Of a stretch of 64,000 nucleotides of DNA, positions 1-64,000 are shown in pieces; the first letter of the stretch is position 1, and each line of letters begins with the position of its first letter. The position numbers and the translations under genes are program-made. Origin of the DNA: Candidatus Bathyarchaeota archaeon (lineage in GTDB: Archaea > Thermoproteota > Bathyarchaeia > Bathyarchaeales > Bathycorpusculaceae); NCBI GenBank assembly GCA_029881805.1, contig JAOULW010000001.1, positions 62,001-126,000 of the forward strand, read 5' to 3'. A model generated the notes under the pieces. The model ran no database searches. It saw nothing but the letters and a program-made list of their open reading frames with translations, and was not told the origin of the DNA.

Positions 1-525
1 CATGACTTTCTCCATGGAAAGTTAAACATAAGAGTCTTGGAAGAAAGAATTTTGCCAAACAGAAACGTTTGGGTTCAAGGATACAGCGAAGAGTCTGTCA
101 AAAGGCGGGAAGACATCGCCAGAAAATATAAAGAAAACAAGTTGTGCTTGGATGCTGCTGCTCTAATTGGCAGACACACAAGAATAGGTGATTATTCAAA
201 GATTTCAGATTCAAGCATCGACAATTTCTATATATTGGGTGAACATGTGAGCGTGAAAGGCTCAGCAATTATGGATGCTGCAAAGATTGGAGATTACGCC
301 AATTTGTCAGACAGCATTCTAGGCAGGAAAGTTGTCGTAGAATCGAGTCGTGAAAACCCTACTTGCATTGAATCGACTTCTGTGATAGGCAACTCTGTCT
401 ACATCAGGAAAGGATGTAGACTCATAAAAACTAGGGTCAATCCGAGTTTAACGATTCCGCCAAGCATGATATATAAAGATAAGTTCCTGCAGAACTACGA
501 AGATGTTGTTAGATTAGCATCTTAG
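1..525 (+). CDS. Sugar-phosphate nucleotidyltransferase, C-terminal part (runs off left edge)
   Basis: The frame is open from base 1, so the N-terminal catalytic domain lies outside the window. What is visible is a C-terminal left-handed beta-helix: repeated hexapeptide-like units such as IGRHTRIGDYSKI, LGEHVSV, IGDYANL and IGNSVYI. Helices of this kind follow the nucleotidyl-transfer domain in archaeal mannose-1-phosphate guanylyltransferase and glucose-1-phosphate thymidylyltransferase-like enzymes, which make NDP-sugars for glycan synthesis. The first in-frame start codon (TTG at 37) has no convincing Shine-Dalgarno and falls between the two domains, so I treat the gene as truncated by the window rather than starting there. 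The sugar specificity cannot be read from this part. Confidence 0.7.
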   Translation, partial: HDFLHGKLNIRVLEERILPNRNVWVQGYSEESVKRREDIARKYKENKLCLDAAALIGRHTRIGDYSKISDSSIDNFYILGEHVSVKGSAIMDAAKIGDYANLSDSILGRKVVVESSRENPTCIESTSVIGNSVYIRKGCRLIKTRVNPSLTIPPSMIYKDKFLQNYEDVVRLAS

Positions 526-632
526 TGCGCGCACTCAACCAGAGAAGAGAAAATCAATCTGATCGCCATTATCTTAAATTGAAACAGTCTGAAAAAAAAG
601 GTTCTCCCTTAAGTGCTCGCCATCGGTAATCA

Positions 633-1175
633 TTAAGCTTTTTTGTCATTTCCGTTTTGAATGATACGTAGCCCTGCTTTCTCTCGCCACTTCTCTTTCC
701 AGCTTTTCCATCCTGTCTTTACGAGTCTTTCTCTTAGCGCAGGTCTTTCCGCAACCCATTCTAGAAATGTCCAGAAACGTCTTGTGTCTTCTAGCCTTTC
801 TGCTGGAACTCCCATCTTCTTGCACCATCTTATGTAGCCTCTTTCAACCTTTTCTTGGAGTTCACCTGTGACTTTCACTTCTTCCACCTTGAATCCCCGT
901 TCTCTCAAGTGTCTACGTATGCTGGAGAGAACGTATCCTGAGCACACTTTGAAGTTGGTTTCCCTGTCAGGCTGCAAAACCTCAACGATCTCCTCGGCAA
1001 TCTTCAGGGCATCATCTAGATACTTTTTATTCTCGAAGTTTGGCGGCTGGAAGGATGAGACCGGGATCCGGCGTTCCATATATCTGCAGTCTGGAGGTTT
1101 GAGGGCGCCGATTACCACGCCTAAGATAAGGTCTCCCCATCCAGCATCATCTATCAAAATCACCTTTTCAGACAT
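633..1175 (-). CDS. Conserved-looking hypothetical protein, 180 aa
   Basis: I do not recognise this family. It is a soluble protein with no signal peptide or membrane segment. A hydrophobic strand at the N-terminus leads into the acidic motif IDDAGWGD (residues 8-15), which looks like a metal- or phosphate-binding strand end. The middle has an alpha-helical stretch (roughly residues 50-68) and a VCSGYVLSSIRRHLRERGF segment, and the C-terminus is rich in Trp, Lys and Arg. It ends in a Lys-rich tail (GNDKKA). The codon pattern is coding-like over the full length and no other long frame competes. It lies alone on the minus strand beside small accessory genes, so context does not suggest a job. 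Confidence 0.72.
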   Translation of the reverse strand: MSEKVILIDDAGWGDLILGVVIGALKPPDCRYMERRIPVSSFQPPNFENKKYLDDALKIAEEIVEVLQPDRETNFKVCSGYVLSSIRRHLRERGFKVEEVKVTGELQEKVERGYIRWCKKMGVPAERLEDTRRFWTFLEWVAERPALRERLVKTGWKSWKEKWREKAGLRIIQNGNDKKA

Positions 1176-1310
1176 AAACCAACCGTCACTTCCATATTTG
1201 AAATCAAACTTTTAAGGTTGTTTTTAAGAAAGTGGAATAAGCGTTGCCGCTGATTGTCCTTATCTCAGGAATTTTCCCGCACTTGGCTTTAGCTTTACAT
1301 AGATCTTCTA

Positions 1311-1451
1311 CTATTCTTTGGCAACCCATGTTTTTACGGCTTCTTCGACAGCTTTGGATAGGTCACCCTTTTTCCCGCCAAATCTCTCGATGGTCTTGAA
1401 CCTGAGCTTCTTTTCCAGTTCATCTGGAAGCTCAGCACTGATTCGGCCCAT
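1311..1451 (-). CDS. Small ribbon-helix-helix-like protein, 46 aa (antitoxin or regulator type)
   Basis: Reading the minus strand from ATG at 1451 gives 46 residues beginning MGRISAELPDELEKKL. This is the layout of a ribbon-helix-helix DNA-binding protein: a short N-terminal strand (RISAELPDEL), then two helices, the second containing SKAVEEAVKTWVAKE. Such proteins act as dimeric repressors and often as antitoxins. An AT-rich TATA-like stretch (CATAAAAAATTG on the minus strand) lies about 30 bases upstream of the ATG, so the message may be nearly leaderless. A second overlapping minus-strand frame starts within the end of this gene (ATG near 1330) and codes for about 41 residues. It could be a partner toxin, but I see no family signature in it. 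Confidence 0.6.
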   Translation of the reverse strand: MGRISAELPDELEKKLRFKTIERFGGKKGDLSKAVEEAVKTWVAKE

Positions 1452-1744
1452 TTCAATTACCAACCATTATCAATTTTTTATGCACGATTCGCACGTGTCA
1501 GATGTTTTCCCAATAAGCAAATTGCCATACGCCAAGTGTTACTTTTGTTTTTGTTATCATTTTCCATCCACCTTAATTTTGCTTATCCACGTAAGATACT
1601 ATATGCGTACCAGCTTATAAAGGTATTGGTTTAAGCATTTAAGCGCTAAAGATATGACCTGATGCATAATACGGTAAACGATCGATCATAAGAGGTTTAT
1701 TTTGGAAGGACGTTATTGACAATTGAAAGGTGAGGTGATAGAAC

Positions 1745-1858
1745 ATGAGTAGAGAACAGGATTCCCGTAGAAAAGCCAAGGAGGCCGCTCGTCGTGACAA
1801 AGCGAGGGGGCATCAAACGAGAAGAGCTCGAGGAGGAAAGAAACAGAAAAGAAGGTAA
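1745..1858 (+). CDS. Very basic 37-aa peptide, unknown
   Basis: ATG at 1745 is preceded at good spacing by a strong Shine-Dalgarno (GGTGAGGTGAT, 1729-1739). The product starts MSREQDSRRKAKEAARRDKA and ends GGKKQKRR; about 40 percent of residues are Arg or Lys. It has no hydrophobic stretch. Such peptides usually bind nucleic acid or are ribosome-associated, but that is inference from charge only. The next gene, a small zinc-finger protein, begins 53 bases downstream with its own ribosome-binding site, so the two may be co-transcribed. Confidence 0.58.
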   Translation: MSREQDSRRKAKEAARRDKARGHQTRRARGGKKQKRR

Positions 1859-1911
1859 AAACGCAATCAATATTACATACATACAGAGGACTCATAAATA
1901 GGGTGAATTTT

Positions 1912-2049
1912 ATGCCCAGAAAGTACTATGAGCGTCGAGAAGATTGGTTAGTCACCTGTCCTGCATGCCATGGTACGGGCACAACAGGTGAAGGAGTTTC
2001 CAGAAAACGATGCCCAAAATGTGATGGAGCAGGAAAACTGAAACGCTAG
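1912..2049 (+). CDS. Small DnaJ-type zinc-finger protein, 45 aa
   Basis: ATG at 1912 follows the Shine-Dalgarno GGGTGA (1901-1906). The 45-residue product contains two CxxCxGxG units, CPACHGTG and CPKCDGAG, the repeat that builds one zinc site in DnaJ central domains. There is no J-domain. The N-terminus (MPRKYYERREDW) is charged. Free-standing DnaJ-like zinc fingers occur in archaea as small RNA- or protein-binding modules, but I cannot name a partner. It lies directly after the basic 37-aa peptide gene and is probably co-expressed with it. Confidence 0.75.
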   Translation: MPRKYYERREDWLVTCPACHGTGTTGEGVSRKRCPKCDGAGKLKR

Positions 2050-2357
2050 CAAAGGCAATAATTGAAAGTTCTGGTTTCAGCTTGTTAGTCACTTCATTGT
2101 GAGGTTCAATCATCTCAGGTTAAATGCTCTGTTATCATCTGATTCAGTCAATGAGAAGGAGAACGTCAGATAGAAGGAAGACTTTCTTCATAGCTCACAA
2201 TTAAGCAAACTTGAGTCATAAAACTTTCCCATGATTTGCAGTTCTAGTTACACACAATCCATGCGCGTTAAAAAACCACATACCATCTACAATGCCATAG
2301 TCTTGCCTACTTGTGAAAAAGTAAAACGTTTCATAAAACGTCATTTCCACTGCTCAA
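2050..2357. other. Intergenic stretch without a supported gene
   Basis: This 308-base stretch separates the zinc-finger gene from the minus-strand acidic-tail gene. A plus-strand frame through 2231-2494 runs into the neighbouring minus-strand gene and is low-complexity Leu/Arg there, so I regard it as a shadow. A few CTGA and ATGAT motifs are present, but they do not assemble into a proper box C/D RNA with closing stem. Confidence 0.4.
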
Positions 2358-2636
2358 CTAATCCCGATGTTCGTGGGATTCCTCTTCAGATTCTTCTTCG
2401 CGCTCTTCTTCCTCGGCGGCCGCTTCTCCTGCAGCTCTTGCTTCGTCTTCAGCTTCTCCTTTTGGGGGATAAGTCTCATCTAACCAATCTTTAAACTGTT
2501 CTTTGCTTTCAAGATCGGAAAAGGCCCACTCACATAGTTCACTGACGACGGTGTTGAGATCAACTTTGTGATCGTCGGCCAAATGCTTCAGAAATTGTTC
2601 CCACTTTACAGGCAAAGATACCGTAAGCCCAACCAT
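2358..2636 (-). CDS. Hypothetical small protein with helical N-terminus and acidic tail, 92 aa
   Basis: The N-terminal 50 residues (MVGLTVSLPVKWEQFLKHL, followed by a helix around TVVSELCEWAF) resemble a ribbon-helix-helix layout: a short strand LTVSLP, then helix, turn, helix. The last 35 residues are a low-complexity acidic tail made almost only of Glu, Ala, Asp and Ser, ending in HEHRD. A GGTGA motif precedes the ATG by about nine bases. I infer a DNA-binding head with a flexible acidic tail; no named family is recognised. It lies just downstream of the frameshifted coiled-coil gene on the same strand and could be co-transcribed with it. Confidence 0.62.
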   Translation of the reverse strand: MVGLTVSLPVKWEQFLKHLADDHKVDLNTVVSELCEWAFSDLESKEQFKDWLDETYPPKGEAEDEARAAGEAAAEEEEREEESEEESHEHRD

Positions 2637-2716
2637 CTTGCGTTTTCACCATCGTCTCGTATCATTCAAGTCGTATTTAAACTTCAGCGCGCGGCTCTAG
2701 TTCTTACGGTCTATCT

Positions 2717-3512
2717 TCATTCTTTTCGGAGTCGTTTCTCTTTCTCTTCCATCCTCTTAATAGTATCGTTGCGCGCTTCTAGAAAATCTGTCACTTCTTT
2801 CTGAATAGCACCAGCAGTAACAGGCGGGCGAATGTATCCGCTCGTTTCGAAAGGCTTGTCGTACATTCCATCATACATATCTCTAGAAACTCTCAACCCA
2901 TATCCTTTATCAGTCAAATGTAAAAAGAAACATATTTTCAGCCCCACATGCGTGCCTGAATGAATAATAGGAACGCTTAAACACGCTCCCCAATTGCCGC
3001 TTTCCACCTTCGGTTGGTCCAATTCCTGCTGTGCTGATTCTTTGAAGACTTCTTCGACCTTCGTCAACTTAGCGCGAAGTAGCTCTATTATTTTTGTTGG
3101 TTCATCTTTGTATTTCTCCCGTAAGTGCTGTTCTGCATAGCGGCTTTCTCGAATTTCTTTCGCTGTCTCTTCTTTCATTTTCCTGAGTTTCGCGACCCAT
3201 TCATCTTCAGCCAGTTCAGTTCCCCCTTTTGCCTTTTTAACTAATTCGTCTGATTCGGTTTTTAAGTTTTCTGCATTCTCTAGATTTTCCAAGATAAAAA
3301 TGTATGTTTGAGGCGAAATTTGCGCGCTCCTGGAATTTCCTGAAAAAAGGAATAGGCCAGGTTCTATCTTTGTTCTTTCAACATTAACAGTCTCTTTGCA
3401 ATTTCGAGATTTTTTCAAGACCCTTAGCTAAATCTTCACGGGTACCATCATCTATTGAATACACTTTCCCATCCTTATCAACGAATGCAAGTTCCAACTT
3501 CCTATCTGCCAT
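2717..3512 (-). CDS. Unknown protein with coiled-coil segment, apparently broken by a +1 frameshift near 3390
   Basis: The best start is ATG at 3512, preceded by GGGGCGTGA. That frame codes for MADRKLELAFVDKDGKVYS and continues to residue 42 (KLQRDC), where it stops at 3384-3386. The overlapping next frame then runs open to 2717 and gives the remaining roughly 225 residues, with no good start of its own. Skipping one base after KLQR joins the two into KLQR-TVNVERTKIEPG smoothly, so I read this as one gene of about 265 residues with a one-base insertion (mutation or assembly error). The middle (roughly residues 85-165) is charged and helical, likely coiled coil. A more globular C-terminal part contains GNWGACLSVPIIHSGTHVGL. 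Function unknown. Confidence 0.68.
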
Positions 3513-3644
3513 TGTTTCACGCCCCATTCAGATTATATCATCTGTTATTTTAGTTTCCCGCGTATGCTATTTTCGGCCCGTCCACATAAGCCTAGGCGAC
3601 ATGCGATATAGGTTCAGCGCGCGCTAACCTTCACCTATGGTTAA

Positions 3645-3654
3645 ACATATAAAT
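3645..3654 (+). promoter_or_regulatory. TATA box for the small zinc-finger gene
   Basis: ACATATAAAT lies 36 bases upstream of the ATG at 3690. With the usual archaeal distance of about 25 bases to the start of transcription, this leaves a short leader that contains the GGGGGAAG ribosome-binding site. Confidence 0.5.
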
Positions 3655-3689
3655 AGTCAAGATAACTTTCTGATTGGGGGAAGAAGTGA

Positions 3690-3818
3690 ATGCAGGAAAG
3701 GGCTAAGCGAAAGTGTAAAGGTTGTGGAAAACTGTTCATGCCAGACAATGATTTTCAAGGCTTCTGCTCAGAAAGATGCTACCGAGTTTTCAAAGGGGAA
3801 ATAAAACCAAGTGCTTAG
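3690..3818 (+). CDS. Small treble-clef-like zinc-finger protein, 42 aa
   Basis: ATG at 3690 follows GGGGGAAG. The product has CKGCGKLF (Cys9, Cys12) and CSERCYR (Cys28, Cys32), a CxxC-x15-CxxxC pattern that fits one zinc ion in a short treble-clef or FCS-type finger. The N-terminus is basic (MQERAKRK) and the C-terminus ends KPSA. A TATA box sits 36 bases upstream, so this is an independent transcription unit. Fingers of this size are common in archaeal accessory regions; the target is unknown. Confidence 0.72.
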   Translation: MQERAKRKCKGCGKLFMPDNDFQGFCSERCYRVFKGEIKPSA

Positions 3819-4108
3819 TATAATCTAGCCTTTCGCGCCCATTTTGCGGCAGCTCTTCTAGGCAAGTTTAGCGCATGCGTCGTTGCTCTGTGTGATAAGC
3901 CTTGCTTCTTTGGTTTAGAGCTTTTGCTAGCTCATCAATCTGTGTTGCTCTATAATCCTATGCTCAGACTTGGAATTCTGATTTCGAAATCTTTGGCCTT
4001 TTGAGAGCTTGGGCCAGTGAGAAAGGCGCTATTTGTTGTTAAATGATAGACGAAAAGTATAAGTTAACTGAATCAATCAGTGGTAATGATACATGGAGGA
4101 ATAAAGGT

Positions 4109-5758
4109 TTGTCTGCGCAAGCAGGTGGTGTGCCTGTTCTAGTTCTGAGGGAAGGATCTGGAAGATCTAGGGGAAGGGATGCTCAACGCAATAACATTAT
4201 GGCGGCAAGAACAATAGCAGAAGTGGTCAAGAGTTCATTAGGCCCCAAAGGTATGGATAAGATGTTGGTGGATAGTTCTGGCGATGTAACCATCACCAGT
4301 GATGGAAGGACTATCCTTGACCAGATGGATATTGATCATCCAGCTGCTAAGATGATGGTGGAAGTAGCTAAGGCTCAAGACGCGGAAGTGGGAGATGGAA
4401 CCACTACGGTGGTCATAGTGGCAGGCGAGCTCTTGGGAAAGGCTGAAGACTTGATAAACAAGGGCGTTCATCCAACGGTAATCGTTGAAGGATACAGTAA
4501 AGCAGCTGATAAAGCTCTTGAAACCCTTGAAAACATTGCGATTCTAGTTAAGCCTACAGGAAAGGAGTTCTTGAAGAAGGTTGCTGCTACATCTATGGCC
4601 AGTAAGCTGGTGTCTGAGAACAAGGAGCAACTTGCCGAAATAGCTGTTGAAGCCGTTTTACATGTGGCCCAAAAAGTTGGAGACGAGTACAAGGTAGACT
4701 TAGACGACATAATGGTGGAGAAGAAGCCCGGCGAATCTGCGGCTGAAACCAAGCTCATTGAAGGATTGGTTCTCGATAAAGAAGTTGTGCATTCAGGCAT
4801 GCCTAAACGTGTCGAAAAGGCCAAGATAGCATTGTTAGAAAGCGCACTTGAAGTTAAAAAGACTGAGTTCGATGCTAAAATCAACATCGAAAGCCCAGAA
4901 CAGATAGAATCCTTCATGCGTGAAGAGGAGAACATGCTAAAAGAAATGGTTGAAAAGATAGTTGCCTCAGGCGCTAACGTCGTTGTCTGCCAGAAAGGCA
5001 TAGACGACATGGTCCAGCATTTCTTGGCCAGGAAAGGAGTCCTGGCCGTGCGACGGGCTAAGAAGTCAGATATGGAGAAACTCGGAAAGGCAACAGGTGG
5101 AAAAATCGTCACTGACCTGGAAGGACTCACCAAAAGCGACTTGGGTTATGCCGAACTCGTGGAGGAGCGGAAAATAGGAGACGACAAGATGACCTTCATC
5201 GAAGGATGCAAGAATCCACACTCAGTTGCTATTCTAATAAGAGGTGGAACTGAACGCTTCGTTGATGAAGCTGAACGCTCAGTTCACGATGCATTATGCG
5301 TAGTCCGAGATGTAGTTCAGGAGCCCAAAATCCTCGCGGGAGGAGGATCCCCGGAGATGGAGATCGCAAGAGCACTAAGAGGCTATGCTGAAACTCTGCC
5401 AGGTAGAGAGCAACTTGCCGTCCAGAGCTTCGGCGAGGCCATAGAGATCGTGCCCTTAACCTTAGGTGAAAATGCCGGCCTTGACCCAATTGATATTCTG
5501 TCAGAGCTCGGGGCTCGCCATGAGAAGGGCGAAAAATGGGCAGGCGTCGATGTCTTCGCAGGAAAAATAAAAGACATGTGGAAACTAGGCGTCTACGAAC
5601 CCCTCGCCGTTAAGAAACAGATAATCAAGTCTGCCACTGAAGCTGCCACAATGTTACTGAGGATCGATGATGTCATCGCTGCTGGAAAGATGAAGGCTCC
5701 GCCAATGCCTCCTGGTGGACCAGGCGGCGGTTATGGCAGTATGCCTCCGGAATACTAA
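4109..5758 (+). CDS. ths: Thermosome subunit (group II chaperonin)
   Basis: Group II chaperonin subunit; it folds proteins with ATP inside a double ring in the cytoplasm. The N-terminal signature PVLVLREG...[10 protein letters not shown] is followed by [12 protein letters not shown], the GDGTTT phosphate-binding motif (about residues 95-100), and the late [10 protein letters not shown] segment. A flexible Gly/Pro/Met-rich tail ends in GSMPPEY. I place the start at TTG 4109, preceded by GGAGGA with eight bases of spacing. This gives 549 residues, the usual thermosome length, and an N-terminus typical of the family. An upstream in-frame ATG at 4043 would add 22 residues without family support, and a TATA-like AAGTATAAGT lies inside that extension. 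It is a single-gene unit followed by a T-run. Confidence 0.97.
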
Positions 5759-6247
5759 GCGCGCCAGCGTTGTGTCCCTTCACTGGGCAACAACAGCCAA
5801 GACCAGCGCTAAATATGTAGCGTGCGAGTTGCTTTTTTTCCAATTTTCACTTTACTCATGGCTCAGTACCTTCTCGTGCGATGCTTGCAGGCTAAAACTA
5901 CAAGTATGACTACAACTCCAATAACCCAGATAGACGCAATTGGAAAACTCGGGAAAGCAAGTGCAGCGCGCTGCCGGTTTGGCTTTGGCTATGCTTAAAT
6001 TTCGCGGGTGCTCTATTGATTCCACGTTAGATATGAGTATTTCCATTTTCTTTTTGATCTCAACGCAGCAGATCCAGCAAACAACAACAGGGCAATACCG
6101 CTAGGATTCACCCATAGCGGACGGGGGTGGGATTGAATCCGTTCCATATTATTAAATTCAAATAGCACGTTAACAAAGGGGCTGTTAAAGGCTAAAATCA
6201 ATGTCCTTTGTTCAAAATAGCCCAGAAACGAGCGCTAAATGGTAAAG
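5759..6247. other. Intergenic stretch with no intact gene; possible decayed membrane-anchor remnants
   Basis: No intact gene is seen. On the minus strand two short frames look like C-terminal membrane anchors: one near 5876-5960 reads as a hydrophobic run IASIWVIGVVVILVVLA followed by KHRTRRY and stop; the other near 6050-6110 reads as GIALLLFAGSAALRSKRK. Both lack an upstream body and are interrupted by stops. They could be the scraps of a decayed secreted-protein gene, or chance. Confidence 0.3.
5833..5839 (+). terminator. T-run, probable terminator of the thermosome gene
   Basis: Seven consecutive T residues about 75 bases after the thermosome stop codon. Archaeal intrinsic termination relies mainly on such T-tracts in the non-template strand. 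Confidence 0.4.
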
Positions 6248-6383
6248 TGGCGCCGGGGAAGGGATTCGAACCCCTGCGAGCCAAAGGCCCACTGGCTTAC
6301 TTGTCTTCTTTATTCTTAGCCCTTCGTCTATGTTCGATATTGGGATCTCGAGGCCAGCGCGTTAACCACTCCGCCACCCCGGC
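6248..6383 (-). tRNA. tRNA-Ser (anticodon CGA) with 49-nt intron and encoded CCA
   Basis: On the minus strand the 5' acceptor strand GCCGGGG (6383-6377) pairs with CCCCGGC (6258-6252), followed by discriminator G and an encoded CCA (6250-6248). The D-stem is GCG/CGC. The anticodon stem CTGGC/GCCAG encloses a loop with anticodon CGA (6350-6348), which reads serine codon UCG. A long variable arm (GGGCC-TTT-GGCTC) and discriminator G fit tRNA-Ser. The T-loop is TTCGAAT. The anticodon stem halves are separated by extra sequence at 6298-6346, a 49-base intron in the canonical position after base 37. The mature molecule would be 84 nt plus CCA. It lies between the thermosome and uridine phosphorylase genes. 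Confidence 0.93.
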
Positions 6384-6420
6384 TTGATAAACACAGTCGT
6401 TCTTCTGTCTAAAAGAGTTT

Positions 6421-7236
6421 TCACCGTTTAGCTAAGAGTGATGGAAAAAGCCAACGTTTTTTCTTTTTGCGCTTTTTAGCGTCCCATTCATGTAATATCT
6501 TTGTGGCTTCGATTGCGATTCTTATGGCGCTTTCCTCTCCTGCTCCCTCCTCGAAGTGGTTTGTACATCTATTGGCATAAACAGCGCATATTGAACCCGC
6601 TCTTAATCCATAAAGGCTTGCCATAGTGTACAACGTTGCAGTCTCCATCTCAAAGTTTAGCACGCCAATTTTCTGTAATGTTGGAAGCAGGTCATCCATT
6701 CTAGATGTGAACAGTTTCGCTAGGCGGCTTTGTCCAGCATAGAAATCTGCCGTCGTAGCTGTCACGCCTACATGATAGTTGCTTATACCTAGGTTTTCAG
6801 CCGCTTCAATCAAAGCTAACACAACTTCATAGCTTGCTACTGCAGGATACTCAGGCATTACGTAACAGTTGCTAGTGCAGTCGAGGCGTACGGCAGCAGA
6901 AGAAATGACCAAGTCTCCGCAGTTAATGTGCTTCTGTATTGCTCCAGTGCTGCCTACGCGGATGAAAGTGTGCACACCCACACGAGAAGCCTCGTTAACA
7001 ACTATTGCCATACAAGCTGGACCGATCCCGCTTGACAAGGCGGAAAGTGAAGCCCCCTTATATTTGCCCGTAAAACTACGGAACTCACGGCGGCAAGAAA
7101 CTTCGTCAGCGGAATCCCAAAAACCGACAATTTTCGGAACACGATCTGGATCGCCAGGTACAAGCAGATACTTTGCCAAGTCACCTTTACCACATACAAT
7201 ATGATATTGTTTTTCACCTGAATCCGCTTGATGCAC
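6421..7236 (-). CDS. udp: Uridine phosphorylase family (nucleoside phosphorylase)
   Basis: Belongs to the PNP/UDP phosphorylase family, which splits uridine with phosphate to uracil and ribose-1-phosphate for pyrimidine salvage. Visible signatures are the N-terminal PGDPDRV loop, RVGSTGAIQ in the phosphate site, and LNFEMETATLYTMA, where the Glu-Met-Glu contacts the ribose. The length (about 270 residues) is normal. The frame is open from TTG 7248, but GTG 7236 has GGTGA five bases upstream, so I prefer that start. The C-terminus carries an unusual Lys-rich run (DAKKRKKKKRW). It could act on other pyrimidine nucleosides. It sits next to the tRNA-Ser gene and is divergent from the small winged-helix gene. 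Confidence 0.9.
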   Translation of the reverse strand: MHQADSGEKQYHIVCGKGDLAKYLLVPGDPDRVPKIVGFWDSADEVSCRREFRSFTGKYKGASLSALSSGIGPACMAIVVNEASRVGVHTFIRVGSTGAIQKHINCGDLVISSAAVRLDCTSNCYVMPEYPAVASYEVVLALIEAAENLGISNYHVGVTATTADFYAGQSRLAKLFTSRMDDLLPTLQKIGVLNFEMETATLYTMASLYGLRAGSICAVYANRCTNHFEEGAGEESAIRIAIEATKILHEWDAKKRKKKKRWLFPSLLAKR

Positions 7237-7301
7237 TTTACTCACCAAAATTAAGATTAAGTATGCCGCATTTAATAATAACGTAGATTTGAGGAAAATC
7301 C

Positions 7302-7580
7302 TTGCCTACCGAACAGAGAAGAACGAGATATGATATTTACGCTGACGTGATAGAGGTAATAGCGAAGAAGGGATTGTGTTCTTTGACTAGAATCTCTTAT
7401 GGAGCAAACATGCCAGTTGATCGAGCAAAAACTGTTCTAAAATTCCTGGTTTCACGCGGATTTGTGCGGGAGATAACTGTAAATGACTCAAGAAAATACA
7501 GAGCAACGAAATGGGGATTAGAATACGTAGAGACTTTCAAGCGTATGCGGAAGTTCCTCGCCGCTTTAGGCAATGAATAA
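7302..7580 (+). CDS. Winged-helix transcriptional regulator, 92 aa
   Basis: Starts at TTG 7302 after GAGGAAAAT. The sequence follows a winged-helix pattern: helix YADVIEVIAKKG, then LTRISYGANMPVDRAKTVLKFLVSRGFV as the helix-turn-helix, and a wing with SRKYRATKWGLEYVETFKRM. This resembles the small archaeal family of single-domain winged-helix proteins whose long last helix makes the dimer. It is divergently arranged from uridine phosphorylase, with about 65 bases between the starts, so a role in regulating that neighbour is possible but not shown. Confidence 0.76.
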   Translation: MPTEQRRTRYDIYADVIEVIAKKGLCSLTRISYGANMPVDRAKTVLKFLVSRGFVREITVNDSRKYRATKWGLEYVETFKRMRKFLAALGNE

Positions 7581-7682
7581 GAGTAACAAATTGTGACTAC
7601 AATAGGTGTTCTCTTCATGCGCGTCGCCTTTTAAGGGGTGAATCAGGATATTTCTTTTTCAGATGAAAACGAGGTGAATAAA

Positions 7683-7913
7683 ATGACAAGTCAAATAAAA
7701 AATGAGTTAAATTGGGATACGAGGGGAAAACTGAATGCAACTATTAGAGCAAAATTGTTTGGGATTCTTAGAAACGTCTGTGTTAGACTAAGTTCGTCAA
7801 AATTCTCGACGTCTTCAACAGGCAAAGTGACTGAGGACTACGAAACAAAAGCAGAACTACAGAAGGCTGAAGTAACAGAATTTCTAGCGAGAAAGGCATT
7901 TCTAATCCAGTGA
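7683..7913 (+). CDS. Hypothetical protein, 76 aa
   Basis: I chose ATG 7683 because GAGGTGA (7671-7677) precedes it at ideal spacing; the frame extends upstream to GTG 7638 without a comparable site. The product is soluble and mildly basic. A helical middle (RGKLNATIRAKLFGILRNV) is followed by a Ser-rich linker and a second helix (KAELQKAEVTEFLARKAFL). No family recognised. Its position just before the bactofilin-like gene, same strand, 71 bases apart, suggests possible co-expression. Confidence 0.55.
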   Translation: MTSQIKNELNWDTRGKLNATIRAKLFGILRNVCVRLSSSKFSTSSTGKVTEDYETKAELQKAEVTEFLARKAFLIQ

Positions 7914-7984
7914 TATAGGGTAGTCACTAAACGTGAGTTTTCCTTATAAAATGTCACAAGCTAATTCAATAGGCAGGATGGAAA

Positions 7985-9205
7985 ATGAATAGCCAAAAAT
8001 CTGTTCCATCAAGAAGCACCGTGACTTTAGACACCGTAGAGGGAGATCTACTGACAGGCCAGAGCTCAGTAATAAAAGGAACTGGAACACCGCCTAGGTT
8101 GAAGGTTTTGGGAACAGTCTACTGCGAAGGAAACAACATCTTCGAATGTCATCTTTCAGCAGAAAACTTGGAGGCAGAAGAGGATGTAACAATCCGTGGA
8201 GACTTAGAAATAAGAAACAGAGTGAAAGTTGAAGACGGCAAGCTCGAAGTTTATGGGAAAATGACAGCAGAATATATCGATGTAGACGAGGCCCTGTTTG
8301 TCAGCAAAGATTTAACTTCTAAGAAGGTAGATGTCGGCGGAAGCTTAAAAGTGGATGGAAAAATAGAGGTCGAAGATGTCGACGTGGGCGGAAGCCTCAA
8401 AGTTGAAGAGGAGGCAAAAGTGGATAGAATTGATGTTGGCGGAAGCATTCTGATTGAATCAAAAGTCGACATAAAAACACTTGAGGTGGGAGGAACCGCC
8501 AAGGTAAAAGGCGGCAAAATTTGTGATATAGATGTTGGTGGAAGCTTTGAAGCAAGTGACCAATTAGAATTTGATACCATAGATGTTGGTGGGACAGTTC
8601 GGCTGTCAGGCAAAAATAAGGGATGTAAGATTAATGTAGGAGGCTCATTTAGGGTCGACGGCGACTTAAATTTTAAGGAAATCGACGTAGGCGGTAAGGT
8701 CGAAATAACAGGCTCAGGAGATGGCGGCGAAATAGATGTTGGTGGCAAATTGGAAGTTGGCGGGTCTTTAAAGCTGTCTGGAAGGCTAGATGTTGGAGGA
8801 AAAGTGGAAGTCGAAGAAGAAATTTCAGCAGAAGACATCGAAGTCGGTGGAGTGCTTCGCGCGAAAAAGGCTACCGCAGAGGACCATGTGGAAGTAGGTG
8901 GTTCAATAAACACGCTAGAAGGTACAAACGCTCGTTTTGTTGAAATAGGCAACAGAGGTGAAGTTCACGGAGCTATAAAAGCGGATCAAGTAAAAATAGG
9001 TAAAGAAGCTCACGTGGAAAACATTTTTGGAAAGCAAATTCTGCTAAGAAAAGGGGCATACGCAGAAAACATTTACGGCGAAAACGTTACAATCGAGCCT
9101 CGGTGCCAAATAAACGGCGAAATTCAGTATACCAATGAATTACGACTAGGAGATAAAGTCTCACTTGCGAAAAAACCGCAAAGAGTAAACACGATTCCCT
9201 ACTAA
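7985..9205 (+). CDS. Bactofilin-like beta-helix repeat protein, 406 aa
   Basis: The core of this protein (roughly residues 112-310) consists of twelve repeats of about 17 residues, each starting with a VDVGG/IDVGG-type motif and continuing with alternating small and charged residues (for example SLKVDGKIEVED). This periodicity is that of a right-handed beta-helix, as in bactofilins, the polymer-forming cytoskeletal proteins. N- and C-terminal parts have the same flavour but more diverged turns, and the end (AENIYGENVTIEPRCQINGEI) is typical of polymer-forming families. There is no signal peptide or membrane segment, so a cytoplasmic filament or scaffold is the likely role. It is larger than classic bacterial bactofilins (about 150 residues). 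It converges with the AbrB-PhoU gene. Confidence 0.83.
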   Translation: MNSQKSVPSRSTVTLDTVEGDLLTGQSSVIKGTGTPPRLKVLGTVYCEGNNIFECHLSAENLEAEEDVTIRGDLEIRNRVKVEDGKLEVYGKMTAEYIDVDEALFVSKDLTSKKVDVGGSLKVDGKIEVEDVDVGGSLKVEEEAKVDRIDVGGSILIESKVDIKTLEVGGTAKVKGGKICDIDVGGSFEASDQLEFDTIDVGGTVRLSGKNKGCKINVGGSFRVDGDLNFKEIDVGGKVEITGSGDGGEIDVGGKLEVGGSLKLSGRLDVGGKVEVEEEISAEDIEVGGVLRAKKATAEDHVEVGGSINTLEGTNARFVEIGNRGEVHGAIKADQVKIGKEAHVENIFGKQILLRKGAYAENIYGENVTIEPRCQINGEIQYTNELRLGDKVSLAKKPQRVNTIPY

Positions 9206-9218
9206 AAAATCTGGTAAA

Positions 9219-10202
9219 CTATAATCTTTTTGGTGCCACCAAGTCTGCTATGTCCACGCTGTGCTCGTAAATTTGCCTCAAGAATGAGGCTACCGCTAGG
9301 ATTTGCGGCACAACATCAAGCGACTGTGTCCTTGCAACCTTCTCAATGTTGGTGAATGTTTGCTCCATTTTTTCCCGCATACCACGTACACCTTCAGCTA
9401 GCACTATATCACCCATAAAAAAGGCTTTCAAAGCGCTCTCATGTGCCTCGAAGCAGAACATGTGGAACTCCACGAATAGCTTTTGTAGGTCTTCAGTCAA
9501 TTTTGCCCCTTTCAATTCAATCGTTTTCAGTGCTATACGTACACATTCGTCACCTATAGCCTCCACCAAGCTTGCTGCCAGACGATAATCAAGGCATTCA
9601 ATCGGACTGACTCCTAGCTTAGCACTTAAACTTGGATTCTGAACTATCGTTCGTAAAATTCGCACCAAAAGGAAGTAAAGCCTGTTACTCTCGTCATCGC
9701 GTACTATAACGCTCTCAGCCAACTGCGCATCTCCATCTACAAAAGAATTTACAACATCACGATGCATGCCAGCAGCAATACCATAGCCCCGGCGAAGAAT
9801 TTTCTCAGGTGGAAAACCAGAAGGCTCCAGTAAGCACTGCAAAATAATGCTTGCATAATCCTCTTCCACAATTTCCAAACCTATTAAACGACCAACAGTC
9901 TTCTTAACAGTGTCACGGATCTCAAAACTAATTCTTTCCTTTGCATCAACACGAATAATGTCAAAACCAAGTAGATACTTCCCTAGAATTTCGCGACTCA
10001 AAAGGGGCCCGGGCCTTAAAGTTATGATCTGGGGGGATGGCTCAGCCCCATATTTTGGGTCAACAAGAAGCCTACCATCACTAGTTTCGCTGAGTGACAC
10101 CACAGATCCTCGCTTCAATCCGTAGCGTTCGCCCCAAGACTTGGGCACAGTAATAAAAAATGTACCGCTTGCTGTACGTTGAACATTTCGCACTGAACTC
10201 AT
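9219..10202 (-). CDS. AbrB/SpoVT domain plus PhoU domains, phosphate-uptake-type regulator
   Basis: An N-terminal swapped-hairpin AbrB domain (residues 1-50: RNVQRTASGTFFITVPKSWGERYGLKRGSVVSL) is fused to two helical PhoU repeats (about 100-210 and 215-320). Archaeal proteins of this architecture are thought to link DNA binding to phosphate status, because PhoU domains bind metal clusters and modulate phosphate transport and signalling. The helices contain the acidic, regularly spaced residues expected (for example EFHMFCFEAHESALKAFF). No phosphate transporter gene is nearby, so the target is unknown. The gene is convergent with the bactofilin-like gene, with only 13 bases between the stops. 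Confidence 0.91.
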   Translation of the reverse strand: MSSVRNVQRTASGTFFITVPKSWGERYGLKRGSVVSLSETSDGRLLVDPKYGAEPSPQIITLRPGPLLSREILGKYLLGFDIIRVDAKERISFEIRDTVKKTVGRLIGLEIVEEDYASIILQCLLEPSGFPPEKILRRGYGIAAGMHRDVVNSFVDGDAQLAESVIVRDDESNRLYFLLVRILRTIVQNPSLSAKLGVSPIECLDYRLAASLVEAIGDECVRIALKTIELKGAKLTEDLQKLFVEFHMFCFEAHESALKAFFMGDIVLAEGVRGMREKMEQTFTNIEKVARTQSLDVVPQILAVASFLRQIYEHSVDIADLVAPKRL

Positions 10203-10284
10203 CTTACGTCACGAGCAATAAAGAGAAGCAAACTCTAATATTAACTCATCTAAACAAAAAGCCAATGTATAAACTTGAACGTTA

Positions 10285-10850
10285 GTGTTAAAATTGAAAG
10301 GCAAAGTTATAGTTGGTATAGACATCGCTGGGAAAGCAGAAAATCCAACAGGATGGGCTTTATGGAAAGGTAAACGGGTAAGAACAGATTTATCCTATAC
10401 TGATGATGAACTCTTGAACTGTATACTCCACAACAAGCCCGTAATGATAGCAATTGACGCCCCCTTAGTCTCCCAAAAACAGGAATGCTAAGGAAAACGG
10501 ATAAGGAAATGATAAGAAAAGGATATCGCGTTTTCCCACCAAGCCTTCAAGCCATGAAAAAATTAGCAGCACGAGTCATAAAGCTAAACAAGTTAATAGT
10601 AGAAAATGGATATAGAACAATAGAAGTGCATCCAACGTCAACACGTAAAGTCCTAAACATGCCATTAAAAGAATGGGAAAAAATCCAAACAATACTAACA
10701 CAGGTAGGCTTAAAAGGGGATTTAACTGCGCGCACCTTAACACCCCATGAAATAGACGCTATAACAGCGACCTTAACAGCATTCCTTCACATTCAAAACC
10801 GAACAGAAGCAATAGGAGATAAGGAAGAAGGGCACATCATCATTCCCTAA
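10285..10850 (+). pseudogene. DUF429 family protein (predicted RNase H-like nuclease), split by one-base frameshift near 10487
   Basis: Two overlapping frames encode consecutive parts of one DUF429 protein. The first (10285-10491) gives GIDIAGKAENPTGWALW and IAIDAPLVSQ, the conserved N-terminal strands with acidic residues. The second (10485-10850) gives GYRVFPPSLQAMKKL, IEVHPTSTRKVL and HEIDAITATLTAFL, the conserved C-terminal half. In intact members DAPLS is followed directly by a Gly-rich turn and RxxDxE; adding one G in the GG at 10482-10483 would restore QKQGMLRKTDKEM. So the sequence lost one base in a short G-run, which may be mutation or base-calling error. Start is GTG 10285, or TTG 10294 if leaderless behind GTATAAACT. 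Confidence 0.8.
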
Positions 10851-10877
10851 AAAGCAAGATTGGAGAACCCTTGAAAT

Positions 10878-12434
10878 ATGAGTACCGTTGACAAGTTGCA
10901 AAAAGCAGTCGAGGCAACGATCGCGGCAGGATATCAACTTAACAAGGACGCTTTCGAATTCTTAAGCCTAGTAGCCGCAGCGGAAGACCCAACAGATATC
11001 ATTAATAGAGCAATACAAAAAATAGAAGGCCTCAAAGAGAAGCCATTTTTCATTGACAGAGACTTATTAGAACAGTTGGTTAAGGAGTCGGAACCCTCAA
11101 AAGAGATTTCAGTTAGACCGCCGGAGGAAACACTTCCCGCGTTGCCAGAAACACGAATAACGGAAGGAAAAAGAGAATTTCACCCCTACGCAAAGGAAGT
11201 CGAGGCAAACATCAACATAATCGAGGATCCTTCCACTAAACTGAGTTCAAATGGAAAAATTGAGGATTATTTAGAATATTTTCGGGATAGGTACAGACGA
11301 CTGGAAAGATTGCTGAGGCAGAGAATTGACGTTAGAGCGGCTGCATCAATAATCGATGCTTTGAAGGCTCCAGCAAACACGAAACTCAAAATAATTGCCA
11401 TGGTAACAGAGAAAAGAGAATCAAAAAAGAGACTGATACTGAAAGTCGAAGATCTGTACGCAAGTGCCACTGTGCTATTTCCACAAAATGTTCCAAAGGA
11501 ACTGATGAAAAGCGCGCGCTTGCTTTTGTTAGATCAGGTTGTCTGTTTAAGTGTTGTGAAAACAAGGAGCACCCTTTTGATAGCTGAGGACATAACCTTG
11601 CCTGACATAGCCCAAAGACCTCAGCATAAAGCTTCATCCCCTGTCCACGCAGTGCTTACTTCAGATATGCACATAGGCAGTCTGAAATTTCAGAAGGAAT
11701 CCTTTAATCGCTTCATCTTATGGCTGAATGGCAAGTATGGAGACGAAAAAATGAGGGAACTGGCCGGACATGTCAAATATGTTCTAATAGCCGGTGACAT
11801 TGTCGATGGGATTGGAGTTTATCCCAATCAGCTAAAGGAGTTAGCAGTTAAAGATGTTCATAAACAATATAGACTTGCCGCAAAATACCTAGAGCAAATC
11901 CCTGATTATATAGAAGTGATGTTCATACCAGGAAATCACGACACGCCCAGAAAAGCCCTGCCTCAACCAGCAATATCGAATACTTTCATAGAACCTCTTC
12001 AAGAAGCAAGAAAGGTCTACTCTCTTGGAAACCCATGTCTTCTGAGTCTGCACAATGTAGAGGTGCTACTATATCATGGTCGTAGTTTGGATGACATTAC
12101 CTCAACAATTCCAGACGCAGATCATAACCATCCAGAAAAAGCAATGAAGTTATTGTTACAAAGTCGCCATTTGGCGCCAGTGTATGGTGAAAAAACAATG
12201 TTGTCACCCGAAAACAGAGACTTTCTTGTGATTGAACATGTTCCCGACATTTTCCATGCTGGGCACGTACACGTACTGGGATACACTAACTATCGCAGCG
12301 TTCTAATTGTGAATTCAGGTGGATGGCAAGAACAAACAGAATATATGAAAATGCTTGGACTAGTTCCAACACCTGGAAACGTACCTGTGGTGAATCTTCA
12401 AACATTAGAAGTCACTGTTGTTCCATTCATCTGA
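10878..12434 (+). CDS. polB: DNA polymerase II (family D) small subunit DP1
   Basis: Small, exonuclease subunit of the archaeal replicative polymerase PolD. The N-terminal 150 residues are helical and variable; an OB-fold region follows (TKLKIIAMVTEKRES, VLFPQNVP); the C-terminal half is a calcineurin-like phosphoesterase with all motifs intact: SDMHIGS (262-268), GDIVDG (306-311), GNHD (352-355), a late HGRSLDD, and GHVH (462-465). These metal ligands give the 3'-5' proofreading activity. 518 residues is normal. The partner DP2 lies 8.8 kb downstream on the same strand, and the Orc1/Cdc6 gene faces it with only 62 bases between the stops. This clustering of DP1 with the initiator and origin is seen in several archaea. 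Confidence 0.97.
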   Translation: MSTVDKLQKAVEATIAAGYQLNKDAFEFLSLVAAAEDPTDIINRAIQKIEGLKEKPFFIDRDLLEQLVKESEPSKEISVRPPEETLPALPETRITEGKREFHPYAKEVEANINIIEDPSTKLSSNGKIEDYLEYFRDRYRRLERLLRQRIDVRAAASIIDALKAPANTKLKIIAMVTEKRESKKRLILKVEDLYASATVLFPQNVPKELMKSARLLLLDQVVCLSVVKTRSTLLIAEDITLPDIAQRPQHKASSPVHAVLTSDMHIGSLKFQKESFNRFILWLNGKYGDEKMRELAGHVKYVLIAGDIVDGIGVYPNQLKELAVKDVHKQYRLAAKYLEQIPDYIEVMFIPGNHDTPRKALPQPAISNTFIEPLQEARKVYSLGNPCLLSLHNVEVLLYHGRSLDDITSTIPDADHNHPEKAMKLLLQSRHLAPVYGEKTMLSPENRDFLVIEHVPDIFHAGHVHVLGYTNYRSVLIVNSGGWQEQTEYMKMLGLVPTPGNVPVVNLQTLEVTVVPFI

Positions 12435-12496
12435 GAAAGCTTTTAGGCTGACAAATCGTGCAACACGGAATAATTTCGTCCTCAACTTCAACAATT

Positions 12497-13741
12497 TCAA
12501 CAACTAGAATGGTTTGAGAGGCATTTCATCTCATAATCTACTAAACGTCCAAGTCGGGTGTCGCCGGCAAAAACATCACTAACAAGAGTGCGTACAATCT
12601 CCAACCTAATCCTTTTTGTGCGTCCGTACCTTCCCATACTAATGACCTTTGTACTCAATATGCCCATAGAATCAAGTTCATTTACTAGAGTGCTCAAACG
12701 CCGCTGTGTTAATGGGGCAACACCCAATTCCCCAGAAAGCTCACTGTAAACCTCGTAGATTTCGCCTGTAATTGCACGGTGAACGTTAATCCTATTCAAT
12801 TTAAGGACGCTTAATACCACAAGTTTCGAATGAAGAGTCAGATTCTTAAGGGTCTCAACAACGCGATTGTGTTCAATATTTTTCTCAGCCTCCCTAACGT
12901 GCTCTTCAGTCACGACATTCGTGTCTTTTCGTTCAGCAACTTCACCGGCAACGCGCAAAAGGTCCAATGCTCGCCTAGCATCACCGTGTTCGGCAGCAGC
13001 TAGAGCTGCACAGAGACATAGAGCCCCGTCAGAAAGAGCCCCGTCAAAAAATGCAGACTTAACGCGTTCAAAAAGAATACTCCTCAATTCACTGGCGTCG
13101 TAGGGTCTAAAAACAATCTCTTCTTCACTTAGAGAACTCAAAACGCGCGGATCAAGAAATTCTTTCAGCCTGAGGTCGTTTGATATGCCAATAATGGAAA
13201 CCTTGCTTTTGCCCAAAGTTTCATTTATCCTTGTTAATTCATAGAGCAAACTGTCGCCACGCGGTTTTATTAATGCGTCAACCTCGTCTAAAACTATAAT
13301 AAAAATAACCCTCGAAGAATCCAACCCCGCCTTAAATCTATCATAAACTTCCCCTACAGATAATCCTGTAAACGGAACGGGTACGCCTATGTTTTGGCAT
13401 AAGCCTGCAAAGACCCGATACTCAGACCCAGTTATTTGGCAGTTTGTGTAGCAAAACTTGACTGGTGCACTAGATTCCTTTGCTTTAGCCTCAAGGTGAC
13501 TGAGTACATATTTTGTTACTGCCGTCTTACCTGTTCCGGTTTTTCCATAGATAAAGATGTTAGAGCTCCTCGCGCCCTTCAAAACAGGAGCCACTGTTTC
13601 TCCGAGCTGTCTAATCTGTTCTTCTCGGTGAGGTAACTTATCGGGTAGGTAGTCATGCCGCAGAACCTCTCGATCTCTAAAAATCTTAGTTTTATTAAGG
13701 AATTTTTCGAACACATCTTCAAGTATGTCAGTGTTATCCAT
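12497..13741 (-). CDS. cdc6: Orc1/Cdc6 replication initiator
   Basis: AAA+ initiator that binds ORB elements and loads the MCM helicase. Walker A is GKTGTGKT (66-73), Walker B is LDEVDAL (151-157), and sensor 1 has Asn188 in IGISND. A C-terminal winged-helix domain (about residues 300-405, around EIYEVYSELSGELGVAPLTQRRLSTLV) reads DNA. The ATG has AGAGGAATGAA upstream. At 414 residues it is full length. It is transcribed away from the AT-rich region at 13.74-14.5 kb that contains ORB-like boxes, the usual arrangement in which the initiator gene borders its own origin and may repress itself. Confidence 0.97.
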   Translation of the reverse strand: MDNTDILEDVFEKFLNKTKIFRDREVLRHDYLPDKLPHREEQIRQLGETVAPVLKGARSSNIFIYGKTGTGKTAVTKYVLSHLEAKAKESSAPVKFCYTNCQITGSEYRVFAGLCQNIGVPVPFTGLSVGEVYDRFKAGLDSSRVIFIIVLDEVDALIKPRGDSLLYELTRINETLGKSKVSIIGISNDLRLKEFLDPRVLSSLSEEEIVFRPYDASELRSILFERVKSAFFDGALSDGALCLCAALAAAEHGDARRALDLLRVAGEVAERKDTNVVTEEHVREAEKNIEHNRVVETLKNLTLHSKLVVLSVLKLNRINVHRAITGEIYEVYSELSGELGVAPLTQRRLSTLVNELDSMGILSTKVISMGRYGRTKRIRLEIVRTLVSDVFAGDTRLGRLVDYEMKCLSNHSSC

Positions 13742-14072
13742 TTCATTCCTCTCTTTCCGAGCAAAAGGTAACGCCTCATTATGTTAGAGAAAAAATAAGC
13801 TATGCCATACAAAAAAGTAAATCTCTCACATAATAATTCTAAAAGAACAACATTCCCAGCATAATTAAAAATTACATAATATGGGGGCCGCACCCCTTAA
13901 TTTCCTGTAGAAATATATCTATACTTAAGAGATTGTAATGATTTCTTTTATTAAGAAATATACCTTAGAAGGTAAGTAAGTAACACCTTTTATAACCATT
14001 ATACTAAAAAAATTTATACAATTTCAAAGCTGAATAAAAGACAGAAAAAAGAGATTCTACAACACCAACTGC

Positions 14073-14095
14073 TTTCCAAAGGAAATAGGCGGGTG
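14073..14095 (+). promoter_or_regulatory. ORB-like element, plus orientation
   Basis: TTTCCAAAGGAAAT, an imperfect inverted repeat, followed by a G-rich end GGCGGGTG. The order (TTTCC dyad, then a G-string) is that of archaeal origin recognition boxes (TTCCAGTGGAAACGAAGGGG type). It is weaker than the partner box, since the ACGAA part is changed. Confidence 0.55.
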
Positions 14096-14312
14096 CCCGA
14101 GTTTCTAATAAAATAATGAAATGTTTTGGATTTTGAAATGCAAGTCGGTTATTGCAGTTATGGTTTATTATTATACAATGATTTTAGGAAATGATATCCC
14201 TTTCTTTCTTCGCTTTTGAGTGAAGACCTTGTGAAGTTAACTTGATAATGGTTCTTATATTCACATGTTTTTTCTCTAATTGACTGTTTCATGTCTCTTC
14301 TCTGTGAAAAAG

Positions 14313-14336
14313 TCACCCCTTCGCTTCTACTGGAAA
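14313..14336 (-). promoter_or_regulatory. ORB-like element, minus orientation
   Basis: On the minus strand this reads TTTCCAGTAGAAGCGAAGG followed by GGTGA, a close match to the archaeal ORB consensus (dyad TTCCAG-GAA, then CGAAGGGG). Orc1/Cdc6 binds the dyad with its winged helix and the G-string with its AAA+ domain. It is inverted relative to the box at 14073. Confidence 0.68.
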
Positions 14337-14536
14337 CTGGAGGTCACTGTTTCTTTTGTTCTCTTTTTTCGTTTTGGGAAAGCTGTGAATGCTGTAAATG
14401 GGAAAACGCTAGAAATATGTCTTCTTTTCTTTATTTACCCTTTCTCATGCCTTTTCTTCATCTCCCTTGTTCACCATAACACCTATAACTTGTGAACTGG
14501 AAAATTGTGAACACCTATTCCAGGTGTATGCTGCTA

Positions 14537-14968
14537 ATGCCGACAAGAAGGATGCGAGTTGAAGTGTTCGACGGAAACGGTAACAAATATACTGTTGCCT
14601 TTGAAGGACAAATAACTAGAGAAAGAGCCACGCGCCTTTTGGATTTAGTGGAGCTATTGGGTGGAATGCCGAGTGGCAGTAGCAACCCTGGGATAAGCTC
14701 CACAATCACGGATAATGATTATTCCAAATATGAAAAAGTTCGAATGACCATCCAAAAGCATTTTCCAATTGTTTGGTTCTATTCCAAAGAGGTTAGGTCC
14801 GTCTATGAACAGGAATTTAAGGAACCAATAAACCTCAGCACCATAGCGACTTACCTCTCCAGAATGACAAGTAAAGGAGTGCTCACGAAAGCAGGGGCGT
14901 CTAATCGACTAAAATATAAGATGACGCCAAGTGCTTCGCAGACCACACTGAAACAACAAGTTCCATAA
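14537..14968 (+). CDS. Winged-helix protein bordering the origin, about 143 aa
   Basis: The N-terminal part (MRVEVFDGNGNKYTVAFEG, then RERATRLLDLVELLGG) looks like a small beta domain with one helix. The C-terminal half (residues about 65-130, VRMTIQKHFPIVWFYSKEV ... LSTIATYLSRMTSKGVLTK) is a winged-helix DNA-binding domain. The exact start is unclear: ATG 14537 has AGGTG ten bases upstream, ATG 14528 and GTG 14492 are in frame further up. I do not recognise a named family. Its position on the edge of the ORB-containing region recalls origin-adjacent winged-helix proteins of other archaea (such as WhiP), but sequence similarity to those is not established. Confidence 0.75.
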   Translation: MPTRRMRVEVFDGNGNKYTVAFEGQITRERATRLLDLVELLGGMPSGSSNPGISSTITDNDYSKYEKVRMTIQKHFPIVWFYSKEVRSVYEQEFKEPINLSTIATYLSRMTSKGVLTKAGASNRLKYKMTPSASQTTLKQQVP

Positions 14969-15072
14969 CAGGGAGAATCATTAAGCTTCCCAAAAGATAA
15001 TAAGTAAACATAAAACAATTATTATAAATACACTTTTGAGTGTCAACTCGTTATCAGAAGAAGGCGCCGTAG

Positions 15073-15159
15073 ATGAACTTGGATATTAAAGCAGACTTCG
15101 CTGAAATGGAAAAACGCCTCAAACAGTTAGGTCAACAACACTCTCCGATGCTGCAGTAA
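15073..15159 (+). CDS. Possible 28-aa small protein
   Basis: ATG 15073 opens a 28-codon frame (MNLDIKADFAEMEKRLKQLG...). A TATA-like ATTATAAATA at 15022-15031 would place transcription about 15 bases before the ATG. Evidence is limited to this spacing and a plausible amphipathic helix; it may be chance. Confidence 0.2.
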   Translation: MNLDIKADFAEMEKRLKQLGQQHSPMLQ

Positions 15160-15161
15160 AG

Positions 15162-15875
15162 TTATGCGGCTTCACTTTCCGCCTTTTTCAAAATGTTTTC
15201 CATCTCTTTCTTAACACTGTACTTAAATGGAATCTTGCCATTATTTCTTTCCAAATAGCCTTTTTCGTAGAGTTTCTTCATTAATCTTGCCGTGTGTTCC
15301 CTACTAAGCTTAATTCTTTCCTTAATGTATGGTGCCGTTTTAGGGCCCTCTAGCGCCAACATCTCCAACACCGATAATTCGGTATCTGTAAGTGGAGCTA
15401 GAGCCTTCTCTCTTTTAATAGGGATTGCAGCTTGAACCCTTGTCTCGGGAACTGGCAGAAACTGTCGGGTTTGTTCCTCTATACTAGAAATTTTCGCAGT
15501 TAACGTTTCTTGTGACGCAACAGTGTCACGTAGCTTCTTGTAAATTTCGTCCATCCTTGCAGGTAATACATCTCTATTTTCCAAAACAGTCCCAAATCTG
15601 GTCTCTAAAAGCTGCAACTTCTTCTCCACCTCTTCTATCCTATTTACAGTTCTATCAGTCTTCGAAGTAGTTGCCTCTGTTCGATAGGCAAAAAGTTCAA
15701 GCTTTTCGGCTTCCCGTCTAAACTGTCTATTAAAGCTTAGAACAATGTCCTCAACAGCGTCTCTCGCTTTCTCATACTCTCTTTTGGTTCTACTCAATTG
15801 TCTGTAATATTCAACCGCGGCACCAATGGTCATAGCAAGTAGGACTCCTACGAGGATTAGTAAAGCTTCAGTCAT
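15162..15875 (-). CDS. Membrane-anchored coiled-coil winged-helix regulator, 237 aa
   Basis: I start at ATG 15875 because AAGGTG lies six bases upstream; the frame continues 19 codons further without such a site. From that start the protein has an N-terminal membrane helix (residues 4-21, ALLILVGVLLAMTIGAAV), a long charged coiled coil (about 25-150), and a C-terminal winged-helix domain (LTDTELSVLEMLALEGPKT ... SREHTARLMKKLYEKGYLE) of MarR-like type. So DNA binding is tethered to the membrane. Such one-component layouts suit sensing at the membrane or chromosome anchoring. Several CATCACA/GTCACA repeats lie directly upstream and could be its own operators. Family name unknown to me. Confidence 0.85.
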   Translation of the reverse strand: MTEALLILVGVLLAMTIGAAVEYYRQLSRTKREYEKARDAVEDIVLSFNRQFRREAEKLELFAYRTEATTSKTDRTVNRIEEVEKKLQLLETRFGTVLENRDVLPARMDEIYKKLRDTVASQETLTAKISSIEEQTRQFLPVPETRVQAAIPIKREKALAPLTDTELSVLEMLALEGPKTAPYIKERIKLSREHTARLMKKLYEKGYLERNNGKIPFKYSVKKEMENILKKAESEAA

Positions 15876-15884
15876 ATGCCACAC

Positions 15885-16176
15885 CTTTGTGATGCACATG
15901 TGAGCCTGCGTGATTCGGACATGTGGCATCACACATCACAGTATTCCATTTAACATTTAAAGATTATGCTATTCCTATGCCTTTCTGAGCTCTATGACGT
16001 CACACATCACACTGTGAAAATTGGTATCATGTCTTCAGATAGCTTTCATGCCGCCAAAACTCCTTCCTTAGCCTTTTTTTTTACTTTTAATTGCCTTTTC
16101 TGCCTTTATTACTGATTTGTACTCGTTTATTTGAGCAATCGTTATTCTTAACCTGTGATTTGTGACGTCACACGAT
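15885..16176. repeat. Cluster of TGTGATG/CATCACA and TGACGTCACA motifs, possible operators
   Basis: The gap between the membrane winged-helix gene and the next minus-strand gene holds related motifs: TTTGTGATGCACATGTGA (about 15886-15903), GCATCACACATCACAG (15926-15941), TGACGTCACACATCACAC (15995-16012) and the perfect palindrome TGTGACGTCACA (16161-16172), which overlaps the end of the upstream gene. The shared core is (A)TCACA on both strands. Spaced, partly palindromic repeats in front of a DNA-binding protein gene suggest binding sites for it or a related regulator. Confidence 0.5.
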
Positions 16177-16647
16177 GCCTTCGGAGGGGTCTGAAAGGTT
16201 TTTTAGGCTTGTTTCAAGCTCTTCTCTTAACATTTCTATTACTTTTAGGCGGTCATTCAGTTCTTTATCTTTGTTTGGTATGTTTTTGTACGCGTCCATG
16301 TATTCTTGCAGTTTGTTTGCTATCTCGAGATAAGGGTCCAGAGTTGTGCTTTCAAAGATGCCTAGGTACCCTAGAAGTAGTACGGTATAAATGGACTTTA
16401 TGACGTTTTCTTTAGCCTGTTTTAGTGTTCTATTAAATGCTCCGCGGCTTATTCTTGCCTTTGTTAGCCGTAATCTGGCTTTATCATCGTATTTTAGCGA
16501 TTTCCCCGCTATATTTTCGGATAAAACGTCAATCAGCAACGTCTCGAGCTGTGTTGTCGTTAAGTGGCTATTCTTGGCGAGTATTTTTATGATGGGGTCT
16601 TCTAGAGAACGCATTAGCCATGATTGAACACCTTCTCTCAGTTTCAA
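16168..16647 (-). CDS. Hypothetical helical protein, 159 aa
   Basis: Starts at TTG 16647 after a GA-rich Shine-Dalgarno-like stretch (GAGAGAGGAG). The protein is almost entirely alpha-helical. The first half (LTTTQLETLLIDVLSE ... LRLTKARISRGAFNRTLKQAKENVIKSIYTVLLLGYLGIF) has the look of a helix-turn-helix followed by a hydrophobic helix. The second half (LEIANKLQEYMDAYKN ... RLKVIEMLREELETSL) is likely coiled coil. I do not recognise a family. It lies upstream of the membrane winged-helix gene, same strand, 292 bases apart, with the repeated motifs between them, which makes a functional link plausible. Confidence 0.75.
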   Translation of the reverse strand: MKLREGVQSWLMRSLEDPIIKILAKNSHLTTTQLETLLIDVLSENIAGKSLKYDDKARLRLTKARISRGAFNRTLKQAKENVIKSIYTVLLLGYLGIFESTTLDPYLEIANKLQEYMDAYKNIPNKDKELNDRLKVIEMLREELETSLKNLSDPSEGIV

Positions 16648-16795
16648 ACTCCTCTCTCCACAATTATACTCGATGGATACAGTTTTGTATACCAGCTAGC
16701 TTTTTAAGATTATCGAAATCTCACCTTGCGTTGATACGTTTACGAACGTAAACATTTTTATGCTGAAGAAAACAATGCATGATGAGGTATAGCTC

Positions 16796-17968
16796 TTGGT
16801 TTCAAGCTTTAAGGCAGCAGAACGCCTGAAATGTATTAAAAGCTCTGGAATACGCCGCTTTTTCACTTTAGCCAGAGAAATACCCGATATCATTAGCCTA
16901 AATGTAGGCGAACCAGACTTTACGCCCCCAAAACACGTGTTGGATGCTGGTTGGCAGGCCGCAAGAGAAGGTAAGACGCATTATACTCCCACCAATGGTG
17001 TTCCGGAACTTCGGGAAGCCTTAACGCATAAGATATACAGAGATTATGGTTTAAGCTACGACCCAGACTCTGAAATACTAATTACTGTTGGCGGAACTGA
17101 AGCAATTTTCTTGGCACTACTTGGTCTAGTGAACCCGGGTGATGAAGTGCTAATCCCTGATCCGGGATTTGTGTGCTATGAGCCTGGAGTCTTATTGGCC
17201 GGCGGGGTCCCCGTGCACATCCCTTTACTAGAGGAGAGAGAGTTTAAGCCGTCTGTTGATGATGTGACATCACTTATCACAGACAAGTCACGCGTGATTA
17301 TTCTGAATTACCCAAATAACCCCACTGGCGCAGTTCTTTCTCATGATGAAATTTCCAGTTTGGTGAAAATTGCAGTTGAGCGTGACATGATTGTGATTTC
17401 TGACGAAGTTTATGAGAAGATAATTTATGATGCCGCCAAACACTATTGCCTTGCAACTTTTAAAGGAATGCAGGAACGCACATTAGTTATCAATTCCTTC
17501 TCTAAAACTTATGCTATGACAGGATTGCGCATTGGGTATGTTTATGGACCAAAGGATCTTGTTTCCCCCCTCTGGCTTGTACACCAATATGCTGTTGCTT
17601 GTGCAAATAGTCTAACGCAATATGTTGCCCTAGCCGCACTAAGTGGACCACAAGATTTCGTTAAGAACATGGTGCAAGAATTTGATAGGCGGCGGCGATT
17701 GGTTCATAAGAAACTTGATGAGATTAAAGGCTTTAAATGCGCGCTTCCAAAAGGTGCTTTCTACGTCTTCCCAAACGTCAGGAGCTTTGGTTCATCGTCT
17801 GAAGAGCTTACTGAATTTCTTGTAAGGGAAGCACATGTTACAACAGTTTCCGGCTCTGCTTTTGGCAATTATGGTGAAGGCTATATTAGAATCTCCTATG
17901 CAACAGCCTATGAACAATTGGAAGAAGCGTTGACCCGCATAGAAAAGGCTGTGAAAAAACTTCACTAG
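16796..17968 (+). CDS. Class I/II aminotransferase (aspartate aminotransferase-like)
   Basis: PLP-dependent fold-type I aminotransferase. The Schiff-base lysine is Lys237 in SFSKTYAMTGLRIGY; NYPNNPTG (171-178), Asp203 in ISDEVYE, and Arg245 match PLP and substrate contacts. The N-terminus has SLNVGEPDF, typical of the archaeal aspartate/alanine aminotransferase subgroup. The TTG start at 16796 is preceded by GATGAGGT. 390 residues is normal. Substrate cannot be fixed from sequence; aspartate, alanine or aromatic amino acids are possible. It converges with the nitrilase gene (four bases between the stops), so it is a separate unit. Confidence 0.93.
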   Translation: MVSSFKAAERLKCIKSSGIRRFFTLAREIPDIISLNVGEPDFTPPKHVLDAGWQAAREGKTHYTPTNGVPELREALTHKIYRDYGLSYDPDSEILITVGGTEAIFLALLGLVNPGDEVLIPDPGFVCYEPGVLLAGGVPVHIPLLEEREFKPSVDDVTSLITDKSRVIILNYPNNPTGAVLSHDEISSLVKIAVERDMIVISDEVYEKIIYDAAKHYCLATFKGMQERTLVINSFSKTYAMTGLRIGYVYGPKDLVSPLWLVHQYAVACANSLTQYVALAALSGPQDFVKNMVQEFDRRRRLVHKKLDEIKGFKCALPKGAFYVFPNVRSFGSSSEELTEFLVREAHVTTVSGSAFGNYGEGYIRISYATAYEQLEEALTRIEKAVKKLH

Positions 17969-17972
17969 CCTC

Positions 17973-18806
17973 TTACAGTTTCTCTGCACTTTCCTTTAAC
18001 TTGTCAAACAATTCGGGGCGTAGGTCCTTCAAAGTAGGAACAAACGTTTCGACGGGTCCTATGTCAGCATAGTCAACTTCGCCAAACACCAAGTCTTCCT
18101 CGTCATACTTTGCCTTCGTGAGGATTTTTCCTTGAGGCCCTATGAGTCTGCTTCCTCCCCAAAACTGCAATCCATCCTCTATTCCAACAAGATTCACGTA
18201 AGCTAGAAAAGCCGAATTTTCAATTGCCCTTGCAACAGTTAATACTTCAAAGAACATTCGTCGAACTGCAGGTGATGCAGAGATACAGACTATCAATTGT
18301 GCGCCTTCTAAGCGTGCCAGACGACTTACCTCTGGGAAAAAAATGTCGTAACATGTGATTAATCCTATTTTTCCAAGCTTTGTGTCGAATGTCGCCGTTT
18401 GATATCCGGGGCGGAAATACCTTTTTTCTTCAAAAACGCTGTGGGTTGGGAGATACATCTTCCGATATTTTCCAATCAATCCTTCTGGTCCTATCAGGAC
18501 AGAGGAATTGTAAACTGTTGCATGGGTTTTTTCGCTGAGTTCCGGCATGCCAAAAACAACATGCATTTCGGTCTTTCTCGCTATTTTCTCTATGATGTTT
18601 GTTGACGGTCCAGGTATTGTTTCTGCAAATTCATATATTTGATCTCGAACAGTATAGCCAGTTAATGAAAGTTCCGGAAAGATTATTAGTTCAGCTTCGT
18701 GGTTTTTTGCGCTAGTTGTACGTCTTTCGATTTTCCTTATATTTTCTGTTTTGTTTCCTTGTTTGCAACTTATTTGTGCAAGGGCTATTTTGATTCTTTC
18801 CTTCAG
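17973..18806 (-). CDS. Nitrilase-superfamily amidohydrolase, probable glutaminase partner of NadE; CTG start
   Basis: The nitrilase triad is complete only if the frame is read from about 18806: Glu in IFPELSLTGY, Lys in GKYRKMYLP, and Cys in ITCYDIFFPE. Between the upstream stop and ATG 18566 there is no ATG, GTG or TTG, yet about 80 codons of clear nitrilase sequence (RIKIALAQISC..., the Glu motif, PGPSTNIIEKIA) lie there. A GGAGAGG sits seven bases before CTG 18804-18806, so I infer a CTG start, giving 277 residues, the normal size. The gene follows nadE with a 21-base gap. In many organisms glutamine-dependent NAD synthetase is a nitrilase domain fused to NadE; here the two appear as separate genes. 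Other amidase roles remain possible. Confidence 0.87.
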   Translation of the reverse strand: MKERIKIALAQISCKQGNKTENIRKIERRTTSAKNHEAELIIFPELSLTGYTVRDQIYEFAETIPGPSTNIIEKIARKTEMHVVFGMPELSEKTHATVYNSSVLIGPEGLIGKYRKMYLPTHSVFEEKRYFRPGYQTATFDTKLGKIGLITCYDIFFPEVSRLARLEGAQLIVCISASPAVRRMFFEVLTVARAIENSAFLAYVNLVGIEDGLQFWGGSRLIGPQGKILTKAKYDEEDLVFGEVDYADIGPVETFVPTLKDLRPELFDKLKESAEKL

Positions 18807-18827
18807 ATTTATTCCTCTCCAAATAGG

Positions 18828-19670
18828 CTATTGGGGATTGCGCACAAGTCTGAAGTCCATCCCTATTGTTCGATATTCAAGCTTTGGGGTTAATAACATT
18901 CGCCTTTTATGTTCTGTGTAGAGCCATCGTTGCTTCAGCTTGTCCACCAGTTCCTTCTTCATGTGCACTTGTTTTGCTATATTCTCTGTCTTCATGAAGT
19001 GTTCCAGTCCATAAAGGACTAGATCGAGCTTGTCATATTTTATGCCAAGTTCTTTTTCAGCAAGTTGCCCTGGCCACAAGGCTGGTGAAGGTGGCTTTCC
19101 CACGATTTCTTTTGGGACACCAATATGTCTTGCAAGTTTTTGCACTTGTGTTTTGTACAAGTCCATTATTGGTGATATATCTGCTGCTACATCTCCCCAT
19201 TTTGTGAAATAACCCATCATGGTTTCTGATTTATCCGAGCTTCCACAAACAAGCATGTTGAGTCTATTAGCATAATAGTAAACGTAAATCATACGTGTCC
19301 GTGCCTTTATGTTGCCTTTGCAGACATTATCTGTTGAGTCAAAAATGGGTATTGATTTATAGAAAGCCTTCAAGGTTGAAGTTATGTCAATTAGTTTTGT
19401 TTTGAATCCAAACTTCTTAGCGACAAGCTTTGAATGATCAATATCGTGGACATTGTGCGTTTCTTTTTCTGGTAGCATCAAACCTAAAACTTTGTCTCCG
19501 CCTATGGCTAAAGCGCCAAGTGCGGCTGAAACAGAGCTGTCAATTCCTCCAGACAACGATACAATAATGCCTTTTGTTTCGGATTTCTCAAAGTAGTCCT
19601 TAATGAATCGTGTTACTTTACCTTCTACTTCTCTCCAATTCAAGTCTAAGACGGAAGGAACCAATCTCAA
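18828..19670 (-). CDS. nadE: NAD synthetase (NadE), ATP-dependent
   Basis: Catalyses the last step of NAD synthesis, amidation of nicotinic acid adenine dinucleotide. The ATP pyrophosphatase P-loop is SLSGGIDSSVSAALG. GSSDKSETMMGYFTKWGD and DISPIMDLYKTQV are the NaAD- and ATP-binding loops, and KPPSPALWPGQ is a late conserved segment. I start at TTG 19670 (GGAGAGG seven bases upstream), giving 280 residues, the usual length of the synthetase domain without glutaminase. The open frame extends to 19826 but that part lacks family sequence and overlaps the divergent Elf1 gene. Next in the operon is the nitrilase-like gene, which may supply ammonia from glutamine. Confidence 0.95.
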   Translation of the reverse strand: MRLVPSVLDLNWREVEGKVTRFIKDYFEKSETKGIIVSLSGGIDSSVSAALGALAIGGDKVLGLMLPEKETHNVHDIDHSKLVAKKFGFKTKLIDITSTLKAFYKSIPIFDSTDNVCKGNIKARTRMIYVYYYANRLNMLVCGSSDKSETMMGYFTKWGDVAADISPIMDLYKTQVQKLARHIGVPKEIVGKPPSPALWPGQLAEKELGIKYDKLDLVLYGLEHFMKTENIAKQVHMKKELVDKLKQRWLYTEHKRRMLLTPKLEYRTIGMDFRLVRNPQ

Positions 19671-19773
19671 AGATATACCTCTCCTTAATGTTCTATTGAC
19701 GTAGGGCAAATATTTAAGGGCAAACATAAATATTGAAACAATATATGTTTTAAGGGTATAGAAGGCCTCAGAA

Positions 19774-20040
19774 ATGGGACGAAGAAGGAGAAAAGTTGTT
19801 CGCATTCCTAAGAAACGTTTGCCCAAATTCTTCTCTTGTCCAAAATGTGGAAAAGAAACAGTCAGTGTCTCGATATTTCGAGACGAAAGACGGGCCGTCG
19901 TAGGCTGTAGCGGCTGTGGTTTGAAAGATGAATTCCAAATAAAACCCGCTCAGGGCGAGATCGACATCTATTGCATGTTTACAGACAAGACTTATGGGAG
20001 TCCTAAAGCCTCTCCTTCGCCAGAGATTGAAGGCTCTTAG
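19774..20040 (+). CDS. elf1: Elf1-like transcription elongation factor (zinc ribbon)
   Basis: A short basic N-terminus (MGRRRRKVVRIPKKRLPKFF) is followed by a zinc ribbon with CPKC (Cys22, Cys25) and CSGC (Cys45, Cys48). This is the pattern of archaeal Elf1 homologues, which bind RNA polymerase near downstream DNA during elongation. The C-terminal 25 residues are a Ser/Pro-rich tail. It is divergent from nadE (about 100 bases of AT-rich shared promoter) and is followed 14 bases later by the GGGP synthase gene, so the two form an operon. Confidence 0.88.
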   Translation: MGRRRRKVVRIPKKRLPKFFSCPKCGKETVSVSIFRDERRAVVGCSGCGLKDEFQIKPAQGEIDIYCMFTDKTYGSPKASPSPEIEGS

Positions 20041-20054
20041 TCAGGTCGGTTTTT

Positions 20055-20807
20055 ATGGTGGGGCACGTTGAAAAATATTTGCTTGAAAAAATTGCTACAG
20101 AGGGTGCTATTCATATAACCCTCATAGATCCTGAGAAAGTGACACCTCCACAAGCCTCTCGTGTAGCCAGTAAAGCGAAGTCAAGCGGGACCGCTGCTAT
20201 AATGATTGGCGGTTCCACATTTATTTCTGCAGCGCATCTTGATTATACTGTTAAGGCTGTTAAGCGTACTGTGAAAATTCCTGTAATACTTTTTCCGAAT
20301 AACGTGACTGGTATAAGCCGTTATGCTGATGCTATATGGTTCATGTCACTCCTGAACTCTGTTGATCCTTACTTTTTGATGGGCGCTCAAGTTTTGGGCG
20401 CCCCTCTCATCAAGGATTACCGGTTAGAGCCACTTCCTCTTGGGTACATAATTGTTGGTGAAGGAGGTACTGCTGGTGTGGTGGGCAAGGCGGTTCCTAT
20501 ACCGTATGACAAGCCTGAACTTGCTGTTGCTCACGCCCTAGCGGGACAGTATCTAGGTATACGCTTCATATATTTGGAAGCTGGATCTGGTGCAAAGAAA
20601 CCAGTCCCTGCGGAAATGGTTCGCGCTGTCCGACGTTATATTGATGTTCCCTTGATCGTTGGAGGCGGAATAAGATCTAGAGCGCAAGCGTTGGCTGCGG
20701 CGTCTGCTGGGGCAAACGTAATTGTTACAGGAAATATTATCGAGAATGCAGAGGTTAAGCACAAAGTTTCTGAGATCATCGATGGCATAAAACGTTGCCG
20801 AGCGTGA
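20055..20807 (+). CDS. Geranylgeranylglyceryl phosphate synthase
   Basis: Makes the first ether bond of archaeal membrane lipids from sn-glycerol-1-phosphate and geranylgeranyl diphosphate. The TIM-barrel signatures are present: HITLIDPEK near the N-terminus, AIMIGGST, ILFPNN, YLEAGSGAKKPV, and the phosphate-binding end VGGGIRSRAQA plus ANVIVTGNII. 250 residues fits the group II form. Start ATG 20055. The downstream small gene overlaps its stop by a GTGA junction, which indicates translational coupling. Confidence 0.97.
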   Translation: MVGHVEKYLLEKIATEGAIHITLIDPEKVTPPQASRVASKAKSSGTAAIMIGGSTFISAAHLDYTVKAVKRTVKIPVILFPNNVTGISRYADAIWFMSLLNSVDPYFLMGAQVLGAPLIKDYRLEPLPLGYIIVGEGGTAGVVGKAVPIPYDKPELAVAHALAGQYLGIRFIYLEAGSGAKKPVPAEMVRAVRRYIDVPLIVGGGIRSRAQALAAASAGANVIVTGNIIENAEVKHKVSEIIDGIKRCRA

Positions 20808-21127
20808 AAAGCTATTTGACAAGTTTTGAAAACTACTTTAACGCCCTAAAGAAGATTACAGGAAATGAAGTTGCATACGAGATCTGGCCGGATTTTGAAC
20901 CACAATATGATGAACATGAATATGCATGGGCAGCACTTAGAGGTTTAGGCGAGGTTCTCATCCTCAATTGTGGCATATGCGATGGGCCATCTGATCTGAG
21001 ACACGTACGTTGCAAAGAATGTGTTGAAAAACGGAGTAAGGCTGCAAAAGAGGCCTATCAAAAGGCCACAGGCCACTCCAGGGAGAAATGGCCTACGTTG
21101 TTTTTGTGTAGAATTCACACGGAATAG
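20804..21127 (+). CDS. Hypothetical protein with CxxC pairs, 107 aa
   Basis: GTG 20804 overlaps the stop of the GGGP synthase gene (GTGA), so I prefer it to TTG 20795. The N-terminal half is helical and acidic (FENYFNALKKITG, WPDFEPQYDEHEYAW). The C-terminal half has CGICDG and CKECVEKRSKAAKE, and a late Cys/His pair (LCRIHTE) that could complete a zinc site. I do not recognise a family. Coupling to a lipid gene and position just before polymerase D large subunit say little about its function. Confidence 0.74.
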   Translation: MKSYLTSFENYFNALKKITGNEVAYEIWPDFEPQYDEHEYAWAALRGLGEVLILNCGICDGPSDLRHVRCKECVEKRSKAAKEAYQKATGHSREKWPTLFLCRIHTE

Positions 21128-21211
21128 AGACTCCAGACAGCAATCGTTTTGATTTATTCATGTGAGAAAACCAAAATAAACGATTGTTAAACAAAAGGTC
21201 AGGGAGACAGC

Positions 21212-24200
21212 TTGAATAGCAGAATGAGCGAAACATATCGACGATACGTCGAAACCCTAGAAAACAAGCTTGAAGAATTATACGTCATAAGCGAAGAGGC
21301 GAGGGAAAAAGGATATGATCCAACGCTGGAGCCTGAATGCAAGGTTGCAAAAGACTTAGCTGATCTGGTTGAAGGACTCGTGGGACCGAAGGGCGTTGCT
21401 GAAAGCATTAGAGAACTAAGCAAGAAGATTCCTAGAGAAGAATTGGCATTCAAAATAGCCGAAGAAATTGTTTACGGCAAATTTGGGCATCTGGAACCTG
21501 AGGCTGTTGCTGAACAGGCCATACGCACTGCACTTGCGATTCTTACGGAAGGGCTCACTGCCGCGCCCTTACAAGGAGTTGCAGAAGCAAAAATTAAGAC
21601 AAACCACGATCGAACGCATTACTTAGCTATCTATTTTGCTGGTCCGATAAGGTCTGCGGGTGGAACAGACCAAGCTTTGACGCTAGTAATTGGAGATTTC
21701 GTGCGGCGACTGATTGGACTTGACCGATACAAACCTACGGAAGAAGAGATCTCAAGGTTCGTTGAAGAAATGAGGCTTTACGAACGTTCTGTGAGTCGCT
21801 TTCAATATCACGTATCAGATGAAGAACTGCGAAAGGCACTCGAGTGGCTTCCTGTGGAAGTAACAGGCACGGAATCTGACCCAGTAGAAGTTTCCTCTTT
21901 CCGAAATCTTCCACGAGTGGAGACCAACCGCGTGAGAGGTGGAGCGCTCAGAGTCGTAAACGATGGTGTTGTTGGGCGTGCCCCAAAAGTCCTAACTATT
22001 ATTGAAAAGTTGGGATTTCAAGGGTGGGACTGGCTTAAGGAATTTCGCAGAAAGTCTGAGAAAAAATCCGCTGGGTTTATGGATGACGTTATTGCCGGGC
22101 GCCCAATATTCTCCTTTCCATCTAAACGCGGTGGCTTCCGCCTAAGATACGGCCGAGCACGAAACACGGGTTTGGCTGCTGTGGGGGTTCACCCAGCGAC
22201 AATGCTCGTGCTTCAAGGTTTTCTGGCTGCGGGCACACAGCTGCGTTTGGAACTTCCAGGAAAAGGTGGAATTGCGGTCCCGGTTGATAGCCTGGAGCCC
22301 CCTATTGTCCGGTTAAAGGACAGTTCTGTTGTTCGGGTCTCGGTGGAAAACTTCCATGGAATGAAGAATAACATTGAGAAAATTCTGTTCTTAGGTGACA
22401 TTCTGATCAGTTTCGGCGATTTTCTGTATAATAGCAAACTTCTTGAGCCTTCAGGATACGTTGAAGAATGGTGGGCTGAAGATCTACGGAAAGCTATTGT
22501 GGAGAAGTTTAAAGGACACCTTGAGAGTGCCTCTGAAACGATAGAGGTTCCTTTAGAAAGGTTAAAAGTCTTTTTGGAAGATCCATTTATGAGCAAGCCT
22601 TGCGTTAAAGAAGCCATAATCTTATCATTAACGCTAGATATACCTCTTCATCCGTCGTTTACATTTTTCTGGCCAAACCTTAGTTCGCTTGAACAGCTTA
22701 AACAATTAAGGGAATGGCTTCTTAACTCCGAAATATACCATGAAAAGGACGCTGTCTGCAAAATTATTGGAAAAATGGAGGTAGAAATCAAGCATTCTTT
22801 GGAAACAATATGCCTGCCACATAAAATCTCAAATGAGAAAGTTATCATTGAAGGAGAGGAGGCGCACACATTTGCGTTTTGCCTTGGCTATAGAAAACCC
22901 CCTAATTTAGACTTTTCCTCCACCTCTTCCATTCTAGAAGCGATTAGTTTGCTTTCCAACATGCAGATCCGGAAAAAGGCCCCAACGCTTGTTGGTTCGA
23001 GAATGGGGAGACCAGAGAAGGCAAAAAGGCGCGAGATGAAGCCCCTTGTTCATGTTCTTTTTCCTGTTAGTTTAGCTGGAGGCGCCAAGAGAGACATTGT
23101 GGAAGCGGCAAAAAGAGAGCCCGTCTTTGTGGACATTGTTAAACGTAAATGTTCAGCCTGCAAGACATTTACGTTCAGGGCTAAATGCCCTATTTGTGGA
23201 TCTGAAACAGTCTTTGAGAAAAGCTGTCCCCGCTGCGGAAAGAGTCTGAAGGGAGATGAGTGTCCAATATGTAAAGTTTCCGCTGTGACTTATAAAAGAC
23301 AAGTCGTTAACTTCAAGGAGTTGCTTGAGAGTACATGTAGCAATTTAGGTGTTTCTGTTCCTAGACTTTTGAAAGGTGTTAAGGGTTTAACAAATGAGAC
23401 AAGGAACCCAGAGGTTCTGGAAAAAGGGGTTCTGCGTGCTAAATATGATCTATCAGTATACAAGGATGGGACAATTCGCTTTGATGCCACAAATGCTCCA
23501 TTGACCCATTTTAAGCCCTCGGAAATTGGGGTTGCAGTTGAAACGCTCAGAAAACTCGGTTACACTCATGATGTCCAAAGTATGCCCCTAGAGAACGTAT
23601 ACCAGATGTGTGAACTAAGGCTTCAAGATGTTGTAATTCCCATAAAATGCGCGGAATACTTTGCGCAAGTTGCAAATTTTATAGATGACCTTTTAATGAA
23701 AGTTTATGGACTTTCTCCCTTTTACAATATAGAACGAGCTGAAGACCTTGTAGGTCATTTAGTCGTAGGTCTAGCTCCCCACACTTCTGTGGGCATCCTT
23801 GGGCGAATCGTTGGCTTCACAAATCTGAATATTTGCTACGCGCATCCAGTGTGGCAATCAGCAAAACGTAGAGATTGCGACGGCGACGAAGACTCACTGA
23901 TGCTTGCGCTAGATACGTTGCTCAACTTTTCCCGCGAATACTTGCCGACACAAATAGGTGGAATAATGGACGCTCCATTGCTTCTTATTCCAATTGTTAA
24001 CACTGAGGAGGTGCAAAGACAAGCTCACGATGTCGATGTCGCTGACGCTTATCCAGTTGAATTTTATGAGAAAACATTGGAGACTGTAGAATCTAAGCAG
24101 GTTAGCCCACTCATAGACATTATAGAATATCGCCTCGGCACAGAAGCACAGTTTGAAGGCTTCAAATTCACAACACCTGTCTCAAACATCAACATGGGAA

Positions 24201-24628
24201 ACGATGAAAGTTCCTACAAACGGCTCAGAACAATGATTGAGAAACTCGACAGCCAACTTGAGTTGGCTGAGAAAATTGAGGCTGTTGAAGCCAAAACGGT
24301 AGCCTTAAAAGTTCTAACCACACACTTCATCCGCGACATTGTCGGGAACCTTCGAGCTTTCTCAACACAAGGCTTTAGATGTAAATCATGCAACAAACGT
24401 TTTCGCCGATTGCCCCTTCGTGGCAAATGCCTGTCATGTGGCGGACAATTATCGTTGACCGTTTATCGCGGTGGTATCGAAAAATATCTTGAAGCAGCGC
24501 AGCGCTTGGTTGAGCAGTATGAATTGCCGCAGTATTATGCCCAAAGAATTTCGCTCATGAAAGACGAGATCAACGCATTGTTTGCGAACAAAAAACCAAA
24601 GCAAATTAGCTTAACAGCTTTTGCGTAA
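21212..24628 (+). CDS. polC: DNA polymerase II (family D) large subunit DP2
   Basis: Catalytic subunit of PolD, built on a double-psi beta-barrel like multisubunit RNA polymerases. The N-terminal part carries YFAGPIRSAGGTDQA and VRGGALRVVNDGVVGR. A zinc-binding cluster of CxxC pairs (CSACK, CPIC, CPRC, CPIC) is near residues 648-690. The catalytic acidic motif DCDGDED is at 888-894, followed by LPTQIGGIMDAPLLL. A C-terminal zinc module (CKSC ... CLSC, about 1057-1077) contacts DP1 or PCNA, and the last residues (KQISLTAFA) look like a PIP box (QxxLxxFx). TTG 21212 follows AGGGAGA at good spacing. 1138 residues is normal; no intein is present. Confidence 0.98.
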   Translation: MNSRMSETYRRYVETLENKLEELYVISEEAREKGYDPTLEPECKVAKDLADLVEGLVGPKGVAESIRELSKKIPREELAFKIAEEIVYGKFGHLEPEAVAEQAIRTALAILTEGLTAAPLQGVAEAKIKTNHDRTHYLAIYFAGPIRSAGGTDQALTLVIGDFVRRLIGLDRYKPTEEEISRFVEEMRLYERSVSRFQYHVSDEELRKALEWLPVEVTGTESDPVEVSSFRNLPRVETNRVRGGALRVVNDGVVGRAPKVLTIIEKLGFQGWDWLKEFRRKSEKKSAGFMDDVIAGRPIFSFPSKRGGFRLRYGRARNTGLAAVGVHPATMLVLQGFLAAGTQLRLELPGKGGIAVPVDSLEPPIVRLKDSSVVRVSVENFHGMKNNIEKILFLGDILISFGDFLYNSKLLEPSGYVEEWWAEDLRKAIVEKFKGHLESASETIEVPLERLKVFLEDPFMSKPCVKEAIILSLTLDIPLHPSFTFFWPNLSSLEQLKQLREWLLNSEIYHEKDAVCKIIGKMEVEIKHSLETICLPHKISNEKVIIEGEEAHTFAFCLGYRKPPNLDFSSTSSILEAISLLSNMQIRKKAPTLVGSRMGRPEKAKRREMKPLVHVLFPVSLAGGAKRDIVEAAKREPVFVDIVKRKCSACKTFTFRAKCPICGSETVFEKSCPRCGKSLKGDECPICKVSAVTYKRQVVNFKELLESTCSNLGVSVPRLLKGVKGLTNETRNPEVLEKGVLRAKYDLSVYKDGTIRFDATNAPLTHFKPSEIGVAVETLRKLGYTHDVQSMPLENVYQMCELRLQDVVIPIKCAEYFAQVANFIDDLLMKVYGLSPFYNIERAEDLVGHLVVGLAPHTSVGILGRIVGFTNLNICYAHPVWQSAKRRDCDGDEDSLMLALDTLLNFSREYLPTQIGGIMDAPLLLIPIVNTEEVQRQAHDVDVADAYPVEFYEKTLETVESKQVSPLIDIIEYRLGTEAQFEGFKFTTPVSNINMGNDESSYKRLRTMIEKLDSQLELAEKIEAVEAKTVALKVLTTHFIRDIVGNLRAFSTQGFRCKSCNKRFRRLPLRGKCLSCGGQLSLTVYRGGIEKYLEAAQRLVEQYELPQYYAQRISLMKDEINALFANKKPKQISLTAFA

Positions 24629-24668
24629 AAAGAAACCTTTTCTGTGTAAACTAGCACATTTAGTTTAG

Positions 24669-24941
24669 GTGGGCATGTTTAAAGAAGTTTATCATCCCAA
24701 CGCGTACTTGACAGATATAAAAAACGTCAAGCTTGGTCTGCGGGCTAGAACTCAAATACTAAACATTCTGGAAAAACATTCGGTGGACGCTCAAACCATA
24801 GGAAAGGAGGCGGAAACGTCCTACCGTGTTGTTCTGCACCATTTGAGGCTTTTAGAGACAGATGGAACCGTTAAGAGAAAAGGAAGCAGACCATATGTTT
24901 GGGTGCTCACTGGATTGGGACAGAAGCGCTTAATGTACTAA
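24669..24941 (+). CDS. ArsR-like winged-helix protein, 90 aa
   Basis: A single winged-helix domain: LRARTQILNILEKHSVDAQTI is helix 1-2, YRVVLHHLRLLETDGTV is the recognition helix, and KRKGSRPYVWVLTGLGQKRL is the wing and last strand. It fits archaeal ArsR-type regulators. Start is GTG 24669 or ATG 24675; neither has a separate Shine-Dalgarno, so a leaderless message is likely. It follows the DP2 gene by 40 bases and meets the MazG-like gene tail to tail (two bases between the stops). Regulated targets are unknown. Confidence 0.8.
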   Translation: MGMFKEVYHPNAYLTDIKNVKLGLRARTQILNILEKHSVDAQTIGKEAETSYRVVLHHLRLLETDGTVKRKGSRPYVWVLTGLGQKRLMY

Positions 24942-24943
24942 AG

Positions 24944-25231
24944 CTAAAAAGTACATTGACAAGGTGAGCGTTTACACTTTGGGCACTCATTATCATACTT
25001 CTTAAGGGCTGCTTTTTCAAGATCTATGTTAATAATGTTTCCCAGTGAAGCCAACCATGCGATGACGTCGGCAAACTCGTTTTCTAACGTCTCTTTGTCA
25101 TTAGATTTCAGAACTTGACCCAGTTCTTTAACTTCATCCACAAGCCAATCATATGTTCCTTCTATTCCGCGGTTAATATCTCTGTGAAAATATAAGCGTC
25201 GCATTAGTTCTTGGAACTCGCGTATGCGCAA
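24944..25231 (-). CDS. MazG-like nucleotide pyrophosphohydrolase, 95 aa
   Basis: All-alpha NTP pyrophosphatase. The metal-binding pattern EVKELGQ ... ENEFADVIAWLASL matches MazG/dUTPase-like helices (ExxE...ExxD). A short C-terminal tail adds four cysteines (CPKCKRSPCQC), possibly a zinc knuckle, which is an unusual addition. I start at TTG 25231 because GAGGTG lies six bases before it; GTG 25238-25240 overlaps that site. Such enzymes remove non-canonical or excess NTPs. The enzyme's substrate cannot be read from the sequence. Confidence 0.85.
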   Translation of the reverse strand: MRIREFQELMRRLYFHRDINRGIEGTYDWLVDEVKELGQVLKSNDKETLENEFADVIAWLASLGNIINIDLEKAALKKYDNECPKCKRSPCQCTF

Positions 25232-25329
25232 ACTTTGCACCTCATTTTTGAAGATAGATGCACCTACTTAAAGAAGAAGGTCTGTTTTCCAATCACATAC
25301 ACCACTTTCACTGCTTGTTTTTCCACTTA

Positions 25330-25912
25330 TTAAGTATTTAATCTGCCAATGTGTCTATTGTCTTTAACCACTTCATCCTCCATTAATGTTCCGTATATGG
25401 AGTCTTGACCACACTCAGCGGGTTGCGACAATTTCGCTGATAGTGGATGCTTGCAGTTATTGTGGTCTAGAATGATCTTGTGATGTGCAAGGTCACCACC
25501 TGCTGAAATATTCCCTACTACGATTAATGCCACAATCTTGTCTAGTAGCTTCTTTTTGGATTCTTCGTGCCTTTTGATTATTCCTTGTCTTCTTCCTGCA
25601 AAAGCATAATATAAACTTGCGACTCTGCAGCCGTACGTTGGGACTGCAATCACAGTAATATCAGATGATTTCATTTCCTATAAATTCTTGAGACGTCGTC
25701 CTAAATCGAGGACTCTTCACAGGTGCCTCTCAATTCATGAGCGGAACATTGATAATCACAATGGCCACATGGCCTTATCTCATTTTCGTACGCGTTGATA
25801 CGCTTGTTTCGAACCCTTGTTCCTTCAGTTTTCTCAAAACATATTCTACGCAATTTATGTAATTGCCCTTTCCTTTCGGCGCTAAATATTATCCCTAAGA
25901 CCGTCGTGCCTG
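25330..25912 (-). pseudogene. Decayed iron-sulfur flavoprotein / NADPH-dependent FMN reductase
   Basis: Pieces of one flavodoxin-fold protein are visible in order on the minus strand but in different frames: LGIIFSAERKG at about 25900, NCVEYVLRKLKEQGFETS, INAYENEIRPCGHCDYQC (the cysteine motif of iron-sulfur flavoproteins), a stop, DDVSRIYRK, another stop, then an open frame from 25674 (SSDITVIAVPTYGCRVASLYYAFAGR) to 25330. At least three frame changes and one in-frame stop separate them, and there is no start codon before the first piece. This is a genuine pseudogene rather than one sequencing error. It lies directly behind glyA. Confidence 0.8.
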
Positions 25913-25918
25913 TCCGCT

Positions 25919-27244
25919 TTAGCGGATTTTTATGTATTTGTAGGCTTCCGTTGAATTTTCAAAGCAGTAGTGCACTTTTTGGTAATCTTTTCGAAACTTT
26001 TCCACATCCGCCTTTACCTTTTCCAATGGCTCCTTGTTCATTATAGCTCGTCTGATGAATTCTGCTATTTCAGTCATCTCGGACTCTTTCATTCCAAGCC
26101 TTGTGATTTCTGAAACACCAAGTCTTATGCCGCCTGGGTGCATGAAATGTCTTCCTTCTTTGATGTCCCAAGGTAGCAAGTTTCTGTTTATTATTATGTT
26201 TGCTTTCTCCAATGTCTCCTCGATTGTGCCTCCGTCACCGTGTTTTATTATGTCTATCAAGAGTACATGGGATTTCGTGAAGCCCTTATGTTCTGCTAGA
26301 ACATTGAACCCTCTCTCGTAAAGTGCTTGACCCAACGCTTTGGCATTTTTAACTATCTGACTTGTGTATTCTTTTCCAAATTCAAGCATTTCTGCACATG
26401 CTATTGTAACGCCCGCAACAGCATGCAAATGGTGATTGCTCACCATACCTGGAAACGTTGCTCGCTTTATCTTGTCACTATATTTATCCCATGATAGAAC
26501 TCCACCGTGTTGGGGTCCAAAAAATGTTTTATGGGTGCTTAAGCTGACGACGTCTGCTCCTTCTTTCAGAGGGTCTTGGAATTGCTTTCCGGCAATTAAA
26601 CCAGCGACATGTGCTGCATCATATCCCACTGTTCCATTTACCGCATGTATTGTTTCTGTCAATTCTTTGACTGGATGTGGAAATGGGAAAACACTGGCGC
26701 CAAACATAACAAGTTTTGGCGGTCTCCCATCAGCCGCTAGTTTGCTGATTCTCTCTTTTGCCCTGTCAACATCTATGTTTAGCTCTTTGTAATCCAGTGG
26801 CAGATATTCAACGACTAAACCGCGAACTGCTCCAGCAGTTCCACCCAGCTCCTTCTTGCCTGTTGTGATGTGTCCTCCGCATGGAATAGACAAAGCCATC
26901 ATAGTGTCGCCTGGCTCTGTAAAGGCTGCATACAAAACTAGGTTTGCAACAACACCTGAGATTGGTCTGACATCTACGAATTCCGCGTTAAAGAGTCTCT
27001 TCATAAGCTCGATACATTTAAACTCCACTTGGTCTATGAAGCGACAGCCTGCGTAAACACGTTCTCCAGGCCACCCCTCTGCGTAGCGGTTTCCAAAATC
27101 TGTTATGATAGCTTCGCGTACAGCTGGACTTGGAGTGTTTTCGCTTGCGATAAGTGGGATGCATTTCTGAAACCATCTATGATGTTGTTGGAGAAGGTTA
27201 AACACGTTGTTATACTCGTCTTTGCCAGTTGGCACAGCAAACAA
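25919..27244 (-). CDS. glyA: Serine hydroxymethyltransferase
   Basis: PLP enzyme that interconverts serine and glycine and loads one-carbon units onto a tetrahydropterin. The PLP lysine is Lys239 in SLSTHKTFFGPQHG. Other signatures are LIASENTPSP near residue 31, NRYAEGWPGERVYAG, Asp209/His212 in GYDAAHVAGLI, and HPGGIRLGVSEITR near the C-terminus. 441 residues is typical for archaea. The start may be TTG 27244 or GTG 27232, the latter with GAGG nine bases before. It is divergent from the Sec61-beta gene. Confidence 0.97.
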   Translation of the reverse strand: MFAVPTGKDEYNNVFNLLQQHHRWFQKCIPLIASENTPSPAVREAIITDFGNRYAEGWPGERVYAGCRFIDQVEFKCIELMKRLFNAEFVDVRPISGVVANLVLYAAFTEPGDTMMALSIPCGGHITTGKKELGGTAGAVRGLVVEYLPLDYKELNIDVDRAKERISKLAADGRPPKLVMFGASVFPFPHPVKELTETIHAVNGTVGYDAAHVAGLIAGKQFQDPLKEGADVVSLSTHKTFFGPQHGGVLSWDKYSDKIKRATFPGMVSNHHLHAVAGVTIACAEMLEFGKEYTSQIVKNAKALGQALYERGFNVLAEHKGFTKSHVLLIDIIKHGDGGTIEETLEKANIIINRNLLPWDIKEGRHFMHPGGIRLGVSEITRLGMKESEMTEIAEFIRRAIMNKEPLEKVKADVEKFRKDYQKVHYCFENSTEAYKYIKIR

Positions 27245-27356
27245 CCTCTTGCATCAATTATCATCAATTCAAAATAAAAACTCTTTCGAAGTGGCATAAC
27301 ATTAATAACAGGGGAAAACAAACAGAATAAACTGCAAAGGAGATGGGGGCTCTGAT

Positions 27357-27524
27357 ATGAGCAGAAGAAAAAAAGAGAAGTCGGGGCCAATGCCTGCTGC
27401 AAGCGCAGGATTGCTCAGATTCTTCGAAGAAGAAACCGAGGGGGTCAAGGTTAGACCAGAAATACTTGTAAGTCTGGCAATAGCCCTAATCATTGTATGC
27501 GCTCTTGCACAAGTGTTCTTTTAG
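27357..27524 (+). CDS. secG: Preprotein translocase Sec61-beta subunit, 55 aa
   Basis: A 55-residue protein with a basic N-terminus (MSRRKKEKSGPMPAASAG), the family motif GLLRFFEEE, a VRPEILV segment and one C-terminal membrane helix (SLAIALIIVCALAQVFF). This is the archaeal Sec61-beta/SecG layout: a tail-anchored accessory subunit of the SecYE channel. Length and motif order are typical. ATG 27357 is preceded by GGAGATGGGGG. It is divergent from glyA and converges with the Sm-like gene. Confidence 0.86.
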   Translation: MSRRKKEKSGPMPAASAGLLRFFEEETEGVKVRPEILVSLAIALIIVCALAQVFF

Positions 27525-27532
27525 AATTGTAA

Positions 27533-27823
27533 TTATTGACGACGAGAAGATGCATGCATAACTTCTAATCGCTGAACAGAGTTAAGGTGAACGAATATTT
27601 CACTTCTTTCTTCTCTGCTTGCAACTTGCGGTATGGGCTGAGCGATAGTCGCACGCAGTATAACGGCTTCGGCATTTGAAAGCCATATTCCTGCAGGTTC
27701 GCGGGTCACAGCAACCAATATTCCCTCGAAACCATAAGAGGGATCCAAAATCACACGTATTTGCTTACCTAAATTCTTCTCTAACATGTGGAATATTGTT
27801 GGGGGTAAGTTCTGCTCTGGCAT
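27533..27823 (-). CDS. Small Sm-like-fold protein, 96 aa (tentative)
   Basis: The middle (LGKQIRVILDPSYGFEGILVAV, then IWLSNAEAVILRA, then EIFVHLNSVQRLEV) has the strand pattern of an Sm fold: a strand pair with a central Gly, a second hydrophobic pair and a late strand. An N-terminal helix (TIFHMLEKNLG) also fits. The classical Sm1/Sm2 residues are not clear, so the assignment is tentative. It is only nine bases from the Sec61-beta stop, on the opposite strand. An Sm-like RNA-binding role is inference. Confidence 0.6.
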   Translation of the reverse strand: MPEQNLPPTIFHMLEKNLGKQIRVILDPSYGFEGILVAVTREPAGIWLSNAEAVILRATIAQPIPQVASREERSEIFVHLNSVQRLEVMHASSRRQ

Positions 27824-28082
27824 GAGACTCGCAAAACTCTATAATTGTAACTTTAAAGATAAAACAGTTGCCCTTTCCAAAGTATCATGTTACCTACGTC
27901 GAAATAGCGCTCACGGCACTTTTTCGCCTTTCATTTCTCAGTTTTCGTGTCAAAACCGGATGGTAGCCTTATGTAGCAATTGTTCGAAGCATGTTTCTCT
28001 TCTCCCAATAGTTATTCCAAAATTCACGACAATTTTAATATGCCTAAGCTTCATTTAGAGAATCTGCTCGAGTGGATGATAC

Positions 28083-29903
28083 GTGGCTACTGAAGGTTCA
28101 TTAAGTCAGTCTATGGATAAGGCAGTTAAGCGCTATTCGTCACTATTTAAACTTCCTTCGTACAGAAGAACAACTTCCCTTTTGGCGTTAATTTGCTTGG
28201 GCGGCGGCTTATTTCCTGCGATAATCCTTTTTCCTTCCTTTGAAAGATTAATCGATGGATTATTTTTCGGTTTTTCCTTGTTTTTTGCGAATCTGATTAT
28301 TGATTACATTGTGAGTATGGTGGTTTTAAGAGAAGACCCACTCTACGATTTGCGGAGAACAGCGGCGCTTTCACTATTTTGCTGGGCTTTGTGGCTTTTC
28401 TTCATTCTTGTAGGTGTAGCTATTGCTACAGAATTCGGTTTATCATGGTGGGTTAAATCATGTCTATTAGGCTTTTCAACAGTGCTGATCTTTCGCTTAG
28501 TAGTAATCTACTCAACATCATCGCTAAACTACAAACGACTTTTCGTAGCCTCCATTCTTCAACCGTTCTTCTGCATAATACCTTTTCCAATGTTTTGGGC
28601 TGGAATAAACTATCCTGTCACCTGGTCTATGTTTCTCTTCTTAATCGTTTCACTAGTTATAGGTCTTCTCTCGGGATCCTTCTTTGTTCTTCTCATAAAC
28701 CGTGTCGGTGAACAAACGCTTGGAGTTTTGTCCTTTTCTCTTTTTAAAGCGTTTCTGCTCAACTGGGTTGTCGATTTGAATGCTCCCTTTGAGGAATTGC
28801 TTGAAAAGTTAGGTGAAAAGAAAGATGTTGAAGTTTCCTTGATAAAATTTGGCTTTTCTAAGCCTAAAGCAGTCATGGTTGTTCCTTCAGTCCATCCTGG
28901 ACCATTCAAAAACGTGGGAAGCAGTCTTTTGCCTTCAATGCTTAAATCCGCTTTAGAAAAGGAACTAAAATGTGATGTGGGGGTTCCCCACGGTTTGCTT
29001 GGTCACGAATTTGATCTGGCTTCACAACTTCAAAACCAAAAAATAGTAAACTGTACAATCGAACGTGCGAATTTCGAGACTCATGAAGCAAAGGCAACAC
29101 CCTTTACGAAACTTGACAATGGTTTTGCCACAGCATGTTGTCAAATTTTCGGCAAATCCGCTTTCATTTCATTCACACTTGCGCCCAAGACCACCGAGGA
29201 TCTACCATCAGAATTAGGTTTTTATGTTCGTCAAGAAGCAGAAAAGCATGGGCTTTCCTGCTGCGTAATTGTAAATGCGCATAACAGCATTGATGGAAAA
29301 ACAAACATACACGAAGCACTAGACTCATTGAGGGCTGTAGCGATTGCTTGCTTAGAAAAGACATTTTCTCAAAAACAGTTGCCTTTTAAGGTCGGCGCTG
29401 CAACCGTTATCCCTGACGAATTTGGCCCGAAAGATGGTATTGGACCGGGAGGCATTACCGTAATCGTGGTTGAGGTTGGTGAACAGAAAACTGCTTATGT
29501 GGTTATCGACGGCAACAATATGATTTCTGGACTACGGGAAAAAATTCTTTTAGCTCTTCATTCATTAGGAATTGATGAAGGCGAGATTTTTACGACAGAT
29601 ACGCACTCGGTAAATGCTATAATATTAAACGAACGTGGTTACCACCCAATCGGTGAAGCTATACCGCATGAGAATTTAGTTAAATATATCAAAGAGGCAA
29701 CACTTACTGCTATATCTAGTCTGGAACGTACAAACGTTGCATGTTACAGTATAACAATTCCTGACGTGAAGGTTATTGGAGAAAAAAAGCTTGAAACTCT
29801 ATGTCTACTCATAGATAGAGCTCTTCAAAAAGCAAAGAACGCGTTTGTCCCAATTTTCGCGGCAAGTGGGCTCCTTCTAATGTTGTTTCTGATGTTTTTA
29901 TAA
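28083..29903 (+). CDS. DUF2070 family membrane protein, 606 aa
   Basis: The N-terminal 245 residues contain about six or seven membrane helices (for example LLALICLGGGLFPAIIL, LFCWALWLFFILVGVAIA). A large soluble domain follows (about 255-585) with VPSVHPGPFKNVGSSLLP, VIVNAHNSIDG and TTDTHSVNAI, rich in conserved His and Asp, and a final helix (FAASGLLLMLFLMFL). This is the archaeal DUF2070 architecture. The HPGPF and DTHSVN motifs suggest a metal-dependent activity, but none is proven. Start GTG 28083; ATG 28113 is an alternative. It stands alone between the Sm-like gene and the por operon. Confidence 0.9.
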   Translation: MATEGSLSQSMDKAVKRYSSLFKLPSYRRTTSLLALICLGGGLFPAIILFPSFERLIDGLFFGFSLFFANLIIDYIVSMVVLREDPLYDLRRTAALSLFCWALWLFFILVGVAIATEFGLSWWVKSCLLGFSTVLIFRLVVIYSTSSLNYKRLFVASILQPFFCIIPFPMFWAGINYPVTWSMFLFLIVSLVIGLLSGSFFVLLINRVGEQTLGVLSFSLFKAFLLNWVVDLNAPFEELLEKLGEKKDVEVSLIKFGFSKPKAVMVVPSVHPGPFKNVGSSLLPSMLKSALEKELKCDVGVPHGLLGHEFDLASQLQNQKIVNCTIERANFETHEAKATPFTKLDNGFATACCQIFGKSAFISFTLAPKTTEDLPSELGFYVRQEAEKHGLSCCVIVNAHNSIDGKTNIHEALDSLRAVAIACLEKTFSQKQLPFKVGAATVIPDEFGPKDGIGPGGITVIVVEVGEQKTAYVVIDGNNMISGLREKILLALHSLGIDEGEIFTTDTHSVNAIILNERGYHPIGEAIPHENLVKYIKEATLTAISSLERTNVACYSITIPDVKVIGEKKLETLCLLIDRALQKAKNAFVPIFAASGLLLMLFLMFL

Positions 29904-29961
29904 GCGAACACTAATAAAGACGAAACATTCACCTTTTAATTTCTCATAGAAGGGAGAGCCT

Positions 29962-30531
29962 GTGCTTAAAGAGATTAGGATTCATGGGCGCGGTGGACAA
30001 GGCAGTGTCACTGCTGCGGAACTGTTGGCGCATGCCGCCTTCATTGAGAAAAAATGGGTCCAAGCTTTTCCATACTTCGGTGCTGAGCGGCGCGGCGCCC
30101 CTGTGAAGGCGTTTGCAAGGATAAGCGACGAGCCTATACTTGTACACAGTCAAGTATACAATCCTGATTATGTAATAGTGCTTGATCATCTCATTTACAA
30201 AGTTGTGGATGTCACCGAAGGTTTGAAAAAAAACGGAGTAATAATCTTAAATACAACGAAAAGACCAATAGAAGTAGACTTGGAAGGTTGGCGACTCGCC
30301 ACAGTCGATGCCACAGGAATAGCTCTTGAACTTAACTTGCTTGTTGCTGGATCACCCATTGTTAACACTTCAATTGTTGGAGCGTTTGCCAAAGCAACAA
30401 ATGAAGTTAAGCTGACAAGTGTTTTAAAAGCCATAAAGGAAACATGGACCGGCGGTGCTGGTGAGAAAAATGCTAGGGCAGCGGAACTGGCGTATGAACG
30501 TCTAGTAAAAGAATGGGATGGTGAGGATTGA
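29962..30531 (+). CDS. porG: Pyruvate (2-oxoacid):ferredoxin oxidoreductase, gamma subunit
   Basis: First gene of a four-gene operon in the order gamma, delta, alpha, beta. The gamma signature is IRIHGRGGQGSVTAAELLA near residue 5, then PYFGAERRGAPVKAF and LVAGSPIVNTSIVGAFA. With the other subunits it oxidises pyruvate plus CoA to acetyl-CoA and reduces ferredoxin, or runs in the carbon-fixing direction. GTG 29962 follows GGGAG at good spacing. Its stop overlaps the start of the delta gene. Substrate could be another 2-oxoacid; pyruvate is the usual choice for this organisation. Confidence 0.95.
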   Translation: MLKEIRIHGRGGQGSVTAAELLAHAAFIEKKWVQAFPYFGAERRGAPVKAFARISDEPILVHSQVYNPDYVIVLDHLIYKVVDVTEGLKKNGVIILNTTKRPIEVDLEGWRLATVDATGIALELNLLVAGSPIVNTSIVGAFAKATNEVKLTSVLKAIKETWTGGAGEKNARAAELAYERLVKEWDGED

Positions 30532-30815
30532 TGAGTAGCTCCTTGAAATCTCGTAAAGAAATGCCTCTTACGCCGCTATCTTCTCCATCGGTCGGTAGCA
30601 TGGGAAAAACAGGGTCTTGGAGAACTTTCCGCCCAGAGGTTGATAATTCAAAGTGCACACGATGCACCATTTGCTGGATTTATTGCCCAGACGCAGCTAT
30701 AACCAGGCAGGATGATGACTCTCCAAAAATAGACTACGACTACTGTAAAGGCTGTGGTATATGCGCCAATGAATGTCCGGTTAAAGCAATAACTATGGAA
30801 AGGGAGGAAGGGTAA
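30531..30815 (+). CDS. porD: Pyruvate:ferredoxin oxidoreductase, delta subunit (2[4Fe-4S] ferredoxin)
   Basis: The N-terminus (to about residue 45) is a linker with GKTGSWRTFRPEVD, typical of PorD. Then come two [4Fe-4S] motifs, CTRCTICWIYCP and CKGCGICANECP, each with the fourth cysteine followed by Pro. It carries electrons from the catalytic subunits to ferredoxin. ATG 30531 overlaps the porG stop (TGATG), with GGTGAGG just before, showing translational coupling. The alpha gene follows immediately. Confidence 0.96.
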   Translation: MSSSLKSRKEMPLTPLSSPSVGSMGKTGSWRTFRPEVDNSKCTRCTICWIYCPDAAITRQDDDSPKIDYDYCKGCGICANECPVKAITMEREEG

Positions 30816-31994
30816 ATGGCACAAATGATAATTGACACAGCAAATCATATAACAGGATACGCCGCGAGAGCGGCAAGAGTCAAAGTTGTCGCTGCGTACC
30901 CCATAACCCCCCAAACAACCATCGTTGAAAAAATAGCCGAATTCGCCGAAAGCGGGAAGATGGACGTTGAATATATTCGTGTGGAATCCGAGCACAGTGC
31001 CATGGTAGCATGCATAGGAGCTGCAGCGGCAGGAGCGAGAGCCTTCACAGCCACATCTGCCCATGGCTTGGCACTCATGCACGAAGCTTTGCATTGGGCT
31101 TCTGGCTCGCGCCTGCCTATAGTGATGGCTGTTGTTAACCGTGCAATGGGGGCTCCTTGGAGCATTTGGTCGGATTTCAGCGACTCGCTTTCTCAGCGGG
31201 ACACTGGGTGGATGCAGTTTTATTGCGCTGATAATCAAGAGGTTTTTGATACAGTAATTCAAGCGTACAGACTTTGTGAGGACGGACAAGTCTTTCTACC
31301 GGCCATGGTCTGCCTTGAGGGCTTTATTCTATCACACACGTATATGCCTGTAAAAATCCCAGATCAGGACAAGATTGATGGTTTTCTACCATCATACAAA
31401 TCAGGATGGATTTTGGACGTCAATCGCCCTGTGTCTCACGCAAATCTCGTCTCGCCGGAATGGTACATGGAGTTTCGTTACATGATTCAGAGCGCCATGG
31501 AAAATGCTAAACGGATTATCCCGGAAATCGATAGGGAGTATGGCAAAATCTTTGGGTTTGAATATGGTGGTCTAATCGAGAAATACAAGTGTGAAGACGC
31601 AGATTTAATACTGCTCACAATGGGAACAATGGGTAGCGACGCTAAAATAGCCGTGGATCAGCTGCGCAAAGAAGGACTGAAAGTGGGTTCCGCACGAGTT
31701 CGAGTTTTTCGCCCATTTCCAGTGGAACAAATAAGAAAGCTTTCAGAGCAAGCACAGATGCTTGCGACGATAGATCGCCACATATCCTTTGGAATGGAAG
31801 GTTTTCTCGCTACAGAGACTAAGGCTTCTATTTTCAGTCTGAAAGACCCGCCTTTAGTTGCTGGCTTTATTGCCGGTTTAGGAGGAAGAGATGTGACCTC
31901 TAAAACGATCGAAGAAATTGCCAAGAAGTCAATAAAATGGATGCGCCTTGGACGGGTGGAGAAAGAAACTGAATGGATTGATTTGAGGGAGTGA
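30816..31994 (+). CDS. porA: Pyruvate:ferredoxin oxidoreductase, alpha subunit
   Basis: Alpha subunit with the YPITPQTTIVEKIAE motif (pyrimidine-end contact to thiamine diphosphate), VESEHSAMVACIGAAAAGARAFTATSAHGLALM, and the C-terminal transketolase-like domain (ADLILLTMGTMGSDAKIAVD). It is 392 residues, normal. It begins directly behind porD (GGGAGGAAGG upstream) and its stop overlaps the start of porB (GTGA). The intact ESEHS and TSAHG loops support an active enzyme. Confidence 0.96.
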   Translation: MAQMIIDTANHITGYAARAARVKVVAAYPITPQTTIVEKIAEFAESGKMDVEYIRVESEHSAMVACIGAAAAGARAFTATSAHGLALMHEALHWASGSRLPIVMAVVNRAMGAPWSIWSDFSDSLSQRDTGWMQFYCADNQEVFDTVIQAYRLCEDGQVFLPAMVCLEGFILSHTYMPVKIPDQDKIDGFLPSYKSGWILDVNRPVSHANLVSPEWYMEFRYMIQSAMENAKRIIPEIDREYGKIFGFEYGGLIEKYKCEDADLILLTMGTMGSDAKIAVDQLRKEGLKVGSARVRVFRPFPVEQIRKLSEQAQMLATIDRHISFGMEGFLATETKASIFSLKDPPLVAGFIAGLGGRDVTSKTIEEIAKKSIKWMRLGRVEKETEWIDLRE

Positions 31995-32926
31995 AAGAGA
32001 TAGTGACGATAAAAGAGCTTTCTAAAGAAGAATATCTGCTTAAAGGGCATGCTGCGTGTGCGGGCTGTGGACCATCTATTGCGCTTCGCTTGCTCTTTAA
32101 AGCGCTAGGAAACAATGTCATTCTAGTAGTTCCAGCGTGTTGCACAACGGTGATTCAGGGAACTTACCCGTATACTTCTTTTGCGGTTCCCCTTCAAAAC
32201 ATATTATTTGAATCTACTGCAGCCGCTGCTTCAGGAATTGTTGCTGCGTTGCGTCAAAGAAAACTGGAAGGTACGACAGTTGTCGGCTGGGCTGGGGACG
32301 GTGGGACCGTCGACATTGGTATTCAAGCCTTGTCTGGAGCCGCAGAGAGAAAAACCGACTTTATCTATATCTGCTACGATAACGAGGCTTATGGCAATAC
32401 AGGAATGCAACGAAGCGGAGCAACACCATACGGCGCTTGGACCACCACAACACCCTCTGGCAAGAGAGAGCGAAAGAAAGACATGCCATTAATCATGGCG
32501 GCTCATCGAATACTTTATGTAGCAACGGCTTGTCCATCCTTTCCGATAGATTTTGTAAATAAGCTTAGAAAAGCTAAGGATATTGAGGGAACAAAGTATA
32601 TTCACATTCTGACACCCTGTCCGACTGGTTGGCGATATGATACTAGCAAAACCGTTGAGCTAGGACGCCTTGCCGTACAGACTGGTTTATGGGCACTTTA
32701 TGAAATTGAATATGGAAAGTTTAAACTCAATCCTCCAAGCGATCGACTAGTCGATGAAGCTAAACGTAAGCCGATTAAGGAGTATTTGACTCTGCAGGGT
32801 AGATTTCGCAACTTAACCGAAGAAGACATTGGACAAATTCAGAAATGGGTTGATGAAGACTGGGAGCGATACCGTAAATTAACATCAAACAGTACGTCTG
32901 ATTCCACACTGTACGGAAAAACATAA
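31991..32926 (+). CDS. porB: Pyruvate:ferredoxin oxidoreductase, beta subunit
   Basis: Binds thiamine diphosphate diphosphate and a [4Fe-4S] cluster. HAACAGCGPSIALR gives the CxxC pair; a further cysteine lies in VPACCTT and another in TACPSF. GWAGDGGTVDIGIQALSGA is the Mg-ThDP motif (GDG...), and YDNEAYGNTGMQRSGATPYGAWTT is the usual substrate-side loop. GTG 31991 overlaps the porA stop. It is the last gene of the operon; the next transcription unit (alba) begins 73 bases later with its own TATA-like TATGATATAG. Confidence 0.96.
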   Translation: MKEIVTIKELSKEEYLLKGHAACAGCGPSIALRLLFKALGNNVILVVPACCTTVIQGTYPYTSFAVPLQNILFESTAAAASGIVAALRQRKLEGTTVVGWAGDGGTVDIGIQALSGAAERKTDFIYICYDNEAYGNTGMQRSGATPYGAWTTTTPSGKRERKKDMPLIMAAHRILYVATACPSFPIDFVNKLRKAKDIEGTKYIHILTPCPTGWRYDTSKTVELGRLAVQTGLWALYEIEYGKFKLNPPSDRLVDEAKRKPIKEYLTLQGRFRNLTEEDIGQIQKWVDEDWERYRKLTSNSTSDSTLYGKT

Positions 32927-32999
32927 GAAGCGCAAGAGATTATGATATAGTCTGCTTTGCGATACCATCAATCTTTCAACTAAGAAAGGGAGGTAGAAC

Positions 33000-33337
33000 A
33001 TGACCGAAGAAAAACATAAGAAGGCAGCTCCGGAAAAGTCAAAGAAAGTTGCACGAACTACACTGACCAATAACAACGTTGTGTTTATTGGCAAAAAGCA
33101 CTGATGAACTACGTTGTTGCTTGCCTAACCTTCTTTAATTCTGGTGTAAAGAAAGTTGTTGTAAAGGCAAGAGGGCGAGCGATTAGCAGGACCGTCGACA
33201 CTGTCGAGCTGTTAAGAAGGGCTTTTATGAAGGACTTACACCTGCAAGGAATCGACATATGCACAGAAGAGGTCACAAGAATCGAAGGACAAAAGGCAAA
33301 TGTCTCAGCCATTGAGATTACAGTAACTAAACCGTAA
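33000..33337 (+). pseudogene. albA: Alba chromatin protein, interrupted by a one-base frameshift at about 33100
   Basis: ATG 33000 has the Shine-Dalgarno GGGAGGTAGAAC. The first frame gives a Lys/Ala-rich N-terminus and NNNVVFIGKKH, then stops at 33103-33105. The next frame (ATG 33104) continues exactly where Alba continues: MNYVVACLTFFNSGVKKVVVKARGRAIS, then AVDTVELLRR-like sequence and VSAIEITVTKP. In intact Alba, IGKKPVMNY is one strand, so one base is missing between GKKH and MNY (CACTGATG instead of CACnTGATG). Alba is a near-universal DNA/RNA-binding protein in this group, so either a base-calling error or translational reinitiation at the overlapping TGATG must be considered before calling it dead. 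Confidence 0.88.
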
Positions 33338-33412
33338 CATGTCTTCTTTCCAGTGCGGATCAGAGTGCTAATCTGGATTTCTCATGTTATTTTCTACGGA
33401 TGGGTATAGGTA

Positions 33413-33423
33413 GCTATATAAAA
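33413..33423 (+). promoter_or_regulatory. TATA box for the class III aminotransferase
   Basis: GCTATATAAAA lies about 40 bases upstream of ATG 33463. This is one of the best TATA matches in the window and marks an independent transcription unit. Confidence 0.6.
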
Positions 33424-33462
33424 CCGTCTTTTTTAATCGTTAATCCCCTTAGGTGATCCGAG

Positions 33463-34800
33463 ATGAGCGGTTATCCTAAAATAGTTGTTACTCCACCAGG
33501 ACCCAAGGCACGGGAACTGGCTAAAAAAGATGAAAACCTAATTTCGCCTTCTTATGTGCGGTTTTATCCGCTTGTTGTTGAAACTGGAAAAGGTTGTATA
33601 GTGGGAGATGTTGATGGAAACGAATACATAGATCTCAACTCTGGCTTGGTATGCTTAAACGTTGGGCATAACCATCCTAAAGTGATTTCTGCCATAAAAA
33701 ACCAGTGCGACCGCTTTCTACATTATTCCAATACAGACTTCTACTACAAAGAAGTCGTTAACCTCGCGGAAAGACTTGCAGACATTACACCGGGCAACTT
33801 TGAAAAGAAAATTTTCTTTGGCAACAGCGGAGCCGAAGCAGTCGAAGCGGCAATAAAGCTGGCAAAATGGCATACTCGCAAACAACTGTTTATTGGTTTC
33901 ATAAGCGCCTTTCACGGACGCACAATAGGAGCCCTCTCTTTCACTGCAAGTAAACCTACCCAAAGACGCTATTTCTCCCCCTTGATGCCTGGTGTCACCC
34001 ACGTTCCATATCCATACTGTTATCGGTGCCCATTCAAGCAAACGTATCCTGATTGCCGCTACTGGTGCGTAGACTTCATTGATGAGTTTGTCTTTCAAAA
34101 ATACGTGCCTCCCGAAGATGTTGCAGCGATACTCTTTGAACCAATACAAGGTGAAGGCGGATATATTGTTCCACCACCAGAATACTTCCAAAAACTGAAG
34201 AAGCTCGCTGACAAATACGGCATTCTACTCATCGACGATGAAGTGCAAGCTGGCATAGGCAGAACAGGTAAATGGTTTGCAATTGAGCATTGGAACGTTG
34301 AACCAGACATCTTGTGCAGTGCAAAGGCTCTGGCATCCGGGTTGCCATTAGGCGCAACCATTTCTAAAGCAAAGGTTATGGATTGGGTCGGCGGTTCTCA
34401 TGCAAACACCTTTGGCGGTAATCCTCTAGCATGCGTTGCAGCAATGGCTGTTATTAGCGCAATAAAAGAAGAGAAGCTTATGGAAAACGCAACCAAACAA
34501 GGCGCATACATCATGAAACGACTTGAGGAGCTGAAGGAGAAGAGCGAAATCGTCGGCGACGTGAGAGGCAAAGGATTGATGATAGGTATGGAACTCACAG
34601 AAAACAAGGAAAGCAAAAAGCCCGTACCTAAAAAGGCCAGCGAAGTCATGATGCGTTCATGGAAACGTGGGGTCGCTGTCATTACATGTGGGGTTTCAAC
34701 TATCAGAATTGCACCACCACTCAACATTACTAAAGAACTTACAGACGCAGCACTCGAAATAATTGAAGATGTTGTAAAAGAAGTCGAAAAAGAAGCTTAG
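33463..34800 (+). CDS. Class III aminotransferase (acetylornithine/4-aminobutyrate family)
   Basis: PLP-dependent class III transaminase. Lys288 in CSAKALASGLPLGA is the Schiff-base lysine, Asp259 in LIDDEVQAG contacts the pyridine ring, and NSGAEAVEAAIKLA (121-134) and HGRTIGALS bind phosphate. Four cysteines (186, 189, 198, 202; YCYRCPF...DCRYWC) form an insertion typical of an archaeal branch of this family that includes thermococcal amino-acid racemases and omega-aminotransferases. Substrate is therefore uncertain: ornithine, 4-aminobutyrate or an amino acid racemase activity are all possible. ATG 33463 has GGTGATCCGAG upstream. Confidence 0.92.
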   Translation: MSGYPKIVVTPPGPKARELAKKDENLISPSYVRFYPLVVETGKGCIVGDVDGNEYIDLNSGLVCLNVGHNHPKVISAIKNQCDRFLHYSNTDFYYKEVVNLAERLADITPGNFEKKIFFGNSGAEAVEAAIKLAKWHTRKQLFIGFISAFHGRTIGALSFTASKPTQRRYFSPLMPGVTHVPYPYCYRCPFKQTYPDCRYWCVDFIDEFVFQKYVPPEDVAAILFEPIQGEGGYIVPPPEYFQKLKKLADKYGILLIDDEVQAGIGRTGKWFAIEHWNVEPDILCSAKALASGLPLGATISKAKVMDWVGGSHANTFGGNPLACVAAMAVISAIKEEKLMENATKQGAYIMKRLEELKEKSEIVGDVRGKGLMIGMELTENKESKKPVPKKASEVMMRSWKRGVAVITCGVSTIRIAPPLNITKELTDAALEIIEDVVKEVEKEA

Positions 34801-35005
34801 CTTCTCAGTGTTTTCTAGATGAATTCGGGCAACATAGTCCTAGTAATACGTTCCTCGTAGTTCACCTGCAAAGTCCATTGGGATTCAGCTTTTGATTAGC
34901 ATTAGATAGTTTCCTTGGACGATGGAAAAACCGTTTGTAAGCTTCTTCGGTAGTTTCAACTGCATGTTTCATCCTTTTGAGATGTCTTCTTTGCTTTTTA
35001 TTCTT

Positions 35006-35581
35006 TTAGAAGTTCTGCGGTTTTGCTATAATTTCTTTTATTCTTAAATCGAAGAATCTTGCAGCATTTGCGGGGCGTATTCGAAGTGCTGTGTCTGCTC
35101 CTCTACCTGTCCCACCGATAGCAACAATATCGTTATCAGCGGGGATTAGACCAGCATCTTCTGCCATCAAAGCGATTTCTACGCAGACTTTTGTTCCTTC
35201 TCCCAATAGTCTGAGCGCATTGGCGATAAGCTCTAACGTTTGGATTGCGCCAAAGTCTTTGCGAATTGCCCGTTCCGCACTGCTCAGAGAATGGATCCCT
35301 GTAAAAATCTTCCCTCCATTCGTCAAAATCTCATGTCTGTATTCTTCCAACAATTCTTGTTTTCCGGGCTCTCGGAAACCAAAACAATGTGTAACCACAA
35401 CAACATTATTGCCTTTGAAGACTTTTGATGCTTTAGCTCCAGTTTCACCAGTTGTTGAAGCGACCACAATGTCTTTTATACCCTCTTTTTCTACGTACTC
35501 CTTTACAAGGTTCAATACAGTATCAGTATTCTGCACACCCGCTTCTTTAAAATAAACTACTTTTCTTTCAACAATGCTCAC
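35006..35581 (-). CDS. Stand-alone pyruvate kinase C-terminal-like (alpha/beta) domain protein
   Basis: The protein has the fold of the pyruvate kinase C-terminal domain without the catalytic barrel: IVVASTTGETGAKAS, VVVVTHCFGFREPGKQEL, and VAIGGTGRGADTALRIRP. Free-standing proteins of this kind are common in archaea and bacteria; their role is unproven, with suggestions of nucleotide or effector binding. Length (191 aa) is normal for the stand-alone family. The start GTG 35581 follows GGGCGAGACC. It is the last of three minus-strand genes behind nadK and nob1, 76 bases away from nob1. Confidence 0.87.
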   Translation of the reverse strand: MSIVERKVVYFKEAGVQNTDTVLNLVKEYVEKEGIKDIVVASTTGETGAKASKVFKGNNVVVVTHCFGFREPGKQELLEEYRHEILTNGGKIFTGIHSLSSAERAIRKDFGAIQTLELIANALRLLGEGTKVCVEIALMAEDAGLIPADNDIVAIGGTGRGADTALRIRPANAARFFDLRIKEIIAKPQNF

Positions 35582-35657
35582 GGTCTCGCCCTCACACTAA
35601 CGCTTTAATTCAACAACGCTTAACCATATTTTATATCTTTGGTAGAGTCACCGAAGT

Positions 35658-36203
35658 TTAAGTCGCTTTTTTCTCGATGGGTTTTCTCTTTAGCTCTGTA
35701 CCGCATACTTCGCATCTTCTAGACTTATAGTCTGCCTGATATCTTCTATGGCATGCGGGGCAGTATCTTATCCATTGTAAACGGAAGCGTATGCCGAAAG
35801 TAGCTAGAGGAGTGAATTTTACGCCCACTTGGTTTGCAACATTTTGTATTGAATAATCGTCTGTGGCTATCACTGAAGAGTAACCGCACATCTTAAGTTC
35901 AAGTGCCAATGCAAGCACTTGAAGGTCTACTTCTGAGAGGAAAAATACATCTCCAACAAAAGCAGCTGATGCTTCCATTTTATCCACAAAAATCCTTTCA
36001 GGCGTTCTAACCTTTAGTTTTCCGTTTTCTACAGCCATTTTAAACCTGACCCAAGCCATAGAATTCTCTCTTATCTCCTTCTTCACCATCGGAACTGTAT
36101 ACTGCTCTTCAGCTATTGAAAACGGGTCGTAACCGGCCAAAAAGGCGGAAGTATCCAAAACAACGGCTCTCTTGTCTGATTTATGCGTCAGACTTTCCTC
36201 CAA
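35658..36203 (-). CDS. nob1: Nob1 ribosome-maturation endonuclease (PIN domain plus zinc ribbon)
   Basis: PIN-domain nuclease that trims the 3' end of 16S rRNA in the pre-small subunit. LDTSAFLAGYDP has the first catalytic Asp (Asp17); SEVDLQVLALALE and VIATDDYSIQNVA give the other acidic residues. The C-terminal zinc ribbon is CPACHRRY ... RCEVCG. It overlaps the end of nadK by 23 bases. The TTG start at 36203 has no Shine-Dalgarno, whereas GGAGG lies five bases before an in-frame CTG (36191-36189), so translation may begin at CTG. Either start leaves the PIN domain whole. Confidence 0.93.
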   Translation of the reverse strand: MEESLTHKSDKRAVVLDTSAFLAGYDPFSIAEEQYTVPMVKKEIRENSMAWVRFKMAVENGKLKVRTPERIFVDKMEASAAFVGDVFFLSEVDLQVLALALELKMCGYSSVIATDDYSIQNVANQVGVKFTPLATFGIRFRLQWIRYCPACHRRYQADYKSRRCEVCGTELKRKPIEKKAT

Positions 36204-37035
36204 GCCCTTTGAAAAGAAGCCTGCTTCTTAACCGATTATAGAAGTTTTTCCTAAATCTTATGAAGGACGTTTCATATTTGGAACGCGTAACTGTCATGTT
36301 TGGAAGTTTAGAGCTTACAAGTTGGCGGTAATGACCATCAATTACCAGAAGCATCTTTCTTGGTCTGAGAACCTCGATTTTGAGGCTGGAATCCGCTGGA
36401 AAAACAATTGAACGTAAAACACTTAGAGCACATACTGGTGTCAGAACAAAAGCATCTACGGTTGGGTCCAAAACAGGTCCTCCTGCTGAGAGTGAATACC
36501 CCGTTGAGCCAGTTTGTGTGGATATCATCAACCCGTCCGCCTGGCAATCCAAGACGTGTTTCTTGTTTTTTATTATTCTAGCATAAAGTAATTTTGCTGG
36601 TTCGTCAGCTGAGATTAGTACTTCATTCAAGGCGTCTGGAAACTCTGCGCCATCAGCAGTTATCGAAAGCTTCATGCATTTTTCAATAATGTATTGTCCC
36701 GTCAAGCACTTGTCTATCGCTGTTAAAACCTGTTTTGGCTCCACTTCTGTTAAGAAGCCACGAATGCCCATGTTTATCGCAAGTATTGGCGGTTCTGGCT
36801 TCGAAATTGAAACACAGGTTCTTAGAATTGTCCCATCCCCACCAATTGTAATTATGAAATCCGTTTTCATTCTTCTTAATGGAATACTCTTTTCTCTTGT
36901 GCTCATCTTTTCCGCTAACGTGTCTTCCACATATACATCTAATCCTTTTTCTCTTAGGTGCTCAGCTAAATCTTCTGCAAGCTTTATGGCTTCTTTTTTG
37001 TCGTATCGGGCGACTAAGCCGACGCTTTTGAACAA
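36181..37035 (-). CDS. nadK: NAD kinase
   Basis: Phosphorylates NAD to NADP. The GGDGT motif (IITIGGDGTILR) binds the phosphates, NMGIRGFLTEV follows, and QADGLMISTQTGSTGYSLSAGGP is the second conserved block. TTG 37035 is preceded by AAGGTGG with six bases spacing, giving an N-terminus FKSVGLVARYDK typical of the family. GTG 37044 is the alternative. A TATA element shared with the divergent aIF5A gene lies upstream. Co-transcription with nob1 is indicated by the 23-base overlap. Confidence 0.96.
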   Translation of the reverse strand: MFKSVGLVARYDKKEAIKLAEDLAEHLREKGLDVYVEDTLAEKMSTREKSIPLRRMKTDFIITIGGDGTILRTCVSISKPEPPILAINMGIRGFLTEVEPKQVLTAIDKCLTGQYIIEKCMKLSITADGAEFPDALNEVLISADEPAKLLYARIIKNKKHVLDCQADGLMISTQTGSTGYSLSAGGPVLDPTVDAFVLTPVCALSVLRSIVFPADSSLKIEVLRPRKMLLVIDGHYRQLVSSKLPNMTVTRSKYETSFIRFRKNFYNRLRSRLLFKGLGGKSDA

Positions 37036-37070
37036 AAGTGCCACCTTTAGTTTATTAGCGACACCTTAAG

Positions 37071-37080
37071 CTATATATGG
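37071..37080. promoter_or_regulatory. Palindromic TATA element between nadK and aIF5A
   Basis: CTATATATGG reads as a TATA box on both strands. It is about 36 bases from the nadK start on the minus strand. For aIF5A on the plus strand, this box is 50 bases upstream and a second AT-rich match (GGTTTAAATT, 37085-37094) is 37 bases upstream. Confidence 0.5.
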
Positions 37081-37130
37081 ATGTGGTTTAAATTTGCTCT
37101 GGATAAAGACCACAATAAGTCGGTGGGCGT

Positions 37131-37523
37131 GTGAGTAAACCAGTCGATGTCGGAAGTCTGCGTGTTGGCGGTTATATGATTGTTGACGGCGAACCATGTC
37201 GAATAGTCGGCATAACGAAATCAAAACCTGGAAAACACGGCTCTGCCAAAGCCAGAATAGTGGCCATAGGTCTTTTTGATGGAGCAAAAAAAAGCATTGT
37301 GAAACCTGTGGATGCAAACGCAGAGGTGCCCATGATTGACAAGAGAGCCGGGCAAATTTTTGCTGTTTCACCCTCTGGCGTTCAAATAATGGATTTAGAA
37401 ACGTATGAGTATTTGGATTCTCCTTTCCCTGAAGAAGAGGAACTGAAAACGAAGCTTGTTTCCGGTGTGGAAATCGAGTATTGGCGGATACTAGGTAAAG
37501 TAAAGATTATTAGGGTAAAATAA
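37131..37523 (+). CDS. eif5A: Translation initiation/elongation factor aIF5A
   Basis: Binds the ribosome and relieves stalling at Pro-rich peptides. The SH3-like N-domain holds the hypusine loop SKPGKHGSAKARIVAIG, where Lys35 is the modified residue. The C-domain is an OB fold (FAVSPSGVQIMDLETYEYLD). 130 residues is normal. GTG 37131 is the first plausible start (SKPVDVGSLRVG). No deoxyhypusine synthase gene is seen in the window. Confidence 0.96.
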   Translation: MSKPVDVGSLRVGGYMIVDGEPCRIVGITKSKPGKHGSAKARIVAIGLFDGAKKSIVKPVDANAEVPMIDKRAGQIFAVSPSGVQIMDLETYEYLDSPFPEEEELKTKLVSGVEIEYWRILGKVKIIRVK

Positions 37524-37593
37524 GAAATGATAAGATGATTTTGGGCGAGGCATTTCGCGTACCCTATGCTCCGTATTTTGAGGCTGTGTCTTC

Positions 37594-38115
37594 TTGGCTG
37601 TCTTTAAAAATAGATTGAAAGACGGCAGAACCGTTCTGATAAAGGAACTCGGGATTGAAGATAAAGAGAAACTCGTAGAAATGTACGAGTCTCTTTCAGG
37701 TGATGCTGTACGCTGGGCAATGCCACCTTATACAGCGGAAAGAATTGAGAGATGGCTGAGCAACCTACAAAATTTAATTTCCTTAGTGGCTTTTTATGAT
37801 GACAAAATCGTCGGAGATGCACATATCCATAAGCTTCCTCATCCCCGAAGGAAAGACACAGGCGACATGGCCATTTATCTTCATCAAGACTTCCACAATG
37901 TAGGATTGGGCACAGTAATGGTCACTAAACTTATAGAACTTGCGAGGAAAGAAGGACTACACAGAATAGGCTTGAGCGTTATCGCAGACAACAAACCAGC
38001 AATTAGGCTTTACAAAAAATTGGGCTTCAAAATTGAGGGAGTAATGAAAGACACATACTTTGGCGAAGATGCAAAATACCATGACGAATTGATAATGGGC
38101 TTGATATTAAAATGA
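37594..38115 (+). CDS. GNAT family N-acetyltransferase
   Basis: A GNAT fold with the acetyl-CoA motif DFHNVGLGTVMVTKLIELAR and the following LSVIADNKPAIRLYKKLGFKIEGVMKD, the Arg/Gln-x-x-Gly loop and the late strand of this superfamily. The pattern resembles RimJ/L- or phosphinothricin-type acetyltransferases. Start TTG 37594 has GAGG about ten bases upstream. It follows eif5A by 70 bases on the same strand. The acceptor (protein N-terminus, polyamine or small molecule) is unknown. Confidence 0.88.
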   Translation: MAVFKNRLKDGRTVLIKELGIEDKEKLVEMYESLSGDAVRWAMPPYTAERIERWLSNLQNLISLVAFYDDKIVGDAHIHKLPHPRRKDTGDMAIYLHQDFHNVGLGTVMVTKLIELARKEGLHRIGLSVIADNKPAIRLYKKLGFKIEGVMKDTYFGEDAKYHDELIMGLILK

Positions 38116-38156
38116 TAGGAAATCAAAAACTGTTAAGGCTATTCAGGGATGAGGAT

Positions 38157-38354
38157 TCAACTCCACCAGTCCCAATTGAGCTTCTTAAAGCCCACATAGA
38201 GAACTAGGAGGGCTACCCCCCAGCTTAAGGCTATGCCTGCAATCTTCAACAAATCGTGCGGCACATAAAAATAGCTTGCCCAAGCGCTTATGCCGCATAA
38301 ACCTACCAGTAAAAGGACAAACATCGTGAAGTGAATTGCCCGCTCCCCAGCCAA
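38157..38354 (-). CDS. Small membrane protein with two helices, 65 aa
   Basis: TTG 38354 is preceded by AGGTGA at six bases, which supports the frame. The product has two membrane helices (FTMFVLLLVGLCGISAWAS and LLKIAGIALSWGVALLVLYVGF) and ends FKKLNWDWWS. No family recognised. It is the last of a short run of minus-strand genes (PAC2, Hsp20, this one), but it is separated from Hsp20 by about 165 bases that hold a candidate guide RNA on the opposite strand. Confidence 0.7.
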   Translation of the reverse strand: MAGERAIHFTMFVLLLVGLCGISAWASYFYVPHDLLKIAGIALSWGVALLVLYVGFKKLNWDWWS

Positions 38355-38448
38355 TGTTTTTCACCTACTGAAACAGTTCTAGAACTAGCGGACGTTACTG
38401 TTAAGATTTTCCATCAAAGTTTATTTTGCCGTCTTGTGTAACATGTTT

Positions 38449-38517
38449 TGAAGCCGATGATGTAAGAAGAGCCGTCTGAATTATGAGGACTCTTCTAAAC
38501 CCAGCGCTGAGGCTTCA
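38449..38517 (+). ncRNA. Candidate box C/D guide RNA
   Basis: A 69-base stretch carries all parts of an archaeal C/D sRNA in order: closing stem TGAAGCC (38449-38455), box C ATGATGT (38457-38463, six of seven to RTGATGA), a 12-base spacer, box D' CTGA (38476-38479), three bases, box C' ATGAGGA (38483-38489, six of seven), a 17-base spacer, box D CTGA (38507-38510), closing stem GGCTTCA (38511-38517) which pairs perfectly with the first stem. The 12-base upstream guide and the perfect 7-bp stem beside C and D make chance unlikely. Such RNAs direct 2'-O-methylation of rRNA or tRNA; the targets are not worked out here. The 3' stem ends just before the hsp20 stop codon on the opposite strand. Confidence 0.62.
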
Positions 38518-38521
38518 GCAG

Positions 38522-38965
38522 TTATTCCATTGAGATTGTATGTTCGTGCTTGCGTGGTAAGTGAATCTCCAAGATTCCCCTCTTAAATTGTACTTCCATC
38601 TTTTCCATAAAAACTGGCACAGGGATTCTTGTTTGACAGTGGAATTTTTGAAATTCACCTTTGTAGTGTGTTATACCAAAGTCGTCAAACCGTATTTTTC
38701 GTCTCATCTCAGCTGATATTTCGATGGTATTTTTGCTTAGCGGTTTGACTTGTACAGTGTTTTCTTCGGTATAAGGCAGATCAACAGTCACTATCACTTC
38801 TTTTGGGGTCACTGTAACGTCTCGGAGAGGTTCTATTGTGCAGGCTTTCTGGTTCCAGCTTGGTCTTTCAAACAATGTTTCTTCTATTTGTTCAGCCATT
38901 TCTTCTAAACTGTCATAATATTCGCTTATAATTTCAAATATTGAGCGTCTTCTTCTTGTTGACAC
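38522..38965 (-). CDS. Hsp20/alpha-crystallin family small heat-shock protein
   Basis: An alpha-crystallin domain (about residues 50-145) with CTIEPLRDVTVTPKEVIVTVDLPYTEEN, an extended beta-sandwich and FKRGILEIHLPRK near the C-terminus, the usual GxLxIxxP-type strand. It holds unfolding proteins for refolding. I start at GTG 38965, which has GGAGGAG six bases upstream; this removes the ATG-started extension that overlaps the PAC2 gene. The protein has no IxI motif at the very end but ends HTISME. It lies behind the PAC2 gene by 13 bases, so both are probably one operon. Confidence 0.9.
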   Translation of the reverse strand: MSTRRRRSIFEIISEYYDSLEEMAEQIEETLFERPSWNQKACTIEPLRDVTVTPKEVIVTVDLPYTEENTVQVKPLSKNTIEISAEMRRKIRFDDFGITHYKGEFQKFHCQTRIPVPVFMEKMEVQFKRGILEIHLPRKHEHTISME

Positions 38966-38978
38966 TGCATTCTCCTCC

Positions 38979-39728
38979 TTACGACACGTACAGTGGAATG
39001 TCATATTCCTGCGTCTTCTTCATTTTGGACATCTCTTGCTGAGTGCGCCTCATAACATCCCTTGCCCTTAAACGAATTTCCTCGCCCTTGTCTAGAAGTT
39101 TTGAAACATCCACCTTCAACGCCGTTATTTTTTCCAGTTCCTTAAGCACTTCTGCTGCTGCCTCCGGGTCTGGATAGTTAGGGAAGCACTGTGCAAGTAG
39201 CGTTATGGCGGGCAACCCTGTTTTTGCGCATTGTTGGAGCATAATTGCTTGAGGACCAACCATGTATCCTTCGTTCATTATTTCTGTGCCTTTTTCTTTA
39301 ACCATTTTCAGCATTTCTGGTGTTGAAGCAGCAGCAAACACCTTCAATTCTTGTACATTTTGTCTGTCTTGGATTGGAATCCCGCTCAGAGAAATCATGA
39401 CCTTGACGTCTTTGCTTTTTCCCCAATCAATTAACGCGTTCATTATTGGGTAGATCGTGTCTGCAGAAATGGCTGTTTCTGACACCGCCAAGAGAACGTT
39501 ATGATTTCCAAAGATTCTTATCGGCGAATGTGGTAGTCCTTCATGTAAAACGATCAGTGGCGGTAGTAGCTTTGAATCCATGTACGCTACTTCACCTAAA
39601 CCTTTAAACTCTGATATCAAATGTGAAGCCGCAATAACGCCAACTAAGCCAACATCCGGAAAACCATAGAGCATGATAGCGCCTGATGGGATTTCTTTTT
39701 TCTCAATAATTTTCACTTCGTCACTCAA
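38979..39728 (-). CDS. PAC2 family protein (proteasome assembly chaperone type)
   Basis: Matches the PAC2 family: GAIMLYGFPDVGLVGVIAASHLI at the N-terminus and ALIDWGKSKDVKVMISLSGIP in the middle, followed by GPQAIMLQQCAKTGLPAITLLAQ. Archaeal members are related to proteasome assembly chaperones PbaB/PbaA. The C-terminal 45 residues are helical and charged (KLLDKGEEIRLRARDVMRR). TTG 39728 has GAGGGT upstream. It is divergent from srp54 with 116 bases between starts, and upstream of hsp20, a protein-quality-control pairing. Confidence 0.92.
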   Translation of the reverse strand: MSDEVKIIEKKEIPSGAIMLYGFPDVGLVGVIAASHLISEFKGLGEVAYMDSKLLPPLIVLHEGLPHSPIRIFGNHNVLLAVSETAISADTIYPIMNALIDWGKSKDVKVMISLSGIPIQDRQNVQELKVFAAASTPEMLKMVKEKGTEIMNEGYMVGPQAIMLQQCAKTGLPAITLLAQCFPNYPDPEAAAEVLKELEKITALKVDVSKLLDKGEEIRLRARDVMRRTQQEMSKMKKTQEYDIPLYVS

Positions 39729-39844
39729 ATTTAGACCCTCAAGTCACTTCTTAAAAAAGGTGAAGCGTAAAAAGGTTATGGAGAAAGCTTAAAGACCGGA
39801 ATAGCTTTTAAATGCATGAAAACTTTTAGATCTGGAGAAGAACC

Positions 39845-41179
39845 ATGGCTTTAGAACACTTGGGTTCCTCCCTTTACGAAGCTCTAAAAAAAGTTTTCAG
39901 AGCATCCATAGTAGATGAGGCTACTGTTAAAGAGCTTGTGCACGACATACAGAGGGCTCTGCTTCAAGCAGATGTAAACGTAAAACTTGTACTCGATATG
40001 TCCAAGCGAATAGAGGAAAGGGCGTTAAAAGAAAAGGTTCCGCCAGGCATTTCTAGGCGCGAACATTTAATAAAGGTTGTTTATGAGGAACTCACGCGCT
40101 TTCTGGGAGAGAAACCAGCCCAAATAAAAATGGATCCTGGTAAAAAGAAGGTAATAATGCTTGTTGGCATCCAAGGCTCTGGAAAAACGACGGCCACAGC
40201 CAAACTTGCAAGATACTTCCAAAAAAGAGGGATGAAACCAGCTTTAATCTGCACGGACACGTATCGACCAGGCGCCTACGCCCAACTCCAGCAACTAGCA
40301 AGCAGAATAAACGTGCCAATATATGGTGACTTAAAGACAAAGGATCCTGCCAAGATAGCCTTTAGCGGTCTGCACCAATTCGCTGACAAAGATATAGTAC
40401 TAATCGATACTGCGGGTCGCCACAAAGAAGAGCAAGAGCTAATAAAAGAAATGAAAATGCTTGAGGGGAACATCAAACCAGACGAAGTTATGCTGGTAAT
40501 CGATGGAACAATCGGTCAACAGGCGATGGTTCAGGCAAAAGCCTTCAACGAGGCAACACCTATAGGTTCAATTCTCGTGACCAAACTCGACGGATCAGCG
40601 AGAGGCGGAGGAGCCTTATCAGCTGTTGCCGCAACTGGCGCTCCAATAAAATTTATTGGCACGGGCGAGAAGATTGAGGATATAGAGCAGTTTATCCCTT
40701 CCCGGTTTGTGGGTAGGCTTCTTGGAATGGGCGATTTAGAAACTCTACTTGAAAAAGTGCGCGAGGCAGAGATAAAGGTTCCAGAAAAGAAGGCAAAAGC
40801 AATATTGAGTGGAAAATTCACTTTGACAGACATGTATGAACAGTTTGAAGCCATGAAGGGGATGGGTACATTCAGGAAACTTTTGAAAATGCTTCCTGGA
40901 ATGTCCTACGATATACCGGAAGAAATGTTGAACATGGCTGAAGACCGTTTAGAAAAATGGCGGGTCATGATTCAATCTATGACGCCTGAAGAAAGAAACA
41001 ACCCAAAAATTTTCAATGCGTCACGAGTAAAACGCGTGTCAAGAGGCTCGGGAGTAACCGAAAAAGAAGTCAAAGAGCTTCTGAAGCAGTATTCAACGAT
41101 GCGTCGGATGTTAAAGACGCTAAGGCGGAAGAAGAAACTACCATTCTTCGGAAAAGGATTACCACTCGATTTCAAGTAG
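39845..41179 (+). CDS. srp54: Signal recognition particle 54 kDa protein
   Basis: Binds signal peptides and 7S RNA and targets ribosomes to the membrane. The N-domain occupies residues 1-95. The G-domain has GIQGSGKTT (108-116), DTAGR (188-192) and TKLDG (246-250). The Met-rich M-domain starts near 295 and includes the helix-turn-helix that binds SRP RNA (SRVKRVSRGSG). 444 residues is standard. A TATA-like stretch (CTTTTAAATG at about 39805) lies upstream. It opens a long plus-strand run of information-processing genes. Confidence 0.97.
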   Translation: MALEHLGSSLYEALKKVFRASIVDEATVKELVHDIQRALLQADVNVKLVLDMSKRIEERALKEKVPPGISRREHLIKVVYEELTRFLGEKPAQIKMDPGKKKVIMLVGIQGSGKTTATAKLARYFQKRGMKPALICTDTYRPGAYAQLQQLASRINVPIYGDLKTKDPAKIAFSGLHQFADKDIVLIDTAGRHKEEQELIKEMKMLEGNIKPDEVMLVIDGTIGQQAMVQAKAFNEATPIGSILVTKLDGSARGGGALSAVAATGAPIKFIGTGEKIEDIEQFIPSRFVGRLLGMGDLETLLEKVREAEIKVPEKKAKAILSGKFTLTDMYEQFEAMKGMGTFRKLLKMLPGMSYDIPEEMLNMAEDRLEKWRVMIQSMTPEERNNPKIFNASRVKRVSRGSGVTEKEVKELLKQYSTMRRMLKTLRRKKKLPFFGKGLPLDFK

Positions 41180-41203
41180 ACTTGGGCAAATCTAGAAGGA
41201 CTA

Positions 41204-42544
41204 ATGCATATGGACATTTTTGAAAAAGCGTTAAGGATGCTTGCGAAATACCCTTTATGCGACCATTGTTTAGGCAGACAGTTCGCTCTGCTCGGACATG
41301 GCATAGAAAATGATGAAAGAGGTAAAGCAGTAAAATTAGCCTTAACACTGAAAGCGCATGCACTGGCTTCTTCAAAAAGCAAGGAAAGCATAAGCATTCT
41401 CAGAATCCTTGCAACGAACGGTTTTTCCTTGACGGCAAAAAAAGTACTACAAAAAATGAAAAAACCTATTTCACGCAGAGTATTTCCGAAGACGTGCTTT
41501 CTATGTGAAAGTAAATTCATCTGCATTGGTGACTTGGCAAAAACAGCGTTCAAGAAACTTGAAGGTTATGAGTACCATAGCTTCTTGGTAGGCGTAAAGT
41601 TGCCCGTGGGGGCTGAGGAACGTGAAGACGAGTTTAAAGCCGAATTCGAAGTAGATTACGGCGAAAACCTGCGAAATGAGTTCGGAAGACTGATAGGGAA
41701 AAAATTTGCTGAACATAGTGGAAAAACAGTGGACCATAAGAAACCCGAGATTGTTGTTCTTGTTAACCCGCTGACCGAAGAGGGAAGCCTTCAAATAAAC
41801 CCTCTGCACATTGCTGGGCGATATAGAAAACTCGTGAGGGGTATACCTCAGTCGAAATGGTTCTGTTCAAACTGCCGTGGAAGAGGCTGCGAAAAATGTA
41901 ATTGGACAGGAAAAATGTATTCTGAATCAGTGGAAGAAATAATTGAAAAGCCCTTTCTAGAAATGACAGAAGGTTTAGGCGCCTCGTTTCACGCGTCAGG
42001 AAGGGAAGACATCGACGCCAGAATGCTCGGCACAGGTAGACCATTCGTAATTGAAATTGTGCAGCCAAAAAGGCGATTTTTGGATCTTAAAAAACTGGAA
42101 GAGGTAGCGAATGCTTACGCTGAAGGCAAAGTTGAAGTCTCGGACCTGCAATTTGCAGACAAAGATGATGTTAGGCGACTGAAAAAGGCAGAATCCACGC
42201 AAAAGATGTACCGGGTAATTGTGGAATTTAGAGACAAAATTACAGCCAAAAGTTTGACTCTCTTAGCGGAGAAATTAAATGGCATAACAATCAAGCAGAA
42301 GACGCCTCTTCGTGTTCTGCATAGACGGGCGGATTTACTGCGGGAAAAGTACATATATGAGGCGAAAGTAAAGAAGTTGTCGCCTAGACAAGCTGAAATG
42401 AAGATAAGATGCCAAGGAGGACTTTATGTCAAAGAATTGGTGACAGGAGATGCGGGAAGAACAACACCTAATGTCTCAGAAATCCTCGAAAATGAAGCGA
42501 AGCCTATAAAGCTTGATGTTTTAAACGTTATTATGGAAAATTAG
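41204..42544 (+). CDS. pus10: tRNA pseudouridine synthase Pus10
   Basis: Makes pseudouridine 54 (and 55) in archaeal tRNA. An N-terminal THUMP-like region with two zinc pairs (Cys19/Cys22, Cys97/Cys100), and a CSNCRGRGCEKC cluster, precede the catalytic domain, where SGREDIDARMLGTGRPF carries the catalytic Asp271. KIRCQGGLYVKELVTGDAGRTTPNVSE is the C-terminal motif. 446 residues is normal. It sits between srp54 (24 bases) and rpl21e (12 bases) in the conserved archaeal cluster. Confidence 0.96.
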   Translation: MHMDIFEKALRMLAKYPLCDHCLGRQFALLGHGIENDERGKAVKLALTLKAHALASSKSKESISILRILATNGFSLTAKKVLQKMKKPISRRVFPKTCFLCESKFICIGDLAKTAFKKLEGYEYHSFLVGVKLPVGAEEREDEFKAEFEVDYGENLRNEFGRLIGKKFAEHSGKTVDHKKPEIVVLVNPLTEEGSLQINPLHIAGRYRKLVRGIPQSKWFCSNCRGRGCEKCNWTGKMYSESVEEIIEKPFLEMTEGLGASFHASGREDIDARMLGTGRPFVIEIVQPKRRFLDLKKLEEVANAYAEGKVEVSDLQFADKDDVRRLKKAESTQKMYRVIVEFRDKITAKSLTLLAEKLNGITIKQKTPLRVLHRRADLLREKYIYEAKVKKLSPRQAEMKIRCQGGLYVKELVTGDAGRTTPNVSEILENEAKPIKLDVLNVIMEN

Positions 42545-42556
42545 AGGTAGAAATTA

Positions 42557-42853
42557 ATGAAAGGGTCAAAAGGATATCGTTCAAGAACGCGGCGTCTCCT
42601 TAAAAAAGGGCCTAGGGAACGGGGTAAAATGAAACTGAGCAAACTGCTGTATGAGTATGAGCCCAAAAGTCGAGTAGTCGTCAAGATAGACCCAAGTGTT
42701 CAAAAGGGAATGCCTCACAGACGTTATCATGGAAAGGTCGGGACAGTAATTGCTAAGCGTGGACGAAGCTACATCATAAGTGTTACGCAAGGAGATAGCA
42801 CGAAAGAAATTCTTGCTAGACCTGAGCATTTGGAACCATATAAAAGTGATTAA
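42557..42853 (+). CDS. rpl21e: Large ribosomal subunit protein L21e
   Basis: SH3-like ribosomal protein with KGSKGYRSRTRRLLKK at the N-terminus, VVVKIDPSVQKGMPHRRYHGKVGTVI in the core, and a KEILARPEHLEPY end. The length (98 aa) and order of motifs fit L21e fully. It is followed after one base by the rpoF start, and preceded closely by pus10. Confidence 0.97.
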   Translation: MKGSKGYRSRTRRLLKKGPRERGKMKLSKLLYEYEPKSRVVVKIDPSVQKGMPHRRYHGKVGTVIAKRGRSYIISVTQGDSTKEILARPEHLEPYKSD

Positions 42854-42854
42854 A

Positions 42855-43193
42855 ATGTCGGAAAAAGACACAATGAAAAAGATACTCACACTCCCACAGG
42901 CTAAGAAGTTATTAGAGTCCATTGGCGAGGAAAATCTAGACCAGTTCCAACGCCGCACATTTGATTACGTATCAAAATTTTCTAAGGTAGACGCTGAAAC
43001 AGCTGAAAAGCTCGCAGAAACACTTGTGACAGAGTTTGGTCTAGAGGAAGAAGAAGCAGTTCAGATTATTAACTGCGCACCAAAAAGCGTTGAAGAGTTG
43101 AGAGTTTTTTTGGCAGGCGGTCGCAAGATTATTGAAGCGTCAAAGTTAGAAGCTATAGTTAATGTTTTGAATGAACATAGAAAATTGAAATAA
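42855..43193 (+). CDS. rpoF: DNA-directed RNA polymerase subunit F (Rpb4-like)
   Basis: The Rpb4 homologue; with subunit E (Rpb7) it forms the stalk of RNA polymerase. The HRDC-like C-terminal part (TEFGLEEEEAVQIINCAPKSVEELRVFL) and the N-terminal TLPQAKKLLESIG are typical. I start at ATG 42855, one base after the L21e stop; an in-frame extension upstream is inside rpl21e. 112 residues is normal. Conserved neighbours (L21e, DUF655, KsgA) support the call. Confidence 0.95.
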   Translation: MSEKDTMKKILTLPQAKKLLESIGEENLDQFQRRTFDYVSKFSKVDAETAEKLAETLVTEFGLEEEEAVQIINCAPKSVEELRVFLAGGRKIIEASKLEAIVNVLNEHRKLK

Positions 43194-43245
43194 GTAATCA
43201 GCTACTATTTTTTAAGGCGATAAGAGAATAAATAAGGCGAAGACG

Positions 43246-43812
43246 ATGGAGAAGCGATACGAAGAGTATGCTCATGTTCTAGATTTCCTACCGCACGGCC
43301 GTCCTGGAATACACGTTTCAGGGAAAGCTGGTTACCGAGCAGGAGCTCTAGTTCAGTTGATAGGCGAAGAATTCTTTACGCTCTTGGAGGCTCTAGCCAA
43401 GGAAGGAGTAATGCTTAAACCCAATGATCGCGTCTACGTTGGAAAGAATGCACGAGAAGAAATTACGTATATCATCGGTCGCGTGGGCTATAATGAGTTA
43501 ACTACAGCTGCGAGGACGGAACTTCCTGCAGTGATTAATAGGATAGTGTTGAACCGTGAAAGATGGTTCATAGCCTTCTTCAACACTGCGCATGCTGTAA
43601 CACCACGGATGCACGCGCTTGAACTTATTCCTGGAATAGGTAAGAAGTACATGTGGCAGGTCATAAATGAACGTGAGAAGAAACCGTTTGAAAATTTTGA
43701 TGATCTGCAGAAACGTACGGATTTGCCTAGTCCAGCTAAGTTGATTACTAAGAGGGTTTTGGAAGAGCTGGCTGGCGAAAGTAAGTATCGATTGTTTACG
43801 AGAGCTCAGTAA
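43246..43812 (+). CDS. DUF655 family RNA-binding protein (OB fold plus helix-hairpin-helix)
   Basis: Archaeal DUF655: an N-terminal beta-rich segment (AHVLDFLPHGRPGI, then VQLIGEEFFTLLEAL, RVYVGK) and a helix-hairpin-helix (MHALELIPGIGKKYMWQVINEREKKPF), with FDDLQKRTDLPSP near the end. Always found near rpoF and ksgA in archaea, it is presumed to act in ribosome or tRNA processing, without proof. 188 residues is normal. ATG 43246 follows AAGGCGAAGACG. Confidence 0.92.
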   Translation: MEKRYEEYAHVLDFLPHGRPGIHVSGKAGYRAGALVQLIGEEFFTLLEALAKEGVMLKPNDRVYVGKNAREEITYIIGRVGYNELTTAARTELPAVINRIVLNRERWFIAFFNTAHAVTPRMHALELIPGIGKKYMWQVINEREKKPFENFDDLQKRTDLPSPAKLITKRVLEELAGESKYRLFTRAQ

Positions 43813-43830
43813 GCATAATCGATCTGGTTA

Positions 43831-44661
43831 ATGGTTAATATGAGCCTCTTAGACGAAACGAAGTTTCTACTTCGAAAGTATCGCATTTTTCCGAAGAAGC
43901 TTCTGGGACAGAACTTTATGGTTGAGAATTCGATTTTCCAATATACTAGTGATTATGCTGCGCTGAATCCAGAGGATGTGGTGCTAGATGTTGGTGCGGG
44001 ATTGGGGATTCTGACTCGTTTTTTGGCAGATAGGTGCAAGAGAGTTTTAGCCGTTGAGTTCGATGCTAAGCTTGTACAAGCTTTACGTGAACAACTTCAG
44101 AATGCAGTTAATGTCGTAATAATCAAGGGTGACGTGTTGAAAGTGCCTATTCCAACGTTCAACAAGGTAGTTTCAATTCCACCATACCGCATTTCTTCGC
44201 GTTTGCTTCTGTGGCTTTTTAGTAAGAATTTTGATTGCGCAGTTTCTATCTTTCAAACGGAATTTGTCAATCGTCTCGTAGCTTCTATTGACAGTAATGA
44301 CTATGGTTGGTTGACGGTCTTTGCATATTACTATGCAGAAATTGAACTTTTGGACGCTGTTCCCCGCTGGATGTTTTATCCACAGCCGAATGTTGATTCG
44401 GTTATTATAAGATTGAGACCTCACAGGCTTCCACCGTTCAAACTAATTAATGAAACGCTATTCAAGCAGATGGTTAAGTCACTTTTCACGGAACGCAATA
44501 GGAAGGTTAGAAATGCCGTGTCAACTTTCTTGAAAGGAGTGCGTGGTATTGCAGCAGAAGATGCTTTTAAGATGGCTGAGGCTCTTCCGTTTCGCGATAA
44601 AAGGGTGAGAGAATTGGCTCCCGAAGACTTCGGAGCGCTGGCAAATGCACTCTCACATTAA
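43831..44661 (+). CDS. rsmA: 16S rRNA dimethyladenosine transferase KsgA/Dim1, unusual motif IV
   Basis: SAM-dependent methyltransferase that dimethylates two adenines near the 3' end of 16S rRNA. The N-terminal LLGQNFM (residues 24-30), motif I DVGAGLGILTRFLAD, and EFDAKLVQAL are as expected, and the C-terminal helical domain (KSLFTERNRKVRNAVSTFL) is intact. Motif IV, NLPY in most homologues, is SIPPY here (115-119), so the usual Asn is replaced. Some TACK KsgA proteins are said to vary here, but I cannot confirm it. ATG 43831 or 43840. Its end overlaps the next methyltransferase gene by 17 bases. Confidence 0.93.
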   Translation: MVNMSLLDETKFLLRKYRIFPKKLLGQNFMVENSIFQYTSDYAALNPEDVVLDVGAGLGILTRFLADRCKRVLAVEFDAKLVQALREQLQNAVNVVIIKGDVLKVPIPTFNKVVSIPPYRISSRLLLWLFSKNFDCAVSIFQTEFVNRLVASIDSNDYGWLTVFAYYYAEIELLDAVPRWMFYPQPNVDSVIIRLRPHRLPPFKLINETLFKQMVKSLFTERNRKVRNAVSTFLKGVRGIAAEDAFKMAEALPFRDKRVRELAPEDFGALANALSH

Positions 44662-45265
44662 GAAGGTCTTTTTTGAAGACTACGTCTTCTACGTTTGGGA
44701 GAACGTTTACGAACCTGCCGAAGACTCATTTCTTTTTGCAGAGCGTCTAGCGGTCAGTATGAATGATTCTGTTCTTGATGTTGGAACGGGGTGCGGAATA
44801 TTGGGTGTAACTGCAGCAGCGAAGGCGGCGAAGGTGGTTGCAGTTGACATAAACCCGTCTGCTGTTCGTTGCGCAAAAGAGAATGCTGAGCTGAATGGCG
44901 TTGCGGTCAAAATGTTCTTTGTTCAAAGTGACTTGTTTGCACCACTGAGAAGCGAGGAAAAGTTTGATTTAATCCTTTTCAACGCTCCTTATGTGCCCGT
45001 AGATGTTGCGGAAGATGATTCTTGGCTTGGTCGGGCTTGGGCTGGGGGAACGTCTGGCAGACAAATTATGGACAGTTTTATCTGTGAATCACCAAAATAT
45101 TTGAGGCGGGATGGACGTGTGTTTTTGATGCAATCCACGTTGTCGGATGTTGAGGAAACTTTGCGGAGATTCGCAAAATCTGGTTTGAAAGCGAGTGTTG
45201 TTGCAGAACGTGCTTTACCGTTTTTTGAGACAGTTGTGCTTGTGAAGGCAGAACGGTTAAGCTGA
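44645..45265 (+). CDS. HemK2/Mtq2-like methyltransferase
   Basis: Class I SAM methyltransferase. Motif I is VLDVGTGCGILGVTAAAKA, motif II AVDINPSAVRCAKENAELN, and the catalytic NAPYV (113-117) takes the place of NPPY; NAPY is common in archaeal HemK2/Mtq2 relatives, which methylate the Gln of the GGQ loop in release factor aRF1. The N-terminal YEPAEDSFL is typical of that group. It overlaps ksgA by 17 bases, the usual archaeal neighbour. The release-factor substrate is inference from homology. Confidence 0.9.
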   Translation: MHSHIKKVFFEDYVFYVWENVYEPAEDSFLFAERLAVSMNDSVLDVGTGCGILGVTAAAKAAKVVAVDINPSAVRCAKENAELNGVAVKMFFVQSDLFAPLRSEEKFDLILFNAPYVPVDVAEDDSWLGRAWAGGTSGRQIMDSFICESPKYLRRDGRVFLMQSTLSDVEETLRRFAKSGLKASVVAERALPFFETVVLVKAERLS

Positions 45266-45301
45266 TTTAGTTACTCCTCTACTCATAAGTGGGTGTTTAG
45301 A

Positions 45302-45655
45302 GTGGAGAAGATGGTTGGATATTGCGGGATAGTTTGTTCTGATTGCGCTGTTTTCATTGCGGCGCAGAAGAATGATTATGCTGAAAGAAGGCGTCGGGCT
45401 GAGTTGTTTACTGGACAGTACGGGAGGGGATACAAACCAGAGGATATCAATTGTGATGGCTGCTTAGGCGATGGTCAGCGTATTTTCAGCTATTGCGGTG
45501 TTTGTGAGATAAGGAAGTGTGGAAGGACAAAGATGGTCAAGAGTTGTGGTTTCTGCTCAGGATATCCGTGCGAAAGATTGTCTAAACTGTTTGCCGAGTA
45601 TTCTAAAGCTAAAGAAACTTTAGATTCGGTAAGGCGTCAATCTGGAGCAATTTGA
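45302..45655 (+). CDS. DUF3795 family cysteine-rich protein
   Basis: Starts GTG 45302 with GGTG six bases upstream (ATG 45311 is an alternative). The product has MVGYCGIVCSDCAVFIAAQ near the N-terminus, then NCDGCLG, SYCGVCEIRKCG and SCGFCSGYPCERLSK, the cysteine pattern of DUF3795, presumed to bind zinc or an iron-sulfur cluster. Its function is not known. It follows the HemK-like gene by about 36 bases and ends ten bases before the convergent acetyltransferase gene. Confidence 0.85.
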   Translation: MEKMVGYCGIVCSDCAVFIAAQKNDYAERRRRAELFTGQYGRGYKPEDINCDGCLGDGQRIFSYCGVCEIRKCGRTKMVKSCGFCSGYPCERLSKLFAEYSKAKETLDSVRRQSGAI

Positions 45656-45664
45656 GAATTTTTA

Positions 45665-46201
45665 CTAAGAGAGGGTTTTCTGCAGTCTTAACTCGTCTCT
45701 TATTGGTAGTCCTCCTATACCTTTAAGGACTTTTCCATGCTTCTCTGCTATGACATTGGGTTTGACTTCGTAAATCTGGAAGCCGAGGCTCTGGTAAAAG
45801 GCTAGGGCTGGCAAATCATCGTTTGAGGCTGAAACCAGCAGTCTTTTCCTTTGTAGTTTTTTGACTTCGTCTTCTACTTTTTTAACCAAGCTTTTGCCGA
45901 TACGAACGTCTTGATATTTTGGTAGTACCCCTAAAGCCACAATTATAGTGGCGCCTGCTGTTTCAGCAAAGGAGATAAAACCAAAAATGTTGTTGTTTGA
46001 TTTTGCGATAAATGTGGGAAGCTCTGCAACAGTGAATTTCTTGTCAAAAGTTAGTTGCTCTTCTTCTCCCCAAAAACGTTTAACAAGTTCTCGAGTAGCC
46101 TCTCTTTCCCTATCGGTATTTACCTTATCGATAATAAATTTTGAAGTAGTTTTTTTATGCAGGCTGAGCACATTGTTCGTAGCGTCACATGTTCTCCGCA
46201 C
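45665..46201 (-). CDS. GNAT family N-acetyltransferase
   Basis: GNAT motifs are present: ATIIVALGVLPKYQDVRIGKSLVKKVEDEVK (acetyl-CoA loop RxxxIG) and LLVSASNDDLPALAFYQSLGFQIYEV. The start is uncertain: GTG 46201 has GGAAGG five bases upstream, but the frame between 46201 and 46120 overlaps the small zinc-finger gene read in another frame, and the fold proper begins around KFIIDKVNTDRER. GTG 46171 is another option. The acceptor substrate is unknown. It is convergent with the DUF3795 gene. Confidence 0.84.
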   Translation of the reverse strand: MRRTCDATNNVLSLHKKTTSKFIIDKVNTDREREATRELVKRFWGEEEQLTFDKKFTVAELPTFIAKSNNNIFGFISFAETAGATIIVALGVLPKYQDVRIGKSLVKKVEDEVKKLQRKRLLVSASNDDLPALAFYQSLGFQIYEVKPNVIAEKHGKVLKGIGGLPIRDELRLQKTLS

Positions 46202-46263
46202 GTCAGCCTTCCACAGACGCTACATTTGTAAACCGCGTCGTTTCTGCAATAGCTGCAGCTCAT
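46120..46263 (-). CDS. Small zinc-finger protein, 47 aa
   Basis: Minus-strand ATG 46263 is preceded by GAGAGGT at seven bases. The 47-residue product starts MSCSYCRNDAVYKCSVCGRL and continues with TCGEH and MCSACIKKLL. The pattern CxxC-x7-CxxC-x4-CxxH-x6-CxxC is that of a double-zinc cross-brace or HIT/B-box-like finger. It overlaps the start region of the acetyltransferase gene by about 80 bases in another frame. The regular cysteine spacing and the ribosome-binding site make it real. The function is unknown. Confidence 0.75.
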   Translation of the reverse strand: MSCSYCRNDAVYKCSVCGRLTCGEHVTLRTMCSACIKKLLQNLLSIR

Positions 46264-46358
46264 GAACTTGACCTCTCACTGATGTCTAGTCCCCATTCAT
46301 ATATAGGTTGAACTCCCCAGAGGCTTCAGTCTGCATGATTTTAAGCATTTGTCAAAAA

Positions 46359-46368
46359 CTATATAATG
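46359..46368 (+). promoter_or_regulatory. TATA box for the dCTP deaminase-like gene
   Basis: ACTATATAAT lies about 45 bases upstream of ATG 46413 and is a good archaeal TATA match. Confidence 0.5.
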
Positions 46369-46412
46369 TGAAAGTTCACTATTGCCTAGAAAATATGTGA
46401 GGCGCTTGTGAG

Positions 46413-46934
46413 ATGTGCATCTTAGGTAAGAAGAAGCTGAAGAAACTTATTGATGACTATAAGTGCATATATCCGTACGACTATAATCTTCTCGATGGAG
46501 ACGGATACATCCTAACGGTAAAAGAAGAAACAACCCTCCACTACCTAGAGCATAAAAACCTAATAACCTACGAAATCGTTTTCACCCCACCAAACTACGT
46601 GGCTCACTTAACAGCCAAAAGTAAATACGGACGCATGGGTTTATCTTTTCTAAACGCGGCAAAAGTCCACAGCGGCTTCATCGGAAGACTCGCCCTAGAA
46701 CTAGTAAACCTAAGCAACGACCGCAGCTCAATAACAATCAAACGCGGAGACCCCTTCATGCACATAGAATTCGTAACAAGAGAAGGCGAACCCTCACCTT
46801 ACATGGGCGAATACCAATTCCAATATCTAACAGACGAAGAAATACAAATGTACATCCCAATCCTGAAAAGAACTTTTAACAACTTTGACGAACTCGCCAA
46901 AACATGGCTCAGAAACAAGCGGCTACAACTATAA
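46413..46934 (+). CDS. dCTP deaminase / dUTPase superfamily protein
   Basis: The core AKSKYGRMGLSFLNAAKVHSGFIGRLALELVNLS matches the conserved block of dCTP deaminases and dUTPases, in which the Ser-Lys/Arg contacts phosphate and the Glu in GxLxLEL-type sequence is catalytic in deaminases. GDPFMHIEF is the following turn. The N-terminal part (YPYDYNLLDGDGYILTV) is also typical. 173 residues is normal for archaeal Dcd, but the late trimer motif is not clear, so the exact activity (deaminase, bifunctional, or dUTPase) is open. The start ATG 46413 is within a short leader. Confidence 0.82.
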   Translation: MCILGKKKLKKLIDDYKCIYPYDYNLLDGDGYILTVKEETTLHYLEHKNLITYEIVFTPPNYVAHLTAKSKYGRMGLSFLNAAKVHSGFIGRLALELVNLSNDRSSITIKRGDPFMHIEFVTREGEPSPYMGEYQFQYLTDEEIQMYIPILKRTFNNFDELAKTWLRNKRLQL

Positions 46935-47059
46935 ACGCTATGCCGAACCGCGTATTCTGATCTTGAAAACTGATTTAAAATTCATAACTTTAATCAGAAG
47001 AATTCATCAACAAATCGTTTAAATATTACGCTTATGGTATGCCAAAAGGGGAATAAGAA

Positions 47060-47578
47060 ATGCGCGCAAAAAATTACAGAGCCGTTAAAGGGCAATCTTA
47101 CACGAGAAGAGAGTTTGTCAAGGGTTTCCCACCCCCGAAGATAACCAAATTCACCATGGGAGATACCAAAGCAAAGTTTGAATACGAAGCTCGACTCATA
47201 GCCCTGAAAAGGGCTCAAATCCGCCACAATGCCTTGGAAGCGGCGCGTGTGGCAACAAACCGTGTTTTAATGGATAAACTCGTAAGCAATTATCTCATGC
47301 GGGTTCTTCCCTACCCACACGTAATTCTTAGGGAAAATAAAATGATTTTTGGTGCTCACGCAGACCGTCTACAAGATGGAATGCGAAGATCTTTCGGTAA
47401 ACCGATAGGAACAGCGGCGCGGATAGAATCTGACCAAGCCCTCATAATCGTTAACGTCAACGCCGACCATGTTGAACTCGCCAAAGAGGCTCTAAGACGC
47501 GGAAGCTCCAAACTTCCAGTTCCATGTAGAATAATAATCGAAAAAACAGAGATGGAAGAGGCGGAAACAGTTGGCTGA
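47060..47578 (+). CDS. rpl10e: Large ribosomal subunit protein L10e (L16 family)
   Basis: The L16/L10e signature is clear: MRAKNYRAVKGQSYTRREFVKG-type N-terminus, MRVLPYPHVILRENKM, GADRLQ-like GAHADRLQDGMRRSFGKPIGTAARI. It sits near the peptidyl-transferase end of tRNA on the large subunit. 172 residues is normal. A TATA-like TTTAAATATTACG (about 47018) lies about 40 bases upstream. Its stop overlaps the start of ppsA by eight bases, a close coupling of a ribosomal gene with a central carbon enzyme. Confidence 0.97.
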   Translation: MRAKNYRAVKGQSYTRREFVKGFPPPKITKFTMGDTKAKFEYEARLIALKRAQIRHNALEAARVATNRVLMDKLVSNYLMRVLPYPHVILRENKMIFGAHADRLQDGMRRSFGKPIGTAARIESDQALIIVNVNADHVELAKEALRRGSSKLPVPCRIIIEKTEMEEAETVG

Positions 47579-50033
47579 AATGAGAAAAGATTTAGTTATG
47601 TGGTTTGAGAACCTAAAAAAAACTGACATTCCCTCAGTTGGCGGCAAAAACGCCAACTTGGGTGAAATGATAAGTGTAGGAATCCCTGTTCCACCAGGCT
47701 TTGCCATAACGGCATACGCCTATAAAAAATTCATAGAAGAAGCAGGAATAGCCACAAAGATCTACGATATCATAAAAGAAACCGTAACCAACCCAAGCGA
47801 CCCAGCGCAATATGAAATAGCCTCTAAAAAAATTCGCGAATTAGTTGAATCAACGCCAATGTCAAAGGATATCGCAGATGCTGTAAAATCAGCTTATGAG
47901 GAACTGTGCAGAAAACTCGACGCAACAGATGTTTTAGTAGCAGTAAGATCAAGTGCAACAGCCGAAGATTTGGCTGATGCGTCCTTTGCAGGACAACAAG
48001 AAACTTACTTAAACGTTAAAGGAGTCAACGAAGTTCTCGAAAAAACTGTTAAGTGCTGGTCCAGCCTATTCACCCCTAGGGCAATATTTTACCGAACAGA
48101 AAAAGGCTTTGCTCATGAAAAAGTTTTCATAAGCGTTGGAATTCAAAAGATGGTAAATTCTAAGGCCGCAGGTGTCATGTTCACAATAAATCCTGTGACG
48201 GGAGATCCCAACCAGATAGTTATTGAAGGCAATTATGGTTTAGGCGAAGCTGTCGTTTCCGGCGCCGTCACTCCAGACGACTTTATTATTGATAAACGAA
48301 CGATGAAAATAACTGAAAGACGTGTGTCAAAGAAAACAATACAATACGTTCGTGACCCAAAAACTGGCAAGACTATACACTTAGAAGTGCCTCCGGAAAT
48401 GCAAGAGCAACCATGTATAAGCGATGAAGAAATTCTCAAGCTTTCAGAACAGGGAAGACTTATCGAACAACATTACAGAAAAGCTCAAGACATCGAATGG
48501 GCAATCGACAGCGACTTAACGTCCCCGGGCAATATGTTCATAGTGCAGTCGAGACCAGAAACAGTTTGGAGCTTAAAACTCGCAGAGACACCAACAAAAG
48601 CTGAAGCTGAGAAAATGAAACCTACCGAAATGCTGAAAGTTGTTATCAAAGGAATCGCAGCTGGCAAGAGAGGATACGGTATGGGCACAGCAAAGGTTGT
48701 GCTAAATCCAACAGAAGCCGCAAAAACGATGCATAAAGGTGACATTCTCGTTACAGATATGACCAACCCCGATTATGTACCATTTATGAAGCTTGCAGGC
48801 GCCATAGTCACCAATAAAGGAGGAGTAACATGCCACGCAGCCATTGTAAGCCGCGAACTGGGCATACCGTGTGTTGTTGGAACGGAAAACGCCACTAAAC
48901 TTATGGTTTCCGGCAAAGAATACACCGTTGACTCGAGAAGCGGCGTCGTTTACGAAGGCATATTACAGACGTTAACGGAGCAACTGGAATCTTCGGCAGG
49001 AGCCACCGCACCTTCTTCTACAGTTGCAGGAGGCGTGTTCCAATCAATACCAGTGACAGCGACAAAAATTTACATGAACTTAGGCGTTCCTGAAAAAGTT
49101 GAGGAATACAAGAACCTGCCTTTTGAAGGCATAGGGTTAATGCGCATAGAATTTATCCTCGCCAGTTACATAGGTGAGCATCCGATGTTGTTTGTGGAAA
49201 CTGGTCAGTCTCAAAGATTTGTGGACAAATTAGCGGAGGGAATAGCAACTGTTGCGAGGACTATCCAACCTCGCCCGGTGGTTGTGCGTTTCAGCGACTT
49301 CAAGACAAATGAATACAGAGAGTTGAAAGGCGGAGAAAAATACGAGATTGTTGAGGCCAACCCGATGCTCGGATGGAGAGGATGTAGCCGCTACATAAGC
49401 CAATGGTACGAAAAAGCCTTCAGACTTGAATGCCAAGCAATAAAGAAATGCCGCAAGGAATGGGGCTTGAAAAACGTCTGGGTGATGCTTCCCGTTGTCC
49501 GCACGGTGTGGGAAGCCGAAAAATGTCTTGAAATCATGCGCGAAGAAGACCTAGAGAGGTCAAGGGACTTTCAAGTCTGGTTCATGGCAGAAACTCCGTC
49601 AATCGCTGTGCTTGCAGATGAATTTTCGAGGCTGTGCGATGGTTTCTCCATAGGGTCTAATGACATGACTCAAGGAATACTCATGATTGACAGAGATTCC
49701 GAACGCTTAGGACAAATGGGATACTTCGATGAAAGAGACCCAGCCGTGAAAAGGATAATCGCTCACTTGATCAAAGTAGCCCATGAAAACGGATGCACGG
49801 TCTCCATATGCGGTGAAGGGCCGTCAAATCTTCCTGATTTCGCTGAATTTCTGGTAAGGAGTGGAATAGATAGCATCTCCGTAAACAATGACGCATTGAT
49901 CGCCACTAAAAAGCTCGTTGCAAGCATAGAACAGAAAATAATACTTGAGCGACTTTCAGAACTGCGAGGAAGAGCCCTCGGCAGTTTAAAGCGAAAACCA
50001 AACAAAGATCTACAATGGACATTAGAACAATAA
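47571..50033 (+). CDS. ppsA: Phosphoenolpyruvate synthase
   Basis: Converts pyruvate and ATP to phosphoenolpyruvate, AMP and phosphate for gluconeogenesis. The N-terminal ATP-grasp domain (VGGKNANLGEM, then AVRSSATAEDLADASFAGQQET) spans about residues 10-330. The swivelling His domain has GGVTCHAAIVSRELGIPCVVG with His422. The C-terminal TIM barrel has MRIEFILA, SIGSNDMTQ and Cys747 in VSICGEGPS. 820 residues is normal. Start TTG 47571 or ATG 47580. With the por operon it links acetyl-CoA, pyruvate and sugar synthesis. Confidence 0.97.
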   Translation: MAEMRKDLVMWFENLKKTDIPSVGGKNANLGEMISVGIPVPPGFAITAYAYKKFIEEAGIATKIYDIIKETVTNPSDPAQYEIASKKIRELVESTPMSKDIADAVKSAYEELCRKLDATDVLVAVRSSATAEDLADASFAGQQETYLNVKGVNEVLEKTVKCWSSLFTPRAIFYRTEKGFAHEKVFISVGIQKMVNSKAAGVMFTINPVTGDPNQIVIEGNYGLGEAVVSGAVTPDDFIIDKRTMKITERRVSKKTIQYVRDPKTGKTIHLEVPPEMQEQPCISDEEILKLSEQGRLIEQHYRKAQDIEWAIDSDLTSPGNMFIVQSRPETVWSLKLAETPTKAEAEKMKPTEMLKVVIKGIAAGKRGYGMGTAKVVLNPTEAAKTMHKGDILVTDMTNPDYVPFMKLAGAIVTNKGGVTCHAAIVSRELGIPCVVGTENATKLMVSGKEYTVDSRSGVVYEGILQTLTEQLESSAGATAPSSTVAGGVFQSIPVTATKIYMNLGVPEKVEEYKNLPFEGIGLMRIEFILASYIGEHPMLFVETGQSQRFVDKLAEGIATVARTIQPRPVVVRFSDFKTNEYRELKGGEKYEIVEANPMLGWRGCSRYISQWYEKAFRLECQAIKKCRKEWGLKNVWVMLPVVRTVWEAEKCLEIMREEDLERSRDFQVWFMAETPSIAVLADEFSRLCDGFSIGSNDMTQGILMIDRDSERLGQMGYFDERDPAVKRIIAHLIKVAHENGCTVSICGEGPSNLPDFAEFLVRSGIDSISVNNDALIATKKLVASIEQKIILERLSELRGRALGSLKRKPNKDLQWTLEQ

Positions 50034-50095
50034 TAACTACAACGCTCTGGCTTCAAAGCTTTTTCCGTTTCATGTAACATTTCAGGCGTGAAAGT

Positions 50096-51097
50096 ATGAA
50101 GAATTTTGATTTCGAAGAAGAAAGAGTAAAACAGGAAATCCTGAAACTCGGTGCAAAACGCGTTTTAATCCAGCTTCCTGAGGGTTTAAAACCTGAGGCT
50201 CCCCGCTTAGCAAAGGCAATCGAAAAATGTGATGTATTGCCCCTAATTTCCGCAGACCCGTGCTATGGAGCATGCGACTTGGCAACAAAAGAAGCTGAGA
50301 GTTTAGGCGTAGACCTAATAATTCATTATGGGCATTCAAAGCTGGTCAAATATGAAAGGGTTCCTACAATCTATATAGAAGCCAGAACAACCGTCAACGT
50401 GAATGACGCTGTTCAGAAAGCCTTACCCATCTTGGAAGAATGGCGCAAAATAGGCTTAGCCACAACTATTCAGCACGTACAAACCCTTGACAGCGTTAGA
50501 GAAACGCTCCTCCGCTCAGGAAAAACAGTTATGATAGGAGATGCAGGACGCTTGGGCTATCCTGGACAGGTAATTGGATGTGATTATAGCAATGCTAAGT
50601 CCATAGCCAACGATGTTGAAGCCTTTCTCTTCATCGGCGGCGGAAAGTTCCATGCCCTAGGCGTAGCCCTTTCAACCTCGAAGCCGACAATAGTTGCTGA
50701 CCCATATGAGAAGAGAGTATTCTTAGTTAACGAGGAAGCTAAGAGGATACTCAAACAACGCTGGGCGAGCATAGAAGAAGCAAAAAAAGCCAAAAGTTTT
50801 GCAATACTTGTGGGACTGAAATCTGGACAGAACAGGCTCGAGGAAGCACTAAGCTTCAAACAAATGTTAGAGAAAAGCGGAAGAACGGCGTATCTCTTTA
50901 CTGCCAGAGAGGTTCTCCCTGAGACGCTCATGGATTTCCCAACAATAGATGTCTACGTAAACACTGCTTGTCCAAGAATATCCCTTGACGACGCTTCTAA
51001 ATTCCAGAAACCAGTCTTGACTACAAATGAAACGTCAGTAGTCATTGGCAAACTTTCTTGGGAAGATTTATGCAAAGAAGGCTTCTTCGAAAGTTAG
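50096..51097 (+). CDS. dph2: Diphthamide biosynthesis enzyme Dph2
   Basis: A radical-SAM-like [4Fe-4S] enzyme that transfers the aminocarboxypropyl group to a His of elongation factor 2. The three cluster cysteines, one per domain, are visible: ADPCYGACD (Cys56/Cys60), IGCDYSNAK (Cys162) and NTACPRIS (Cys292). LIQLPEGLKPEA at the N-terminus is typical. 333 residues is normal for the archaeal homodimer. The end overlaps the next methyltransferase gene. Confidence 0.96.
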   Translation: MKNFDFEEERVKQEILKLGAKRVLIQLPEGLKPEAPRLAKAIEKCDVLPLISADPCYGACDLATKEAESLGVDLIIHYGHSKLVKYERVPTIYIEARTTVNVNDAVQKALPILEEWRKIGLATTIQHVQTLDSVRETLLRSGKTVMIGDAGRLGYPGQVIGCDYSNAKSIANDVEAFLFIGGGKFHALGVALSTSKPTIVADPYEKRVFLVNEEAKRILKQRWASIEEAKKAKSFAILVGLKSGQNRLEEALSFKQMLEKSGRTAYLFTAREVLPETLMDFPTIDVYVNTACPRISLDDASKFQKPVLTTNETSVVIGKLSWEDLCKEGFFES

Positions 51098-51798
51098 ATT
51101 TGGAAATGCTGCTTTCCCAAATTGAACCGCATCCGTCTCCCAGACCAAGCCTTGAACAATACACCATTCCAGTTAGCCTTGCAGCTACAATGCTTTACGT
51201 CGCGGCATACACAAACAACGACATCGTTGGTAAAACAGTCTTAGATTTAGGCTGCGGCACTGGAAGACTAGCTCTAGGAGCGGCTTTCTTGGGCGCAAGG
51301 CAAGTCGTGGGAGTAGACATAGATAAAGTTGCAATAGAGACTGCCTTTGAGAATTCTATGAAGACGAAACTAAAAGATAAGGTGCAATGGATTGCTGCTG
51401 ATGTGAACGTCATACATAGAAGCTTTGACACGGTTTTGCAGAACCCACCATTCGGCGTGCAAAAGAGCAGAGCTGACCGTAAGTTTCTGAAAAAAGCTCT
51501 GGAAGTCGGCAAATCAGTGTATTCCCTTCACAAAGATCCACGTAGAGATAAGCAATTGATCAAGCAATTGAAGGCAAGCAGGATCAATACTACATCGGTC
51601 TCTCCAACACCCTTCATTGAGAGGTTCATCGAAGAGCATAACGGAAAAATCAAAGCAGTTCACGCCACACTAATGTCAATCCCCCACATTTTCAGCTTTC
51701 ACACAAAACCAAAACATGAGTTTTTGGTTAATCTATACATCATAGAGGCAAACTTGACTCAAGATGCCAAAAGGTTTATTGAGGGCGTAGAAAAGTAA
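51070..51798 (+). CDS. METTL5-like N6-adenine rRNA methyltransferase
   Basis: Class I SAM methyltransferase with motif I VLDLGCGTGRLALGAAFLGA, VGVDIDKVAIE, and the adenine-N6 motif NPPFG (125-129). The N-terminal LEMLLSQIEPHPSPRPSLEQY is characteristic of METTL5 and its archaeal relatives, which methylate an adenine of small-subunit rRNA. I prefer ATG 51070 to TTG 51058. It overlaps the end of dph2 by 28 bases, and is followed by csl4; this gene order is common in TACK archaea. Confidence 0.93.
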   Translation: MQRRLLRKLDLEMLLSQIEPHPSPRPSLEQYTIPVSLAATMLYVAAYTNNDIVGKTVLDLGCGTGRLALGAAFLGARQVVGVDIDKVAIETAFENSMKTKLKDKVQWIAADVNVIHRSFDTVLQNPPFGVQKSRADRKFLKKALEVGKSVYSLHKDPRRDKQLIKQLKASRINTTSVSPTPFIERFIEEHNGKIKAVHATLMSIPHIFSFHTKPKHEFLVNLYIIEANLTQDAKRFIEGVEK

Positions 51799-51879
51799 AA
51801 TATACTCTACTTAGCCAACGTTTGCGCTTCATAACGGGTAAACGTTTGACTATGTGACCTACCAAATAGTGAGGGAACT

Positions 51880-52464
51880 ATGATGTGTTCACAATCCTCT
51901 GAACAACAAAGCGACAACTTGGTGCTTCCAGGAGAACGCCTAGGCGTGATTGAAGAGTTTATTCCTGATGCAGGAACATACGTGAAGGACGGAGTAATCC
52001 GTTCTGGAGTTGTCGGGCGTTCCCTACATGATAGTCTGAATAAACGCGTTTCAGTTGTTCCTTTGATTCATGGAGCAATGCTTCCAAAGGTTGAAAGTGT
52101 TATTCTTGGACAAGTTTCAAGTGTTCAAACCCAAAATGCCATTGTGCGGATATTTAAAATAGGAAAAAAGCAGCTGTCTGGAGTCTTCACAGGCATCCTG
52201 CACATTTCTGATGTGCAACCAAGATACGTCGAATCAATGTTTAATGTCTGCAAGCCCGCGGACATTATAAGAGCCAAAGTGATTAGTGAAAAGAACAAGA
52301 CTTATCATTTATTCACTAAAGACAAAAACTTGGGCGTGGTTTATGCCCTTTGTTCCCAATGTGGCTACTCATTAGAATCGAAGCGGCAAAGCTTGTACTG
52401 TCCAAGATGTGGAAGAATTGAAAAGCGTAAAACTGCTTTAGATTATGGAAAAGATATAACATGA
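51880..52464 (+). CDS. csl4: Exosome RNA-binding subunit Csl4
   Basis: Caps the archaeal exosome and binds RNA and DnaG. It has the N-terminal domain (LVLPGERLGVIEEFIPDAGTYVKDG), a central S1 domain (PKVESVILGQVSSVQTQNAIVRI ... GILHISDV) and the C-terminal zinc ribbon CSQCGYSLE ... LYCPRCGR. 194 residues is normal. ATG 51880 follows GAGGGAACT. It is in a run with rpoL, as expected for archaea. Confidence 0.96.
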   Translation: MMCSQSSEQQSDNLVLPGERLGVIEEFIPDAGTYVKDGVIRSGVVGRSLHDSLNKRVSVVPLIHGAMLPKVESVILGQVSSVQTQNAIVRIFKIGKKQLSGVFTGILHISDVQPRYVESMFNVCKPADIIRAKVISEKNKTYHLFTKDKNLGVVYALCSQCGYSLESKRQSLYCPRCGRIEKRKTALDYGKDIT

Positions 52465-52487
52465 CACGTTGAAAGGAGATTATGTAG

Positions 52488-52772
52488 ATGAAAATTAGAG
52501 TATTGAAAAGATCTTCAGACGAGCTTAAAATAGAGATTGAAGGCACTGGGCATACTCTTTGTAATCTTGTGCAAAAGAAGCTGTTGGAAGACGAAAATGT
52601 GGATTTGGCTGGATATAACATACCGCACCCTTTAGCCTCCACTTCTATAATTTACGTCCGCACAAAAGGCGATGTGAAACCCGAAGTTTCCCTACAAGGG
52701 GCTGTGAAAAAAGCGCGCAAGATGAACAAAGAATTCGGCAAAGAATTTCAAAAGACCCTCAAAAAGATTTAA
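52488..52772 (+). CDS. rpoL: DNA-directed RNA polymerase subunit L
   Basis: Rpb11 homologue; it pairs with subunit D in polymerase assembly. The motif GTGHTLCNLVQKKLLEDENVDLAGYNIPHPL is the hallmark (HTL.NLL...V..AGY..PHPL). 94 residues is normal. ATG 52488 has AAAGGAGATTATGTAG upstream. Its stop overlaps the tail of the convergent RNase III-like gene by 14 bases. Confidence 0.97.
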   Translation: MKIRVLKRSSDELKIEIEGTGHTLCNLVQKKLLEDENVDLAGYNIPHPLASTSIIYVRTKGDVKPEVSLQGAVKKARKMNKEFGKEFQKTLKKI

Positions 52773-53154
52773 TTCTGTTTTTTATTGTTGTTAGTAGTTC
52801 GTTGAAGCCCTCAACAGGGTCGCTTGACTTTTCAAGTATTGCAATGCTTTCTTCTAATGTGATATGGTTATGGAGCCAAGCATACACTGCTATAGCTTCT
52901 GCAGCATCAGCTAGCATATGACGGCTCATTCTTGAAGGCAAATATCTTCGCAATCCAGACTTTTTGAGTGCCTCCGCGAGTATATTTCCCTTAACTTTTG
53001 CGCCTACGGCTTCTCCCCTTTTAATTGACAAAACGAGTGAATACGCAAAGTTTAGGTAGCTGTCTCCAAGGGAAGCAAGTTCATGGTCTGTTAAAACCCC
53101 AGTCAGGTTTCTATAAGTTTTCATAAAAGAAAATACTTTTTTGGGTTCTCTCAA
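52759..53154 (-). CDS. RNase III-like (mini-III type) protein, 131 aa
   Basis: The segment LTDHELASLGDSYLNFAYSLVLSIKRG resembles the RNase III core (ExxxLGDxxL), and RMSRHMLADAAEAIAVYAWLHNHITLEESIAIL the second half with the acidic pair (DxxE-like). There is no double-stranded RNA-binding domain, as in Mini-III. Archaeal proteins of this kind are annotated as RNase III family. The alignment here is by eye and the catalytic set is incomplete, so activity is uncertain. It lies alone on the minus strand between rpoL and DUF99. Confidence 0.72.
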   Translation of the reverse strand: MREPKKVFSFMKTYRNLTGVLTDHELASLGDSYLNFAYSLVLSIKRGEAVGAKVKGNILAEALKKSGLRRYLPSRMSRHMLADAAEAIAVYAWLHNHITLEESIAILEKSSDPVEGFNELLTTIKNRIKSF

Positions 53155-53236
53155 AGAGACATCTCCACTTTGTTTTTATTTTTCGCTAAATTTATAATGT
53201 TTTTTCTCATACTAAAAGCGCAGATGAGGAAGTATT

Positions 53237-53824
53237 TTGTCTTACAAAAAGTTTAGAGTGATTAAACCTGAAATTCGCGTTTTGGGAGTTGATGACGGAG
53301 TATTTATTCCTCACACGAAAGGGTCAGCATTAGTTGTTGGAGTCGTTTTTCGTGGCGGATATTGGCTTGACGGACTTATGCGGACAAGAATAGAAGTGGA
53401 CGGATTTGACGCCACAGATAAAATAGCTTCCATGATAATTAGTTCGCCTCACTACAAGCAATTAAGGGTCATAATGCTTAATGGAATAACCTTCGCAGGT
53501 TTCAATGTCGTCGACATCAAAGCACTCAACAAGAAAACAAAGCTCCCCATCATAACGGTTACACGCGAAAAACCAATCTTTGCAGAAATCCGCCGCGCTC
53601 TGAAAAACCTGCCAAAAAGCGAAGAACGCTGGGAAGCCATCCTCAACGCTGGAGAGACACTCGAAGTATTCACAAGAACTGAAAGGGAGAAGGTTTACTT
53701 TCAATTCTCAGGAATTCTTGAAGAGGACGCAAAAAGAATTCTGAAGTTGACTTCTACGCGAAGCAGTGTTCCCGAAGCTTTACGCGTAGCTCACCTTATT
53801 GCTTCTGGGATAAGCGCTGTATAG
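53237..53824 (+). CDS. DUF99 family protein (endonuclease V-like fold)
   Basis: DUF99 signature: RVLGVDDGVFIPHTKGSALVVGVVFRGGYWLDG at the N-terminus, VIMLNGITFAGFNVVDI, and LPIITVTREKP. The fold is RNase H-like, related to endonuclease V, but the enzymatic activity is not established. 195 residues is normal. It starts with TTG 53237 after GATGAGGAAG. It precedes tfs and pcn in an arrangement common in this lineage. Confidence 0.9.
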   Translation: MSYKKFRVIKPEIRVLGVDDGVFIPHTKGSALVVGVVFRGGYWLDGLMRTRIEVDGFDATDKIASMIISSPHYKQLRVIMLNGITFAGFNVVDIKALNKKTKLPIITVTREKPIFAEIRRALKNLPKSEERWEAILNAGETLEVFTRTEREKVYFQFSGILEEDAKRILKLTSTRSSVPEALRVAHLIASGISAV

Positions 53825-53886
53825 CCTCAATCTTTATTTCAACAAGAAAAGGTTTAAAAGAGACCCTGTTAAGGGAAAACAAACGG

Positions 53887-54258
53887 ATGACGGAGCGCCA
53901 AATAATGCAATTTTGTCCAAAATGCGGATCCCGCCTCGCACCAAAGAAAGGAAAAGCTGCAAAAGAAGATTCTATAATGCTTGTTTGCCCCAAATGCGGT
54001 TACAAGAAACGCGAGTCAAGCAAGAAGGTCGAGCCGAAAGTAGCAAAGGTCATACAGCACAATCCGCAACAGCTCGTGGCCGTGATAGGCAGGGAAGAGC
54101 AAAAACTGCGAACGTTACCTACTGTTAGAATTGAATGTTCCAGATGCGGGAATAATTTAGCTTACGTCTGGCAGGTGCAGACAAGAGGTGCTGACGAGTC
54201 CTCAACACAATTCCTACGCTGCACAAAATGTGGATACACTTTTCGAGAATACAGCTAA
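53887..54258 (+). CDS. tfs: Transcription factor S (TFIIS-like)
   Basis: Stimulates RNA cleavage by backtracked RNA polymerase. An N-terminal zinc ribbon (FCPKCGSRLAP ... LVCPKCGYKK) is followed by a linker and the C-terminal TFIIS ribbon (IECSRCGNNLAYVWQVQTRGADESS, then RCTKCGYTFREY). The catalytic acidic pair is Asp-Glu in RGADES; the usual RSADE has Gly here in place of Ser, a small change. Start ATG 53887 or 53905; GGAG lies nine bases before the second. A TATA-like GGTTTAAAAG sits at 53850-53859. Confidence 0.95.
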   Translation: MTERQIMQFCPKCGSRLAPKKGKAAKEDSIMLVCPKCGYKKRESSKKVEPKVAKVIQHNPQQLVAVIGREEQKLRTLPTVRIECSRCGNNLAYVWQVQTRGADESSTQFLRCTKCGYTFREYS

Positions 54259-54394
54259 ACCACTCTTAATTCTTCCATACTTCGAAATCACCATTTATTG
54301 GTTGATGGAGAATTTCCGCAAGGAAAGGTGAAAGCTAATATGTGGAATCTTTTATTAGCAACAACAAATATACGGAATAGAAAGGAGATCGGTA

Positions 54395-55150
54395 ATGTTC
54401 AAACTCAAAGTTTCAGATGCAAAACTCCTTAGAGATATGACCACGGCTATTTCCATCCTCGTAGACGAGGCCACGTTCAAAATCGACCCTCACAGCATAA
54501 AACTGCGGGCAATGGATCCCTCTCGGGTTGCAATGGTTGATTTTGAATGGTCTAAAACAGTTTTTGAAGAATATATATGCACAGAATCGACAAAAATGTG
54601 CATCAACATAAGTGAACTACTGAAACTGCTTAAAAGAGCTGGAAAGGACGAAGTAGTGGAACTCTCTCTTGACGAAAAAACTGGGCGTCTTCAAGTGAAA
54701 ATAACCGGGAAATATACAAGGAACTTTACAATGCCGACACTCGAAGCATCAGAAGAAGAGGTGCCGACACCAAAACTCACATTCAACGTTAGGGCTAAAG
54801 CCACAACTGGCGGCTTAAGTCAAGCAATCGAAGACGCACAGCTTGTAAGCGACCATGTCCGAATCGAGGCAGACGCCGAAAAGATAGTATTTAACGCTAC
54901 AGGTGACCTTATGGGCGCGACGATATCACTTCAAAAAGGAAGCGACACCTTGCTGGATTTGGAAGCAAAAGAGTCTTCAAAAGCGACATTTAGCCTAAGC
55001 TACCTGTCGGAAATCATAAAGGCAGCCGCAGCGACGTCCGACATTGCAACAATAGAATTTTCAACTGACATGCCTATAAAACTGGATTTCCAACAGGCAA
55101 AAGAAGGAAAACTGATGTTCTATCTAGCACCAAGAATCGAAACAGAATAA
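54395..55150 (+). CDS. pcn: DNA polymerase sliding clamp (PCNA)
   Basis: The 251-residue protein has the two-domain PCNA fold: LRDMTTAISILVDEATFKIDPHSIKLRAMDPSRVAMVDF at the N-terminus (the conserved MDPSRVA-type segment), ISELLKLLKRAGKDEVVEL, and LSYLSEIIKAAAATSDIATIEFSTDMPIKLDF with the C-terminal FYLAPRIE. ATG 54395 is preceded by AAAGGAGATCGG. As an AGGAGAT site with ideal spacing it should be strongly translated. It is followed two bases later by priL, and holds DP2 on DNA through PIP boxes such as the one at its C-terminus. Confidence 0.97.
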   Translation: MFKLKVSDAKLLRDMTTAISILVDEATFKIDPHSIKLRAMDPSRVAMVDFEWSKTVFEEYICTESTKMCINISELLKLLKRAGKDEVVELSLDEKTGRLQVKITGKYTRNFTMPTLEASEEEVPTPKLTFNVRAKATTGGLSQAIEDAQLVSDHVRIEADAEKIVFNATGDLMGATISLQKGSDTLLDLEAKESSKATFSLSYLSEIIKAAAATSDIATIEFSTDMPIKLDFQQAKEGKLMFYLAPRIETE

Positions 55151-55151
55151 C

Positions 55152-56198
55152 GTGAGAAATAAAATGCGATATGCGTTTTCGAAGCTTGCAAAGAACGACT
55201 ATGCAAAATATCCTTTCTTAAAAGCGGCTATCAAGTATGTGCAAATACCTGATTTAAGAATTCAAGATTTGGCAGATTCCAACAGAGAAAACATTCTCAA
55301 ACGTGCCCAACAAAGACTAGAAGAAGCGATATTTGATAATATTGTGAGCCGAGACCTGCATCATGAGGACATTGAGATTATATCTTTTCCTGTCGCAGTA
55401 ATGTTGGCCATGGCAACTAAAAACTCCTTTATCCAAAAAAGGTACGCCCTTGCAGAAGCAAACCAAACCTATGAAGATTTAAGAAAAGAATCCGAGGAAA
55501 AGACTCTTGAAGTAGCAAAGAACTTTGGATGGGAACTCGCATCGAACAAAGAATCTAGGATGCCCTACAGGTTTGCATTGAATCTTGTTGATTACCTCAG
55601 AAACACGACGCATTTACGAGAAAAGCCGTGGAAGCTTGTTAACCGTATGTTATCAAATGGTAATGTTTACTTAGGAATAGATGAAGTTGCAAGGCTTTTG
55701 AAAGAAGAAGTTCGGAGGCATATTGAGAAAAGATTAGAGCTAAAAGAACTACCAGCTTTTCCACCAAAAATAACCGAGATTGCTGAGAAAATAAGAAAAT
55801 TATCAGAAGATACAATAGGCAAGACTGAAATGGAAGGTTTTCCAAAAGCCATAGTGCAAGTAGCCTTTCCCCCATGCATAAAAGCTCTTTATGAATCCTT
55901 CTCTTCCGGGCGCCACCTCTCGCATGTAGGTCGCTTTACATTAACTTCGTTTCTGATAAACATTGGAATGCCACCAGAAACCGTTGTGGAATTTTTCAAG
56001 AGCTTTTCTGATTACAATGAAAGGATGACACGTTATCAGGTTGAACACATTGCGGGAGAGAAAGGTTCTAGAACGCGGTATATTCCGCCAAAATGTGACA
56101 CATTAAAAACTCATGGCGTATGCACAAACCCAGATGAACTGTGCCAAAGAATGCGCCACCCACTGAGTTATTATCGAATAAAAGTCAAAGCCACCTAA
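55152..56198 (+). CDS. priL: DNA primase large subunit (PriL)
   Basis: Regulatory subunit of the archaeal-eukaryotic primase. The C-terminal iron-sulfur domain has its four cysteines at 242 (FPPCIKALYES), 315 (PKCDTLK), 324 (GVCTNP) and 331 (ELCQRMRHPL). The N-terminal region (LAKNDYAKYPFLKAAIKYV) is typical. GTG 55152 or ATG 55164 is the start; the gene is coupled to pcn. 348 residues is normal. The small subunit PriS is not in this window. Confidence 0.95.
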   Translation: MRNKMRYAFSKLAKNDYAKYPFLKAAIKYVQIPDLRIQDLADSNRENILKRAQQRLEEAIFDNIVSRDLHHEDIEIISFPVAVMLAMATKNSFIQKRYALAEANQTYEDLRKESEEKTLEVAKNFGWELASNKESRMPYRFALNLVDYLRNTTHLREKPWKLVNRMLSNGNVYLGIDEVARLLKEEVRRHIEKRLELKELPAFPPKITEIAEKIRKLSEDTIGKTEMEGFPKAIVQVAFPPCIKALYESFSSGRHLSHVGRFTLTSFLINIGMPPETVVEFFKSFSDYNERMTRYQVEHIAGEKGSRTRYIPPKCDTLKTHGVCTNPDELCQRMRHPLSYYRIKVKAT

Positions 56199-56232
56199 AC
56201 GCTTAACAAATTTGAACTGGGAAAACGGTAGG

Positions 56233-56242
56233 ATTTATATAG
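56233..56242 (+). promoter_or_regulatory. TATA box at the start of the glycan gene group
   Basis: ATTTATATAG, about 45 bases upstream of ATG 56278, marks the beginning of a new transcription unit after the replication genes. Confidence 0.5.
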
Positions 56243-56277
56243 TCAGTGCTGAGTTACTGAACACTATTTGAGGTGAC

Positions 56278-57105
56278 ATGGTACCAATGAACACTCAAGT
56301 TTCCTATTCTATAGGCTCAAAAAATGAGACCTCTTCGCTAGTGGGAAGCTTGAGTCTGGAAAATGACTCGTGTGGAGTTGTTGAGGGAAATCTGAAAATA
56401 GCTTCCGAAATTGGCATAATTCTTCCGACATACTGCGAAGCAGCAAACATCGAAAGACTAGTTAATGAAATTGAAAATTTGGACATGAATGTTTCTCTAT
56501 TAGTTATAGATGATTCAAGCCCTGATGGATCGGCAGACATTGTTCGAAAGCTTCAGAGGAAGTATAATAACATTTTACTTTTAGTAAGATCGAAAAAAAT
56601 GGGACTTGGAACGGCAATAACGGATGGATTTAAATCGCTTTTGTCCTTGGTTAATCCCCCCGAATATATCGTTACGATGGATGCTGATTATTCTCATAAT
56701 CCAAAAGATGTTCCCCACGTTGTCTCTGCTGCGAAGGAAGGAAAGGGACTTGCTATAGGAAGCAGGTACTGCAAAGGAGGAAGAATAATAAACTGGAGCT
56801 TATTCCGTCTCGTGACCAGCCGAATAGCAAATCTGGTAGCCTCTTCTGTAGTAGGCGCAAAGATACACGACTATACAAGCGGTCTGCGATGTTACTCAGC
56901 AACACTTGTCAAAGCAATCGTCAATGATCTACACAGTCAAACATATGAAATACAAATCGAAACAATACGACAAGCATGCAAAAGAGAATTTAACATAAAA
57001 GAGGTTCCGATAACCTTCATAAATAGAAAGAAAGGAAAGTCAAAATTAACTCCCAATGAAATTAGAGAGTTTATATCATACATTTTAAATCTCGTGCATT
57101 GCTAA
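56278..57105 (+). CDS. Dolichol-phosphate mannosyltransferase-like GT2 glycosyltransferase
   Basis: Family 2 glycosyltransferase (GT-A fold). IGIILPTYCEAANIERLV, VIDDSSPDGS (first Asp pair), VTMDADYSHNPKD (the DxD-like catalytic motif), and YTSGLRCYSATLV are characteristic of dolichyl-phosphate mannose synthase. No membrane segments, so it is the soluble type. The N-terminal 45 residues precede the domain and are non-conserved, so the real start might be an internal ATG. Such enzymes load sugar onto a lipid carrier for protein N-glycosylation. First gene of the glycan region; GAGGTGAC just precedes the ATG. Confidence 0.9.
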   Translation: MVPMNTQVSYSIGSKNETSSLVGSLSLENDSCGVVEGNLKIASEIGIILPTYCEAANIERLVNEIENLDMNVSLLVIDDSSPDGSADIVRKLQRKYNNILLLVRSKKMGLGTAITDGFKSLLSLVNPPEYIVTMDADYSHNPKDVPHVVSAAKEGKGLAIGSRYCKGGRIINWSLFRLVTSRIANLVASSVVGAKIHDYTSGLRCYSATLVKAIVNDLHSQTYEIQIETIRQACKREFNIKEVPITFINRKKGKSKLTPNEIREFISYILNLVHC

Positions 57106-57151
57106 AATCAGAAACAAAAACGCCAGCGACCAAACTTGCTGGTGAAACCTA

Positions 57152-58033
57152 ATGAGCATACCCAGAATCGCAGTCGGAATCTGCGCCTATAACGAAGAAA
57201 ACAATATTGGGCGCGTTCTGCATAGGGTTCTAGAGCAAGATCTGCCTGAAAACAGCAAAATTTTGGTCGTCTGCTCTGGATGTACTGATAGAACACCGCA
57301 AATTGTCGAAGAGTTTCAAAAGAAAGACTCCAGAATCGAATTGCTAACCGAAAGCGTTCGCACGGGAAAAGCAAATGCTCTTAACAAAATCTTTAAGATA
57401 GCAAAGAAATCCGCTGAAATGTTAGTTTTAGTGAATGCGGATGCTCTGCCAAACCATGGGAGTATAGAAAGACTAATCTCAAAACTTACAAACGACAAAG
57501 CAGGCGCAGTGTTTGCGCAGCCTGTTCCTTTCGAGAACGTTCAAGGATTTAGTTATAGAATTGCATGTGTGATATGGCGTTTGCACCATTTGATTTCGCT
57601 CCTGCAAAGACCTAAACTATCAGGAGAGCTCTGTGTGATACGGACTTCTTGTCTTCAGGAAATCCCAGAAAATGTCGCCACAGACGAGCCATATATTGAA
57701 CTGTCTATAAGAAAGCAAGGTTACGATATTGCATATGCTCCTGATGCTTTGGTGTATATACGCTGTCCGACAAGTGTTGTTGACCTGCTTAAGCATCGAG
57801 AGCGTATATTGGCCGGACATATGCAATTGCAGACGTCCACAGGCTTCAGAGTTTCAACCTCAAGTCTGAGAAATATTATGCTCGCAGTATCAGCCCTGAA
57901 ACCAAGCGAAATCATATACGCGTCGTTAGGAGGATTTCTCGAAGTAATAGCCTATGTCCATGCGAAAATCGCGTTCGGTAAGTTAGCCTCACACGTTTGG
58001 GAACCGATAAAAAGCACCAAGATTTCAATATGA
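57152..58033 (+). CDS. GT2 family glycosyltransferase
   Basis: Another GT-A glycosyltransferase: RIAVGICAYNEENNIGRVLHRVLEQD at the N-terminus, SGCTDRTPQIVEEFQ, RTGKANALNKIFK, and LVNADALPNHGSIERL, where NAD plus the downstream DEPYIELSIRKQGYDIAYAPDA act as the DxD and base motifs. The C-terminal region (about residues 225-293) is helical, with hydrophobic segments. Sugar and acceptor are unknown. ATG 57152 is 46 bases after the DPM-like gene and 30 bases before the GT4 gene. Confidence 0.9.
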   Translation: MSIPRIAVGICAYNEENNIGRVLHRVLEQDLPENSKILVVCSGCTDRTPQIVEEFQKKDSRIELLTESVRTGKANALNKIFKIAKKSAEMLVLVNADALPNHGSIERLISKLTNDKAGAVFAQPVPFENVQGFSYRIACVIWRLHHLISLLQRPKLSGELCVIRTSCLQEIPENVATDEPYIELSIRKQGYDIAYAPDALVYIRCPTSVVDLLKHRERILAGHMQLQTSTGFRVSTSSLRNIMLAVSALKPSEIIYASLGGFLEVIAYVHAKIAFGKLASHVWEPIKSTKISI

Positions 58034-58063
58034 ATTAGTAAGAACTTTCCTAGATGGTTACCT

Positions 58064-59149
58064 ATGCATGTTTTACAAATTACTCCGCGATATTTTCCGA
58101 ATATTGGAGGTGTTGAAGTTGTTGTTCAAAAAATAAGTGAGATGCTCGTGGCAAATGGCATCCAAGTGACTGTTTATTCAGTTGATTTAATTCATGATTT
58201 ATTACGGCAACAAAAAGTCAATGAAGTTTTAGTTAAACGCTTCACTCCTGTTTTTGGTGATCCACTCTACTTGCCTGAACCAAAATTCCTTAGATCTTTG
58301 TTACGGGAAAATGTGGATATAATCCATGTTCATAATGTACATACTCTTCTACCTCTTTTTGCAGCGTTATTTAAACATAAAAAAACAAGATTGGTGGTGC
58401 AGTCGCATTATCATCGTTTTGGGCAGTCAACCCTTCGACATTTCTTATTGAAGCTTTACAGGCGCGCGCTTAGCGGTTTAGTATTTTCTCGTGCAGATGT
58501 AGTGGTAGTCAATTCTATTTATGAAAAAGAGATACTTTGCGAGGACTTTAAAGAATGTAAAAATGTCCTTTTGGTTCCAGAAGGCGTTGATGTGGATGAG
58601 GTTAAACGTATCAAGCATGACCCCGTGAAACCCAGAAGAATCCTCTACGTCGGCGCGTTAAAAGGTTATAAGAACGTTGATAAGATTCTTGAGAGTTTCG
58701 CGCGGCTGATTGGAAGAGTCGATACCGAGTTCAAGCTTGTAATTGTGGGTAGAGGCTCCGAATACGACTTTTTAGTTAATCGGGCTCGTGAATTGAACAT
58801 CAGTTCTCTTGTGGAGTGGAAACGTGATTTATCTCGACAGCAATTATTAGTCGAGTATGCAGAGGCAAGCACTTTGGTTCTCCTTTCGCCTTTGGAAAGT
58901 TTCAGTAGAGTTGTTTATGAAGCGTTGATGATAGGTCTTCCGGTAGTCGTTCTAAACTATGGAGCAACAGCTTACCTAGCTAGAAATGGATTTGCGGAAG
59001 GGGTTGACTCTCTTGACCCAGAGGAGATTGCAGATGCAATTATCAGGGCTACGAACAGAACTCATCCCAGAATATCGGATGGACCTTCGTCTTTCCTTAG
59101 TTGGGAAGCTTATTCTAACCAGATTATTAGTATCTACTGTAGATTATAG
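58064..59149 (+). CDS. GT4 family glycosyltransferase
   Basis: GT-B fold with PRYFPNIGGVEVVVQKISEML at the N-terminus and VVPEGVDVDEVKRI... then RILYVGALKGYKNVDKILESFARL, LVIVGRGSEYDFLVNRA and ASTLVLLSPLESFSRVVYEALMIGLPVVVLNYG at the C-terminus, where ESFSRVVYEALM holds the Ex7E-type nucleotide-sugar site. 361 residues is normal. It would elongate a surface glycan. It starts ATG 58064, which has GGTTACCT upstream. Part of the same run as the two GT2 genes. Confidence 0.94.
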   Translation: MHVLQITPRYFPNIGGVEVVVQKISEMLVANGIQVTVYSVDLIHDLLRQQKVNEVLVKRFTPVFGDPLYLPEPKFLRSLLRENVDIIHVHNVHTLLPLFAALFKHKKTRLVVQSHYHRFGQSTLRHFLLKLYRRALSGLVFSRADVVVVNSIYEKEILCEDFKECKNVLLVPEGVDVDEVKRIKHDPVKPRRILYVGALKGYKNVDKILESFARLIGRVDTEFKLVIVGRGSEYDFLVNRARELNISSLVEWKRDLSRQQLLVEYAEASTLVLLSPLESFSRVVYEALMIGLPVVVLNYGATAYLARNGFAEGVDSLDPEEIADAIIRATNRTHPRISDGPSSFLSWEAYSNQIISIYCRL

Positions 59150-59211
59150 AAAGTAGAAACGTCAATTTGATGTAGGATGACTTTAGTTATTAAGCGCAGA
59201 GGGGTTTGAGT

Positions 59212-59985
59212 GTGCAGCGTGTGAATAAGGGGCGCCTGAGGGAATTCTATGAAGAAGAGGCTAGGCGCTTGTCGCATCAAGAAGTTATGTATCTGAAAGG
59301 GAATAAGCATGAGCTTTGGTGGCATAGGAAAAGGTTGCATTACATTTTCTCTTTTCTCTCGGAAATATTTGAAAACAATCGAGTTACGACGTTTGTAGAT
59401 ATTGGGTGCGCTGAAGGCTTCTACATAAAATATGTTTCATCAGTTTGCAGCGGAGTCTTTTGCGTAGGTGCGGATATCGCACGCGCGTATGTAAAAAAGG
59501 CTAAAGTGAGTGGCAAGAAATTAAACACTGAATATATCGTTTGTGACATAGAGAATTTGCCGTTTCAAGACAATTCTATCGACATAGTACTTTGTTCTGA
59601 AGTACTTGAACATGTGCATAATTACCGTGGTGCACTTACCGAGACATGTAGAATTGGGAAGAAATATTTAGTGATATCATTTCCAGGACACTCGCTCCTT
59701 TATAGTGCTATTAACAAAATGGAGTTTGTAAGAAACTTTGTTGACAAGCTTAAGCTGGATGTAGGGCACGTATCAGAAGTGACTGTGGAAGACGTTAAAG
59801 AGTTGTTAAAAGGCGAATGTGACTCTTTGAAAGTGAAAATTGGTGGGGCTCTTCCATTACAATTGTTTAAAATTATTCCTTCAGTTGGACTAGTTGAGGT
59901 AATTGATAACTCGTTCTGTAAAGCGCTAGAGCGTTTTGGCGCTGTCAATCATGCAACAATACATGTGATAAAGATAGTAAAATGA
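59212..59985 (+). CDS. Class I SAM-dependent methyltransferase
   Basis: Motif I is FVDIGCAEGFYIKYVSS, followed by GADIARAYVKKAK and DIENLPFQDNSIDIVLCSEVLEHV (the post-I acidic and the typical EVLEH motif). TETCRIGKKYLVISFPG is the next strand. GTG 59212 has GAGGGG at seven bases; TTG 59206 is too close. In this glycan region it probably methylates a sugar or lipid carrier, but the target is not known. Confidence 0.88.
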   Translation: MQRVNKGRLREFYEEEARRLSHQEVMYLKGNKHELWWHRKRLHYIFSFLSEIFENNRVTTFVDIGCAEGFYIKYVSSVCSGVFCVGADIARAYVKKAKVSGKKLNTEYIVCDIENLPFQDNSIDIVLCSEVLEHVHNYRGALTETCRIGKKYLVISFPGHSLLYSAINKMEFVRNFVDKLKLDVGHVSEVTVEDVKELLKGECDSLKVKIGGALPLQLFKIIPSVGLVEVIDNSFCKALERFGAVNHATIHVIKIVK

Positions 59986-60209
59986 TTCGGGAGTGTATAA
60001 CATAAAACAACGCGATAACTAGATTGAATATTCAATAAGCGCATTCGGATACTCTTGCGCTTTAGAAAAGGCGGGTTTGTGGTAAATGGCCTTGCTCGCA
60101 TCGGTGGGAGTTTGGCGGAAAGCCAAACTTTTTTCTAATATGAGCTTGGTAAAGCGCACACTATTAAGAACTGAAACGACACTATCGCGGTCATCCTGTG
60201 TGATCTTCA

Positions 60210-60219
60210 AATATAAATA
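60210..60219 (+). promoter_or_regulatory. TATA box before the second methyltransferase
   Basis: AATATAAATA, 54 bases upstream of ATG 60273. The 287-base gap from 59986 holds no gene that I can support; open frames on both strands there look like noise. Confidence 0.45.
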
Positions 60220-60272
60220 CCCTGAGTGCAAAATCTTTTCTCTGCTTCTACCCATAGTGGTATGGGTGCAAT

Positions 60273-60905
60273 ATGCGTACAGATAGAGAGCTTTTCAAGA
60301 GCTGTAGCGCTGAGAAAGCAACAAAAATTATAAGAGATCATTTAGGCGGCTTGACTTTGGATGTTGGGTGTTTTGATGGTTTAATCGTTTCGACGCATAG
60401 AGAAGCTATTGGGATAGATATTATTTTGAATAAGTCATATGTTCCATTCGTTTTGGCTGATATGCATCATTTGCCGTTTAAAGCAGTGAGCTTTAACACT
60501 GTTGTAATGTGTCATGTGCTTGAACATACAAACAAACCAGATCTAGCTTTGAAAGAAGCTGGAGGAGTTTTACAGGTTAATGGAAAGCTTATAATTGCGA
60601 TACCAAATGCCAGAAATCCTGCAAGCGTGTTGCTTAGGTTTTTGATTGGTTATGATGGACACGCTTTCCCAAAAGAAACTGCAGAATCATATGCGAAGCA
60701 TAGAATTTTTTTGGGGGCTAATGATCTGACGTATTTAGTTCAGAAACAAGGCTTTATTATTCAGAAAACCTTCGGGACCACACCATATCTTCCAAAAATA
60801 GAGAGAATTTTTGAACTGCGCTTATTCAGAAGTTTTTATTGGGAGTTAGGAGACGTATTTAAAAAGTATGCGAAAGATTTGATTTTCATAATAAAAAAAT
60901 CATGA
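60273..60905 (+). CDS. Class I SAM-dependent methyltransferase
   Basis: Short methyltransferase with LTLDVGCFDGLIVS (motif I), IGIDIILNKSYVPFVLADMHHLPF, and FNTVVMCHVLEHTNKPDLAL. The C-terminal part has IAIPNARNP, as in many sugar- or polyketide-type methyltransferases of surface-polysaccharide clusters. It starts ATG 60273 and ends with Lys-Ser, just before the inverted-repeat element. The target is unknown; it could act with the glycosyltransferases upstream. Confidence 0.88.
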   Translation: MRTDRELFKSCSAEKATKIIRDHLGGLTLDVGCFDGLIVSTHREAIGIDIILNKSYVPFVLADMHHLPFKAVSFNTVVMCHVLEHTNKPDLALKEAGGVLQVNGKLIIAIPNARNPASVLLRFLIGYDGHAFPKETAESYAKHRIFLGANDLTYLVQKQGFIIQKTFGTTPYLPKIERIFELRLFRSFYWELGDVFKKYAKDLIFIIKKS

Positions 60906-60946
60906 CACCATCATCCATTCACATTTCAGTTGGGGGTGTATCAGTA

Positions 60947-61052
60947 GAGGGGGAATGTCGAAAAAGTCAAGGGCATAAAGCCCCGCAGGGAACCCACCAC
61001 TTCGTGATAACCCCCTGCGCCTTAGGTTGACTTTTTCGACAGATTCCACCTC
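60947..61052. repeat. Long imperfect inverted repeat that can fold into a three-way junction
   Basis: The perfect 14-bp arms GTCGAAAAAGTCAA (60957-60970) and TTGACTTTTTCGAC (61027-61040) are extended outward by GAGGGGGAAT and ATTCCACCTC with one mismatch. Inside are two further hairpins: GGGC-ATAAA-GCCC (60971-60983) and CGCAGGG with CCCTGCG (60984-60990 and 61013-61019). Together they give a closed stem with two inner stems. It lies in a gap between methyltransferase genes beside an integrase remnant. It could be a structured RNA, the end of a mobile element, or a MITE-like element. Confidence 0.65.
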
Positions 61053-61062
61053 TCGCACGAAG

Positions 61063-61080
61063 AGACTAGAGGGATAGTCT
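61063..61080. repeat. Short hairpin AGACTA-GAGGGA-TAGTCT
   Basis: A perfect six-base stem (61063-61068 and 61075-61080) with a six-base GA-rich loop, ten bases after the large inverted repeat. It may be part of the same element. Confidence 0.45.
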
Positions 61081-61146
61081 AGTTCTTCTCAAACCGTTCC
61101 TAGATCATTTTTCTATTTGGTCTAGGTCTGTGCGCATTTCGCTCAA

Positions 61147-61326
61147 TTGCTTCTTGAGTTAACTTTGCTCTATGTACAAATTGAAAGTGCGCTCTTCCAA
61201 AACACATCTGAAGATTTCACTTGCAGAATCGCTGAAAGTCAAGATCAGATAAAAGAACTCATCGAGGCAGGATTTGAATTCATAATGCAAAAAGACAACA
61301 TGGCTTACTTTCGAAAGCGAAAATGA
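61147..61326 (+). pseudogene. Remnant of a tyrosine-recombinase (integrase) C-terminus
   Basis: An open frame ends at 61326 with YVQIESALFQNTSEDF, CRIAESQDQIKELIEAGFEFI and MAYFRKRK. The combination ALFxxxxxDFxCxxAxSxxxIxxLIEAGFExV...FRKRK is the C-terminal tail of archaeal tyrosine integrases. Everything upstream (the catalytic Arg-His-Arg-Tyr domain) is missing and the frame is closed by a TAG near 61125. So this is a broken 3' end left by a past integration or deletion. The assignment is from memory of the family tail. Confidence 0.6.
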
Positions 61327-61422
61327 ATGAGTTTAAGAATACTCTTGAATAATCAAAGGTTGTTCGGCCAACCTTTAAGCGACCACAAATCTCATAATAT
61401 CCTTCAGGATTTAGTTGCGCCG

Positions 61423-62181
61423 TTACGATACTTGCGTGTAAACTATGTATCCCATGGGAAGGAAATGATAAAGACCGAGCTTACTAAGAAAACTTCCGAA
61501 CGGTAAAAATATCCCCTCGTATTTCTTAACATCGTATGTCCAAAAGCCATATTCTTTCAAGGAGCGGATTACGCTTTTAAGGGAAGGCACAGCAACATAT
61601 CCTCCTCTATAAGCAAATAAATGCATACTTGAAGACAGAAAGCCGAAAAAGGGGAGGTAAGTATGACTTTCAACAATGAAATACCTATTTGGCAATTGAA
61701 CCACGAAACGCCCTCCTTTTCTGATAACTCGCCTTGCCTCCTTATAGAACATTTTCCTCTTCTCCTTAGGAATATGCTCTATAAGACTGAAAGCAGTCAC
61801 AAACGAAAAAGCGTCATTTTTGAAAGGTAACCTCGTTGCGTCCGCAACTACATGTTGATACAGATCTTGCTGGTTCTTTATCAAGTCGACGCCTACCAAA
61901 AGCTTGGACTTGGTGGATTCTGTGATGGCGTCAAGGAGCGATCCTCTTCCGCAACCTAGGTCAAGAATAGAGTCAAAATCATGATTAGAAATGAAAGATG
62001 AAAAATATCCTATTCTTTCCTTTTCGGTTCCGAATTTTGCGTTCAGAAGTTGAAAGAGATACGCTCGAATTCTGTTGTATGTGTTGTACGTTTTACTATT
62101 CATCTCACGCTGTTTTGAAAATGTGTTGCACCTACTTGCTTTTAACAATATTGAAAATATGTGTTTAGAAGCGAGTTCCAT
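61423..62181 (-). CDS. Class I SAM-dependent methyltransferase
   Basis: Motif I is SILDLGCGRGSLLDAITES, then VGVDLIKNQQD, VVADATRLPFKNDAFSFVTAFSLIEHIPKEKR, and GGRFVVQLPNRYF. The N-terminal 50 residues are helical and basic and may be an extra domain; ATG 62103 is a possible internal start. The C-terminal part (about residues 170-250) is hydrophobic and aromatic. It is the only minus-strand gene in the glycan region and is divergent from the polytopic membrane protein gene. Confidence 0.87.
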   Translation of the reverse strand: MELASKHIFSILLKASRCNTFSKQREMNSKTYNTYNRIRAYLFQLLNAKFGTEKERIGYFSSFISNHDFDSILDLGCGRGSLLDAITESTKSKLLVGVDLIKNQQDLYQHVVADATRLPFKNDAFSFVTAFSLIEHIPKEKRKMFYKEARRVIRKGGRFVVQLPNRYFIVESHTYLPFFGFLSSSMHLFAYRGGYVAVPSLKSVIRSLKEYGFWTYDVKKYEGIFLPFGSFLSKLGLYHFLPMGYIVYTQVS

Positions 62182-62249
62182 GTTCGTAGATTTGGGGAAA
62201 AAGTTATAGCTAGGTCGTTTTTATGAATTGTGCCTTGTAGGAGATAAGA

Positions 62250-64000
62250 TTGAAATCGGTTGAGATAATCCTTCAACTCCTATTCTTTATGTTTTGCCTA
62301 TCTTCTTTAGGTGAACCTTTGAGAATTTTCATTCGAAGATTTTCCAGGATTTTCAACGGTCTAGATTTTCTGCAAATACTTCTACTCGATGTCTACCTAG
62401 GCGGTTTTCTTTTGTATATTATCGCTGTTATTCCATTGCATCTTTTTAATCTGATTACACTATATACAGTCACTATTCTATGCATTATAGTTACCTTATA
62501 TGTTCATCGAAGAAAATTCAGGAGCTTTATTCAGAATTTACATTTACATCTTAAATTTGCACCGCAAAGCCATCGTTTAATTGAGATTGGCTTGGTCGCT
62601 TCAATGTTTCTGTTTAGCCTTTTTGTACAAACCTTCTCGTTTAATTATCTTATATTTGGAAGTGTCCGCGATACTTCCATTCATTCGTTATTTGTTCAAG
62701 TAATCATGGAAAACAACCAAGTACCAGAAACAGTGTACCCTTATTCTACTGCGGGGATCGTTTATCCTCAAGGACATAGTCCAATAGCAGCCTATTCCGT
62801 TTTCATTTTAAATTATTCCCCACCCCAAGCAATTTTTTACTTAACGTCCCTTTTTAATGCACTTACAATACTTGGCGCCTATTTTTTGGGCAAAACTTTA
62901 TCTGGACGATGGAATCTAAGCTTGAGTTTGGTATTTGTATTTACTTTTCTCGCTTTCTGGCCTAGATATATAACTTGGGGAAGTAACGCGATGGTTGTAA
63001 GTTTTCCATTCTATTTTATCTGTCTGAGTCTCTTTCCTTTTCTCGCTAAAGAAAAATTAAGTATAAAAACAATCTTGGCGATTGGCTTTCTCTTCGGCTA
63101 TTTGTCGGTTTTGCATCTGCAAGTGTATGAAGTGCTGATTGCTGCCTTATATGTGGTGGGGTTCTACATCATACTCAAGAGAAATAATCGCAGATGCCTC
63201 TCATTTATAATAATTTCTTTCATAAGCCTACTGGTTTTAAGCCCATTTATTTATAGGGCATTAATTTTCTATTCATATCCCTATCACAACATTGGGCTAC
63301 CAGCCGATGTCGAAATTCCGTCTTCTCAACTTGGGTTTTCACTAATCTTGTCAGGTCTCAGTTCGTTATTTGAACTCATCGCTGTTAACACCCACCTCAG
63401 AATTGCTTCATTCGCCCTATTTTTTGTAAGCGTGTTAATAATAGTGTATTTTCGCAGAAAAGAGAGGTTTAGACAAACTAATGAACTTACCAAGCTAGGC
63501 ATAGCTACTCTTCTTGGAGAATTACTTATCTTTCTTTTTGGCTCGTTTTCTCCCTACAATCTGCCCTTTTATCCCCAACCATTGCTGCTATACTTTTCGT
63601 TCTATTTCTTTGTCGCAGTCTTCATTTGTGCTTTATACTACTCTATTCATTTTTATTTGTCGAAGAAAATTCTCTCAAAAGCACTTGAACCTGAACTTAA
63701 GAAAAGAAAGTTTTTAGCCGTAACACTTTCCTCATTATTGTTTGTCGGGATATTTTCCCCCTTTCTATATCAAAATATATTTGTTGACGTTGAGGGAATT
63801 GGGGGGTCTTACTCTGTTTTTAGTGTGACTACAGAGCAAGACCTTCGTCTGCTCTTGTGGACTAAGGAGAATCTGGACAAAGATGCCACAATATTAGTCA
63901 ACACATTCCAGAGTGGAACCTTTATCCCGAGCGTTTCCAATCGTAAAGTTGTGTTTCCGCCTTCTGCGGAATCATACTCTGTTTCTTACCAAAAGCTTGT
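62250..64000 (+). CDS. Polytopic membrane glycosyltransferase-like protein (runs off right edge)
   Basis: From TTG 62250 (AGGAGAT upstream) the frame is open without a stop to the last base, more than 580 codons. The product has many membrane helices (for example IILQLLFFMFCLSSLG, ILLLDVYLGGFLLYIIAVI, SLSLVFVFTFLAFW) and one larger outside loop with RDTSIHSLFVQVIMENN and PQGHSPIAAYS. A C-terminal soluble part begins near residue 545 (LRLLLWTKENLDKDATILV). This layout is that of GT-C glycosyltransferases (GT39/oligosaccharyltransferase type). It lacks an ATG, so it is easy to miss. Substrate is unknown; the neighbouring glycan genes support a role in surface glycosylation. The C-terminus is missing. 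Confidence 0.83.
   Translation, partial: MKSVEIILQLLFFMFCLSSLGEPLRIFIRRFSRIFNGLDFLQILLLDVYLGGFLLYIIAVIPLHLFNLITLYTVTILCIIVTLYVHRRKFRSFIQNLHLHLKFAPQSHRLIEIGLVASMFLFSLFVQTFSFNYLIFGSVRDTSIHSLFVQVIMENNQVPETVYPYSTAGIVYPQGHSPIAAYSVFILNYSPPQAIFYLTSLFNALTILGAYFLGKTLSGRWNLSLSLVFVFTFLAFWPRYITWGSNAMVVSFPFYFICLSLFPFLAKEKLSIKTILAIGFLFGYLSVLHLQVYEVLIAALYVVGFYIILKRNNRRCLSFIIISFISLLVLSPFIYRALIFYSYPYHNIGLPADVEIPSSQLGFSLILSGLSSLFELIAVNTHLRIASFALFFVSVLIIVYFRRKERFRQTNELTKLGIATLLGELLIFLFGSFSPYNLPFYPQPLLLYFSFYFFVAVFICALYYSIHFYLSKKILSKALEPELKKRKFLAVTLSSLLFVGIFSPFLYQNIFVDVEGIGGSYSVFSVTTEQDLRLLLWTKENLDKDATILVNTFQSGTFIPSVSNRKVVFPPSAESYSVSYQKL

Follow-up and report, generated by a model that had tools for sequence, protein, structure and literature searches.

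A nitrilase-superfamily (carbon–nitrogen hydrolase) gene on the minus strand of the window, the whole stretch of 64,000 nucleotides analysed here, appears to begin at a CTG codon (18804–18806), from which a frame of 277 aa runs to a TAA stop (17975–17973; whole gene 17973–18806). The CTG reading is well supported for this gene. The best explanation of the locus as a whole, and one that we regard as highly probable, is that a functional nitrilase forms the second member of a nadE–nitrilase pair, that its ancestral ATG, GTG or TTG start has changed to CTG, and that initiation there is assisted by a Shine–Dalgarno (SD) sequence.

Directly upstream on the minus strand lies an ORF for a single-domain NAD synthetase, nadE (18828–19826), whose TAG stop (18830–18828) shares the nitrilase frame and stands 21 nt 5' of the CTG. 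On this strand the TAG is followed by CCTATTT, the SD-like GGAGAGG (18820–18814), aataaat (18813–18807) and the CTG itself, and the spacing of seven bases between GGAGAGG and CTG given in the first-pass annotation is exact. It was likewise correct that no in-frame ATG, GTG or TTG occurs from the TAG to the first canonical in-frame codon, an ATG (18564–18566) that follows the CTG by 80 codons and at which the mechanical ORF list opens the gene to give a product of 197 aa. Other near-cognate codons are present in the frame, namely an ATA two codons upstream of the CTG and an ATC four and an ATA six codons downstream of it, and ATC and ATA starts do occur elsewhere in the family. Initiation at one of these is nonetheless improbable: the spacing to the SD-like site is 1 nt for the upstream ATA and ∼19–25 nt for the downstream codons, whereas the CTG is one base from ATG, has a spacing of 7 nt and stands in the column at which the orthologs start.

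Translation of the region ahead of the ATG is suggested by its divergence from orthologs, which falls mainly on third positions: across codons 2–80, mismatch against 38 orthologs (>70% identity) is 0.22, 0.19 and 0.52 at codon positions 1, 2 and 3, respectively. Judged from this pattern, the upstream part of the nitrilase frame is real coding sequence and no chance extension of the ORF. The 277-aa product matches the Pfam family CN_hydrolase (PF00795; 1.1e-56, 192.5 bits against a cut-off of 23.2) over profile positions 1–254 of 256, and aligns to the Pyrococcus abyssi nitrilase 3ivz from residue 5 over nearly its full length (E 5e-36). A Glu–Lys–Cys catalytic triad is established for the nitrilase family, and by the alignment to 3ivz it is complete here as Glu45 (18672–18674), Lys116 (18459–18461) and Cys152 (18351–18353), all on the minus strand. 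Since Glu45 lies upstream of the ATG at 18566, a start at that ATG would remove it together with the first part of the fold; the earlier claims that the catalytic Glu and some 80 nitrilase residues precede the first ATG, and that a call there would give a truncated enzyme, are therefore borne out. The gene product is predicted to be a functional nitrilase-superfamily amidohydrolase, a prediction that forms part of the joint explanation given above and shares its probability. Loss of a canonical start is a plausible look for the first disabling mutation of a gene, and the nitrilase might in principle be a fresh pseudogene that has lost its start. This is very improbable in light of a full-length frame free of stops, the intact triad, the third-position bias of the divergence and the retention of the SD-like site.

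The history of the codon can be read from related genomes. One scan of GTDB genome contigs recovered 80 nitrilase loci, mostly from Bathyarchaeia, of which 79 were readable at the start column; these carry ATG (58), TTG (5), GTG (5) or another codon (11), so that 68/79 are canonical, and among the family relatives, which are partly of the same species, 27/29 are canonical. GGAG- or GAGG-like sites precede the column in many orthologs. In most of the 11 non-canonical loci a canonical start stands a few codons off, or the open frame extends further upstream and includes one; at one locus (L015 = L098) the column holds ACG and an ATG lies two codons upstream. Besides the source genome, only one of the 79 loci has no ATG, GTG or TTG ahead of the conserved domain (L075 = L092), and here an ATC stands behind GGAGGAAG and the next canonical start is 29 codons further on. 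CTG at this column is not kept across orthologs and was found in the source genome alone among the 79 loci, with the qualification that it is known from a single assembly, that each species is represented by one assembly and that no congeneric species was among the genomes compared. Because the relatives carry ATG, GTG or TTG at the column, the ancestral start was probably canonical and the change to CTG recent. On the contig CP070683.1, a nitrilase ortholog (L064, 3001–3020) has a TAG in frame at codon 6.

Comparison with relatives thus upholds the CTG start proposed in the first-pass annotation insofar as the codon falls in the column of ortholog starts and is preceded by an SD-like site. 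The accompanying view, that a canonical start in relatives would mark the CTG as an assembly error, was too strict: canonical starts were indeed found there, yet they are not decisive, because a genuine change to CTG predicts them equally. A consensus or sequencing error, in which a miscalled C hides a true ATG (or TTG), fits the canonical codons of the relatives and the draft state of the genome (39 contigs, 2.63% estimated contamination and at least one frameshift-like gene), and its likelihood can be gauged from how often the same genome presents such starts.

The sample for this purpose comprised 1.2 Mb of the source genome (G000) and 1.2 Mb of a relative (G052), which yielded 494 non-overlapping reciprocal best pairs and 271 start sites mapped from the relative onto the source genome. 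At three of the 271 mapped sites the codon is CTG, preceded by an SD-like site and without a canonical codon nearby: the nitrilase, the ribosomal protein RpS26e (G000 C10:257129) and a YhbY-like gene (G000 C24:185974). For RpS26e the CTG occurs in the source genome only, 29 family relatives having TTG (18), ATG (8) or GTG (3); for the YhbY-like gene the only relative compared, G052, has ATG. A fourth CTG, in o637, looks internal and was rejected as a start, and several other survey matches were dropped as start cases because they reflected the frameshift in glyS, codons internal to genes, or non-coding DNA that is conserved ahead of canonical starts. Further candidates in the source-genome sample are RpoK, which has no canonical start ahead of conserved sequence, a D-aminoacyl-tRNA deacylase-like gene whose ATA corresponds to an ATG in the relative (G000 C24:192160), and a cation-exchanger-like gene in which ATT and CTG are the only early starts (G000 C16:40046).

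Only one clear premature in-frame stop was seen in ∼107,000 conserved codons when the source genome was set against full-length relatives. In a thioredoxin-like gene, a TGA replaces a conserved Trp before CxxC (G000 C24:207915–207917), as an error, a pseudogene or a readthrough site, and the glycyl-tRNA synthetase-like gene glyS shows a frameshift-like split near residue 77 (G000 C24, about 204434–204650), possibly an assembly error. Given the glyS break and the one premature TGA, the sampled genome does contain errors or pseudogenes. If ∼4% of random substitutions create a stop (our estimate), the implied error rate is near 7e-5 per base, which predicts that ∼0.1 start codons would be damaged across 494 genes, with only ∼1 in 9 of such damaged codons reading CTG. 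Three CTG starts among ∼494 compared genes, one of them in a ribosomal protein, are not explained by error at such a rate, and the reverse comparison in the same survey found no CTG start case in G052. The CTG start of the nitrilase is therefore very probably genuine, although this is an argument from rates and no substitute for reads, and an error at this codon is unlikely.

The shared frame of the nadE TAG and the nitrilase also admits a NadE–nitrilase fusion made by readthrough of the TAG, for example as pyrrolysine. Such a fusion is exceedingly improbable, since no match to pyrrolysyl-tRNA synthetase (PylS) exceeded the cut-off, the in-frame stops of the orthologs are variously TAA, TGA or TAG at varying distances, in one case (L020) abutting the ATG, and the orthologs have canonical nitrilase starts of their own.

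For a start at the CTG, one mechanism is best supported. The GGAGAGG 7 nt upstream would place the small ribosomal subunit by SD pairing, perhaps aided by ribosomes that terminate at the nadE stop (21 nt from the CTG) and reinitiate, and Met-tRNAi would decode CUG with a first-base mismatch, in which case the protein begins with Met. We infer initiation at CUG, with insertion of Met and an output below the AUG level. SD-assisted near-cognate initiation with Met-tRNAi is of a known kind, if poorly documented in archaea. Archaea use aIF1, and the regulation of infC in bacteria works through IF3. In Saccharolobus, aIF1 favours discrimination against non-canonical starts (reviewed in PMC6237735). 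Loss of aIF1 was considered as a cause of relaxed selection and discarded because the factor is present, a SUI1 protein being found in the source genome and in 83/91 family genomes searched.

Non-canonical starts also appear elsewhere in the family, where counts were taken from the best 30 matches per gene with starts assigned by alignment. In a Snf7/CdvB-like gene (L264 on contig C16 of the source genome; relatives L265–L293), the start column reads ATC (23), ATT (2), ATA (1) or ATG (3) in 29 genomes among the best matches; GCGGAGGGA-type leaders precede it in nearly all 29, and in three of the genomes with ATC a GTG or TTG lies 5–7 codons upstream. The leader of this gene, GCGGGCGGAGGGA, is nearly invariant and the DNA upstream of it also looks conserved; an RNA gene as the cause of this conservation was set aside, there being no Rfam match. 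In an HflX-like GTPase (L294 on contig C13 of the source genome; relatives L295–L323), 29 genomes among the best matches show ACG (26), ATG (2) or ACA (1), with GGAGGA ahead of the start in nearly all of them and, at two loci (L307 and L323), a stop codon immediately 5' of the ACG. In the source genome the HflX gene overlaps the 3' end of the upstream gene, which we take to be MBF1-like from reading its sequence by eye, and this overlap alone may constrain the ACG. In PurF (L324–L353), 7/30 genomes among the best matches have ATA, and in these the stretch between the upstream stop and at least +22 is free of canonical codons, while most other genomes have an ATG six codons upstream.

By alignment, these non-canonical starts would be conserved across genera, with ATC in the Snf7/CdvB-like gene, ACG in HflX and ATA in PurF, and codons conserved to this degree are, on the same evidence, not sequencing errors. 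Their use as starts is supported by sister genomes that show ATG at the same column. Because several near-cognate starts (CTG, ATC, ATA and ACG) occur in this genome and family, start selection in the group appears more permissive than annotation assumes. The broader proposition, to which we give slightly better than an even chance, is that start selection in Bathyarchaeia is relaxed in ∼1–2% of sampled genes, core genes included, with CTG, ATC, ATA or ACG behind SD sequences, some of them conserved across genera and possibly regulatory in the manner of bacterial infC. This lineage-wide pattern is of more interest than the single nitrilase case. If it is true, the archaeal apparatus of start selection (aIF1, aIF2 and initiator tRNA) would be more permissive in this group than has been assumed, and the conserved ATC and ACG starts could be regulatory. 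Since unusual start codons recur in this archaeal group, automatic callers will shorten such proteins; those that assume ATG, GTG or TTG delete the catalytic Glu of the nitrilase, and would similarly truncate RpS26e, HflX, the Snf7/CdvB-like protein and PurF in this lineage.

Precedents for such starts are bacterial. The infC gene, which encodes IF3, starts with ATT in Escherichia coli and ATC in Streptomyces, and Streptomyces sigR starts with GTC, so that non-canonical starts can be both real and regulatory (PMC5472188). The present case resembles infC and sigR in that the real start is non-canonical and of a class often misannotated by callers that assume ATG, GTG or TTG; it differs in that those starts belong to bacteria, have been demonstrated by experiment and serve regulation via IF3 (PMC5472188), whereas the nitrilase CTG is confined to one genome, is deduced from sequence and bears no sign of regulation. 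In triplets of closely related prokaryote genomes, switches to CUG are very rare and were counted in 2/61,358 ancestral AUG and 1/2,468 ancestral UUG starts (PMC5622118). The change proposed here belongs to the same single-base class, yet the apparent rate of 3/271 aligned start sites, from species that are more distant, is much higher than those counts (PMC5622118), which presumably rest on annotated starts that rarely call CTG. No report of CTG starts in archaea, or of CTG or conserved ATC or ACG starts in Bathyarchaeia, was found in the mostly open-access literature that was searched.

The position of the nitrilase next to nadE may inform its function. At 72/80 loci nadE is directly upstream on the same strand, and in 5 Asgard loci the two genes are adjacent but divergent. 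The segment 17973–19826 holds a nadE–nitrilase pair that is conserved in Bathyarchaeia and is a candidate two-subunit glutamine-dependent NAD synthetase. In it the nitrilase would probably supply ammonia to NadE, as a glutaminase or a related amidase. In Thermus thermophilus, NAD synthetase is proven to be encoded by two genes, one of them for a nitrilase-like glutaminase subunit, and archaeal NAD synthetases were thought mostly to operate without such a partner (PMC3376133), for which the pair described here is a testable candidate. As in the T. thermophilus type C enzyme, a single-domain NAD synthetase gene adjoins that of a nitrilase-like protein; unlike it (PMC3376133), the present system is archaeal, and its putative glutaminase does not stand out as nearest to the glutaminase domain of NadE. 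The best NCBIfam match of the nitrilase is the N-terminal part of PRK13981 (NAD+ synthase), at 147.9 bits against a full-length cut-off of 479, and its best PDB match is the stand-alone 3ivz, with the fused NadE 5kha at 6e-26; the nitrilase sequence does not settle between glutaminase and another amidase activity. With 3ivz and its relatives the protein shares the superfamily and the Glu–Lys–Cys triad, but those are stand-alone nitrilases, whereas the nitrilase of Bathyarchaeia is paired with nadE.
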